Of a stretch of 46,336 bases of DNA, positions 1 through 46,336 are shown in pieces. The translations under genes were made by a program, and so were the position numbers. The DNA lies in NCBI GenBank assembly GCA_017461445.1, contig JAFTXW010000035.1:1-46336 (forward strand), written 5' to 3'. The stretch comes from Oscillospiraceae bacterium. GTDB lineage: Bacteria; Bacillota; Clostridia; Oscillospirales; Oscillospiraceae. Positions within the stretch are counted from its first letter, which is position 1. The number at the start of each line of letters is the position of its first letter. Below the pieces are notes generated by a model. That model was not told where the DNA came from, did no database searches, and was given only the letters and a program-made list of their open reading frames with translations.

Positions 1-2
1 GC

Positions 3-131
3 TTCCGTAACGAGGTCTTTGCAAACTTGAATAAAGTCATGGACCGACTCTGCGATACGATCTGTACACTGACTAACCACACCATTTCCAGCATCACGGG
101 CAGAGAGTGGATTCTTAAATGTTTTAATTAG
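3..131 (+). pseudogene. C-terminal end of a transposase, IS630-like (partial at window edge)
   Basis: An open frame enters from the left edge and ends at TAG 129-131, giving 42 residues. The tail contains NEVFANLNKVMDRLCDTI and SITGREWI, which I associate from memory with the C-terminus of IS630-type DDE transposases. The rest lies outside the window, so it may be intact or a remnant. Its stop is 9 bases from the stop of the converging transporter gene and no terminator lies between them, which suggests that the insertion removed the transporter's original 3' flank. Confidence 0.45.
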
Positions 132-140
132 AAACCAGTA

Positions 141-1046
141 TTACTCAACAATTCCGCCTTCGACGACCAGGGAATCCGGGTCGGCGGCCTCGCCGTACAC
201 AGGGGCCAGGGTAGCCTCATAGTCGGCATGGAAGAAGTTCTCCCCGCCCAGGGCTTCGATCTCGCCGTTCAGCCAATCCAGCAGGGTGGTGTTGCCCTTC
301 TGGACAGCGGGAGCGATGGTATCCGCGTTGCCCAAAGCGTCGATACCGACGGTAAAGCCGGGGTTGCTGAGGGCCCAGGCCAGAACCTCCGTGTTATCCG
401 TGGAGAAGGCATCGCCGCGGCCGTCCAGCAGGGCGTTGTAAGCATCGGCGTACTCATCGTACTTCTGCAGCTCCACATCGGGGTAGTTCTTCTCGAAGAA
501 GGTCTCGGCGGTGGTGCCCTTGACCACGATCAGGGTCTTGCCGTTCAGCTCCTCCACGCTGGTGATCAGCGCATCATCGGGGGACACAACGCCCAGCATG
601 ACCTTCATGTAAGGCAGGGCAAAATCCACCTGCTGCGCCCGCTCTTCGGTGACAGTGAAGTTCGCCAGAATGATATCCACCTTGCCGGTCGCCACATATT
701 CCACACGGCTGGCAGGATCGGTGGAAACATACTCTACTGCCACGCCCAGATCCTGGGCGATCCGTTCCGCGAAGTAAACATCATAGCCCTGGTATTCGCC
801 GTTTTCGTCCACATAGCCGAAGGGAGCCTTGTCGCTGAAAACGCCGATGACGACCTTGCCGCTCTCCTTGATCTCGTCCAGGGTACGGAAGGAAGCGTTG
901 GATACGGCAGTTGGGGAAATGGAAGCGATTTCCGTGGGATTTTCCGTATCCGCAGGTTCGCTGCCGCAGCCTGCCAGGCTGCCCAGGATCAGCAGAGCGA
1001 TGGTCGTAACCGCGATCAGCTTGCGAAGTGTGTTCTTCTTTTTCAT
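141..1046 (-). CDS. Amino acid ABC transporter, substrate-binding lipoprotein
   Basis: Extracellular solute-binding protein of the polar amino acid family (SBP_bac_3), about 301 residues, anchored as a lipoprotein and delivering an amino acid to the permease pair. I start it at ATG 1046 because the product then has a signal peptide with lipobox LAGC (Cys27), and AGAAGGA lies just upstream; the longer frame has no such start. Motifs such as GKVVIGVF, FGYVDENGEYQGYDV and TGKVDIILANFTVTEERA are typical of the family. It is the last gene of a four-gene transport operon and its start is one base from the ATPase stop. The substrate is not readable from the sequence. The Met/Cys-rich leader peptide upstream and the sulfur genes nearby suggest cystine or another sulfur amino acid (inference). 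Confidence 0.9.
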   Translation of the reverse strand: MKKKNTLRKLIAVTTIALLILGSLAGCGSEPADTENPTEIASISPTAVSNASFRTLDEIKESGKVVIGVFSDKAPFGYVDENGEYQGYDVYFAERIAQDLGVAVEYVSTDPASRVEYVATGKVDIILANFTVTEERAQQVDFALPYMKVMLGVVSPDDALITSVEELNGKTLIVVKGTTAETFFEKNYPDVELQKYDEYADAYNALLDGRGDAFSTDNTEVLAWALSNPGFTVGIDALGNADTIAPAVQKGNTTLLDWLNGEIEALGGENFFHADYEATLAPVYGEAADPDSLVVEGGIVE

Positions 1047-1047
1047 A

Positions 1048-1839
1048 TCAATTCCTTCTTTCAAAAGATTCAATTTCACTGGGGATTTTATTTCGTTTTT
1101 CATAGGTAAAGGTCTGCAGGAAGTCCTTCGCCCGTTGGGTCTTGGGGTTCGTGAAGAACTGCTCCGGCGGAGCTTCCTCCACGATTCCGCCTCCGTCCAG
1201 GAAGAGGATCCGGTCGGCAATGGCCCGGGCGAACTGCATTTCGTGGGTCACGATCACCATGGTCATGCCCTGTCCGGCCAGCTCCAACATCACATCCAGA
1301 ACCTCCCGAACCATTTCCGGGTCCAGCGCGGCTGTCACTTCGTCGAAGAGCATCACTTCCGGATTCATGCACAGGGCCCGGACGATGGCAACCCGCTGTT
1401 TCTGTCCGCCGGACAGCTCCCGGGGGTAGGCTTTCCGTTTTTCCCAGAGGCCCACCCGTTTCAGCAGCTTTTCCGCCTGCTGCTCCACTTCCCCTTTGGC
1501 GCGCTTCTGCACCTTCACAGGGGCAAGGGTAATATTGTCGAGGATATTTTTATGGGGAAACAGGTCGTAGCTTTGGAATACCATGCCGATCTTTTGCCGC
1601 TGCTTTGTGATATTTTTGCCGCCGGAGGTGATGGCCGCCCCGTCAAGGCAGATGATGCCTTCCGTTGGGGCTTCCAGGCCGTTCATACAGCGAAGCAGCG
1701 TACTTTTGCCGCAGCCGGAGGGGCCCAGAACCACGACCACCTCTCCTTTATGGACATCCAGGTCGATGCCGTTTAAAACGGTCTCGGCTCCAAATTTCTT
1801 TTTCAGCCCCGATACCTGAAGCTGGATCGATTCTTCCAT
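1048..1839 (-). CDS. Amino acid ABC transporter, ATP-binding protein
   Basis: Cytoplasmic ATPase of a polar amino acid importer (GlnQ/TcyC type), 263 residues, normal length. Walker [10 protein letters not shown] is near residues 39-47, the signature is LSGGQKQR, and Walker B leads into [10 protein letters not shown]. The usual text there is DEPTSALDP; the P to V change is tolerated in some members and the catalytic Glu is kept. An H-loop sits in VTHEMQFAR. The gene lies between the second permease (6 bases upstream) and the binding protein (1 base downstream), so the four genes should be cotranscribed. Confidence 0.95.
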
Positions 1840-1845
1840 GGTCTG

Positions 1846-2520
1846 TCACCTCCATCGCTGTTCCAGTTTCTTCGCCAGGCTGGAAATGGGCCAGCAGGCA
1901 AGAAAATACAGCGCAAATATCACACCATACACCCACAGCGCGGCAGTGGGGTAATCAAATCGGTTGGCGTCAATGATCTGTTTGCCCACCTTCAGCACTT
2001 CCGTGATGCCGATGAGAACCACCAGGCTGGTGGTTTTGATCATGCGGGTGGTCAGGTTGATGGTCAGGGGGATCAGCCGCCGCATGGTCTGGGGGACGAT
2101 AATGAAAACAAAGGTCTGTGCCTTTGTCATGCCCAGGGCCGCCGCGCTGTCATACTGGTGCTTTGGGATGCTGATGAGCGCGCCCCGCACCAGATCGCCC
2201 ATCTCCGCCGTTCCCCACAAGGTGAACACCAGAACCGCACTCAGCTCCGCGGAGAGGTTCCAGCCAAAGGCTCTCGTCACGCCAAAATAGGCAATGAACA
2301 GCAGCACCAGCTGGGGCATGATGCGGATAAATTCCAGATACACCCGGCTGAGTGTCCGGGTAATGGGATTTTTCAGGGTCATGAACATGCCGAACAGAAT
2401 GCCCAGAGGAATGGACAGGATCACCGCGATCAGGCTGATGCGCATGGTCACCCAGAGGCCTTCCAGCAGCCGCAGGAAGTTTTTTCCCAGGAACAGAACG
2501 TTAATTCCCGAATCCGGCAT
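1846..2520 (-). CDS. Amino acid ABC transporter, permease
   Basis: Membrane subunit of the HisM/TcyB family, 224 residues with about five hydrophobic segments. The EAA loop is visible as AAALGMTKAQTFVFIIVPQ and contacts the ATPase. It overlaps the upstream permease by 20 bases, which indicates translational coupling, and probably pairs with it as a heterodimer. The annotated ATG gives a reasonable N-terminus (MPDSGINVLFLGKNF). Substrate specificity cannot be read from the sequence. Confidence 0.92.
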   Translation of the reverse strand: MPDSGINVLFLGKNFLRLLEGLWVTMRISLIAVILSIPLGILFGMFMTLKNPITRTLSRVYLEFIRIMPQLVLLFIAYFGVTRAFGWNLSAELSAVLVFTLWGTAEMGDLVRGALISIPKHQYDSAAALGMTKAQTFVFIIVPQTMRRLIPLTINLTTRMIKTTSLVVLIGITEVLKVGKQIIDANRFDYPTAALWVYGVIFALYFLACWPISSLAKKLEQRWR

Positions 2521-3202
2521 ACCGCAGCCTCCTTTCCAGAACCGACGCCAGAATGGAAACCGGCAGCAGAATGATGAGGTAAGCGATCACCAGCATCAGC
2601 AGTGCTTCATCGGTTTCATAATAAAGGCCGATCAGGTCTTTGGTCACATACATTAGATCCGCCAGGGCGATGCCGCTGACGACGGATGTCTCCTTGATCA
2701 GGAAGATCATATTGGCACAGACGCCGGGAACGGACACCGCCAGAGCCTGGGGGAAGATCACTTCCTTCATCATCAGCAGCTGTCCCATTCCGAGGCTGGC
2801 TGCGGATTCCAGCTGGCTCTTTTCAATGGATTCCAGACCGCTTCGGATGGACTCCGCCATGTAGCTGCCGCCCAGGAAGGTCAGTCCGATGATGGCGCAG
2901 CTTTCCGCACTGAGGACAATTCCCAATTTGGGTAGACCGAAATACAGGAAAAACAGCTGAACCAACAGGGGCGTATTTCTGCTGAGCTCGATGTACACCG
3001 CAACAATTCTATGCAGGACCGGCACACGATAGTATCGCAGAATGGAGCAAATCACGCCCACAAGAAGGGCCAGCAGGATCCCCCAGAAAGCAATGGCCAC
3101 CGTCAGCTTCGCCGCGTCCACATACCAGGGCAGGTATTTGACCATAAATTCGGTATTCAATTGGTTCCAAAAGTCGAATCTCAGACGCATACTGTCCGCC
3201 AT
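2501..3202 (-). CDS. Amino acid ABC transporter, permease (first gene of operon)
   Basis: Membrane subunit of the same family, up to 233 residues, with EAA loop AASLGMGQLLMMKEVIFPQ. It is the first structural gene behind the leader peptide and terminator at 3357-3558. The start is uncertain. ATG 3202 has GGGAG directly against it, which is too close for a normal ribosome site, whereas the in-frame ATG at 3190 (MRLRFDFWNQL) has the same GGGAG about 12 bases upstream. The longer form is listed. Leader, permease, permease, ATPase and binding protein read as one transcription unit controlled by attenuation. Confidence 0.9.
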   Translation of the reverse strand: MADSMRLRFDFWNQLNTEFMVKYLPWYVDAAKLTVAIAFWGILLALLVGVICSILRYYRVPVLHRIVAVYIELSRNTPLLVQLFFLYFGLPKLGIVLSAESCAIIGLTFLGGSYMAESIRSGLESIEKSQLESAASLGMGQLLMMKEVIFPQALAVSVPGVCANMIFLIKETSVVSGIALADLMYVTKDLIGLYYETDEALLMLVIAYLIILLPVSILASVLERRLRYAGFGN

Positions 3203-3356
3203 CTCCCTGCCTATGGATCATTCATTTCGTATTATCCTATTCAGAAACACCCAAAAGTGTCCTGCGGAAGGATGGTTCTGCGGCGGCACATTCGCCCGAA
3301 CCGGAAGTTTGCTCTGACGAGCTGTTCAAACACATTCTTCATATGGCTAACCTGCC

Positions 3357-3402
3357 TTCAAAAAATTTAACCGGGAAAACTCCGAAGAAGTCTCCCGGTT
3401 AA
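3357..3402 (-). terminator. Intrinsic terminator (attenuator) between leader peptide and transporter
   Basis: On the minus strand AACCGGGA and TCCCGGTT close a stem around an inner AGACTTCTTCGGAGTTT loop, followed directly by AAATTTTTT. The element lies 28 bases after the stop of the leader peptide and about 155 bases before the first permease, so transcripts must read through it to express the transporter. This is the position of an amino-acid attenuator. I did not find a single unambiguous antiterminator by eye. Confidence 0.9.
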
Positions 3403-3429
3403 AAGCAACGAAACTGTCCTGCCGGCATC

Positions 3430-3558
3430 CTACGCGGCACACAGTTGAGCCTTAAAAAAGGAGAACACATCGGGTCGGGGCATACGGAACGCCATGCACA
3501 TACCGCAACAGTACATGTACATCCGCATTCTATTCAAGGAGGAAAAAGAAGTCTTCAT
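3430..3558 (-). CDS. Met/Cys-rich leader peptide of the transporter attenuator
   Basis: A 42-codon frame starting at ATG 3558, with GAAAGGAG about ten bases upstream, and ending in TAG 3430-3432. The middle reads RMRMYMYCCGMCMAFRM. In total the peptide has seven Met and four Cys, with one adjacent Cys pair, far above chance. It follows a consensus promoter and operator and precedes an intrinsic terminator and an amino acid ABC transporter. The best reading is a leader peptide whose translation senses charged tRNA-Cys and/or tRNA-Met and so controls read-through into the transporter. Firmicutes usually use SAM riboswitches or T-boxes for these amino acids, so a peptide attenuator would be unusual. 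Expression is not proven by the sequence alone. Confidence 0.75.
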   Translation of the reverse strand: MKTSFSSLNRMRMYMYCCGMCMAFRMPRPDVFSFFKAQLCAA

Positions 3559-3575
3559 GAAATGTGTTCTCCTTT
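3457..3575 (-). repeat. Long-range inverted repeat that could mask the leader-peptide ribosome site
   Basis: The 14-base word AAAGGAGAACACAT at 3457-3470 is the exact reverse complement of 3562-3575. In the minus-strand RNA the 5' arm holds the Shine-Dalgarno sequence of the leader peptide and the 3' arm lies inside its last third. Pairing would block initiation on the leader, and a translating ribosome would disrupt the pairing. This could be a feedback element in the attenuator. Confidence 0.6.
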
Positions 3576-3587
3576 CTTTTAGCATAT

Positions 3588-3610
3588 ATTCCTACTTGTT
3601 TTGTAGGAAT
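3588..3610. promoter_or_regulatory. Perfect palindromic operator, probable Rrf2/CymR-type site
   Basis: ATTCCTAC, seven bases, GTAGGAAT: a perfect 8-7-8 dyad placed just downstream of the -10 box (3623-3628), where a bound repressor would block transcription initiation of the transporter operon. A close relative overlaps the start of cysK transcription (13840-13862), beside an Rrf2 regulator gene. The assignment to that regulator is inference. Confidence 0.7.
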
Positions 3611-3622
3611 TACGTTGGTGGT

Positions 3623-3651
3623 ATTATAGCGCGCCTGGTTTCGCTTGTCAA
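3623..3651 (-). promoter_or_regulatory. Consensus sigma-A promoter for leader peptide and transporter
   Basis: On the minus strand the -35 box TTGACA (3646-3651) and the -10 box TATAAT (3623-3628) are both perfect and are separated by exactly 17 bases. Such a strong promoter fits a system whose output is set afterwards by an operator and an attenuator. Confidence 0.9.
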
Positions 3652-3688
3652 TGGGAAATAAGCAAAATTTTCCATTTTAGACAGAATG

Positions 3689-3720
3689 AAAAAACAGCCA
3701 TTTGGAAATGGCTGTTTTTT
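3689..3720. terminator. Bidirectional terminator between the two sulfur operons
   Basis: A perfect hairpin: AAAAAACAGCCATTT, two bases, AAATGGCTGTTTTTT. It lies 16 bases after the stop of the class II amidohydrolase gene, so its main role is to end the T-box operon. It also insulates the transporter promoter just to its left. Confidence 0.9.
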
Positions 3721-3735
3721 GTTAAAAAATCCATA

Positions 3736-4509
3736 TCACAGTGCCGAATAGTCCACAAACATCATGTGCATATCCTTTTCATTATCCCGGTACACGTTGC
3801 CATGATCCGTCCCCTGGAACAGCCTGCGGCCATCCTGGTAGGCGCACAGCACCGTGAAGGGATGGGGGTTCCAGCTGCCCCGGTCCAGCGGGGTAGTCGC
3901 GAAAAGAATTGCCTCCTCCCGCTGGCTGTAATAGAGAGAATCCGCGTAATTTGTATGGACATAGAGCATTTCTCCATCGTAAATCAGCAGATTCAGCTTG
4001 TTTCCCTTGGCCATGTCACCTACCAGCCCGTCCAGCAGGGAAAACCTCTCCTCTTTTGTCAGCCCACGGCCCAGTTCCAGCTGACGCTGGTTTACCTGAT
4101 CCACCAGGAAGCAGAGAATCCGCTCACTGTCCGTCCGGCCCTCCTGCTGGTGCAGGTAGGGATCGTGCCGGGGGTAATCAAAAATCGTCCCATTATGGGC
4201 CAGGGTCCAGCAGCGGTCATAATTGTCCCGCAGCACAAAGGGGTGACAGTTCACATACTCCATCATGCCCCTGGTGGCAAGACGGATGTGGGCGATCATA
4301 TTTCGGACGCTGATTTTCTGGTGAAGCCGCTCCTTTAGATACGCACTTTTGATGGCCTGCACCGGCTCCTTTTCCAAAGAAACGGAATTCTCATAGAAGA
4401 TGGCCATGCCCCAGCCGTTGGCATGGGTCACACTGTGAGAAAAGAATTCTTTCAGCAGGCCGTTCACTTCGATCTTCCGGCCGGAGCTGACCCCAAACAA
4501 TTCACACAT
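3736..4509 (-). CDS. Class II glutamine amidotransferase-like amidohydrolase (YafJ/EgtC type)
   Basis: A 257-residue stand-alone Ntn-hydrolase glutamine amidotransferase domain. Met1 is followed by the nucleophile Cys2 (MCELFG). Further family motifs are HIRLATR at 74-80 (Arg binds the gamma-glutamyl carboxylate), NCHPF at 87-91, AHNG at 104-107 and TDSE at 126-129. No synthase domain is fused to it, so it probably hydrolyses a gamma-glutamyl amide rather than feeding ammonia to a partner, as EgtC does on a gamma-glutamyl-cysteinyl intermediate. It overlaps the glutamate-cysteine ligase gene by eight bases, strong context for a substrate built from gamma-Glu-Cys. Family assignment is firm; the substrate is inference. 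Confidence 0.88.
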   Translation of the reverse strand: MCELFGVSSGRKIEVNGLLKEFFSHSVTHANGWGMAIFYENSVSLEKEPVQAIKSAYLKERLHQKISVRNMIAHIRLATRGMMEYVNCHPFVLRDNYDRCWTLAHNGTIFDYPRHDPYLHQQEGRTDSERILCFLVDQVNQRQLELGRGLTKEERFSLLDGLVGDMAKGNKLNLLIYDGEMLYVHTNYADSLYYSQREEAILFATTPLDRGSWNPHPFTVLCAYQDGRRLFQGTDHGNVYRDNEKDMHMMFVDYSAL

Positions 4510-5785
4510 CCGCTTCCTCCTGCCGCTGCCAGGCCAGCTCCAGACCCTTTTTCACAAAGCCCCCATCGTAAGCCTGGCGGATCTTCCAGGCATAGCGGTT
4601 GTCGCCGTCAATAAACTTTTCCCGTTCAAAGGCCAGAACCTCCTGTACGTCTTCCGGGAAATCCCTGTAAAACGCCGACATCCGTTCCAGAACGCTCAGG
4701 GCGGCATCCGTTACAGAGCAGACCTCCCCGTTGGGCGGCACGATCTTCACCGTTTTCAGATCATAATGGGCAGCATTTTTGAAATTCTGCACCGCCTGAA
4801 CCTGGTCTTTGGTGGAAAGCGGCTCCCGGGGTGTAGCCGCCAGCCAGACCAGGAATAGCTGGGCAAAGACCAGATCCCGTTCCTCGATGCCGCTTGGCAC
4901 CAGGGGATTCAGGTCAAACATCCGCAGCTCGATATGGTCCACCCCCTGCTCCCGCAGGGTGCTCAGCTTGTTCACGCCCCGGGGCTTCAGGCGAATGGGA
5001 TAATACAGCTCCGTGGGGAACCGCAGCAGCCCATCGTCCACATACCGCTGGATGCTGTCCGCATAGGCGCGAATATTGGTGTAATCAAAAATCGGAGCGA
5101 AGTAATTCCAATACCCCAGTTCACTGCACCGGGTAGATGCCAGACCATTGAAGGTATTGGCATCAAACTTGCCTTTTTCCACGAAGGAGCTGTCCAGCAG
5201 GGGACTGGCGGCTGTCACCGCCACCAGCAGCCAGCCGTAGGCCGCCGCCTTCTCCGCCAGAGCCACATACAGCTGATTCTTATATTCGGTAAAATCCCCT
5301 TCCCCGCTGAGGGCAAAATCCTCCCGCAGCAGCGTTTCGTCGAAGGAATAATTCACATGGATGCCGGAGAAGGCCATTTTATAGCGTCCGTAACGGTCGG
5401 AAAGATACTCCCGGTATGCCGTCTTGTCCGCCTGCTCGCCGTAGAAGCGGGCAACGGGGATATCCTCCTCGTTTCGGATGTAGGGCGGATTGGAGAAGGG
5501 CCACAGGTATTCCCGCTTGGGCAGACGCTTGATGGTTCTCTGGATCTGGTGGTCGTATTTTACCAGTGCCGCCACCGCTTCCGCCGCGCTGTGCGCTACC
5601 GGCGTGTTGATCTCCGTCTGATTTTCACAGAAATCCCGGACGATATGGTCGTCGTTTGGGAAGGGGTGGCTGGTGTGGGAGAGGAAGCCCTCTTCATCCA
5701 CCCGCAGGCTTTCCTTTTCCAGGCCGAAGTTTCCCCGCAGAAGCAATTCTCTGATTTTCGGATGATCTGCGTGCAGCACGATCAT
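4502..5785 (-). CDS. gshA: Glutamate-cysteine ligase (GshA / N-terminal GshF type)
   Basis: ATP-dependent ligase predicted to join the gamma-carboxyl of glutamate to cysteine; 427 residues, close to the ligase half of GshF. Visible family motifs are NFGLEKESLRVD at 19-30, DFCENQTEINTP at 51-62, GIHVNYSF, and HIELRMFDLNPLVPSGIEE, the counterpart of the YIEVRSIDINPF block in E. coli GshA. There is no fused glutathione synthetase domain; the next gene upstream encodes a separate ATP-grasp ligase and overlaps by four bases (ATGA). It could supply gamma-glutamylcysteine for glutathione, or for another thiol in view of the amidohydrolase and C-S lyase in the same operon. Confidence 0.88.
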   Translation of the reverse strand: MIVLHADHPKIRELLLRGNFGLEKESLRVDEEGFLSHTSHPFPNDDHIVRDFCENQTEINTPVAHSAAEAVAALVKYDHQIQRTIKRLPKREYLWPFSNPPYIRNEEDIPVARFYGEQADKTAYREYLSDRYGRYKMAFSGIHVNYSFDETLLREDFALSGEGDFTEYKNQLYVALAEKAAAYGWLLVAVTAASPLLDSSFVEKGKFDANTFNGLASTRCSELGYWNYFAPIFDYTNIRAYADSIQRYVDDGLLRFPTELYYPIRLKPRGVNKLSTLREQGVDHIELRMFDLNPLVPSGIEERDLVFAQLFLVWLAATPREPLSTKDQVQAVQNFKNAAHYDLKTVKIVPPNGEVCSVTDAALSVLERMSAFYRDFPEDVQEVLAFEREKFIDGDNRYAWKIRQAYDGGFVKKGLELAWQRQEEADV

Positions 5786-7011
5786 TCACTTCCTTTCCCT
5801 TGCATCCAGCCGGTTCCGTCCGCGTGGCGCAGAATGAAGTCGGCCTGCTCTTCCAACTCCTCTACGGAATCGGACCACAGCAGATAGATATAGCTGCCCA
5901 TGCCGCCGGAAATGGCCTCCGGGGGACGGTTTTCCAGCAAAATTCTGTCCCAATACCGGCTGCGGACTTCCTCCGGCCAGTGCAGATACCGTATTTTTCC
6001 GCCCCGGCCCACATGGGTCACATATCGCTTAAAGGTATAGTTGGGGAAGGAACGGTTCTCGTTATACACCAGGCTCTCCGCCCAGATCTGGTAAACATCC
6101 ACGTCATAGGTGTAGTTCATCTTGTCCGGGATTCGCCCGCCAGGGGCCCGCATATTCACTTCCAGGCCCAGAATTTCACCCTTTTGGCCCAGTCCCTCCT
6201 TGTCCTCGTCCAGCCGGAAGAACTCAAAATGGAAGAAGCGGTTCCGGGGGCAGAACGCCGCCACCACCCGGCTGCCGATGTCGAACAGGTCACTTTCCTG
6301 CACATTCTGGGAGTAGCTGACGTTCTCGCCGCTGCCATGGAGCATTTCCATAGGCGTCTGCACCATCACCTGCCCGGCGCAGAAGAGGATATTGCCGTCC
6401 CGGTCAGTGATGCCGTCAAAAGTCTCCACATGGCCCGGCACGAACTCCTCCATGATGAAGGGAATGTCCGGCTTGGCGGCGAAGAAGGCCTGAAGCTCCT
6501 CGTCGCAGGTCAGCTTTTCCGTATTGGACGCGCCCACGCCGGTATCGGGCTTCACCACCACCGGGTAGCCCACCTGCCGGATAAAGCTCCGGCAGCCCTC
6601 CAGGTCGTCCACCAGATGGAACCGGGCAGTCTTGACCCCCGCCTTCCGATAGCCCTTCTTCATCTCGGACTTGCGCTTCACCGCGTCCAGATCAGAAGTG
6701 TGGAAGCCGGTGGGGATGTTGAAATCCGTCCGCAGTCTGGCTTCCAGCTCCAGCCAGTATTCGTTCTGACTATCGATGTAGTCGATGCGGCCATAGCGGA
6801 AAATGTAGAACGCCACAGCCTTGTACACTTCCTCATAGTTTTCCAGGCTGTCCACCCGGTAGTATTCGGTGAGAGAGGCTTTGCAGTTGTCGCTGATGTT
6901 GTCATACGGGGTATCGCCGATACCCAGAACGTTCACGCCCATCCGCTTCAGCCGGTCGCAGAACTGGTAGAAATGGAGGGGAAAATGGGGAGAAATAAAA
7001 ATCACATTCAT
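5782..7011 (-). CDS. ATP-grasp ligase of unknown substrate
   Basis: A 409-residue ATP-grasp enzyme. The N-terminus MNVIFISPHFPLHFYQFCDR is a pre-ATP-grasp Rossmann-like fold. Lys154 in YPVVVKPDTGVGASNT binds ATP, FIMEEFVPGHVETFDG at about 185-200 is the hinge and base-binding region, and LGLEVNMRAPGG at about 281-292 carries the metal-binding Glu and Asn. It is not a recognisable GshB; it resembles generic carboxylate-amine ligases. It sits between the esterase (12-base gap) and the glutamate-cysteine ligase (4-base overlap). It probably joins a carboxylate to an amine, possibly extending gamma-Glu-Cys or Cys; the partner is unknown. Confidence 0.8.
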   Translation of the reverse strand: MNVIFISPHFPLHFYQFCDRLKRMGVNVLGIGDTPYDNISDNCKASLTEYYRVDSLENYEEVYKAVAFYIFRYGRIDYIDSQNEYWLELEARLRTDFNIPTGFHTSDLDAVKRKSEMKKGYRKAGVKTARFHLVDDLEGCRSFIRQVGYPVVVKPDTGVGASNTEKLTCDEELQAFFAAKPDIPFIMEEFVPGHVETFDGITDRDGNILFCAGQVMVQTPMEMLHGSGENVSYSQNVQESDLFDIGSRVVAAFCPRNRFFHFEFFRLDEDKEGLGQKGEILGLEVNMRAPGGRIPDKMNYTYDVDVYQIWAESLVYNENRSFPNYTFKRYVTHVGRGGKIRYLHWPEEVRSRYWDRILLENRPPEAISGGMGSYIYLLWSDSVEELEEQADFILRHADGTGWMQGKGSE

Positions 7012-7023
7012 AGCCTTTTACTC

Positions 7024-7776
7024 CTATGTCCACAAATAGTCCATCCAGACAGGAAGCTGATACTCCCAGCTGGATTCGTTATGTACGCCGCCCTCCTGGC
7101 GGAAAAGATACGTCTGCACGCCCTTCTGCTGCACCAGATACTCCAGATGCCGGATGCTCTGCTCCAGGTGCCAGACCCCCTCGGGGGAATCCTCGGCGGT
7201 GCCCCAGCTGAAGAAAACTCTGGTATCCGGGGAGAAGCTGCCGTTCCCGATCTCCCTCTTGAAATCCTCCATGGCGGGAAGCAGCGCGGGAGAGATCACC
7301 GCCGCCTTTGAAAAAATGTGGTTATACCGCAGCACTGTGAACAGTGACATCATGCCGCCCATGCTGTAGCCCGCGATGGCGGTGGCCTCCCGGTGGGGCC
7401 AGGTGCGGTAGTTTGCGTCGATCCAGGGCTTCAGCTCCTGAACGACCCAGTCCATGGTCGCGCCGCCCCGGCCCCAAAGGTCGCCGTAGATGCGGCTCTG
7501 GATATGGTAGGGACAGTATTCATGGACCCGCTGGATATCATCGGCGGCGCAGGCAATGCCCACCACAATGAACTTTTTGCCCCAGCGGTCCAGGAAATCC
7601 TTCATGCCAAGGCATTTTCCGAAGGTGGCGTCGCTGTCAAAATACAGGTTATGCCCGTCAAACATATAGATGACCGGGTACCGCTCCTGACTGTTATTAT
7701 AATCATCCGGCAGATACAGATGAATGCCCCGGTTCTCTCCCGCGGGAGAAAAATAACGCTCAAATTTCGTGACCAT
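7024..7776 (-). CDS. Alpha/beta-hydrolase, esterase D / enterochelin esterase-like
   Basis: A 250-residue putative esterase. The nucleophile elbow is AGYSMGGM with Ser138, the core strand YPVIYMFDGHNL is typical of the Fes/EstD-like family, WGTAEDSPEG may carry the acid, and His in GGVHNESSW near the C-terminus completes a triad. It has no signal peptide, so it acts in the cytoplasm. It overlaps the C-S lyase gene by 17 bases and is therefore an integral operon member. A hydrolase of this type could remove an acyl or thioester group during synthesis or breakdown of the operon's product; the substrate cannot be told. Confidence 0.82.
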   Translation of the reverse strand: MVTKFERYFSPAGENRGIHLYLPDDYNNSQERYPVIYMFDGHNLYFDSDATFGKCLGMKDFLDRWGKKFIVVGIACAADDIQRVHEYCPYHIQSRIYGDLWGRGGATMDWVVQELKPWIDANYRTWPHREATAIAGYSMGGMMSLFTVLRYNHIFSKAAVISPALLPAMEDFKREIGNGSFSPDTRVFFSWGTAEDSPEGVWHLEQSIRHLEYLVQQKGVQTYLFRQEGGVHNESSWEYQLPVWMDYLWT

Positions 7777-8974
7777 TCACAGCCCCCCTTTCCTTCCGTA
7801 AGGCTTCCGCCGCCAGTTTCAGCCGTTCCAAAGCCTGTTCCAGCGTGGCTCTGGGACAGGCCAGCACCACCCGCTGGAACTGCCCGCCATTCCCGCCGAA
7901 AATATGACCGGCATCCAGCCACAGCTTTGCCCGGTTCACGATAAGATCATCCAGTCCGCGCCGGGACAGGCCCAGCCCGGAGCAGTCCAGCCACGCGAAG
8001 TAGGTACCCTCCGGTTCCACCAGCCTGATCTCCGGGATGTTTTCCCCCAGATAGGCCCGCAGATAGTCCAGATTCTCCCGCAGATAAGCCCGGCACTGGC
8101 CCAGCCATTCCCCGCCCGAAGCATAAGCGGCCTGACAGGCCACGAGACCCAGCGTGTTCAGCTGAGAATAGCCGCTGCGGTCGATCTCTTTCAGGAAAGC
8201 CTCCCGGATCTGCCCGCTGGGGATCCAGATGTTGGACACCTGCAATCCCGCCAGATTAAAGGTCTTGCTGGGGGCCGTGCAGACGATGGCCTGCTCCGCC
8301 AACTCCGGGTTGGCTTCCAGAAATACATGGTGAGGATGCTCCTCAAAAGAGAAGTCGCAGTGAATTTCGTCGGAGATCACATAGATATTGTATTTTTTGC
8401 AGATCCCGCCGATCCGCCGCAGCTCCTCCAAGCTCCACACCCTGCCCACAGGGTTATGGGGGCTGCAAAGAAGGAACAGCTTTACCTGCCGCTCCACGAT
8501 CTTGCGCTCAAAGTCCTCAAAATCAACGGAATACCGTCCATTCCGGTAAACCAGTTCATTCTCAACCACCGTTCTGCCGTTATCCCCGATCACGCTGAAG
8601 AAGGGGTAATACACAGGGGGCTGGATCAGCACCGCGTCACCGGGCCGGGTCAGGGCCCGCACCGCCATGGCCAGGGCATAGACCACACCGGGGGTCTTGA
8701 CCAGCCACGTCTGCCTGGTCTGCCAGCCGAACCGCCGGGAAAACCAGCGGGCAACCGCGTCGTAATAGTCCGATTTCACATCGCTGTAGCCGAAAATTCC
8801 GTGATCCACCGCCCGGTGCAGGGCTTCCAGAACCGGCCTGGGCGCGGGGAAATCCATATCCGCCACCCACAGGGGCAGAACATCCGCAGGCTTGCCCCGC
8901 TCCACAGCAAAGTCATACTTCAGACTATTCGTATTTTGGCGGTCAATGACCGTGTCAAAATTATATTGCTCCAT
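7760..8974 (-). CDS. PLP-dependent C-S lyase, MalY/PatB family
   Basis: A 404-residue fold-type I aminotransferase-like enzyme. WVADMDFPAPRPV (36-48) is diagnostic for MalY/PatB C-S beta-lyases. Other marks are SPHNPVGR at 171-178 (Asn contacts PLP), SDEIHCD at 201-207 and PLP-binding Lys237 in APSKTFNLAGLQ. The usual reaction cleaves cystathionine or cysteine S-conjugates to a thiol, pyruvate and ammonia. The gene starts four bases after the trans-sulfuration gene. Within this operon it may make homocysteine or release a thiol from a cysteine conjugate, as EgtE does; the latter is inference. Confidence 0.9.
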   Translation of the reverse strand: MEQYNFDTVIDRQNTNSLKYDFAVERGKPADVLPLWVADMDFPAPRPVLEALHRAVDHGIFGYSDVKSDYYDAVARWFSRRFGWQTRQTWLVKTPGVVYALAMAVRALTRPGDAVLIQPPVYYPFFSVIGDNGRTVVENELVYRNGRYSVDFEDFERKIVERQVKLFLLCSPHNPVGRVWSLEELRRIGGICKKYNIYVISDEIHCDFSFEEHPHHVFLEANPELAEQAIVCTAPSKTFNLAGLQVSNIWIPSGQIREAFLKEIDRSGYSQLNTLGLVACQAAYASGGEWLGQCRAYLRENLDYLRAYLGENIPEIRLVEPEGTYFAWLDCSGLGLSRRGLDDLIVNRAKLWLDAGHIFGGNGGQFQRVVLACPRATLEQALERLKLAAEALRKERGAVNGHEI

Positions 8975-8978
8975 TGGC

Positions 8979-10127
8979 TTATTCCTCCAACGCCTGCTTT
9001 AAATCCGCGATAATATCATCCACGTGCTCCAATCCCACGGACAGCCGCAGCAGGGTTTCCGTAATGCCCAGCCGCTCCCGCATATCTTGGGGTACATCAT
9101 TGTGGGTCTGAAGCACGGGATAGGTGATCAGGGATTCCGTACCGCCCAGGCTTTCCGCGAAGGTGATCAGCCTTACCTTTTCCAGCACCCGCCGGGCGGT
9201 TTCCACGCTGTCGGTCCGGAACGAGATCATACTGCCCGCGCCCCGGGCCTGTCTGGCGTTTATTTCATAACCTGGATGCTCCGGCAGGCCCGCATAGTAC
9301 ACCCGGGTGATCTTCGGGTGTGTCTTGAGCCAGCGGGCCACCCGGAGGGCATTTTCCTGCTGGCGTTCCATGCGGACTGACAGGGTCTTGATGCCCCGCA
9401 GCATCAGCCAGCAGTCAAAGGGTGCCAGGATGCCGCCCGTTGTCTTGGCGATCATACGCACCCGGTCCGCAAGCTCCTGAGAAGCGCAGGAAAGGAAGCC
9501 GGAAAGAGTATCGTTGTGTCCGCTGAGGAATTTGGTGCCGCTGTGCAGCACGATATCCGCGCCCAGCTCGATGGGATTCTGCAAATAAGGTGAAAGGAAG
9601 GTGTTGTCCACAATGAGCAGGAGCTCCTGTTCCCGGGCAATTTGCGCGCAGGCATGCAGATCGGTAATGTTCATCATGGGGTTACTGGGGGTCTCGATGT
9701 AAAGTGCCCTGGTACAGGGGCGAAGCTTCGCCCGGATCTGCGCGGCATCCGTGGTATCCACAAAATCCACGGCAAGGCCATTCTTGCTTCCAATGGTCTG
9801 CAGCAGCCGGGTGGCTCCGCCGTACAGGTCCTCGGAACAAATAATGTGATCCCCGGGCTGGAACAGCTCAAAGCAGGCACTGACGGCCGCCATGCCGGTG
9901 GCAAAGGCCACCGTATCCCGGGCTCCCTCCAATGCGGAGATGGTTTCTTCCAGCCGCTGCCGGGTGGGATTCTGCACCCGGGAATAATCAAAGCCCGTGG
10001 ACTGTCCAACGCCGATATGTCCAAAGGTCGCGGTCTGATAAATGGGAAAGCTGACTGCCTTATTTGTATCCTGACAGCTGAAATCGGAATTTCCGTGAAT
10101 ACATCGTGTTTCAATGGATCTGCTCAT
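8979..10127 (-). CDS. Trans-sulfuration PLP enzyme (cystathionine gamma-synthase / gamma-lyase family)
   Basis: A 382-residue Cys/Met metabolism PLP enzyme. It shows SRVQNPTR (49-56), the substrate and cofactor site, YIETPSNP at 143-150, DNTFLSPYLQNP at 174-185, and PLP Lys199 in HSGTKFLSGHND. Synthase, gamma-lyase, beta-lyase and O-acylhomoserine sulfhydrylase cannot be separated by eye. GGAGGT lies a few bases before the ATG. It is the first gene after the T-box leader and the pair with MalY is the classic Cys/Met interconversion set, which supports sulfur amino acid control of the whole operon. Confidence 0.92.
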   Translation of the reverse strand: MSRSIETRCIHGNSDFSCQDTNKAVSFPIYQTATFGHIGVGQSTGFDYSRVQNPTRQRLEETISALEGARDTVAFATGMAAVSACFELFQPGDHIICSEDLYGGATRLLQTIGSKNGLAVDFVDTTDAAQIRAKLRPCTRALYIETPSNPMMNITDLHACAQIAREQELLLIVDNTFLSPYLQNPIELGADIVLHSGTKFLSGHNDTLSGFLSCASQELADRVRMIAKTTGGILAPFDCWLMLRGIKTLSVRMERQQENALRVARWLKTHPKITRVYYAGLPEHPGYEINARQARGAGSMISFRTDSVETARRVLEKVRLITFAESLGGTESLITYPVLQTHNDVPQDMRERLGITETLLRLSVGLEHVDDIIADLKQALEE

Positions 10128-10155
10128 ATGGGACGACCTCCAGTTCTTCTGCTGT

Positions 10156-10430
10156 TACGAAAAAAGCCCGCCTTCTGCCATAGAAGACGAGCAAAACGCA
10201 CGTGGTACCACTTCTGTTCATCCCGGCAAACGCCGGAACCTCTTTTCGGATATCCAACAATATCCTTTGCTGTAACGGGCAGACCCGGCGTGACTTACCT
10301 TTTCGCTCAGCCACGCTGCTCCGGAGCCATGTTCATCCGATGCGCACCGTCTTCTCTCAGCAAACAAAGACTCTCTGGAAGATGCGCGGTTCGAACTACT
10401 CTTTCCTTCACTGCATTTGAAACTATATGT
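10156..10430 (-). promoter_or_regulatory. T-box leader, probably tRNA-Met responsive
   Basis: The minus-strand leader holds the T-box core TGGTACCACG (10201-10210) just before a terminator, and upstream a Stem I-like region with CAGAGAG and a TTTGCTGAGAG apical motif. After that arm the text GAACATGGCTCC offers ATG (10328-10330) followed by a purine in the expected specifier position, giving Met; a Cys codon TGC also occurs nearby but is placed less well. Uncharged tRNA should favour antitermination and switch on the six-gene operon. The T-box itself is clear; the amino acid is inferred from the specifier and from the genes. Confidence 0.85.
10160..10192 (-). terminator. T-box terminator
   Basis: GCTCGTCTTC and GAAGGCGGGC form the stem around a six-base loop, with two G-U pairs, followed by TTTTTT on the minus strand. 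Placed directly after the T-box sequence, it is the terminator half of the T-box switch. Confidence 0.88.
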
Positions 10431-10441
10431 GGTTTTTTATA

Positions 10442-10470
10442 ATTATAGGAAATGTCTTCCGAAAAGTCAA
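10442..10470 (-). promoter_or_regulatory. Promoter of the T-box operon
   Basis: On the minus strand TTGACT (10465-10470), 17 bases, TATAAT (10442-10447). The transcript would start just before the T-box Stem I region. Confidence 0.85.
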
Positions 10471-10489
10471 GAACTAAAGAAGTAGTTAT

Positions 10490-10497
10490 GTAGGAAT
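10490..10497. promoter_or_regulatory. GTAGGAAT half-site between divergent promoters
   Basis: A complete GTAGGAAT word lies between the two divergent promoters at 10442-10470 and 10515-10543. The partner half-site seven bases away is poor. It may be a weak or single half-site for the same regulator that is proposed for 3588-3610 and 13840-13862. Confidence 0.4.
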
Positions 10498-10514
10498 TTA
10501 TTTTGTGGAGCCTA

Positions 10515-10543
10515 TTGACAAGTTCTTTTTATTCCGCTATAAT
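10515..10543 (+). promoter_or_regulatory. Consensus promoter for the DUF2318 operon
   Basis: TTGACA (10515-10520), 17 bases, TATAAT (10538-10543), both perfect. It faces right, towards the leader with the terminator at 10602-10636 and the DUF2318 gene. Confidence 0.9.
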
Positions 10544-10585
10544 CCCCATAAACCAACTGGTACAGTGGGTTAAGCAAAGTGAAAA

Positions 10586-10636
10586 CGTCCGACCCGCATA
10601 CGGGGTGTCCTGCAGAAACGGACGCCCCGCTTTTTT
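10586..10636 (+). terminator. Attenuator-like terminator in the DUF2318 leader
   Basis: GGGGTGTCC (10602-10610) and GGACGCCCC (10620-10628) form a stem followed by GCTTTTTT, about 60 bases after the transcription start and 30 bases before the gene. CGTCC at 10586-10590 could compete for GGACG, so two alternative folds are possible. The leader is only about 95 bases long and does not match a riboswitch class I can name. It may instead end a small RNA. Confidence 0.7.
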
Positions 10637-10667
10637 CGTATTCTCATTCTTCCAGAGGAGTATCAAA

Positions 10668-11174
10668 ATGAAAAAGAACATGCAAATTCCTATTTTACCC
10701 ATTCTGGCCGCGGCGGTGGTTGTGGTCGCGGCCGCCGTGACCCTGCTGCCGAAGCTGTCTCCGGATACGGCTCCCCAGCAGTCTGAAAGCGCGCAGATCG
10801 CGGAAAACGGCGACCTTGTCCTTCAAATTGAGGACATCGGAACGGAAGCCAGCTTTATCGATTACGACGCGGATGGCACCACCGTCCAGCTGTTCGCGGT
10901 TCTGGCCTCCGACGGCACCGTCCGACTGGCACTGAACACCTGCCAGGTCTGCAACGGCTCCCCCTATGCTTACTTTACCCAGGAGGGCGACTGGTTTATC
11001 TGCCAGAACTGCAAGAACAAGTTCGCCTCCACCCATGTGGGCATCGTCAGCGGCGGGTGCAACCCCATCCCCATCACCGACGGGGTCTACACCCAGCAGG
11101 AGGGAACCATCCGTATCCCGGCATCCTTTCTGACGGAAAGTGCCGCTTTGTTTCAAAACTGGAAGAACTTTTGA
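10668..11174 (+). CDS. DUF2318 membrane-anchored metal-binding protein
   Basis: 168 residues from ATG 10668, which has AGAGGAG upstream; the longer frame runs through the leader and terminator and is rejected. One N-terminal membrane segment follows MKKNMQ, then an acidic linker and a domain with NTCQVC and FICQNCKNKF, two CxxC pairs, plus GGCNPIPI. This Cys pattern is that of DUF2318, predicted to bind a metal such as Fe or Cu outside the membrane. It is followed 14 bases later by an HMA/TauE/cupredoxin fusion, which supports a metal-handling role. The exact function is not established. Confidence 0.82.
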   Translation: MKKNMQIPILPILAAAVVVVAAAVTLLPKLSPDTAPQQSESAQIAENGDLVLQIEDIGTEASFIDYDADGTTVQLFAVLASDGTVRLALNTCQVCNGSPYAYFTQEGDWFICQNCKNKFASTHVGIVSGGCNPIPITDGVYTQQEGTIRIPASFLTESAALFQNWKNF

Positions 11175-11188
11175 CCCCGGAGGATCCT

Positions 11189-12475
11189 ATGGAAAAGCGG
11201 CATTTTGATATCGGCGGCATGACCTGCTCCGGCTGCGAACGGGCCGTCGAGCGGGCGGTATCCCGGCTGGATGGCGTTCATTCTGCCCGGGCGGACCACC
11301 AGAAGGGGCAGTTGGATGTGGAATTTTCCCCGCCCTGCACCCCGGAAAGAATCGGGAATGCGGTAGAAAAGGCGGGCTATGAAGTCACGGATAAGCCCCG
11401 GAGCAAAATGGACGCCCTGTATCTGCTGATCATTCTGCTGGGGCTTTCCGTCATCGCCCGGCAGCTTGGCTGGACGGAGATTTTCCGGGCAGTCCCAACG
11501 GTAAGCGGCCAGCAGCTGGGATATTTGACCCTGTTCCTTACCGGCCTGCTGACCTCCGTCCACTGCATTGCCATGTGCGGCGGCCTGAACCTGGCACAAA
11601 GCATCAGCGGCGAGCACCACAGCCCCATCTGGGGAAGCCTGCTGTATAATCTGGGGCGGCTGACCAGCTATACCCTGATTGGCGGCCTTCTGGGGTTTAT
11701 CGGGGAAAAGGCAGCCATTACCCTCCGGGTACGGGGGCTGATTGGACTGTGCGCGGGCATCGGAATGCTGCTGATGGGCATTCGCATGCTGACGGGCTTT
11801 TCCCTGCCCCGAAAGTTTCGGATTTCCTTACCAAAGGGTCTGGTAAAGAGGCTGAACGCCTTCAAAAAATGCGGCCCCTATGCTGTGGGATTGGTCAACG
11901 GCTTTATGCCCTGCGGCCCGCTGCAATCCATGCAGCTGTACGCCATCGCCAGCGGCAGCTTCTTTGTGGGAGCCTCATCCATGTTTTTCTTCTGCCTGGG
12001 AACGATCCCGCTGGTGCTGCTCTTCGGCGCGGCTGCGGGAATTCTGAAACAGAACTGGCGTCAGAAAATTCTGCAGCTTGGCTCCGCCATGCTGGTTCTG
12101 ATCGGACTTTCCACCATGCAGAACAATCTGGCTCTGACCGGGGTTACGCTCCCCTGGGCCAAAAGCGGCGGCGAGAGCACCGTCATCAGCTCCACCATAG
12201 ACGGCGGCGTACAATATGTTTCCACCACGCTCCGGGCCAATGGCTATGACGATATCCGGGTCACTGCCGGAATTCCGGTCATCTGGACCATCACCGTGGA
12301 GGAAGCGGCCCTGAACGGATGCAACAACGAAATTTTCCTCCCGGCCTTTGACCAACAGGTCAAGCTGGAAGTGGGCACCACGACCATTTCCTTCACGCCG
12401 GAAAAAGCCGGCACCTATCCCTATACCTGCTGGATGGGGATGCTGCAAAATACGATCACTGTAACCGAGGAATAA
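11189..12475 (+). CDS. HMA domain - TauE/SafE-like membrane protein - cupredoxin-like fusion
   Basis: 428 residues from ATG 11189, with CGGAGGATC before it. Residues 1-65 are a heavy-metal-associated domain with GGMTCSGC (Cys13, Cys16). The centre is a six- to seven-helix membrane domain with LTSVHCIAMCGG and VNGFMPCGPLQ, the Cys-Gly/Pro-Cys signatures of the TauE/SafE (UreH/DsbD-like) group. The last ~90 residues look like a cupredoxin-type domain with GCNNEIFLP and YPYTCWMGM, in which Cys and Met are possible copper ligands. Together with the DUF2318 neighbour it probably moves or buffers copper; this is inference from domains. Confidence 0.85.
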   Translation: MEKRHFDIGGMTCSGCERAVERAVSRLDGVHSARADHQKGQLDVEFSPPCTPERIGNAVEKAGYEVTDKPRSKMDALYLLIILLGLSVIARQLGWTEIFRAVPTVSGQQLGYLTLFLTGLLTSVHCIAMCGGLNLAQSISGEHHSPIWGSLLYNLGRLTSYTLIGGLLGFIGEKAAITLRVRGLIGLCAGIGMLLMGIRMLTGFSLPRKFRISLPKGLVKRLNAFKKCGPYAVGLVNGFMPCGPLQSMQLYAIASGSFFVGASSMFFFCLGTIPLVLLFGAAAGILKQNWRQKILQLGSAMLVLIGLSTMQNNLALTGVTLPWAKSGGESTVISSTIDGGVQYVSTTLRANGYDDIRVTAGIPVIWTITVEEAALNGCNNEIFLPAFDQQVKLEVGTTTISFTPEKAGTYPYTCWMGMLQNTITVTEE

Positions 12476-12477
12476 CT

Positions 12478-13239
12478 ATGCTGAATCAATTTTCAAGAAC
12501 CCAGCTGCAATTTGGCGCGGAGGGTATGGAAAAGCTGTACGGAGCACGGGTAGCCGTGTTTGGCATCGGCGGTGTGGGCGGCTACACGGTGGAAGCCCTG
12601 GCCCGCAGCGGCATCGGCACGCTGGACATTATCGACGACGACCGGGTATGCCTGACCAACGTAAACCGCCAAATCTTCGCCACCCGGAAAACCGTGGGAC
12701 AATACAAGGTCGATGTTGCGGAAGCGCGCATTCTGGAGATTAATCCAAATGCCATCGTCCACAAATACAAGACCTTCTACGCGCCCCAGACGGCGGATCA
12801 GTTCGACTTCACCCAATACGACTATGTGGTGGATGCCATCGATACGGTGACCGGAAAGCTGGAGCTGGTGGAGCAGGCCCGGAAGGCCGGTGTCCCCATC
12901 ATCAGCAGCATGGGTGCGGGAAACAAGGTGGACCCCACCGCCTTTGAGGTGGCCGATATTTATGAAACCTCCGTCTGCCCCCTGGCTCGGGTCATGCGGC
13001 GGGAACTGAAAAAGCGGGGAATTGAAAAGCTGAAGGTGGTCTATTCCAAGGAGCCGCCCATGACCCCCATCGACGATATGACCATCAGCTGCCGGACCCA
13101 CTGCATCTGCCCGCCCGGCACCGCCCGGAAGTGCACCCAGCGGCGGCAGGTGCCGGGAAGCAACGCCTTCGTCCCCTCCGTGGTGGGCCTGATCATTGCG
13201 GGAGAGGTGGTCAAGGAGCTTTCCGGCTTCACAAGATGA
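12478..13239 (+). CDS. tcdA: tRNA threonylcarbamoyladenosine dehydratase (ThiF/E1-like)
   Basis: 253 residues, the usual length of TcdA. This E1-like enzyme activates and cyclises t6A37 to ct6A37 in tRNAs reading ANN codons. The nucleotide-binding motif VFGIGGVGGYTVEAL, the DDDRVCLTNVNRQ stretch and DAIDTVTGK are typical. Later Cys residues in RTHCICPPGTARKCTQRR match the C-terminal region of the family. The ATG comes two bases after the stop of the copper-type fusion gene, so it is cotranscribed without an obvious functional link. Confidence 0.9.
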   Translation: MLNQFSRTQLQFGAEGMEKLYGARVAVFGIGGVGGYTVEALARSGIGTLDIIDDDRVCLTNVNRQIFATRKTVGQYKVDVAEARILEINPNAIVHKYKTFYAPQTADQFDFTQYDYVVDAIDTVTGKLELVEQARKAGVPIISSMGAGNKVDPTAFEVADIYETSVCPLARVMRRELKKRGIEKLKVVYSKEPPMTPIDDMTISCRTHCICPPGTARKCTQRRQVPGSNAFVPSVVGLIIAGEVVKELSGFTR

Positions 13240-13251
13240 TTTTATGATAGA

Positions 13252-13282
13252 AGGGCGTGCCGCATTTTTGCGGCACGCCCTT
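13252..13282. terminator. Terminator between tcdA and the Rrf2 gene
   Basis: AGGGCGTGCCGCA and TGCGGCACGCCCT form a 13-bp perfect stem with a short T-rich loop, followed by TTCT. It separates convergent genes and can serve both. Confidence 0.85.
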
Positions 13283-13291
13283 TCTGTTTCT

Positions 13292-13723
13292 TCAAATAAC
13301 GTAGTCATCCCCGACGGAATCATGCTCCATCAGGTCTGCGATGGTCACGCTTTCCAGATACTGGCGGATGACCTGATCCAGCCCCTTCCAAAGCGAAAGG
13401 GTGCGGCATTTTGCCTGCTTGGAACAGGCATCAGCCCCTTCCTCCAGGCAGGAAACGGGGGCCAGGGATTCCTCCGTCAGGCGCAGGATGCTCCACACCG
13501 TGTACTGCTCCGGGGTTTTCTTCAGCTTGTAGCCGCCGCCCTTACCCCGCAGGCTTTCCAGCACCCGGGCTTTCACCAGCATCCGAATAATGCTCTCCAG
13601 ATACTTTTCCGAAATCTCCTGCCGCTGGGCAATGCCCTTCAGGGAAATAAATTCATCGGTTTGGTGCTCCGCCAGATCGATCATGACCCGCAGCGCGTAA
13701 CGTCCTTTTGTAGAAATCAGCAT
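13292..13723 (-). CDS. Rrf2 family transcription regulator (CymR/IscR-like)
   Basis: 143 residues. The N-terminus MLISTKGRYALRVMIDLA and the recognition helix region RQEISEKYLESIIRMLVKA are typical of Rrf2 winged-helix regulators. Cys92, Cys100 and Cys106 (spacing 7 and 5) recall the Fe-S ligand loop of IscR, though with a different first spacing; CymR of Bacillus lacks such a set. The gene is divergent from cysK, which fits a CymR-like repressor of sulfur genes. CymR is known to sense cysteine through CysK binding; whether this protein does so or carries a cluster is open. It probably also controls itself, since a GTAGGGAAT word lies in its promoter spacer. Confidence 0.88.
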   Translation of the reverse strand: MLISTKGRYALRVMIDLAEHQTDEFISLKGIAQRQEISEKYLESIIRMLVKARVLESLRGKGGGYKLKKTPEQYTVWSILRLTEESLAPVSCLEEGADACSKQAKCRTLSLWKGLDQVIRQYLESVTIADLMEHDSVGDDYVI

Positions 13724-13752
13724 ATGGTATCCCTCCTGTTTCTTTATATCCT

Positions 13753-13781
13753 ATTATACAGCAAGGTTTGTAGGGAATCAA
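13753..13781 (-). promoter_or_regulatory. Promoter of the Rrf2 gene
   Basis: On the minus strand TTGATT (13776-13781), 17 bases, TATAAT (13753-13758). The spacer contains ATTCCCTAC, close to the half-site seen in the proposed operators. Confidence 0.8.
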
Positions 13782-13804
13782 CCAAAATTTTCGTCATATA
13801 TCTA

Positions 13805-13833
13805 TTGACAAATCCGATTCGGCGTTATATAAT
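13805..13833 (+). promoter_or_regulatory. Promoter of cysK
   Basis: TTGACA (13805-13810), 17 bases, TATAAT (13828-13833), both perfect. The start of transcription would fall inside the dyad at 13840-13862. The untranslated leader is about 120 bases. Confidence 0.88.
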
Positions 13834-13839
13834 CCATAT

Positions 13840-13862
13840 AATCCTAGCAGGAAGGTAGGAAT
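13840..13862. promoter_or_regulatory. Operator-like dyad at the cysK transcription start
   Basis: AATCCTAG, seven bases, GTAGGAAT: the right half is perfect and the left half matches six of eight positions of the dyad at 3588-3610. Spacing and position relative to the promoter are alike at both sites, which suggests the same repressor, most simply the Rrf2 protein encoded next door. Confidence 0.65.
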
Positions 13863-13961
13863 TAATGATGAAGAACCGCTTACCATACTTCCGATGTTGA
13901 TGCTCTACCTGTCATTGCGCAAGCTCACACAACACAACATCCATATCAGGAGGAATTGATT

Positions 13962-14894
13962 ATGAGTAAGATTTATAAATCCGCAGATCAGCTGATTGGC
14001 AAGACCCCTCTGCTGGAGCTGGTACACATTGAAAAGGAACTGGGCCTGGAAGCCACCATCCTGGCCAAGCTGGAATATTTTAACCCCGCAGGCTCCGTCA
14101 AGGACCGCATCGCCAAGGCCATGATCGACGATGCAGAGGCCAGCGGCAAGCTGAAGCCCGGCAGTGTCATCATTGAGCCCACCTCCGGCAATACCGGCAT
14201 CGGCCTGGCATCCGTAGCCGCGGCCCGGGGCTACCGCATCATCATCGTCATGCCCGAGACCATGAGCGTAGAACGCCGCCAGCTGATGAAGGCCTACGGT
14301 GCCGAACTGGTGCTGACCGAGGGTGCCAAGGGCATGAAGGGTGCCATTGCCAAGGCGGAGGAGCTGTCTAAGGAGATCCCGGGCAGCTTTATCCCCGGCC
14401 AGTTCGTGAATCCCGCCAATCCTGCTGTTCACCGGGCCACTACCGGTCCCGAGATTTGGGAGGACACCGACGGTCAGGTGGATATCTTCGTGGCAGGCGT
14501 CGGCACCGGCGGCACCGTCACCGGCGTGGGCGAGTATCTGAAGAGCCGGAATCCAGACGTGAAGGTGGTCGCCGTAGAGCCCGCCACATCTCCCGTTCTG
14601 AGCAAGGGCACTCCCGGTGCCCACAAGATCCAGGGCATCGGCGCAGGCTTTGTTCCCGCCGTCCTGAATACCGGTGTCTATGATGAGATCATTCCCGTAG
14701 AAAACGAGGACGCTTTCGCTACCGGAAAGAAGATCGGCAAGGCCGAGGGTGTTCTGGTGGGTATCTCCTCCGGTGCGGCGGTTTGGGCGGCCATCGAACT
14801 GGCAAAGCGGCCCGAAAACAAGGGCAAGACCATCGTGGCTCTGCTGCCGGACACCGGCGACCGCTATCTGTCCACCCCGCTCTTCGCGGATTAA
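13962..14894 (+). CDS. cysK: Cysteine synthase A (O-acetylserine sulfhydrylase)
   Basis: PLP enzyme making cysteine from O-acetylserine and sulfide, 310 residues from ATG 13962 with AGGAGGAATTGATT before it; an upstream in-frame TTG at 13956 is less likely. PLP Lys47 lies in NPAGSVKDR, the substrate loop is PTSGNTGIG, and the cofactor phosphate loop is VGTGGTVTG. The C-terminus ends [12 protein letters not shown], the typical CysK tail. Its promoter region is shared with a divergent Rrf2 regulator gene. It provides the cysteine used by the gamma-glutamyl-cysteine operon and complements cystine uptake. Confidence 0.96.
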
Positions 14895-14895
14895 G

Positions 14896-14947
14896 CAACG
14901 CCGATAGGCGGTGTCTTCTTATTTAAAATTGAAGATTTTAAATAAGA
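14896..14947. repeat. Twin-hairpin intergenic repeat, copy 1
   Basis: CAACGCCGATAGGCGGTGTC is followed by CTTATTTAAAAT and its complement ATTTTAAATAAG. A similar text, read on the minus strand, occurs at about 17760-17790 (ACAACGCCG, AGGCG, GTCTTT, AATTTGAA). This suggests a dispersed hairpin element rather than a simple terminator, although it lies directly after cysK and could help end its transcript. Confidence 0.5.
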
Positions 14948-14997
14948 AAGAGTGTCAGATGCCAGCCGTTTCCGGGCTGCCCCATAATAAAAATTTC

Positions 14998-15033
14998 TCC
15001 AGGATCTCAGAAATGAGATCCTGGATTTCTTTT
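14998..15033 (+). terminator. Terminator downstream of cysK
   Basis: TCCAGGATCTCA and TGAGATCCTGGA form a perfect 12-bp stem with a four-base loop, followed by TTTCTTTTG. Confidence 0.85.
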
Positions 15034-15039
15034 GTTAAA

Positions 15040-15245
15040 AGAGAACCACCCGCTATTGCGGGTGAAGCGGAAAAAGTTATACTTATGGATGGAAAAAAGG
15101 ACCTCCAATGATAGAGTAGTAGCAGGTTCGCCAACCACTACAAAACAAAATCAGAGGAGGTCATCCAAATGGGCAACCATAGTTTGGCACATACTAAAGA
15201 CGTTCATCGGCAGGGGTAGAATACCCCCATCCATGAACGCCTTTG
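15040..15245 (+). mobile_element. IS200/IS605-like remnant (internally deleted)
   Basis: The segment holds a left region with a CCCGC/GCGGG hairpin, a ribosome site and the first ten codons of an IS200-type transposase. It is then cut straight to a strong hairpin in which GTTCAT and ATGAAC flank a GGGGT/ACCCC core (about 15202-15239), as found near IS200/IS605 ends. Almost all of tnpA is missing, so this is a non-autonomous deletion derivative. Boundaries are approximate. Confidence 0.6.
15169..15219 (+). pseudogene. Truncated IS200-type transposase start (16 codons)
   Basis: ATG 15169, with AGAGGAGG upstream, encodes MGNHSLAHTK, matching the conserved beginning of IS200/IS605 TnpA (compare MGNKSLAHTKW, from memory). 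Sequence then leaves the family and stops at TAG 15217-15219. No HUH or tyrosine motif remains. Confidence 0.7.
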
Positions 15246-15322
15246 CTCATACTGGCATTATATTCCACAGGGGCGCGTTTGTCAATGTGAACAATGGTCA
15301 AAAACTTTTTTTGTGCAGGGTG

Positions 15323-15351
15323 TTGACAAATGGAGTTCGCTGGTGTATGAT
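15323..15351 (+). promoter_or_regulatory. Promoter of the glutamine synthetase gene
   Basis: TTGACA (15323-15328), 17 bases, TATGAT (15346-15351). Transcription would begin only a few bases before the hairpin at 15365-15400. Confidence 0.85.
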
Positions 15352-15364
15352 GCACCCATAAGGC

Positions 15365-15410
15365 AAAGGCGTCTTTGAGCTACGGCTCGAAGACGCCTTT
15401 TTTATTTTTT
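15365..15410 (+). terminator. Terminator hairpin directly behind the glutamine synthetase promoter
   Basis: AAAGGCGTCTTTGAGC and GCTCGAAGACGCCTTT pair over 16 positions, including one G-U pair, around a TACG loop and run into TTTATTTTTT. It lies between the promoter and the gene's AAAGGAG. Unless bypassed it should stop most transcripts, so it is probably an attenuator relieved by a protein or signal not visible here. The very short upstream RNA leaves little room for an aptamer. Confidence 0.85.
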
Positions 15411-15430
15411 GTCGAAAAGGAGCGTTTGTT

Positions 15431-17524
15431 TTGGGTACTGTTTCTGATTATTTTGGCTGCCTGGTGTTTGATGACCGGAGCATGAAGGCCAATTTAAGTG
15501 CCGATATTTATCAGTCCCTGCGCAAGACCATCGATCAGGGCGCAAAGCTGGATGGCAGTGTTGCCAATGCGGTGGCAGCAGCAATGAAGGATTGGGCCAT
15601 CGCCCATGGCGCGACCCACTTCACCCACTGGTTCCAGCCGCTGACCGGCATTACCGCCGAGAAGCACGACAGTTTCATTTCCCCCGCACCGGATGGCGGC
15701 GTTATCATGGATTTCTCCGGAAAGGAGCTGATCAAGGGCGAGCCTGACGCATCCAGTTTCCCCTCTGGCGGACTGCGGGCAACCTTTGAAGCCCGTGGCT
15801 ACACTGCCTGGGATCCCACCTCCTACGCCTTCATCAAAGGAAAGACCCTTTGCATCCCCACGGCCTTCTGTTCCTACGGCGGCGAGGCTTTGGATAAGAA
15901 AACGCCCCTGCTGCGTTCCATGGAAGCCCTGAACCGTCAGGCCATGCGGATTTTGAAGCTGTTCGGCAACGAGGATGTAAAACGCGTCCACACCTCCGTC
16001 GGCCCGGAGCAGGAATATTTCCTGATTCCCAAGGAGCTGTATGAGAAGCGCAAGGATCTGATCTATACCGGCAGAACCCTGTTCGGTGCCAAGCCTCCCA
16101 AGGGGCAGGAAATGGATGACCACTACTTCGGTGTCATCAAGCCCCGTGTAGCGGCTTACATGGCGGATCTGAACCAGGAGCTGTGGAAACTGGGCATTCT
16201 GGCAAAGACCGAGCACAACGAGGTCGCTCCCGCGCAGCACGAACTGGCTCCCATTTACACTACTACCAACATCGCCACCGACCACAACCAGCTGACCATG
16301 GAGATCATGCAGAAGGTCGCCGCCAAGCACGGTCTGGTGTGCCTGCTCCACGAGAAACCCTTCGCCGGTGTCAACGGCTCCGGCAAACACAATAACTGGT
16401 CCATTGCCACCGATACCGGCGTGAACCTGCTGTCCCCCGGTGAGACCCCCTATGAAAATGCCCAGTTCCTGCTGTTCCTGTGTGCCGTCATCAAGGCTGT
16501 GGACGATTATCAGGATCTGCTGAGAATTTCCGTGGCCACCGCAGGCAATGACCATCGCCTGGGTGCCAACGAGGCACCTCCCGCCGTTGTGTCCATCTTC
16601 CTTGGAGATGAACTGCAGGGCATCCTGGACGCCATCGAAAATGACACGCCTTACGAGGCAGCCAAGAAGAAGACCATGAAGCTGGGTGTGGATGTCCTGC
16701 CCCGGTTCGCACGGGACACCACCGACCGCAACCGTACCTCTCCCTTTGCGTTCACCGGCAATAAGTTTGAGTTCCGTATGGTCGGTTCCTCCAACTCCAT
16801 CGCCTGCGCCAACATCATGCTGAATGCCGCAGTTGCAGAGTCTCTGAAGATCTACGCTGACCGTCTGGAGGGTGTGGAGGATTTCGAAACCGCCCTGCAT
16901 GAGATGATCAAAAAGACCATCAGGGATCATAAGCGGATCATCTTCAACGGCAACGGCTATGATGAAGCCTGGCTGGAAGAAGCCGCCCGCCGTGGACTTT
17001 CCAACTATCCTACCACCCCCGACTGTATCCCCCACAGCCTGGATGAAAAGAATGTCAGAATGCTGACGGCGCACAAGGTGTTCTCTGTGGCAGAGCTGCG
17101 ATCCCGCTGCGAGATTCAGCTGGAGAATTACTGCAAGACCGTCATCATTGAGGCCAACACCATGATCGATATGGCCCGGAAGCAGATCCTTCCCGCCGTA
17201 GCGGGCTATGCTGCCGAGCTTGCGGGCAACCTGGCGGCAAAGAAAGCGGTCTGCCCCGATCTTGCCTGCGGTTATGAGACCGGTCTGGTCACCAAGCTTT
17301 CTGTGCTGACTGACCAGATCGCAGCGAAAACCGATGAGCTGGAGGCCGTGGTGCTGAGCCTGAAGGATGCCGGGGACGTGACTGCGGAATCCTACGCCAT
17401 CCGCAATGCTGTGATCGGTAAGATGGCAGCACTCAGAGCCGTGGCGGACGAGGCGGAGACCCTCACCGCCGAGAAGTACTGGCCCTTCCCCACCTACGGC
17501 GAGCTGCTGTTTGGTGCGCGGTAA
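15431..17524 (+). CDS. glnN: Glutamine synthetase type III (GSIII)
   Basis: Makes glutamine from glutamate, ammonia and ATP; 697 residues, normal for the large type III family and much longer than type I enzymes. The N-terminus [16 protein letters not shown] and [62 protein letters not shown] and [12 protein letters not shown] are family blocks covering the metal and substrate sites. It begins at TTG 15431 (reads MGTVSDYFG), with AAAGGAG eight bases upstream; the next ATG would remove conserved residues. It lies upstream of an operon of glutamine-consuming enzymes. Control is probably through the terminator just after its promoter. Confidence 0.95.
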
Positions 17525-17551
17525 GAATTTCGTAAGAAAGAAGAACACCCC

Positions 17552-17578
17552 TGGGAGAGCCGCATTGCGGCTCTCCCA
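17552..17578. terminator. Hairpin after the glutamine synthetase gene (weak terminator)
   Basis: TGGGAGAGCCGCA and TGCGGCTCTCCCA form a perfect 13-bp stem with a one-base loop as written. No T-run follows, so it may act in mRNA stability or as a weak or Rho-type stop rather than a full terminator. Transcription into the downstream purine genes therefore remains possible. Confidence 0.5.
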
Positions 17579-17588
17579 CAGGTTGGTT

Positions 17589-17765
17589 ATGGAGGAAACG
17601 ATAACGAATTATCTGAAAGCATTTGCAGAAAATGATATTACCGATGAAGAATTTGCGGCAGAACGCAGTCAATATTCCCATGCCCGGCCCTTTACGAAGG
17701 AATCCCTGCTGTACCGGGAGATTTTTGATACTATTTTCAATTTGAAATCTTTCACTTCAAATTGA
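17589..17765 (+). pseudogene. Small gene of unknown function, N-terminal part, interrupted
   Basis: ATG 17589 opens a frame starting MEETITNYLKAFAENDITDE and continuing through PFTKESLLYREIFDTIF before running into an AT-rich hairpin element and stopping at 17765. It has an acidic, helical look and matches no family I know. A second open stretch without its own start follows the element (17884-18024). The simplest view is one gene of roughly 100 residues split by an inserted repeat. Alternatively the first part is a short functional protein. Confidence 0.4.
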
Positions 17766-17883
17766 AAGACGTCGCCTGACGGCGTTGTCAATTCTGTGAT
17801 TTTCGAAATAGAAAATCACGGGATCCCGTCTCATATTGATCTTCATATAAAAACTTCAATGCCTCGCATTAAAGTGTTTAATT
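17741..17883. repeat. Hairpin-array repeat element inserted in a small gene
   Basis: About 140 bases made almost entirely of short palindromes: ATTTGAA with TTCAAAT, GACGTCGCC with GGCGTTGTC, GTGATTTTC with GAAAATCAC, then GGGATCCC. The ATACTATTTTCAATTTGAAAT word is nearly repeated, inverted, after carB at 30017-30042, and the GACGTCGCC hairpin resembles 14896-14916. This points to a dispersed mobile hairpin family. Edges are estimated. Confidence 0.5.
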
Positions 17884-18024
17884 GAATATCAGTATGAAAA
17901 ATACTATCCGGGTCAGGGACAGATGATCGTGGATTTTGGGATGCCAAACAAGGAATGGGAAAGCTGCAACGTCAGCAGCCCCTCCGCCAGAGTGCTGGCA
18001 AGCTATGGCGCGAGCGGCAAATAA
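17884..18024 (+). pseudogene. C-terminal part of the interrupted small gene
   Basis: An open stretch of 46 codons ending at TAA 18022-18024 and containing YYPGQGQMIVDFGMPNKEW and SARVLASYGASGK, with normal coding codon use but no ribosome site or start. It begins where the hairpin element ends and finishes 16 bases before purA. It looks like the distal half of the 17589 gene. I do not recognise the family. Confidence 0.35.
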
Positions 18025-18040
18025 ACAGGAGGAAAACAAA

Positions 18041-19315
18041 ATGGCAAACACAGCAATTGTAGGCATTAACTGGGGCGATGAAGGCAAGGGCAGAATGGTC
18101 GATCTGCTTACGGAAGATTTTGATATCGTCATTCGCTATCAGGGCGGAGGAAACGCCGGGCACACCGTTATCAATGAATATGGCAAATTTGCCCTCCATC
18201 TGCTTCCCTCCGGTATTTTTCGCAAGGGAGTGGTAAATATTCTGGGCAATGGTGTTGCCCTTGATCCTGAAAATCTGTGGATCGAAATTGAGGATGTGAC
18301 CGCCAAGGGTGTGCCCATCACCCCGGAGAATTTAAAAATCAGCGGCCGGGCATCCCTGCTGCTTCCCTGGCACCGGGAGCTGGATGGCCTGGAGGAAGCC
18401 CGGCTGGCTGACAAAAAATACGGTTCCACCAAGCAGGGCATTGCCCCCTTTTATGCGGATAAATATCAGAAGAAAACCATTCTGGCAGGCGAGCTCCTGT
18501 ATCCTGACCACCTGAAAGAGCATCTGAAAGACCTGATGGAGTGGAAGAACCTGACCCTGACTTCTGTTTATGGAGCCAAGGCAGCAACCATGGAGAAACT
18601 GGAAAGCTGGATCGCTACCTATTGCGAAAAGATCAAGCCCTTTATCTGTGACACCGGTATATTCCTCCGGGATGCACAGGCCGCAGGCAAGAAGATCCTT
18701 TTTGAGGCGCAGCTTGGTGCCCTTCGGGATCTGGACTATGGCATCCATCCTTATACCACTTCCTCCAATGCGATTGCTGCCTATGCACCTGTGGGCTCCG
18801 GTCTGCCCTCCGCCAGAATCGATGAAGTGGTCGGCGTAGTCAAGGCCTACTCCACCTGTGTGGGCGAAGGTCCCTTTGTCTGTGAGATGTTTGGCGAAGA
18901 GGCGGATGCCCTGCGGGAAGCAGGCTTTGAGTACGGCGCGAAAACAGGCCGTCCCCGCCGTGTTGGCCCCATCGATATTGTGGCCACCCGGTATGGCGTA
19001 CAGGTGCAGGGAGCAACCAATATTGCTCTGACAAAACTGGATGTTATGAGCTATATGGAAAAGATCCCGGTCTGTACCCGCTATCTGGTGGAAGGCAAGG
19101 AAACCGACGAATTCCCCTTCCCGACCCTGCTGGAAAAGGCCCAGCCGGTAATCGAATATATGGACGGCTGGAAATGCGGCATTTCCGATGTCCGCAAATG
19201 GGAAGACCTGCCCATTACCGCACAACGGTATGTCGAGTTTATCGAACAGCAGATCGGCTGTCATATTGGCTACGTTTCTGTTGGCCCGGAGCGGGACAGC
19301 ATCATCATTCGGTAA
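18041..19315 (+). CDS. purA: Adenylosuccinate synthetase
   Basis: Converts IMP and aspartate to adenylosuccinate with GTP, the first committed step to AMP; 424 residues, normal length. Start at ATG 18041 (MANTAIVGINWGDEGKGR) with ACAGGAGG before it; the longer frame runs back through the pseudogene. Visible motifs are the P-loop GDEGKG, GGGNAGHTV, FEAQLGALRDLDYGIHPYTTSSN, and KTGRPRRVG. It begins the purA-purB-guaA-glmS-pyrG-carA-carB run, spaced 12 bases from purB. Confidence 0.96.
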   Translation: MANTAIVGINWGDEGKGRMVDLLTEDFDIVIRYQGGGNAGHTVINEYGKFALHLLPSGIFRKGVVNILGNGVALDPENLWIEIEDVTAKGVPITPENLKISGRASLLLPWHRELDGLEEARLADKKYGSTKQGIAPFYADKYQKKTILAGELLYPDHLKEHLKDLMEWKNLTLTSVYGAKAATMEKLESWIATYCEKIKPFICDTGIFLRDAQAAGKKILFEAQLGALRDLDYGIHPYTTSSNAIAAYAPVGSGLPSARIDEVVGVVKAYSTCVGEGPFVCEMFGEEADALREAGFEYGAKTGRPRRVGPIDIVATRYGVQVQGATNIALTKLDVMSYMEKIPVCTRYLVEGKETDEFPFPTLLEKAQPVIEYMDGWKCGISDVRKWEDLPITAQRYVEFIEQQIGCHIGYVSVGPERDSIIIR

Positions 19316-19327
19316 GGAGAGAAAGAA

Positions 19328-20743
19328 ATGACAAACAAATACGAATCCCCCCTGAGTTCCCGATATGCATCCGAATATATGCTGCATCTGTTTTCTTCTG
19401 ATATGCGCATTCAGACATGGAGAAAGCTTTGGGTGGCACTGGCCCGTGCAGAACATACATTGGGCCTTCCTGTAACGGCGGAGCAGGTGGCGGAGCTGGA
19501 AGCCCATATCACGGATATTGACTACGAATGTGCCGCCGCCCGGGAGAAGGAGGTCCGCCATGATGTGATGGCCCATGTCTATGCCTATGGCAAGGCTGCC
19601 CCCTCTGCCGCGGGTATTATTCATCTGGGTGCCACCAGCTGCTATGTGACCGACAATGCGGATATCATCCTGTACCGGGATGGCCTGAAATACCTCCGGC
19701 AGGAGCTGCTGAAGGTTATCGCGAATCTTGCGGAATTTGCAGACAAGTATAAAGCTGTGCCGACTTTGGGTTATACCCACTACCAGCCTGCCCAGCTGGT
19801 GACGGTGGGCAAGCGGGCGGCCCTCTGGATGCAGGATTTTCTGAGCGATCTGGAAGAACTGGATTTCGTCATTGGCAGCATGAAGTTCTTGGGCTGCCGG
19901 GGCACCACCGGAACGGAAGCCAGCTTTCTGGAACTGTTTGAAGGTGATACGCATAAGATCGATGAAATGAACCGCCGTATCTGCATGGATTTCGGATTTG
20001 AAGAATGCTGCCCGGTCTGTGGTCAGACTTATCCCCGAAAGCTGGACAGCAGAATTCTGAATGTACTGTCTTCCGTTGCCCAGAGCTGCTATCGGATGGC
20101 AAATGACATCCGGCTGTTACAGCATGACCGGCAGGTGGAGGAGCCCTTTGAAAAGAATCAGATCGGTTCCTCCGCTATGGCCTACAAGCGCAATCCCATG
20201 CGCTGTGAGCGGATCTGCAGCCTTTCCCGCTACCTGATGGCGGATGCGCTGAATGCCCCCATGACCGCTTCGACCCAATGGCTGGAGCGGACACTGGACG
20301 ATTCCGCCAACCGCCGCATCTCCATGCCGGAGGGCTTCCTGTGTGCCGATGCCATTTTACGTCTTGCTCAAAATGTGACCAACGGCCTTCACGTCAATGA
20401 GAAGATCGTAGAGAAGGCCGTCCGGGAGTACCTGCCCTTCATCGCTACGGAAAATCTGATGATGGAGGGCGTGAAGCGGGGCGGAGATCGGCAGGAGCTG
20501 CACGAGATCATCCGCAAGTGTTCTATGGATGCTACCGCAAAAATGAAGAACGGTGAACCTTGGGATTTGCTTTCTGACTTGGCAGAGTACCCCGAATTCG
20601 GTATGACAAAGCAAGAGATGGAAGCCGTTCTCGATCCCATGCGCTACATCGGCAGATGCCCCCAGCAGGTGGCCCGGTTCCTGGAGCAGGTATCCCCGCT
20701 GATTGCGGGCATTACCAAAGAAGAAACCCAAATTAATCTGTAA
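19328..20743 (+). CDS. purB: Adenylosuccinate lyase
   Basis: Fumarase-superfamily lyase acting twice in purine synthesis (SAICAR to AICAR and adenylosuccinate to AMP), 471 residues. HLGATSCYVTDNAD and the catalytic flexible loop QIGSSAMAYKRNPMRCE are diagnostic, and TLGYTHYQPAQ holds the base region. It follows purA with GGAGAGAAAG before its ATG and precedes guaA by nine bases, so AMP and GMP branches are cotranscribed. Confidence 0.96.
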   Translation: MTNKYESPLSSRYASEYMLHLFSSDMRIQTWRKLWVALARAEHTLGLPVTAEQVAELEAHITDIDYECAAAREKEVRHDVMAHVYAYGKAAPSAAGIIHLGATSCYVTDNADIILYRDGLKYLRQELLKVIANLAEFADKYKAVPTLGYTHYQPAQLVTVGKRAALWMQDFLSDLEELDFVIGSMKFLGCRGTTGTEASFLELFEGDTHKIDEMNRRICMDFGFEECCPVCGQTYPRKLDSRILNVLSSVAQSCYRMANDIRLLQHDRQVEEPFEKNQIGSSAMAYKRNPMRCERICSLSRYLMADALNAPMTASTQWLERTLDDSANRRISMPEGFLCADAILRLAQNVTNGLHVNEKIVEKAVREYLPFIATENLMMEGVKRGGDRQELHEIIRKCSMDATAKMKNGEPWDLLSDLAEYPEFGMTKQEMEAVLDPMRYIGRCPQQVARFLEQVSPLIAGITKEETQINL

Positions 20744-20752
20744 GGAGACAGT

Positions 20753-22288
20753 ATGGACGAGAAGATTCTGGTATTGGATTTTGGCGGACAATACAACCAG
20801 CTGATCGCCCGGAGAGTCCGGGAGCAGCAGGTCTATGCCGAAATCAAGCCTTACAATAAAATCACAACCGAACAAATCAAAGCTGCCGGATACAAAGGGA
20901 TCATTTTTACCGGAGGCCCTAACAGCGTCTATGACGAAACGTCTCCCCATTTTGATCCTGCGGTGCTGGAACTGGGAATCCCTGTTCTCGGTATTTGTTA
21001 CGGGGATCAGCTGATGGCCTGGATGGCCGGCGGTGAAGTCAGCAGTGCAGACAGCGGCAGCGAGTACGGAAAGACCATGCTTTACCGCAGGGAATGCCCC
21101 CTGTTCCGGGATATCCCCCATACCAGCGTCTGCTGGATGAGCCACACGGACTTCGTGAGCCGTGTTCCGAGCGGCTTCCGTGTGATCGCCCACACCGACA
21201 AGTGCCCCTGCGCCGCCATGTGCGACGAAAACCGAAAGCTCTACGGTGTTCAGTTCCACCCGGAGGTGACCCATACGGCATACGGAAAGCAGATGCTGCA
21301 TAATTTCCTGTACGATATCTGCGGATGCCGCGGACTGTGGCGCATGGACGGCTTTGCGGAGCGGAGCATCGCAAAATACCGCAAAGAGCTGGCCGGAAAG
21401 AAGGTTCTCTGCGCCCTCAGCGGCGGCGTGGACAGTGCCGTGGCGGCAGTGCTGCTGCATAAGGCCATCGGCGATGATCTGACCTGTGTATTTGTGGATC
21501 ACGGCCTGCTGCGAAAGAACGAAGGCGACTGGGTAAAAAGCATTTTCCGGGGACAGTTCGGAATGAACCTGATTCGGGCCAATGTGCAGGAACGGTTTTT
21601 GAAAAAACTGGCAGGTGTAACGGAACCCGAGCAAAAACGGAAGATCATCGGTACGGAATTCATCCGGGTATTTGAGGAAGAAGCCCGCAAGCTGGGCAAG
21701 GTAGAAGTGCTGGTTCAGGGTACCATTTATCCCGATGTCATTGAAAGCGGCGCGGGTGATGCCTCCACCATTAAGAGCCATCACAATGTGGGCGGCCTGC
21801 CGGATGTGATGGAGTTCGAAGAAATTGTGGAACCCCTGCGGGATCTTTTCAAGGACGAAGTCCGCAAGGTCGGCCTGGAGCTTGGGATCCCTGATGAACT
21901 GGTGTTCCGTCAGCCCTTCCCCGGCCCCGGTCTGGCGGTGCGCATTATCGGGGAAATTACTCACGATAAACTGGAAACCCTCCGGGAAGCGGACTGGATC
22001 TTCCGGGAGGAATTGGAAAAGAATCCGGTCAGGAATATTGCCAGCCAGTATTTTGCGGTCCTTACGGATACCCGCAGTGTGGGCGTTATGGGAGATATGC
22101 GAACCTATGGTCATACCGTTGCCCTGCGCTGTGTGACGACGGACGACTTTATGACCGTAGACTGGACCAGGATTCCCTTCGGGGTGTTGGAAAAGGCAAG
22201 CAGCCGCATCACCGGTGAAGTCCCCGGCATCAACCGGGTGGTCTACGATATTACAAGTAAGCCACCGGCTACTGTGGAATGGGAGTAA
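20753..22288 (+). CDS. guaA: GMP synthase (glutamine-hydrolysing)
   Basis: Amidates XMP to GMP with glutamine and ATP, 511 residues. The N-terminal class I amidotransferase domain has [11 protein letters not shown] (nucleophile Cys) and [11 protein letters not shown] (His and Glu). The ATP pyrophosphatase P-loop is [13 protein letters not shown]. The C-terminal dimer domain contains [15 protein letters not shown]. It is the first of the glutamine-dependent enzymes in this operon; AAGGAGACAGT precedes the ATG. Confidence 0.97.
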
Positions 22289-22306
22289 CGGTAAGGAGGA
22301 ACTTTT

Positions 22307-26823
<4,517 letters not shown>

Positions 26824-26831
<8 letters not shown>

Positions 26832-29800
26832 GAGAACAGATATCCATAAAATACTGGTCATCGGTTCCGGCCCCATCGTCATTGGTCAGGCGGCGGAATT
26901 CGACTATGCCGGCACACAGGCCTGCCTGGCTCTGAAAGAGGAAGGGTATGAGGTCATTCTCTGCAATTCCAATCCTGCCACCATTATGACAGACCCGTCC
27001 ATTGCGGATAAGGTCTACATGGAACCCCTGACCCTGGAATATATCGCCCGGATCGTCCGCTACGAGCGTCCGGACGCCATTATCCCCGGTCTTGGCGGCC
27101 AGACGGGATTGAACCTTGCCATGCAGCTGGAAAAGAAGGGCATTCTGAGAGAATGTCATACGCGGCTGCTTGGCACACCCAGCCACAGTATCGAACAGGC
27201 AGAAGACCGGGAGCTGTTTAAGGAGCTGTGCGAAAGCCTGGGCGAGCCTGTACTGCCTTCCAGGATTGCAAACACCATGGAGGAAGGTTTGAAAGCGGCC
27301 CGGGAGATCGGATATCCGGTGGTTTTGCGGCCCGCTTTTACCCTCGGCGGTACCGGCGGCGGCTTCGCGGACAACGAGGAGGAGTTCCGGGAGATCATGA
27401 AGAACGCCCTCGTGCTGTCTCCTGTCCATCAGGTGCTGGTGGAGAAGTCCATCAAAGGCTATAAGGAGATCGAATACGAGGTCATGCGGGATGCCAATGA
27501 TACTGCCATCGCCATCTGCAACATGGAAAACCTCGACCCAGTCGGCATCCACACCGGCGATTCCATCGTAGTCTGCCCCTCCCAGACCCTGACCAACAAG
27601 GAATACCATATGCTCCGGGATTCTGCTCTGAAGCTGATCCGTGCGCTGAAAATTCAGGGCGGCTGTAATGTGCAGTTTGCCCTGGATCCCAAATCCTTCC
27701 AGTATTACCTGATCGAAGTCAATCCCAGGGTGTCCCGTTCCTCCGCGCTGGCCTCCAAAGCCAGCGGCTACCCCATCGCCCGGGTTTCCGCAAAAATCTG
27801 CGTGGGCATGACGCTGGATGAAATTCGCCTTGCCAACACCTGTGCGGCCTTTGAGCCCGCGCTGGATTATGTGGTGACAAAAATGCCCCGGTTCCCCTTC
27901 GACAAATTCTCCGATGCCAACAACCGCCTGGGAACCCAGATGAAAGCCACCGGCGAGACCATGAGCGTGGGCAGAACTTTTGAGGAAAGCCTCCTGAAAG
28001 GTATCCGTTCCCTGGAAATCGGTGTGTACCATCTGCACATGGGGAAATTCGATGACTGGGACAAGGATGAACTGCTGCGCTATATTGCCATCGGCACCGA
28101 TGACCGCATCTACGCCATTGCTCAGCTTCTGCGGTTGGGTACGAGGGCGGAGGAGATCGTGGATGCCACGGGCATCGATGCGTTCTTTATCCGTAAGCTG
28201 CGAAACATCGTAGAATTGGAGCAGTATCTGAAAGATCATCCCAATGACGGCGGCGCGCTGTTTGAAGCAAAAAAGAGTGGCTTTCCGGATAAAGCCATTG
28301 CAAAGCTCTGGGGCGTGCGGGAGGGGGATATCTACACTCTGCGCAAAGAACAGAATATCCTTCCCGGCTACCGGATGATCGACTCCTGTGCCGTGGAATT
28401 TGACAGCTATATTCCCTATTTTTATTCCACCTACGAAACGGAAAACGAATCTGTGGTATCGGACAGGAAAAAGGTCATCGTTCTCGGCTCCGGCCCCATC
28501 CGCATTGGTCAGGGCGTGGAATTTGACTATTCCACCGTCCATGCCATCCAGACCATCCAAAAGGCAGGCTATGAAGCCATCATTATCAACAACAACCCGG
28601 AAACAGTTTCCACCGACTACACCACTTCCGACAAGCTGTACTTTGAGCCGCTGACTGTGGAGGATGTGATGAATATCGTGACCCTGGAGCGGCCGGAGGG
28701 TGTCATTGCGTCTCTGGGCGGGCAGACCGCCATCAACCTTGCACAGCCACTGACTGACCTTGGTGTAAAGATCATCGGAACCGACTGTGCCGCCATCGAA
28801 AAGGCGGAGGACAGAAATGTCTTTGAAAATCTGCTGAACGAGCTGAATATTCCCCGGGCAAAAGGCAAAGCTGTTACCAAAATCGAGGATGGTGTGGCTG
28901 CTGCCCGGGAAATCGGCTACCCGGTTCTGGTGCGGCCCAGCTTCGTCCTTGGCGGACGGGCTATGCAGATCGTGGCGGACGAGGAACATCTGCGCCGCTA
29001 TCTGCACACTGCCGTGGAAATCGATGAGGATAAGCCTGTGCTGGTGGATAAATATATCCGGGGCAAAGAGGTAGAGATCGATGCCATCTGTGACGGTACA
29101 GATGTATTCGTTCCCGGCATCATGGAGCTGGTGGAGCGCACCGGTGTCCACTCCGGCGATTCCATCAGCGTGTATCCCTCCTTTTCCATTTCGGATCAGG
29201 TCAAGGGGATCATCCTGCAATATGCGAAAAAGCTGGGGCCAGCCATTGGCATTCGGGGACTGTTCAATATCCAGTTTATTGTAGATAAAGACGATAATGT
29301 GTATATCATCGAGGTCAATCCCCGATCCTCCCGAACAGTTCCATTCCTGAGCAAAGCCACCGGTTATCCTCTGGCGGACATTGCTACCCTGGTGTCTCTG
29401 GGCCACAGTCTGAAAGAGCAGGGTATCGATATGCTGTATCCCGACGAAAAGACGCGGTATTATGCCAAGGCTCCCGCCTTTTCGTTTGCCAAGCTCCGGG
29501 GACTGGATGCCTATCTCAGTCCGGAAATGAAGTCCACCGGCGAGGCCATCGGCTATGATAACTCCCTGACCCGGGCACTATATAAGGCACTGCAGGCCTC
29601 CGGCGTAAAGCTGCAGAACTACGGTACGGTCTTTGCCACGATTTCCGACGAGGACAAGGAGGAGGCCCTGCCCCTGCTGCGCCGCTTCTACGCGCTGGGC
29701 TTCAATATCGAAGCCACCGCAGGTACAGCGGCATTTCTCAAAAAACACGGTATCCGTACCCGTATCAAGGCAAAGGTGGATGACGGCTCCACGGAAATTC

Positions 29801-30003
29801 TGGATTCCATCCGGCAGGGTCATGTGACCTATGTCATCAACACCATGGATGTCCGCTGTGAGGACATTCACTCCGGCTCCAGCCAAATACGCCGCTGCGC
29901 CGTAGAGAACGGCGTAACCATGCTGACGGCACTGGATACCGTCCGGGTGCTGCTGGATGTGCTGGAGGAAATCACTCTGGGGATTTCTACCATCGACGCA
30001 TAA
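26824..30003 (+). CDS. carB: Carbamoyl-phosphate synthase, large chain
   Basis: Makes carbamoyl phosphate for pyrimidines and arginine, 1059 residues, full length. Two homologous ATP-grasp halves are visible: [19 protein letters not shown] near the start and [19 protein letters not shown] in the second half, with GGQTGLNLA and GGQTAINLA. The C-terminal MGS-like regulatory domain runs from about residue 930. It is the last gene of the operon; hairpin DNA follows. Confidence 0.97.
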
Positions 30004-30004
30004 C

Positions 30005-30120
30005 GATTTGAAATTCAGATTTCAAATTGAAAATAGTATGAAAGCGGGGGAATCTCCCACGGGCTACCCAACATGCCACCGGCATGTTGGGTACGGCTGC
30101 TTCGCAGCCGCCGCCCTTTC
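30005..30120. repeat. Branched palindromic element after carB
   Basis: GATTTGAAAT with ATTTCAAATT, followed by a nested unit: outer GAAAGCGG and CCGCCCTTTC enclose CCCAACATGCC with GGCATGTTGGG and CGGCTGCTTCGCAGCCG. The whole could fold as a multi-branched structure in DNA or RNA. Its first part shares the TTCAAATTGAAAATAGTAT word, inverted, with 17735-17755. Confidence 0.6.
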
Positions 30121-30141
30121 GATCCCACACAGTTCATAATG

Positions 30142-30179
30142 AAAAAACTCCGATACCTTTTCAGGCATCGGAGTTTTTT
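30142..30179. terminator. Bidirectional terminator, carB operon end
   Basis: AAAAAACTCCGAT and ATCGGAGTTTTTT form a stem with a short loop and T-runs on both strands. It can end the plus-strand pyrimidine/purine operon and transcripts coming from the recombinase remnant. Confidence 0.88.
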
Positions 30180-30197
30180 TCATGGTGAACGACGGCA

Positions 30198-30597
30198 CTC
30201 GGGATAGCTGCTCGGAATAGTAGGCAGCCATGCCTTCAATGACGGCTTCCAGAATGATACCCTCCGGGGTATCCGGGATGGCTTCGGCTACATAATAGAT
30301 TTTGACACCGTTTTTCTTCAGGTGATATTTGTTGAGGGCGATCTCCTCTTTGTTTCGTCCGATCCGGTCGGTCTTCCAGACGATCAAAGCATCGAATGCA
30401 TGTTTTGCCGCGTCGGCAAACATACGCTGAAACTGTTCTCTGTTGTCGTTTCGCCCGGTCTGCGCGCGGTCCGCATAAACCTTTACAATGGTCAGTCCAT
30501 GGGCAGCGGCGAAGCACTCAGCCTCTGCAACCTGACCCTCGATGGACCGCTCACCCTGTCTATGACTGGAAAAACGGGCATAGACAACAGCATTCAC
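30198..30597 (-). pseudogene. Serine recombinase, N-terminal catalytic part only
   Basis: Starts MNAVVYARFSSHRQGERS with the catalytic Ser near residue 10, IEGQVAEAECFA, and the DALIVWKTDRIGRN and EGMAAYYSEQLSR blocks of large serine recombinases. Family similarity ends at about residue 132; the open frame then runs through terminator and palindrome DNA to 30064 without coding sense. Full members have 450-550 residues including zinc and coiled-coil domains, so this is a truncated relic. It overlaps the upstream regulator gene by four bases. Confidence 0.85.
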
Positions 30598-31181
30598 ACA
30601 GTTTCCTCCTTTGCAAGCTCCAGATCCAGCGCCATTCTGACCATGTTTTTGGATTTGATATCTGCCTGGTCGTAGGCACGGGCAACTTCGTATGCATCAG
30701 CAGATACTTCTGCAGGAACGTAATCCTTCACACCCAACCAGACTTCCAGCGGCACATTCAGGGTATCAGACAACTGCATTGCCAGATCCAGCGGAGCAAC
30801 CTTCATCTGCCGGGTAATAATCGTCCGGACCTGCTTATCTGTCAGACCGGTTTTCTGAATAACCCCGGGAATGTCTAGACCCATTTGATCTGCGGTAACC
30901 TCAATGAAGATCTTATAGAAAGGCTTCTCCTTTTTCTGTGTCCAGAACATGGAGGACACGGCCTCAGCCTCTTCGTCACCCAACAAATAATCTGCGGATA
31001 CCTTCAGCGCCTCGGCATATTTACGCACAACTTCGATTCTGGGGGAGCGGTCCTCTCGTTCATACCGGCTGAGAATCTGCTTGGATGTTCCCAGAATTTT
31101 GGCGAACTCGTCCTGTGTCAAACCCATGTCCTTTCTGATCTCGCGCAGTCTTCTACCAAACTTCGTATATTCCACATCCAC
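30594..31181 (-). CDS. XRE-family transcription regulator
   Basis: 195 residues starting at GTG 31181. The N-terminal helix-turn-helix is clear: FGRRLREIRKDMGLTQDEFAKILGTSKQ, then SRYEREDRSPR. A second, weaker HTH-like region (GVIQKTGLTDKQVRTIITRQ) lies at about 105-155. Regulator plus recombinase is a typical pair from a small integrative element, here reduced to a remnant. Its targets are unknown. Confidence 0.82.
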   Translation of the reverse strand: MDVEYTKFGRRLREIRKDMGLTQDEFAKILGTSKQILSRYEREDRSPRIEVVRKYAEALKVSADYLLGDEEAEAVSSMFWTQKKEKPFYKIFIEVTADQMGLDIPGVIQKTGLTDKQVRTIITRQMKVAPLDLAMQLSDTLNVPLEVWLGVKDYVPAEVSADAYEVARAYDQADIKSKNMVRMALDLELAKEETV

Positions 31182-31234
31182 ATCCTGCAGGCTTTCGGTG
31201 ATAAATTGCTATAAAGTTGATGTGATGACTGCCT

Positions 31235-31723
31235 TTAGCACACAGGCACATAGATTTGCATCACATTACCGGAGTATACCTCAAAATTGCATTTCTCATC
31301 ATCGTGACGATAGCCACTGCCTGGGAACCATTCCTTGAAAATATATTGCCACAGATCCTTGATTGCCTGAACGTAACCAGCCTGACCGAGCGTCTCGAGT
31401 TGGGAGTCCAGCGTGAAAATTGCGTATTTTGCCGCCGGGACCTCCAGCACTTCCATGCCGTTTGCTACATTGCCGACCGGTTCCACTCTTTCTCCAAAAA
31501 AGAACCGCATTTCAAAATCGCCTGTTTCCTTGCATAGCCAGAAGGCGATCTCCGTGCCGCATTTATTCTCTATTCCTGCATAAGCAGTCTTGTTCATAGT
31601 TGAAAAATCAATAACAGACCAATAGGCAGCACGGTCTTTAATGCGACACAGACGTCTCCAATCAGCCTCATAAGAATACCCGACTGCATAAATCTTGTTT
31701 TCTTCTCGAATGACAGGTTCCAT
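31235..31723 (-). CDS. GyrI-like / AraC effector-binding domain protein
   Basis: 162 residues, a stand-alone small-molecule binding domain: an N-terminal segment, then FEMRFFFGERVEP, VLEVPAAKYAIFTLDSQLE and DLWQYIFKEWFPGSGYR, and an end NFEVYSGNVMQIYVPVC, all typical of the GyrI-like family. There is no DNA-binding domain. It lies 41 bases downstream of EcfT, so it could belong to the cobamide operon or be independent. No ligand can be inferred. Confidence 0.75.
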   Translation of the reverse strand: MEPVIREENKIYAVGYSYEADWRRLCRIKDRAAYWSVIDFSTMNKTAYAGIENKCGTEIAFWLCKETGDFEMRFFFGERVEPVGNVANGMEVLEVPAAKYAIFTLDSQLETLGQAGYVQAIKDLWQYIFKEWFPGSGYRHDDEKCNFEVYSGNVMQIYVPVC

Positions 31724-31763
31724 ATTGTTTCTCCCGATAAGCGTATTTCTTCTGAAATTTTAA

Positions 31764-32642
31764 TCAAATAGTAGTAGAGAAACGATAGTCCGTCCACACT
31801 TCCAATGCCAGCGGCATCAGGCAGAGGACTGCATAGCCGACGCAGAACAGGATGTCCGTTGCAGCTATCGGCTCCCAGATAATCAGGGGGTCGTACACCA
31901 TATCGGTCAGCCCCAGCAGGATTGCCATGACGGTCAATGTCAGGCAGGCAAACAGGGTGATGACGTACGCCCGGTCACGGTTGTCGAAACGGTAGATAGA
32001 AAAGGCTGTTCTTCCACGAAGGGTGCTGCCCCGGCTCCGCATGGAATCAGACATGGTTGCAAGAGAACCGATGGTCCAGGAAATCAGCATAGAGAAAATG
32101 CGGATTCCGTTTTTCAGCCGCTGCCAAAGGTTGCCTTGATCAATTCCTTTACCCAGTCCCTTTCTGGCTGTATGAATCCGTTTTGCTTCACCTTTGATTC
32201 TCGGCACCATACGAAGCAGGATTGCCAGGAGCAGTGAAAGTCGGGGGCTTGCTTTGCCAAAGAGGTACACCACCTTGTCCGAAGAAAAGACGGAATACAC
32301 ACAGCTCATCCAAATCATCACGCCTGCCAAAGATACACCCAGAACGATACCATAAACCAGGGATTCCACCGTCATATTGTTGCCGATGAAATTCTGCCGC
32401 AGGACCGTCATGCCAAAGTGATGCAGGCTGCTGTAATAGAGAGCAAAGGCTGCGATTACCGGCAGCAGGCACAGGTTGAATACCAGGGCTTTGGTGCCGT
32501 TTCGTTTCAGACTGTAGGCAAACGCACAAAGAAACGAAATTGCCAGAAACACCGGGTGCTGAAAGGCCAGCATCCCAAAAATCACAGCAGCAAAATAGAT
32601 CAGATTCACTGCCGGGTGGCAGGCTTCAAATCCCATCGTCAT
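31764..32642 (-). CDS. ecfT: ECF transporter transmembrane protein EcfT (first copy)
   Basis: 292 residues with about six membrane segments. The N-terminal CHPAVNLIYFAAVIFG, LLLAILLRMVPRIKGEAKRI and SDSMRSRGSTLRGRTAF are EcfT marks; the Arg-containing helices couple to the EcfA ATPases. It overlaps the S-component gene by 17 bases. A clear paralogue is encoded at 41739-42596, next to the fused ATPase. Having a T component directly beside the S component suggests a dedicated corrinoid importer. Confidence 0.88.
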   Translation of the reverse strand: MTMGFEACHPAVNLIYFAAVIFGMLAFQHPVFLAISFLCAFAYSLKRNGTKALVFNLCLLPVIAAFALYYSSLHHFGMTVLRQNFIGNNMTVESLVYGIVLGVSLAGVMIWMSCVYSVFSSDKVVYLFGKASPRLSLLLAILLRMVPRIKGEAKRIHTARKGLGKGIDQGNLWQRLKNGIRIFSMLISWTIGSLATMSDSMRSRGSTLRGRTAFSIYRFDNRDRAYVITLFACLTLTVMAILLGLTDMVYDPLIIWEPIAATDILFCVGYAVLCLMPLALEVWTDYRFSTTI

Positions 32643-33327
32643 CCTCCATCATGCCGTACTGCACTTTCACCCTATCCAGCTTTTCCAGCAAGGGCTCTCC
32701 CAGGAAACGGATTACCAGGAAAGTGGCAATCGCCTGACTGATATTCACCGGCAGACCTGCTGCATACTGGGCAGCGGCACCGGCGGCGGTGATGTTCGAC
32801 TGAAGCAGGAATACTGTGCAGGTGTCCAGGATGGGGCCGATCAGTACCACAATCAGAATTGCTCCGAATATAGCCATATGCATGGGCTTCCGCTTGAGAA
32901 GCTTCTTCTGATGGGCAAGCCCCACCACCAGTCCAGCAATGCCGTAGGCCATCATCTGCCAAGGGGTGTGCGGACCCTGTCCGAAGAAGAAATTGCTAAC
33001 CAAGGCAGTCATGGCACCGATCAGGAATCCGGTTTCCGGACCAAAGACGATGGCAGACAGCATAATGATGGCATAAGTTGCCTTGAAGTTGGGGATGGGA
33101 ATCACCACGCGGCCCGCAACTGCCAGTGCGCACAGAACAGCGATCACTACCAGCTCCCGAGCCTGGGGTTTCCGGCCCTCAAAGGCAAGAAAGAACGGTA
33201 GCATGATCTCCACCAAAATCAAAGTGCTGGTGAGATAGTAGGAGCGTCCGGGAATCTTGTGGCCAAAGAAAATGGTCAGAGGAATAAGCAGCAAACACAG
33301 CAACGTTGCAATTTTGGATTTTTTCAT
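32626..33327 (-). CDS. ECF transporter S component, probably for a corrinoid
   Basis: 233 residues, six or more hydrophobic helices, with FKATYAIIMLSAIVFGPETGFLIGA and AMTALVSNFFFGQGPHTPWQMMAYG, the pattern of ECF substrate-binding S components. One base separates it from the gene for the intrinsic-factor-like protein and it overlaps EcfT. The substrate is inferred from context: cobalamin-type binding domain, cobamide salvage genes and cobalamin riboswitches. Cobalamin, cobinamide or a precursor would all fit. Confidence 0.85.
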   Translation of the reverse strand: MKKSKIATLLCLLLIPLTIFFGHKIPGRSYYLTSTLILVEIMLPFFLAFEGRKPQARELVVIAVLCALAVAGRVVIPIPNFKATYAIIMLSAIVFGPETGFLIGAMTALVSNFFFGQGPHTPWQMMAYGIAGLVVGLAHQKKLLKRKPMHMAIFGAILIVVLIGPILDTCTVFLLQSNITAAGAAAQYAAGLPVNISQAIATFLVIRFLGEPLLEKLDRVKVQYGMMEDDDGI

Positions 33328-33328
33328 A

Positions 33329-34993
33329 TTAGCCCTCCATTACGTCGGCACCCAAGTCCGCACCCAGACCGATGCAGGAATAGAGCCACTCGATCTTATC
33401 GCCTGGCTTGACTTCATAGCTGGAGCAGCCGTAATTGGGGAAAGTGCCATTGACCTGATACATCCAGCCGGATTCCGCGCCACAGTCGAATTCGTACAGG
33501 TGACAGATACCCTCCAGATAGTAGCTGTCATACAGAGGTGTCCAGCTATATTCCAGGGGGATATCTGCCGCCTCGCAGACCCGTTGCAGCACATCAAATA
33601 CATTCTCACCGGGAGTGAATTCCACCGTAATTTCCGGCAGAATCACACCGTCGGCCGGAACATAGGGAACCTTTGCTTCTTCCAAAAGATTTTGATTGTC
33701 GAGGACTGTATCACAGCGGATGGTGATGGTGCAGATGTTTTCCGTATTTTCGGATGTGACCAGCCGGTTATCAGGGATAGCGGCAGTTTTGAACTCACTG
33801 CCCAGAGCGGGCTTCTGATTAAGCACACCCGTCTGAATTACGAAGCCAATGCCCAGCACGGAAATCAGCAGGATGATAACTACCATAATTGCGTTGGAAA
33901 ACTTCTTTTTGCCCAGCTTCTTTTTCAGAGCGAAGCACAGAACAAGCAGTGCCGCGCCAACCGCCAACACCACCCACAGCCAAACCATGTTGTTATCCTG
34001 TGCGCGCTGTTCCTGCACAGTAGGCTTCTGAGGTGTAACAGTGAAGCCGTCCGTCATATCGTAAAGAGGGGTCTTTCCCTCCAGCATGCGAAAATAGGCA
34101 GTCAATGCATAGTAGCCCTGCTCTGTTGCGATGCCGTCAACCTTGCCGGAGTGAATGTGCTTGAAGCCGCCGCCCTCTACATAATAACCCAGTAAGCCAT
34201 CCAGGGCAGACATGCCATTCTTTACAAACCGCTCGTCCGTATTGGGGTCAATGCCCAATGTACACAGTGCCACAATCACCTGGGAAACAGACTCACTGCT
34301 GGCACCATACTGGCTGGGGAAATTACCGGTTTCATCCAGCATACCTGCAAGCACCGTAATGGCGGCATCCAGCGCACTCTGAACATCTGCATCCTCCCGG
34401 TAGGGTGCAAGTGCCTGGATCGCCATGGAAGTCACATCCGGATCGGCGATATTGCCGGAAGTTGCCCAGCCGCCGCCGGGTACCTGGAAATCCAGAATGG
34501 TGTCCACAAGGGTTTCCCTGTTGATCCCCTCCGGCATTTCGTACTTTCCACAGTCAAAGGCGATCAGCGTCCAAATCACACCGCTGACGCCAACCTTGCG
34601 GATATAGCCCATATCGTTCAGACCTGCCAGCAGGTTGTGACCACCCACATTGGTAGGGTCTTTGCCAATGGCAGTCAGCGCCACAGTGAAGCGGCAGTTG
34701 GTGGTGCATTTGGTGGCATGGAGCCGCCCGTTGTCGTCGATTTTTTGATCCACATAGGCAACCACGCTGTCATAGTAGCTGTCGGGCACTTCTCTTCCAC
34801 TCCGGGCGAAGCCCAGCGCCATCCACTCGCCGCCGGTGGAACCGGCAGAAGGATCACCTAAAGCGGCCATGTAATCCCCGGTGGTTTCAAATGCTTCCCG
34901 GATTGCGGTATCTTCCGCTGCCAAAGCGTTGACCGGGAGTGTTGCTATGATCAGCAGTACAAGTATAAGGGACAAAACTCGTTTCATCTTCAT
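33329..34993 (-). CDS. Membrane-anchored intrinsic-factor/transcobalamin-like corrinoid-binding protein
   Basis: 554 residues. Signal peptide to about residue 26 (ending NALAAED). Residues about 30-315 hold helical repeats of the alpha/alpha toroid type, with VPGGGWATSG, DPDVTSMAIQALAPY and SESVSQVIVALCTLGIDP. Two membrane helices (about 336-355 and 367-387) flank a basic loop LKKKLGKKKF. Residues about 405-554 form a DUF4430 domain with TVEFTPGENVFDVLQ, ESGWMYQVNG and VKPGDKIEWLYS. Alpha toroid plus DUF4430 is the domain layout of mammalian intrinsic factor and transcobalamin, where the ligand lies between the two. The helix hairpin places both domains outside. It probably hands corrinoid to the S component encoded next. 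Confidence 0.82.
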   Translation of the reverse strand: MKMKRVLSLILVLLIIATLPVNALAAEDTAIREAFETTGDYMAALGDPSAGSTGGEWMALGFARSGREVPDSYYDSVVAYVDQKIDDNGRLHATKCTTNCRFTVALTAIGKDPTNVGGHNLLAGLNDMGYIRKVGVSGVIWTLIAFDCGKYEMPEGINRETLVDTILDFQVPGGGWATSGNIADPDVTSMAIQALAPYREDADVQSALDAAITVLAGMLDETGNFPSQYGASSESVSQVIVALCTLGIDPNTDERFVKNGMSALDGLLGYYVEGGGFKHIHSGKVDGIATEQGYYALTAYFRMLEGKTPLYDMTDGFTVTPQKPTVQEQRAQDNNMVWLWVVLAVGAALLVLCFALKKKLGKKKFSNAIMVVIILLISVLGIGFVIQTGVLNQKPALGSEFKTAAIPDNRLVTSENTENICTITIRCDTVLDNQNLLEEAKVPYVPADGVILPEITVEFTPGENVFDVLQRVCEAADIPLEYSWTPLYDSYYLEGICHLYEFDCGAESGWMYQVNGTFPNYGCSSYEVKPGDKIEWLYSCIGLGADLGADVMEG

Positions 34994-35533
34994 TTCTCCT
35001 CATGGTAAGCAATCATGCCAAACAGGAACAGTTTGCCAGGAATCCAGCCGAACTGCAAACCGCAGCGATCAGCAAGCTTTGCTACATCAATGCAGTAGGC
35101 GGACATACAACTGATTCTTCTTTCGGGATGGGCACAGGGAAGGCTTTCTTTCCGCTTGCAGGGGATCGCAGAGGGGGCAGCCGTTGTAGCCGGTACAGAA
35201 TCCGACACAGCCAGCCTCCCGCACACCCTTCATCAGCCGCAGAACAGCTGCATTATGGGTTTCCTTTGCGTGACGGACGGCGCACTTATCGTCAAAGCCC
35301 TCAATATCCCAAATGGTGGAGATCACCAGCGCCTTATCCTGGGCCAGAATGGTCTGGTGCAGCGCCTCTACGGTGCCGCAATCAGGAGGACAGGAATAAT
35401 TGGCACCATATTGTCCACAGAGATTCTGCTCACAGAATGCCCGGAATTTCGGGTCTACCGGCACATCCTTCGCCGGGATCACAGCGGCATAGAAACCTTC
35501 CGCTTTTGCCAGCTCCAACAGTTTTTCTTCCAT
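34990..35533 (-). pseudogene. DUF2284 metal-binding protein, frameshifted
   Basis: Starts MEEKLLELAKAEGFYAA at 35533. Cys-rich blocks FCEQNLCGQYGANYSCPPDCG and GCVGFCTGYNGCPLCDP follow. The frame then shifts at the run of four G (35161-35164): in the other frame the protein continues CKRKESLPCAHPERRISCM and ends DRCGLQFGWIPGKLF, exactly as DUF2284 should, to a stop overlapping the start of the next gene. One base too many in the homopolymer explains it, either as a real mutation or as an assembly or read error. DUF2284 proteins are Cys-rich and often sit with corrinoid genes. Confidence 0.82.
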
Positions 35534-35546
35534 ATCGCAAATCTCC

Positions 35547-35738
35547 TTACTTTTTCTTAGGTTCTTTCAGTCCTGCTGCTTCCAAGGCTCTCGGCCAAGG
35601 GCCAAGGAAGGTCTTGATTCTGGCGCGGGTGGCATCATCAAAGTCTTTTTTTGTGGGAGGCCGGCCCAACTCCTGGGCTTTGCGTTGAAGCTGGCTGATT
35701 GCCCAAGTTTTTTTCTGTTCGTCAGTCATAGGTATCAT
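35547..35738 (-). CDS. Small protein with a homing-endonuclease-associated repeat
   Basis: 63 residues with one copy of the pattern LxxKAxELGRPPTKKDF and FLGPWPRALEAAGLKEP, known from HNH-endonuclease-associated repeats (a small helical DNA-binding module). Nothing else is attached; it has no nuclease motif. Its ATG overlaps the cobC stop by four bases, so it is translated with the cobamide operon. The role is unknown. Confidence 0.7.
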   Translation of the reverse strand: MIPMTDEQKKTWAISQLQRKAQELGRPPTKKDFDDATRARIKTFLGPWPRALEAAGLKEPKKK

Positions 35739-36274
35739 GGTAATTCCTCATATGTATTGCCACGGATGACATATCCGCAGCCGTTCTTTGGCTGCCATTC
35801 ATAGCGGTTCTTATTTTCGTTGGGGAACAGATGCTCCATAATGGCAGCGATCACACCGCCATGGGTGATGATGCAGGTGTCCTCCTGAAGTTCCGAAAAG
35901 GCTTGCAGAACACGCTCTCGCATCTGCACACCGCTTTCGCCATTGGGAGGGGTATTCGCATCGTTATCCCCGGTGAGCCATATCTGATATGTAGGCGTGT
36001 CTTTTAGTTCCTCGTAGCTGTGCATTTCGAAAATGCCGAAGTCCACTTCCCGGAACCGGGGCTCGACTTCGTACTGCACATTCCCAAAGAGAATCTGTAA
36101 GGTCCCATTCGTCCGCTTCATGCCACTGGTAAGGAAGCGGACATTTTTAATGTCATAGCAAAACCGGCTCAATTCTTCTCTGCCCCCATCGGACAGGGAC
36201 AGGTCGGTGCTGCCGCAGTATAGATGACGCTCATTGGCTTCTGTCTTGCCGTGGCGAATCAAGTATATGGTCAT
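35735..36274 (-). CDS. cobC: Alpha-ribazole phosphatase, histidine phosphatase family
   Basis: About 179 residues from ATG 36274 (MTIYLIRHGKTEANE); the longer frame runs through the neighbouring gene. The RHGKT motif with catalytic His, GSTDLSLSDGG, FREVDFGIFEMHSYEEL and ITHGG are the histidine phosphatase signature. In this cluster it should remove the phosphate from alpha-ribazole-P or from cobalamin-5'-phosphate. It overlaps the CobU-like gene by four bases (ATGA). General phosphatase identity is firm; the substrate comes from context. Confidence 0.85.
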   Translation of the reverse strand: MTIYLIRHGKTEANERHLYCGSTDLSLSDGGREELSRFCYDIKNVRFLTSGMKRTNGTLQILFGNVQYEVEPRFREVDFGIFEMHSYEELKDTPTYQIWLTGDNDANTPPNGESGVQMRERVLQAFSELQEDTCIITHGGVIAAIMEHLFPNENKNRYEWQPKNGCGYVIRGNTYEELP

Positions 36275-36633
36275 TTTAATCGCTGCTCCAATCCGCAGAA
36301 TATCCTGCTGACCTGGGTAGCTTCCTTGCTTAGATACTGTGCCAGCCGTCCGGTTTTCTGCCGCCATGCTCTGGTTTCTGCACCCATGGGAACTACACCG
36401 CAGAAGATATCCTGGAGGATTAGAATGCTGTCCTGCCATTGCTCCCGGTGGGTTTGAAAATAACCGATGGGGTCAGGATGGCCATAGGTGAATTCTTCAA
36501 TTTTATAGATGCACCGCTTAGAGAAGTCGATTTCTCCGGTGCCGCAGGTATGCACATCCGCATCTGTAATGTCAAAGGCGTTCTTGGCAAAATCCAGCTT
36601 GCCCTGATAGGCTCCACCAATAATCAGAATCAT
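36271..36633 (-). CDS. Short CobU-like P-loop protein
   Basis: 120 residues. P-loop-like start MILIIGGAYQGKLDFAKNA, then TCGTGEIDF and ILILQDIFCGVVPMGAETRAWR, which parallel the CobU kinase core. CobU proper has about 180 residues and a complete copy lies at 37480-38025. The usual GKS/T of the P-loop reads GKLD here, so phosphate binding may be altered. It could be a partner of CobC or a paralogue with a different nucleotide or corrinoid role. Confidence 0.7.
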   Translation of the reverse strand: MILIIGGAYQGKLDFAKNAFDITDADVHTCGTGEIDFSKRCIYKIEEFTYGHPDPIGYFQTHREQWQDSILILQDIFCGVVPMGAETRAWRQKTGRLAQYLSKEATQVSRIFCGLEQRLK

Positions 36634-36652
36634 ATGTACCTCCCGTTTTTTC

Positions 36653-36738
36653 TGTCATTCCGAGCCAGTGCTCACACTGGCGTGGGAATCCCCATCGGTA
36701 CAGGAGATTGCCACATCGCTTCGCTCCTCGCAATGACG
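36653..36738. repeat. Dispersed palindromic repeat between cobS and the CobU-like gene
   Basis: Ends TGTCATTCCGAG and CTCGCAATGACG are inverted. Between them lie CCAGTGCTCACACTGG, GGGAATCCCC and GAGATTGCCACATCGCTTCG. I recognise the GTCATTGCGAGGAGCGAAGCG word as a dispersed intergenic palindrome found in many bacteria. It breaks the otherwise overlapping cobamide gene run and lies in about 110 bases of noncoding DNA. Confidence 0.8.
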
Positions 36739-36745
36739 CAGTTTT

Positions 36746-37489
36746 TTAGATGAGTGCATAAACTGCTACGGCGCACAGCTCACCAATGGTCAGTGCGTAG
36801 CCAGAAATGTCACCATTCATGCCGTCCAGAGATTTGTAGGCCCGGTGCAGGGCAAGGCCGTAGCCAGCCAAACATCCAATGAGAGCAAATCCATACTTGC
36901 CGCAGAGCAGGAAGCCTGCCGCAAGGAAAATGCATAGCATGACCGCCAGCACCACCATGTGGTACTTCGGTTTTTGCTGATCCGCATACTGGCTGGTGGA
37001 CATGGGCTTCAATCCAGTCACCGCCAGAGCGGAGCAGCAGCGGCTGATTGCAGGAATAAATATCAGAATCAGATAATTGGCATCGTTGGATGCAGATGCA
37101 AATACCGCAAACTGGGCGATCATCAGCAACACGATGCCGATAACCGCAAAGCTACCCACATGAGAATCCTTCAGGATCTCCCTTCTGCGCTCCAAGTCCC
37201 GCCAGGATTTCACCGCATCGGTCACATCCATATAGCCGTCCAGATGGAGAAATCCGGTGACGATGTAAGGATAGGCCGAGAGGATCAATGCCGCAATCAT
37301 TGTGGGTAGATTCAGCAGACGACACAGCCAAGCTAAACCGGCCCAGATTGCACCAATCTCCAAGCCCACAATGGGCAGGAACAAAAGCATTTTGTCCCTG
37401 GCCTTCTCGTCCCACACCTGGGGTGCGGGGATGGCACAGAACATACTCTGGCACATAGCAAAAGCATGAAGATAGGTTTTCATATGCAC
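36746..37489 (-). CDS. cobS: Adenosylcobinamide-GDP ribazoletransferase (cobalamin synthase)
   Basis: Membrane enzyme joining adenosylcobinamide-GDP with alpha-ribazole, the last assembly step; 247 residues with several membrane helices. The acidic active-site block GFLHLDGYMDVTDAVKSW, then ERRREILKDSHVGSFAVIGIV, is diagnostic. It overlaps cobU by ten bases. Confidence 0.93.
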   Translation of the reverse strand: MHMKTYLHAFAMCQSMFCAIPAPQVWDEKARDKMLLFLPIVGLEIGAIWAGLAWLCRLLNLPTMIAALILSAYPYIVTGFLHLDGYMDVTDAVKSWRDLERRREILKDSHVGSFAVIGIVLLMIAQFAVFASASNDANYLILIFIPAISRCCSALAVTGLKPMSTSQYADQQKPKYHMVVLAVMLCIFLAAGFLLCGKYGFALIGCLAGYGLALHRAYKSLDGMNGDISGYALTIGELCAVAVYALI

Positions 37490-38025
37490 AGATCCCCCTT
37501 GTGAATGATTGGCTGGCCTGCGGACACTTCAATGACGGTACCGCAGACCTTTGCCAGTCGGCGGTCGATATCCGCCAGACACTTACGGTACATCTCGGTG
37601 TTTTCGGAATACTTTTCCGCATCGGAATAGATATAGTCACTGACAAATACTGCATGGCGGACAGTATGAGCAAACTCCACCAGTTCGTCGGCGCATCGGT
37701 GTGCCGCCTCCAGATCCATTTCATAGTTCTTCTCCACCGGGAACAGGGAGTTCTGGATTAACGCCGTGACACTGTCCACCAGAAACACACCCTCCTGATC
37801 GGCAGTTTCCAGGCAGTCCATGATATTGCGGAAGCACTCCACGGTTTCAAAGCCCATGCCGTCCCGGTCTGCGATGTGCCGCCGAATGCGGTCATCGTCC
37901 TCACTCCCAGTGGAGATCATGGTTGCCACATAGTAGTGCTTCCCGCCTTTGGAAAGAGTAACCGTCAGATCCTGGGCCAGAGTGGACTTGCCGTTCTTGG
38001 CACCGCCAGAGATAAAATAGGTCAT
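37480..38025 (-). CDS. cobU: Adenosylcobinamide kinase / guanylyltransferase
   Basis: 181 residues. The P-loop is SGGAKNGKST; EDDDRIRRHIADRD corresponds to the guanylylated-His region of CobU, VDSVTALIQNSLF to its central strand and IDRRLAKVCGTVIEVSAGQPI to the C-terminal block. It phosphorylates adenosylcobinamide and adds GMP. It overlaps cobT by four bases (ATGA) and is coupled to cobS downstream. Confidence 0.9.
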   Translation of the reverse strand: MTYFISGGAKNGKSTLAQDLTVTLSKGGKHYYVATMISTGSEDDDRIRRHIADRDGMGFETVECFRNIMDCLETADQEGVFLVDSVTALIQNSLFPVEKNYEMDLEAAHRCADELVEFAHTVRHAVFVSDYIYSDAEKYSENTEMYRKCLADIDRRLAKVCGTVIEVSAGQPIIHKGDLCI

Positions 38026-39110
38026 TTCGCACCCTCCACGGAGAACTTGTCGCCCTCCCGGATCTCATCCAGGTAACCATCATCGATACCCGCCTGGTCG
38101 AAGGTAGCCATATCATTGATGATGGCGCAGGCTGCGGTAAGAATCTCAAAAGCCAGGGGGCATCCGCTGCCCTCGCCCAGCCGCATACCCAGCAGGAACA
38201 AAGGCTGCAGCTCCATAGCATCCATAGCAAGCCGATACCCGATCTCATAGGATGCGTGGCTGGGGATCAGGTAGCCTTTTACGTTGGGGCAGAGCTTGCA
38301 GGCACACAGGGCAGCAACGGCGGAAATAAAACCGTCAATGACCACCGGGCGGCGGGTTACAGCCGCACCGATGAACGCACCGCACATGGCGGCAATGTCG
38401 AATCCGCCGACTTTCGACAGCACGTCGATTACATCGTTTTGTTCGGGACGATTGATAGCAATAGCATCCTTGATGACCTGCTTCTTTTTCAGGAAACTGG
38501 CATCCGTAATGCCGCCACCCCGACCCGTAACAGCCTCCACATCCGCATCCAGAAGAACGGACAGCACCGCAGAAGAAGTGGTAGTGTTGCCGATACCCAT
38601 TTCTCCGATGCCGATCACATCCGCATCGGTAGTCTGTGCGAACTGAATGCCGGTGAGTATGGCCTGAATCGCCTGCTCCCGGCTCATAGCAGGACCGTTG
38701 ACGATATTCTGTGTTCCATAGGCGATCTTGCGGTTCAGTACCGCAGATTCCTTGATGTCCGCATTGACACCCACATCACAGACAGTAATATCGCAACCGA
38801 AATGCTTGCAGAGGGTGGATGCACCGGTCTTATGCCGGGTCAGGTTGATTGTCTGCATCAGGGTCACGGACTGGGGCGCGCTGGAAACACCCTCTGCCAC
38901 CACACCGTTGTCGGCAGCAAACACCAGCAGATGTTTCTTCTCAATTTTGTTATGTACCTTTCCGGTGATGCCTGCAAGCTGGATGGATAAATCCTCCAGC
39001 CGTCCCAGACTTCCGGGAGGCTTGGCAAGCTGTGCCTGCCGCTCTCTGGCTGCTGCCATGGCAGCTTCATCCAGCGGCTGGACAGAATCAAGATAAGTCT
39101 TTAACTCCAT
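38022..39110 (-). CDS. cobT: Nicotinate-nucleotide-dimethylbenzimidazole phosphoribosyltransferase
   Basis: Activates the lower-ligand base to alpha-ribazole-5'-phosphate; 362 residues from ATG 39110 (MELKTYLDSV), with GAAAGAAGGAAGG upstream; the longer frame overlaps the previous gene. LAKPPGSLGRLEDLSIQLAG, ADNGVVAEGVSSAPQSVT, GEMGIGNTTTSSAVL and the catalytic Glu in MRLGEGSGCPLAFE are all present. No base-synthesis genes (bza, bluB) are in the window, so the base is probably taken up or made elsewhere. Confidence 0.95.
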   Translation of the reverse strand: MELKTYLDSVQPLDEAAMAAARERQAQLAKPPGSLGRLEDLSIQLAGITGKVHNKIEKKHLLVFAADNGVVAEGVSSAPQSVTLMQTINLTRHKTGASTLCKHFGCDITVCDVGVNADIKESAVLNRKIAYGTQNIVNGPAMSREQAIQAILTGIQFAQTTDADVIGIGEMGIGNTTTSSAVLSVLLDADVEAVTGRGGGITDASFLKKKQVIKDAIAINRPEQNDVIDVLSKVGGFDIAAMCGAFIGAAVTRRPVVIDGFISAVAALCACKLCPNVKGYLIPSHASYEIGYRLAMDAMELQPLFLLGMRLGEGSGCPLAFEILTAACAIINDMATFDQAGIDDGYLDEIREGDKFSVEGAK

Positions 39111-39114
39111 AGCA

Positions 39115-39378
39115 TCAACCTTCCTTCTTTCGGGCCAGTTCCGCAATTTGGCTGAACTTGGAAAGCACATAATCATAACCGCCTGCACTGTGGGGGATCA
39201 GACACCCGGAGCAGTCCTTGATTCCTTTTTCGGTATAGGCAAAATTGCCGCCGCATTGATCTCCAAGGGCATATAGCGGGCAAAAGCAAAACAGACAGTT
39301 GAAATTTTCGTTTTTGGTTTTGTGACAGGGATAATATTCACATTCCCGATTCTGAAAGAATGCATGGCTGTTTTTCAT
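39115..39378 (-). CDS. Cysteine-rich small domain protein of the cobamide cluster
   Basis: 87 residues from ATG 39378, with eight Cys (13, 18, 28, 31, 33, 42, 56, 59) in NRECEYYPCHK, FNCLFCFCPLY, GDQCGG and KDCSGCLIPH, a probable zinc or Fe-S site. Such small proteins are commonly encoded with cobamide genes; their function is not established. The longer frame to 39636 is not coding because it covers the cbiR gene. It overlaps cbiR by four bases and lies four bases before cobT. Confidence 0.82.
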   Translation of the reverse strand: MKNSHAFFQNRECEYYPCHKTKNENFNCLFCFCPLYALGDQCGGNFAYTEKGIKDCSGCLIPHSAGGYDYVLSKFSQIAELARKKEG

Positions 39379-40118
39379 AGCTGTTCCTCCAAAAGCCAAC
39401 GGATAGAAGGTTCTGCGTTCATCAGCTCCAATGTCAGGGTTGCGTTGGGGCATTTTTCTTCGATTACCGCAAGCAGTTCCTTCATGGGAATTGTGCCATC
39501 CATCAGCTGTCCGTGGGCATCCCGGCTGGTATCGTTGTTGTGAATATGGAAGTGTGCCACGAAACGTAAGCACCTTTCCAGCCATTCCATAACCGGAACC
39601 TTGGAGTAAGCATTCACATGGCCCACATCCAGGCACATCCGAATCCGGGGATCGTTTACCTGCCGGACGATTTCCGTCAGCATAGCCGGTTCTTCCTCAA
39701 ACACATTTTCCAGACAGAACACCATGTCCTCTGGGATCTCCTTGACAAATTCTTTCCAGAAAAGAACCGACTGCTCGGTGTACCAAATAGGAAAATAGAT
39801 TCTCGGATTATAGCCGCCGTGGACAACGATTTTCTTGATTCCATAGTCCTGTGCGATCTGAATCACCTGACGGTACCGCTCCGCAGCTATCGCTCTTACC
39901 TTCGGATCGATGGCACAGGGGAATAGTTCGCTGAAGGGAGCGTGGAGCACAAACCGATCGGAGCAGGCCAGCTTCTCCCGGATCAGCGGATCGACCTTCT
40001 CGAAATCCGTGTCCAGAAACCAGGGTGTGCAGAACTCTGCAATCTCAATGCCAAAGCCGTGCTGCTTTGCAAGGATATGGGCATTTTCATCAATGGTGGA
40101 AAGGTAGAATTTATCCAT
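39375..40118 (-). CDS. cbiR: CbiR-like cobamide remodelling hydrolase (AP endonuclease 2-type TIM barrel)
   Basis: 247 residues, a sugar phosphate isomerase/epimerase-like TIM barrel. Metal ligands are plausible in KIVVHGGYN, FCLENVFEEEP, MCLDVGHVNA, HFHIHNNDTSRDAHGQL and TLELMN. In Akkermansia a member of this fold, CbiR, opens the nucleotide loop of cobamides so that the lower ligand can be replaced. Here the gene sits between the ECF ATPase and cobT-cobU-cobS-cobC, exactly the set needed after such cleavage. Fold is firm; CbiR identity rests on context. Confidence 0.72.
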   Translation of the reverse strand: MDKFYLSTIDENAHILAKQHGFGIEIAEFCTPWFLDTDFEKVDPLIREKLACSDRFVLHAPFSELFPCAIDPKVRAIAAERYRQVIQIAQDYGIKKIVVHGGYNPRIYFPIWYTEQSVLFWKEFVKEIPEDMVFCLENVFEEEPAMLTEIVRQVNDPRIRMCLDVGHVNAYSKVPVMEWLERCLRFVAHFHIHNNDTSRDAHGQLMDGTIPMKELLAVIEEKCPNATLTLELMNAEPSIRWLLEEQL

Positions 40119-41766
40119 GCCGGTTCTCCCTGTAAAGGTTCACCACATCTTCCGCCGTGACTGCCATAGAAAAAACATGGCGGCTCATGCGGTTGGCTGC
40201 GGTGGTATAGAAACTGTTATTGCCGAAGAAGCGGCGGGGCGTGTCGGTGGTCAGCACCTGACCGTCAAAGAACATGGACACCGCATCGGCATACTTGGCG
40301 CAGAACTCCACATCGTGGGAAACCATGACGATGGTGATGCCCTGCTCCTTTAGCTTGCAGAGAATTTTCGCCAGTTTTTCCTTGAAGAAGCTGTCAATGC
40401 CCTTGGTGGGCTCGTCCAGCAGCAGGAGCTTGGGCTGGGTCAGCAGAACTTTCGCCAGGGCGGCTCTCTGCTGCTCACCTCCGGAGAGATCGTAGGGGTG
40501 GCTGTTCAGGAGATTTTCAATCTCGCAGGTAGCGGCGATTTCGCTGATTTTTGCCTGATCCTTGGTCATTTCCTCCAGCTCTTCCCGGACGGTTTTGGCT
40601 ACGAACAGGCTCTTGGGGTCCTGCGGGAGCATGGCAAGACAGCTTTGGAACAACTCCGTGGACTTATATTTTTCAATGGGCTTGCCGAAGATCTTCACCT
40701 TACCCCGGTAGGGCTTGCAGATGCCGCAGATGGCCTTGAGCGCTGTGGATTTACCTGCACCGTTGCCGCCGACGATGGCATACAGGCTTCCGGCAGGCAC
40801 TTCGGCACTGACACCCCGGAGGATATCGGGACTGTTTTTCTCATAGCGAAACCACAGTTCTTTCAGTACAAGGGCGGGATTTTCAATCTCATCAGGCAAT
40901 TCCTGCACAGGGAGCGCGTTCACTTTTGCTCCCTCTGGGAAGGACTTGCTCAGCCAGTTTCGGCCCTCCCGGACGGTCAGGGGACAATCGCCGTTTCCGT
41001 CCGCGCCATAGAACACCCGGACTGGGGTGGGCATTGCGGTGAACATATCGTTTTTCTGCTCCCACAGGAGCTTGCCGATATTCCGGGGCGTATCGTCGGC
41101 AATGACTTTGCCACCATCCATGACCACTGCCCGGTCCGCATAGGGGAAAATATCCTCCAGGCGGTGCTCGGTAATGATGACAGTGGTTCCCAGTTCAATG
41201 TTGATCTTCCGTACAGTGTTCAGAAAATCCGACGCGGCGATAGGGTCGAGCTGGCTGGTGGGTTCGTCCAGAATCAGCACCTCCGGCTGCATGGCCATGA
41301 TGGATGCCAGGTTCAGAAGCTGCTTCTGTCCGCCGGAGAGGTTCGCCACATCCCGGTGAAACCAATCCTGGATGCCGAAATAGCAGGCCATTTCCGCAAC
41401 TCTGGCGCGCATGGTCTTCTGGTCACAGCCCAGACTCTCCAGACCGAAGGCTAGCTCGTGCCAGACCTTATCCGTGACGATCTGATCGTCGGGATTCTGC
41501 ATCACATAGCCGATTTTACTGGACTGATCCCGCTGGCTGACCTGCTCCATGGGGGTGCCATTGAACAGAATTGCACCGCTTCTTTTGCCACTGGGAGTCA
41601 GGACGGACTTCAGATGCTTCAGCAGGGTGGTTTTGCCGGAACCGGATTTGCCGCACAGGACGATATACTCGCCCTTTTCAATGGTGAGGGACACATCGTC
41701 CAAAGAGCGTTTATTCTTTGCGGCAGCATAGGAAAAGGTCAGATTCTGGATCTGGAAATGTGCCAT
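40111..41766 (-). CDS. ECF transporter double ATPase (fused EcfA-EcfA')
   Basis: 551 residues from ATG 41766 (MAHFQIQNLTF), preceded by AGGAGG. Two ABC domains in one chain: the first has GKSGSGKTT, NLSGGQKQLLNLA and VLILDEPTSQLDP, the second GGNGAGKST, LSGGEQQRAALA and LLLLDEPTKGID. Both have intact Walker and signature motifs. It energises the EcfT and S subunits encoded in this cluster and perhaps others elsewhere. The start lies inside the end of the upstream EcfT gene (28-base overlap). Confidence 0.93.
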   Translation of the reverse strand: MAHFQIQNLTFSYAAAKNKRSLDDVSLTIEKGEYIVLCGKSGSGKTTLLKHLKSVLTPSGKRSGAILFNGTPMEQVSQRDQSSKIGYVMQNPDDQIVTDKVWHELAFGLESLGCDQKTMRARVAEMACYFGIQDWFHRDVANLSGGQKQLLNLASIMAMQPEVLILDEPTSQLDPIAASDFLNTVRKINIELGTTVIITEHRLEDIFPYADRAVVMDGGKVIADDTPRNIGKLLWEQKNDMFTAMPTPVRVFYGADGNGDCPLTVREGRNWLSKSFPEGAKVNALPVQELPDEIENPALVLKELWFRYEKNSPDILRGVSAEVPAGSLYAIVGGNGAGKSTALKAICGICKPYRGKVKIFGKPIEKYKSTELFQSCLAMLPQDPKSLFVAKTVREELEEMTKDQAKISEIAATCEIENLLNSHPYDLSGGEQQRAALAKVLLTQPKLLLLDEPTKGIDSFFKEKLAKILCKLKEQGITIVMVSHDVEFCAKYADAVSMFFDGQVLTTDTPRRFFGNNSFYTTAANRMSRHVFSMAVTAEDVVNLYRENRHG

Positions 41767-42596
41767 ACAAGAGCCTCCTGTAAGTGTAATAAGGTGGGAA
41801 TCAGAGAAAGAAAACCATACAGCAGTAAGCCGATGGGAGAAATCGGAGCCAGATACCACTCTGGGGTGAATGTGGCTGTGGTGTGCCCTGCGGAGATCAC
41901 GGCAATCAATGCTGCAGATAGAACAAAAATCGCTGAGAGCAATCCCCAGTCACGCTTTGCCATCCGGTAAATCATAAAGCTGGTTCGTTTCGATGTGCCG
42001 TAGCCCCGGCTTCGCATGGAGTCGGCGGTGACGATGCTGCCCTCCAATGCCCAGGTGATCAGGCACCCGAGAACTGTCATGGCTTCGTCCGTGCCGGACA
42101 TTTCCTTGCCAATGGACTGTCTCGCGCCGGTGATCTGCTTACCTTTCCGAATCAGGCTTGGCACCATGCGGAAGATCATCACCAAAAGCAACGAAAGGGA
42201 GGGGATGAGATTACCGAACAGACTGGTGAACTTATCCCCGGTCATCAGGTTGCTGTAGCAGGAGAACCAAAGGATCATGGTCAGGAACATCCCGCTAAGC
42301 ACGGCACCGTAGACCAGTGCTTCGAGTGTATAGGGGATTCCGAATACTTGAAACAGAATCGTAGCGCCATCCCGGTTGACCAGCGGATTCAGCAGGATCA
42401 CCGCCAGAAACAGCGGCAACATCATGGCGATCCGTTTCAGTCCCTTGCCACCATGGAGAAGCAGGAAATAGCTGAGTGCTCCCACAATCCCGGCAACCAG
42501 AAAAGCCGGATGCAGGATCACAACACCGAACCCCAATACGCTGAGAAAAAATATGAAATTGACTGCCGGATGATACCCGGAGAATGCATCCCGCAT
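41739..42596 (-). CDS. ecfT: ECF transporter transmembrane protein EcfT (second copy)
   Basis: 285 residues from ATG 42596 (MRDAFSGYHPAVNF), with TGGAGGGAC before it; the longer frame reads through terminator and repeat DNA. It parallels the first EcfT: HPAVNFIFFLSVLGFG, LVMIFRMVPSLIRKGKQI and ADSMRSRGYGTSKRTSF. It is the first gene of the cobamide operon behind a cobalamin riboswitch and terminator. Two T subunits against one fused ATPase and one S component is unusual. Confidence 0.9.
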   Translation of the reverse strand: MRDAFSGYHPAVNFIFFLSVLGFGVVILHPAFLVAGIVGALSYFLLLHGGKGLKRIAMMLPLFLAVILLNPLVNRDGATILFQVFGIPYTLEALVYGAVLSGMFLTMILWFSCYSNLMTGDKFTSLFGNLIPSLSLLLVMIFRMVPSLIRKGKQITGARQSIGKEMSGTDEAMTVLGCLITWALEGSIVTADSMRSRGYGTSKRTSFMIYRMAKRDWGLLSAIFVLSAALIAVISAGHTTATFTPEWYLAPISPIGLLLYGFLSLIPTLLHLQEALVWHISRSRI

Positions 42597-42612
42597 TGTT
42601 AAGTCCCTCCAG

Positions 42613-42646
42613 AAAACAGAAAAAGCTCCCGAAAATCGGGAGCTTA
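42613..42646 (-). terminator. Riboswitch-controlled terminator before EcfT
   Basis: On the minus strand AAGCTCCCGA and TCGGGAGCTT form a ten-base stem followed by TTTCTGTTTT, ending just before the EcfT ribosome site. It is the probable expression platform of the cobalamin riboswitch at 42821-43015, although a multi-hairpin element lies between the two. Confidence 0.85.
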
Positions 42647-42650
42647 CAGT

Positions 42651-42774
42651 AACGCAAAGCGACCATGCCGCTGTTGCGGCACGGAATAGTGCATGCATCT
42701 TTTTGCATCCCGCAGGATGCAAAAAGGATACGCATAATTTCCGGTTGCCGCGCAAGCGGCGAGGAAATTGCGTT
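42651..42774. repeat. Branched palindromic element inside the cobalamin leader
   Basis: Outer arms AACGCAA (42651-42657) and TTGCGTT (42768-42774) enclose three further hairpins: GCCGC with GCGGC, ATCTTTTTGCATCC with GGATGCAAAAAGGAT, and AATTTCC-GCCGC with GCGGC-GGAAATT. A fourth hairpin, ATTTCTATGC with GCATAGAAAT, lies just outside at 42786-42809. The design resembles the branched element after carB. Confidence 0.65.
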
Positions 42775-42820
42775 TGAAATTAATTATTTCTATGCCAGAG
42801 CATAGAAATATCCGCTGGAC

Positions 42821-43015
42821 AGCCCCCAAGAGTCCTGCGTACAGATCATTCGTCCGTATTCCGACTCCGGACGCCATCTTGTATGTCTCTTCTCAGCTTG
42901 CGCCAATGAGATCATACGGCTTTATGTCCGTCTACGGCGGCTTGGTACCGTTGGGATTTTTCCCCATTCCAATTTAACGAATGTTCTTCAAAAGCAATAT
43001 AACAGGCTTTCACCT
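42821..43015 (-). promoter_or_regulatory. Cobalamin riboswitch for the cobamide/ECF operon
   Basis: Read on the minus strand: AAAGGTGAAAGCCTGTT, then TTAAATTGGAATGGGGAAAA, the AATCCCAACGGTACC core, GCCGCCGTAGACGG, and the closing GGAGTCGGAATACGG. Order and spacing match the cobalamin aptamer, somewhat diverged. It lies between a promoter at 43023-43051 and the terminator at 42613-42646, so B12 should repress the minus-strand uptake and salvage operon. Confidence 0.75.
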
Positions 43016-43022
43016 TTTATAT

Positions 43023-43051
43023 ATCGTACCACACTATGTCGAAAATCGCAA
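43023..43051 (-). promoter_or_regulatory. Promoter of the cobamide operon (minus)
   Basis: On the minus strand TTGCGA (43046-43051), 17 bases, TACGAT (43023-43028). It is weaker than the other promoters in the window but correctly spaced and placed just before the riboswitch. Confidence 0.55.
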
Positions 43052-43063
43052 TCCCTTTTTCGA

Positions 43064-43092
43064 TTGACAAAACGGGGCCAAAGTGCTATTCT
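43064..43092 (+). promoter_or_regulatory. Promoter of the tandem-riboswitch transcript (plus)
   Basis: TTGACA (43064-43069), 17 bases, TATTCT (43087-43092). It lies back to back with the minus promoter and directs transcription through both plus-strand riboswitches. Confidence 0.75.
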
Positions 43093-43099
43093 ATTGGCA

Positions 43100-43290
43100 A
43101 GTGAATATCCGTTTGAGTGCCTGTGGGTGTGGTAACAGCCCCATGGGAGAATAGAGAATCGTGTGCAAATCACGAACGGTACCGCCACTGTATGCGTGGA
43201 GGTTCTGCTGTTGGGCGAAAGCCGGTCATTGGGGTTTCCCTGAGAAGGCCATGCAAAACCTAAGAAGCGCAAGTCAGGAGAACTGCTTAA
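43100..43290 (+). promoter_or_regulatory. Cobalamin riboswitch 1 (plus strand)
   Basis: Clear RF00174-type features: GGGAGAATAG, GTGTGCAAATCACG, ACGGTACCGCCACTGTA, AAGCCGGTCATTGG, GAAGGCCATGC and AAGTCAGGAG in the right order. A terminator follows at 43355-43391. B12 binding should stop transcription towards the DUF4430 lipoprotein. Confidence 0.92.
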
Positions 43291-43354
43291 ACGATGTGAA
43301 CCACACCGGGGTCTGCAAGTACGGACTGCGGTGGTCTTTGACGCGGAAAAACGG

Positions 43355-43391
43355 CTGCGGCAATTCCTTCGGGAGTTGCCGCAGTTTTTGT
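43355..43391 (+). terminator. Terminator of riboswitch 1
   Basis: CTGCGGCAATTCC and GGGAGTTGCCGCAG pair around a short loop, followed by TTTTTGTTG. GTTGCCGCAG could also pair with CTGCGGCAA at 43452-43460, offering an alternative fold. Confidence 0.85.
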
Positions 43392-43478
43392 TGTCCCGGA
43401 TGTCCGGAAGTACTCCCCCCTTCTTCCGGTGATTGCCCTTCCGGGGCAACACTGCGGCAAAGATGGCAGGCATCCACT

Positions 43479-43621
43479 GAAAACTCTTTTTTGATGATTT
43501 AGGCGAGAGATTTGTGCCCAAATTAAGATTTGTAAAGTTCGGAATACTTTGCGTATTGCGAACTTTACAAAACGAGAAGTTGGGTGCAAAGATCCGGCTA
43601 AATCGCAAAAGGTGAGTTTTT
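43479..43621. repeat. Long imperfect palindrome between the two plus-strand riboswitches
   Basis: Nested arms: GAAAACTC with GAGTTTTT, GATTTAG with CTAAATC, TTTGTGCCCAA with TTGGGTGCAAA, and a perfect inner hairpin GTAAAGTTCG with CGAACTTTAC. About 143 bases, ending exactly where aptamer 2 begins. It looks like a MITE-type insertion or a structured RNA domain of unknown class. Confidence 0.7.
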
Positions 43622-43800
43622 AGAGGTGCCCTTAACAGCAAAATCTGCATAGCAACGCTATGAGATCTGCACGATCTGTCAAACAGGTGCGAATCCTGTA
43701 CGTGACCGCCGCCGTGAACACACGGCATCTTTCTTCTTTCAGTGCCGCAATTGAGAAAAGAAAGATGCCCAGTATAGTCGGAAAAGACAGACCGTGTTCC
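43622..43800 (+). promoter_or_regulatory. Cobalamin riboswitch 2 (variant, plus strand)
   Basis: AGAGGTGCCCTTAACAG, CAGGTGCGAATCCTG (the conserved GTGCGAATCC), GACCGCCGCCGTGA, a GGCATCTTTC stem with GAAAGATGCC, then AGTATAGTCGGAAAAGACAG. The order is that of the cobalamin aptamer with a diverged core. No terminator follows; the gene starts 62 bases later, so control of translation is likely. Together with riboswitch 1 this is a tandem arrangement. Confidence 0.75.
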
Positions 43801-43862
43801 CAACATACATACGCCGCGAGATCCGGCCAAGGGAAATATATCATATAAGGAGAGTAATGAAC

Positions 43863-44912
43863 ATGAAGAAAATCATCGCGCTTTTACTTGCTTTGGTGAT
43901 GGCTCTGTCCCTGGTTGCCTGCGGCGGCACCGACACGCCTGATTCCACCTCCACCACCCAGCCTTCCGTAGAATCCACCCCCGCAGCATCCGACAGCGTC
44001 GGTGCCAATTTCACAGTCGTAGTGACAGATCTGGATGGCACCGAAACCACTTTTGAGTACACCTCCGAAGCAGCCACTGTCGGCGAAGCTCTGCTGGCAG
44101 AAGGTCTGATCGCAGGTGACGAGAGCGACTGGGGCCTGATGGTTACCACCGTCAACGGCATCACCGCTGACTGGGCAACCGAAAATGCTTACTGGGCATT
44201 CTACATCGACGGTGAGTATGCACAGACCGGTGTCGATGCTACTGAACTGACTGATGGTGCTACTTATAGCTTCACCAAGACCATTTCCTACACCGTGATG
44301 GGTGAGGGTGCAACCACCTTCTACTTCACCGCCAAGGATCTGGACGGCACCGTTACCAAGTACGAAATCCATACCGATGCCACCACCGTGGGCGAAGCAC
44401 TGGTCGCTCTGGAACTGGTTTCCGGCGACGAGAGTGACTGGGGTCTGATGGTCACTACCGTCAATGGCATTACTGCTGACTGGGCAACCGAAAATGCTTA
44501 CTGGGCATTCTACATCGACGGTGAGTATGCACAGACCGGTGTTGATTCCACCGAAATCACCGCAGGTGCTACCTATGAGATGGTCAAGACCATTTCCTAT
44601 ACTGTGCTGGGTGAAGGCGAAACCACCATCTATGTCACCGTTAAGGACGTGGACGGCACTGTTACCAAGTTCCAGGTCAATACCGATGCAAAGACTGTTG
44701 GTGAAGCTCTGCTGGCTGTGGAACTGATCGCAGGTGATGAGAGTGAGTATGGCCTGTATGTCACTTCCGTCAACGGTATTACCGCTGATTGGGACACCGA
44801 AAAGGCATACTGGGCATTCTACATTGGCGAGGAATACGCACAGACCGGCGTCGATGCTACCGACATTGTTGCGGATACCGAATATTCCTTTGTAAAGACC
44901 ATTTCCGAGTAA
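43863..44912 (+). CDS. Lipoprotein with three tandem DUF4430 (transcobalamin beta-like) domains
   Basis: 349 residues from ATG 43863; another ATG at 43857 is closer to AAGGAG and less likely. Signal peptide with lipobox LVAC (Cys20), then a Ser/Thr/Pro linker. Three DUF4430 domains follow at about 49-143, 151-246 and 254-349, each with VGEALLA or similar, GLMVTTVNGITADW and YWAFYIDGEYAQTGVD. The repeat period is 103 residues. Codons 44166-44233 and 44475-44542 are identical over 68 bases, so the duplication is recent or homogenised. DUF4430 is the beta-domain fold of intrinsic factor and transcobalamin. Two cobalamin riboswitches upstream make corrinoid binding at the cell surface the best guess. 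Confidence 0.85.
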   Translation: MKKIIALLLALVMALSLVACGGTDTPDSTSTTQPSVESTPAASDSVGANFTVVVTDLDGTETTFEYTSEAATVGEALLAEGLIAGDESDWGLMVTTVNGITADWATENAYWAFYIDGEYAQTGVDATELTDGATYSFTKTISYTVMGEGATTFYFTAKDLDGTVTKYEIHTDATTVGEALVALELVSGDESDWGLMVTTVNGITADWATENAYWAFYIDGEYAQTGVDSTEITAGATYEMVKTISYTVLGEGETTIYVTVKDVDGTVTKFQVNTDAKTVGEALLAVELIAGDESEYGLYVTSVNGITADWDTEKAYWAFYIGEEYAQTGVDATDIVADTEYSFVKTISE

Positions 44913-44915
44913 TCC

Positions 44916-45599
44916 GTGGACCACACTTGCATCGTCTGCTGTGATTCCCTGGAAAGCCACCTGGAAGCAGCACAAGTAAAAATGGGGACGAATTTCCCGG
45001 TGTATGCGCTGGACAGAACGCTTCACGCGCAGCCGAAAAATATGCGCCAAAGTCTTCTGGATACATTGCATGCTTTGCCTGAACCCATGACTACCGTCCT
45101 GATCGCCATGGGTTACTGCGGCGGCTCACTGGATAACATCTGTGCCAGGCAGCGGCTTGTCATTCCCAATTTGGATGACTGCATCACGATGCTTTTGACC
45201 CGGACGGATGCGCAGCAGGGCAACCTGAAGCAACGGGGGCATATGTATTTCCGTGACAGTGAATGTGGCGGAGTCAATGTGCAGCGGATGCTGGATAACC
45301 TGTGCCGGGAGTACGGTATGGAGCGGGGCGTCGGAATCTTCGGCATGTGGTTCGCGGACTACACCCACGCAGACATTATCGATACCGGTGTATTCGACTG
45401 CTACGAGGAAAGCTATGTGGAGTCAATTCAGAAACAAGCGGATTTGATTCGCTGTGAGCTGGACTATGTGGAGGGCAGCAACCGCATTCTGGAGAAATTG
45501 GTTTCCGGGCAATGGGATGAACAGTTCCTGATCGTCCAACCCGGTACAGTACTCACAAAATCCGCGTTTTCTTTAGGCGAAGAATTCACATACGGATAA
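44916..45599 (+). CDS. DUF1638 protein
   Basis: 227 residues starting at GTG 44916, three bases after the lipoprotein stop. Contains HTCIVCCDSLESHLE, VLIAMGYCGGSLDNI, IPNLDDCITMLLTRTDAQ and GMWFADYTHADIIDTG, the pattern of DUF1638, a family often found with corrinoid-dependent methyltransferases. No catalytic function is established. Placement behind two cobalamin riboswitches suggests a corrinoid-linked role. Confidence 0.75.
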   Translation: MDHTCIVCCDSLESHLEAAQVKMGTNFPVYALDRTLHAQPKNMRQSLLDTLHALPEPMTTVLIAMGYCGGSLDNICARQRLVIPNLDDCITMLLTRTDAQQGNLKQRGHMYFRDSECGGVNVQRMLDNLCREYGMERGVGIFGMWFADYTHADIIDTGVFDCYEESYVESIQKQADLIRCELDYVEGSNRILEKLVSGQWDEQFLIVQPGTVLTKSAFSLGEEFTYG

Positions 45600-45617
45600 A
45601 GAAAAGGATACAACAAT

Positions 45618-45851
45618 ATGAATAACTACACCAATCTGAATGGCCGTGAGGATCTTCTGGAATCCATCACCGCTCTGGAAAAGGAACTGGCTGCCAAGAC
45701 CGGCAAAGATGTTGCCCTGGTTGCCTACAGCCCTGTGAAATATGCCGCGCTGAGCGAGGATGCCGAAGCACTGGCTAAGATCACCGAGCTGGAGCAGCTG
45801 CTTAGCAAGAAGACCGGCAAGGACATCGTTCTGGTTGCGTTTTCCATCTAA
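45618..45851 (+). CDS. Small internally duplicated protein of unknown function
   Basis: 77 residues, ATG with AAAAGGATACAACA before it, 18 bases after the DUF1638 gene. It consists of two copies of one unit: LLESITALEKELAAKTGKDV then ALVAYSP, and ALAKITELEQLLSKKTGKDI then VLVAFSI. Each unit is a predicted helix followed by a strand. No family is known to me. It belongs to the B12-regulated transcript, as a terminator follows directly. Confidence 0.7.
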   Translation: MNNYTNLNGREDLLESITALEKELAAKTGKDVALVAYSPVKYAALSEDAEALAKITELEQLLSKKTGKDIVLVAFSI

Positions 45852-45868
45852 CCAAATTGCGCACAAGG

Positions 45869-45903
45869 CCGCTGATGCAGTTACGCATCAGCGGCTCTTT
45901 TGC
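45869..45903 (+). terminator. Terminator of the lipoprotein-DUF1638 operon
   Basis: GCCGCTGATGC and GCATCAGCGGC form a perfect 11-bp stem with a six-base loop, followed by TCTTTT. Confidence 0.9.
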
Positions 45904-45907
45904 GCAA

Positions 45908-46045
45908 CTTATTGTACCTTATCAAAACCGATCCTACCTCTGCTGGACCATGTCGCCGGAAATCAGCAGTGTGATTGAATACTCTCCTGAAGCTGTGTCC
46001 GAGGAAAGCATATTCCGGATGGCAGAGAGTGTTCCTGTGTCATAA
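45908..46045 (+). pseudogene. C-terminal gene fragment, DUF4367-like
   Basis: An open frame without start, directly after the terminator, reads NRSYLCWTMSPEISSVIEY then SPEAVSEESIFRMAESV to a TAA at 46043-46045. A Trp-containing strand followed by EEsIxRMAESV is what I would expect at the end of a DUF4367-type extracellular domain. The upstream part is missing, so it is a remnant. Family call is tentative. Confidence 0.35.
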
Positions 46046-46052
46046 AAGAAAA

Positions 46053-46098
46053 ATCCCGCGGATTATCCTGTCTTATCAGGAAAACCGCGGGATAAAAA
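46053..46098 (+). terminator. Hairpin after the DUF4367-like fragment
   Basis: ATCCCGCGG and CCGCGGGAT enclose a smaller CCTG/CAGG stem. No good T-run follows on the plus strand, but AAAAA precedes it, so it could act on either strand; most likely a relic terminator of the lost gene. Confidence 0.5.
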
Positions 46099-46107
46099 GT
46101 AATTTGA

Positions 46108-46145
46108 GCAAAAGAAATCCCACCTGATTACTCAGGTGGGATTCT
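46108..46145 (-). terminator. Terminator of the tRNA operon
   Basis: AATCCCACCTGA and TCAGGTGGGATT form a 12-bp stem; on the minus strand it is followed by TCTTTTG. It lies about 55 bases downstream of tRNA-Glu. Confidence 0.75.
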
Positions 46146-46199
46146 TTCAGTGAACGCAAATCATTCCTCACGATGTGCAGGGTTCGTATTTGCGCGTCA

Positions 46200-46274
46200 T
46201 GGTGACCCGTACGGGAATCGAACCCATGTTACCGCCGTGAAAGGGCGGTGTCTTAACCGCTTGACCAACGGGCC
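46200..46274 (-). tRNA. tRNA-Glu (anticodon UUC)
   Basis: Minus-strand cloverleaf: acceptor GGCCCGT with ACGGGTC (one G-U), anticodon stem CCGCC with GGCGG, loop CTTTCAC giving anticodon TTC, T arm TGGGTTCGAATCCCG, and an encoded CCA (46200-46202). Confidence 0.93.
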
Positions 46275-46336
46275 TGGTAGCGGCAATCTGATTCGAACAG
46301 ATGACATACCGGGTATGAACCGGCTACTCTACCAAC
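46275..46336 (-). tRNA. tRNA-Met (anticodon CAU), 5' end outside the window
   Basis: Minus-strand tRNA abutting tRNA-Glu: anticodon stem GCCGG with CCGGT, loop TTCATAC giving CAT, T arm ending at TGCCGCTA with encoded CCA (46275-46277). The lack of three G-C pairs in the anticodon stem points to the elongator form. The first acceptor bases are cut off. Confidence 0.85.

Follow-up and report, generated by a model that had tools for sequence, protein, structure and literature searches.

A methionine T-box operon in a gut-related clostridium that may join transsulfuration to a gamma-glutamylcysteine module

What is made by six genes of sulfur and peptide-ligase chemistry that share one T-box? 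The question is raised by an operon in a 46,336-nucleotide stretch (the window) from a relative of gut Clostridia. The original prediction read it as an ergothioneine-like set with a possible new thiol or cysteine conjugate as product. The reading preferred here, tentatively and with somewhat less than even confidence, is that the operon combines a transsulfuration pair with a module that makes, extends and trims gamma-Glu-Cys. Its product may thus be a small sulfur peptide not described before, or the operon may act as a cysteine reserve. To our knowledge, little has been established about which low-molecular-weight thiols gut anaerobes contain. A set of two ligases and a hydrolase centred on gamma-Glu-Cys is an assayable candidate for either a cysteine-storing cycle or a new thiol peptide, and would aid functional assignment of a widely scattered ATP-grasp/esterase pair. 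Titles and abstract openings among the literature matches listed, from a collection with few subscription journals, describe neither the operon nor a module of the hydrolase and ligase.

Operon layout and methionine T-box

10490..10498, minus strand: one half of an operator-like repeat, AATTCCTAC, 5' of the −35 element (sequence inspection)
10442..10470, minus strand: sigma-70-like operon promoter, TTGACT-17-TATAAT (by eye; similar in L001 and L004)
10180..10420, minus strand: T-box leader, specifier AUG (Met), antiterminator bulge UGGU (Rfam model, loop and bulge reading)
8979..10127, minus strand: CGL/CGS-like Cys/Met-metabolism PLP enzyme (PF01053)
7760..8974, minus strand: PatB-family C-S lyase (TIGR04350, 461.7 bits, cut-off 340)
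7024..7776, minus strand: alpha/beta-hydrolase esterase (PF00756)
5782..7011, minus strand: ATP-grasp ligase, predicted L-amino-acid-ligase (RizA/YwfE) fold (PF02222, structure model with Foldseek)
4502..5785, minus strand: GshA-type glutamate-cysteine ligase, single domain, 427 aa (PF04262)
3736..4509, minus strand: class II glutamine-amidotransferase-type hydrolase (GATase_4) with Cys2 and without a synthase domain (family matches, alignment)
3689..3720, minus strand: terminator-like hairpin closing the operon (sequence inspection)

The genes are tightly coupled on the minus strand from 10127 to 3736, and adjacent genes overlap or are separated by 4 or 12 bases. Coordinates, spacing, the Rfam match and the family matches bear out the predicted arrangement of six overlapping or close genes behind one T-box. 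The AATTCCTAC half-repeat recurs at the same place, with minor changes, in the related loci L001 and L004. The compared 20 kb is also found, base-identical, on a second contig of the assembly (C42), probably an assembly duplicate.

The leader matches RF00230 with 115.9 bits (cut-off 93). Another host T-box, in front of a methionyl-tRNA synthetase gene confirmed with Pfam, has the identical GAAC-AUG-G loop and UGGU bulge. Both host tRNA genes with anticodon CAT that were inspected end in A-CCA; specifier and bulge fit a tRNA-Met with A73. Judged by these elements, the operon T-box is a methionine sensor, and specificity for cysteine is ruled out by the AUG specifier and UGGU bulge. A weaker host match, L108, falls short of the family cut-off at 60.7 bits; it pairs UGC with UGGA, as expected of a Cys T-box. 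In the window, L001 and L004 alike, the six genes all lie downstream of the Met T-box.

Beyond the terminator, an ABC transporter unit is read from its own promoter:

3623..3651, minus strand: consensus promoter of the transporter unit, 12 of 12 matches (sequence inspection)
3588..3610, no strand assigned: palindromic operator-like site ATTCCTAC-N7-GTAGGAAT (pattern count)
3430..3558, minus strand: Met/Cys-rich leader reading frame ahead of the transporter (sequence inspection)
141..3202, minus strand: amino-acid ABC transporter with two permeases, ATPase and family-3 binding protein (family matches)

The operator-like site is common to the operon, cysK and the transporter; allowing at most three mismatches, it occurs twice in the window against 0.08 expected. 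A peptide similar to the leader is found in L004, and none was seen in L001. Candidate substrates of the transporter may include cystine, glutamine and others.

Transsulfuration pair and ergothioneine-type genes

The CGL-like enzyme and the lyase look like an ordinary methionine transsulfuration pair, since they lie behind a Met T-box in genomes with MetA (present in all four tested). The PatB-family protein is probably a cystathionine beta-lyase, and the two enzymes together would convert cysteine and acylated homoserine to homocysteine. The pair is separable from the remaining genes, the core of esterase, ATP-grasp, GshA and hydrolase, which form a separate unit in some relatives: it is divergently placed in L162, and none was seen beside the core in L002 (a short contig), L003 or L005. 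The EgtE role originally proposed for the lyase is not upheld; the protein passes the PatB model, is separable from the core and has a Met T-box/MetA context.

In line with the original prediction, no EgtB or EgtD was found. EgtB (TIGR03440) is found in none of the four genomes, a search in which 4 of 14 controls matched, none above the cut-off, so that it has no true-positive control; EgtD (TIGR03438) is likewise found in none of the four (controls 1 of 14, none above the cut-off). The hydrolase does not reach the EgtC model, its TIGR03442 score of 61.9 bits being far below the cut-off of 218.65. The EgtA model TIGR03444 is not among the four families matched by GshA at E 0.001, and that protein belongs to PF04262; EgtE is absent from the 25 of 62 matched families listed for the lyase. 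An ergothioneine pathway is rejected because EgtB and EgtD are not found in the four genomes and the hydrolase and lyase do not match the EgtC and EgtE models at the curated cut-offs.

The logic of ergothioneine synthesis could still be imagined with homoserine as acceptor: gamma-Glu-Cys would serve as nucleophile for the CGL-like enzyme, the hydrolase would deprotect the product, and PatB would yield homocysteine. The single Met T-box ahead of all six genes in three loci and MetA in four of four genomes agree with this scheme, as does L064, where CGL, PatB, GshA and the hydrolase cluster without an adjoining ATP-grasp gene (the genome has two elsewhere, 45-46% identical). However, the CGS enzymes known to us use free cysteine, and L003 and L005 have the core with neither CGL nor PatB nearby. 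The scheme is very improbable.

Gamma-glutamylcysteine genes and the second ligase

GshA is a predicted Glu-Cys ligase with likely catalytic residues: seven of ten positions compared with E. coli are invariant in all covering rows of a 28-row alignment. R235 and Y241 fall in a gap of the alignment with E. coli and were located by the motif expected around them, and the residue roles are those we take to apply. The enzyme would form gamma-Glu-Cys. An altered pocket was considered, since every covering row of the 28 has Met at the position of E. coli Q144, and rejected; GshF-length relatives have Met too, so the change carries no information on a new substrate. Apart from the copy in the window and the duplicate of it, no GshA- or GshF-like gene was found in the host genome at E 1e-20.

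The hydrolase retains Cys2 and the presumed gamma-glutamyl-binding residues of class II enzymes; C2, R76, N106, G107 and D127, whose roles are likewise assumed, are invariant in all covering rows of 36. It would strip the glutamyl group and leave Cys-X or free cysteine.

The ATP-grasp protein barely reaches PF02222 (27.4 bits, cut-off 27). Its structure model places it in the L-amino acid ligase fold class, the top five Foldseek matches all being such ligases (RizA and YwfE/BacD among the closest) with GshB less near, and it retains conserved ATP-grasp residues, presumably in their usual roles. The plain glutathione synthetase that would have undone the original prediction is thus not what is present. 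The ligase would couple the cysteine carboxylate of gamma-Glu-Cys to the amine of an acceptor X, which is probably an amino acid, and so form gamma-Glu-Cys-X. In the esterase, H232 and the GxSxG-motif serine S138 are invariant in all covering rows of a 17-row alignment in which some rows are one gene repeated; it perhaps partners the ligase and may cleave an ester or thioester of the product. PADLOC matches none of the six proteins, and a phage-defence role was dropped.

Ordinary glutathione by an unusual route, the ATP-grasp enzyme replacing GshB and adding glycine, is quite unlikely. GshA does adjoin a peptide ligase of this type, the host has no other GshA- or GshF-like gene at E 1e-20, and the esterase weakly matches the S-formylglutathione hydrolase family (27.6 bits, cut-off 281.7). 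But the ligase is closer to L-amino acid ligases than to GshB, and the hydrolase would break down the product. A protective thiol is somewhat disfavoured by control through methionine starvation; spending cysteine on a thiol at such a time is odd, which also counts against the preferred gamma-Glu-Cys module.

Distribution and comparison with known systems

The predicted co-occurrence is found in other genomes. L001 and L004 have all six genes. L002, L005 and L162 also have the core, the L162 contig breaking off within the hydrolase gene; the genomes of L001-L005 were retrieved via the ATP-grasp protein itself. GshA-linked ATP-grasps form a single clade (support 100/100, 16 clade-specific residues, Q214, S232, K297 and H333 among them) in a tree that excludes L022, with its split reading frame, and loci repeating a gene already included.

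Alternatively, the ATP-grasp and esterase could work on their own as a pair, producing some unrelated metabolite and having no more than the operon in common with the other genes. The ATP-grasp occurs in 12 of 398 genomes of the phylum, host counted, and none of the 33 other ATP-grasp loci has GshA, the hydrolase, GCSx (a second ligase-like protein) or an EgtA-like gene within the flanks examined. In 20 of these 33 an esterase of two partner families lies within 3 kb; such loci include Erysipelotrichaceae, Chloroflexota and Synergistota. Against independence, all seven members found of the window clade adjoin GshA, the clade has fixed residue changes, and in L003 ATP-grasp, GshA and hydrolase stay joined without the esterase. 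The independent pair is unlikely.

Of 28 other genomes inspected, 24 have a Glu-Cys-ligase-like gene, of one of three distant types, close to the hydrolase gene. By raw genome counts, uncorrected for kinship, the second ligases are complementary: GCSx occurs in none of nine genomes with GshA, hydrolase and ATP-grasp, and in 13 of 14 with GshA and hydrolase in one neighbourhood but no ATP-grasp. The two occur together in none of the genomes tested. One genome, G554, has GshA and hydrolase without either. A PLP enzyme accompanies GCSx in L065 and L153 and an ATP-grasp in L168; its best 25 of 69 to 83 NCBIfam matches are all below cut-offs.

A cysteine reserve is rather unlikely: GshA would store gamma-Glu-Cys, the Dug3-like hydrolase would free cysteine at Met/Cys shortage, and ATP-grasp and esterase would merely modify the store. 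The Met T-box and the operator-like site common to cysK and the transporter fit, as do several other loci with hydrolase and ligase near cysK-, CGL-, OAH-sulfhydrylase- or MetNI-like genes. A precedent is yeast Dug2/Dug3, which is required for gamma-Glu-Met use and is a known glutathione-degrading complex (PMC7617739). Yet a dedicated second ligase is left unexplained, and expressing ligase and hydrolase from a single mRNA would set up a futile cycle unless further controlled.

The gamma-Glu-Cys module next to transsulfuration is favoured by the hydrolase/Glu-Cys-ligase linkage, GshA residue conservation, the Foldseek matches, the ATP-grasp clade and the ATP-grasp/GCSx complementarity; L064, G554, and the 33 ATP-grasp loci without gamma-Glu-Cys genes, 20 of them with an esterase, count against it. 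Of the original prediction, gene content, the apparent absence of EgtB/EgtD, an ATP-grasp other than GshB and co-occurrence stand, and the EgtE role is not supported. The set is thinly scattered over Clostridia, and it is possible, if doubtful, that these bacteria make undescribed gamma-glutamyl-protected cysteine peptides: one of three ligase types would form gamma-Glu-Cys, a RizA-type ATP-grasp or GCSx (a second GCL-like ligase) would extend it, and an EgtC-like hydrolase would trim it to Cys-X, all under Met/Cys control.

Like EgtABCDE, the operon unites a gamma-Glu-Cys ligase with a gamma-glutamyl hydrolase of class II and a PLP-dependent C-S lyase; in contrast to it, no EgtB or EgtD was found, and the operon has a GshA-type ligase, a hydrolase far below the EgtC cut-off, a PatB-family lyase and a Met T-box. 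Compared with glutathione synthesis (GshA/GshB, GshF), its GshA most resembles the GshA portion of GshF, but a GshB or GshF second domain is absent, GshA being single-domain and the second ligase, of L-amino-acid-ligase fold, nearest RizA and BacD. That fold is common to RizA, YwfE/BacD and BL00235, although the window protein is 14-19% identical to them. The yeast DUG pathway also places a GATase-type gamma-glutamyl hydrolase within sulfur metabolism, whereas the present one is a bacterial, stand-alone protein. In Staphylococcus aureus, a Met T-box precedes cystathionine gamma-synthase (PMC2494555) and likewise controls transsulfuration; here, control reaches further, to the gamma-Glu-Cys module.

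Layout of the operon and its surroundings

The operon consists of a T-box leader followed by six genes on the minus strand, which overlap or are spaced by 4 or 12 bases. Family matches and gene coordinates bear out the gene list of the original prediction.

Features of the operon (window coordinates, strand, feature, match)
10420–10180, −, T-box leader (RF00230, 115.9 bits, cut-off 93)
10127–8979, −, CGL/CGS-like PLP enzyme (PF01053)
8974–7760, −, PatB-family C-S lyase (TIGR04350, 461.7 bits, cut-off 340)
7776–7024, −, esterase (PF00756)
7011–5782, −, ATP-grasp protein (PF02222, 27.4 bits, cut-off 27)
5785–4502, −, GshA-type glutamate-cysteine ligase (PF04262)
4509–3736, −, class II GATase-type hydrolase (PF13230)
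3720–3689, −, terminator-like hairpin at the operon end

An amino-acid ABC transporter lies downstream of the hairpin and has its own promoter (12/12 consensus bases). Genes for FtrD-like and HMA-DsbD membrane proteins adjoin the operon (10503–12475, +); a relative of the HMA-DsbD protein is also encoded near the compared loci L004, L005 and L162. A pair of divergently oriented cobalamin riboswitches, separated by about 100 bases, is located at 42835–42996 (−) and 43103–43304 (+). The first 20 kb of C42, a second contig of the assembly, are base-identical to the window (offset 52), and this copy is probably an assembly duplicate.

Methionine and cysteine control

The operon T-box is a methionine sensor. 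Its specifier loop reads GAAC-AUG-G, and the genome's own Pfam-confirmed methionyl-tRNA synthetase gene is preceded by a T-box that shares this loop and the UGGU bulge. Both inspected tRNA genes with a CAT anticodon end in A-CCA; tRNA-His ends in C-CCA. T-box and AUG are kept in L001 and L004, with an altered lower stem; among the other loci scanned, L002, L003, L005, L064 and L162 gave no T-box over the cut-off. A further match in the same genome (60.7 bits, below the cut-off of 93) combines a UGC specifier with a UGGA bulge; Cys T-boxes of C. perfringens, as presented in PMC2940859, resemble it. For S. aureus, PMC2494555 lists a Met T-box upstream of cystathionine gamma-synthase.

The repeat ATTCCTAC-N7-GTAGGAAT is situated directly past the −10 of the ABC unit (3588–3610). 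A two-mismatch copy lies between genes for an Rrf2-family regulator and a cysK-like protein (Pfam; 13840–13862), and a half-site upstream of the operon promoter (10490–10498). Three copies of the sequence AATTCCTAC are present in the window (0.20 expected), all of them in the ABC, rrf2-cysK and T-box operon promoters. Both L001 and L004 carry similar operator-like sites in their ABC and operon promoters, and L001 has one ahead of cysK as well. Because such sites are common to the ABC, operon and rrf2-cysK promoters, the operon is placed in a cysteine/methionine regulon, with a CymR-like Rrf2 protein as the obvious candidate for its regulator.

Short Met/Cys-rich leader frames precede the ABC genes in the window (3558–3430, −), L004 (13477 ff, +) and L078, and cysK in L001; they are possible cysteine/methionine attenuators. 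By eye, the window frame is contained within a hairpin, which T residues follow. No such frame was evident ahead of the L001 ABC genes, and that of the window cysK has an early stop. The 18-residue stretch MKNVFEQLVRANFRFGRM, between hydrolase and permease, is identical in three genomes (window 3342, −; L001 13445 ff; L004 13682 ff); its reading frame continues beyond the stretch in the window.

Separable parts and alternative ligases

The window, L001 and L004 each have the complete six-gene set together. The core (esterase, ATP-grasp, GshA and hydrolase) is present with no CGL/PatB nearby in L005 and on the short contig of L002; L003 has ATP-grasp, GshA and hydrolase but lacks the esterase. 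In L162 the core is divergent from CGL-PatB and the contig ends inside the hydrolase gene, and L064 has CGL-PatB-GshA-hydrolase without an adjoining ATP-grasp gene. Since MetA is present in 4/4 genomes tested, the CGL-PatB pair, whose first enzyme appears CGS- or CGL-like, is best read as methionine transsulfuration.

Hydrolase homologues were found in 16/391 class and 15/394 order genomes, counts that both include the own genome, from samples overlapping at least there and in genome G390. Neighbourhoods were read in all 28 different non-own genomes with such a homologue; a Glu-Cys-ligase-like gene is close by in 24, and none was found nearby at L069, L076, L080 and L159. Three kinds of ligase occur: the GshA type; the EgtA/plant type (PF04107 confirmed in L072, L074, L075, L077 and L078; L160 by similarity); and a divergent Glu-Cys-ligase-like protein, GCSx, which lacks a Pfam match in five examples and weakly matches the plant-type model in both tested. 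In L070 (1775–4438), GCSx and GshA domains are fused in one reading frame next to the hydrolase gene. As the ligase type swaps beside one hydrolase, we infer that gamma-Glu-Cys itself, rather than one protein, is the conserved element. A distinct Cys/Met PLP enzyme (58–82% mutual identity) accompanies GCSx/hydrolase in L065 and L153 and sits beside ATP-grasp in L168.

GshA was found in 8/250 family genomes (E 1e-20); in three, the frames are of GshF length. Ten positions with presumed functional roles were compared with E. coli GshA over 28 rows: seven are identical in every covering row, Q144 is replaced by Met in every covering row, GshF-length relatives included, and 146 and 151 vary. Hydrolase residues C2, R76, N106-G107 and D127, presumably functional, are kept in every covering row of 36.

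By sequence and model, the ATP-grasp protein is not GshB-like. Its best solved sequence relatives are L-amino acid ligase 4wd3 (34.6 bits) and carbamoyl-phosphate synthase, with BacD lower (21.4 bits); the five top Foldseek matches of its AlphaFold2 model (pLDDT 90.7) comprise RizA, YwfE/BacD and BL00235 (TM by query 0.67–0.72). K114, K154, E188, E284, N286 and R288, which we take from the fold to bind ATP and metal, are invariant in 23 sequences. The family occurs in 12/398 phylum genomes, own included. In a tree of 41 homologues, the seven GshA-linked members form one clade (100/100), with 16 positions fixed inside and absent outside. Available flanks of 33 ATP-grasp loci outside the clade contained no GshA, hydrolase, GCSx or EgtA-like genes; 20 of these loci have, within 3 kb, an esterase from either of two families. 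The window esterase belongs to one of these families (27–41% identity to esterases outside the clade). The 20 pairs are scattered over several phyla (e.g. L006–L009, L011, L013, L087, L088, L093–L095); that of L006 is beside serC-/serA-looking genes for a class-V aminotransferase and a 2-hydroxyacid dehydrogenase.

A search of 12 whole genomes found GCSx in two, neither of them among the nine with ATP-grasp (G000, G1299, G194, G134 and those of L001–L005); ATP-grasp was found in 3/20 (G194, G134, G1299). Among GshA-hydrolase genomes, GCSx occurs in 0/9 with ATP-grasp versus 13/14 without (Fisher p 1.2e-5, kinship uncorrected), a count in which the L001–L005 genomes were found via ATP-grasp, and several genomes are incomplete or of untold completeness. 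It leaves out three genomes of the EgtA type as well as L071, L079 and L153, which show GCSx but no GshA within the visible region. G554 has neither. The ATP-grasps of G194 and G134 (45–47% identity to the window's) are located elsewhere in the genome, with no partner esterase within 3 kb.

Proposed reading and comparison with ergothioneine synthesis

The reading favoured from these sequences is that GshA would form gamma-Glu-Cys, the ATP-grasp enzyme would add an amine acceptor to it and the hydrolase would take off glutamate; the adjoining CGL-PatB genes would serve methionine supply. Control by methionine starvation is an awkward match for a protective thiol and fits sulfur supply better; two rivals, a gamma-Glu-Cys cysteine reserve cycle and gamma-glutamyl-protected transsulfuration, therefore stay alive.

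The ergothioneine pathway itself is rejected. EgtB and EgtD, already described as missing in the original prediction, gave no model match in the four genomes tested; the hydrolase and C-S lyase, then called EgtC- and EgtE-like, fail the EgtC and EgtE models. In 14 control genomes, the EgtB model responded in four and the EgtD model in one; because every match was below cut-off, weak relatives are detectable but no true EgtB/EgtD is among the controls. Among solved structures, the hydrolase matches the uncharacterised protein 1te5 best, and EgtC next.
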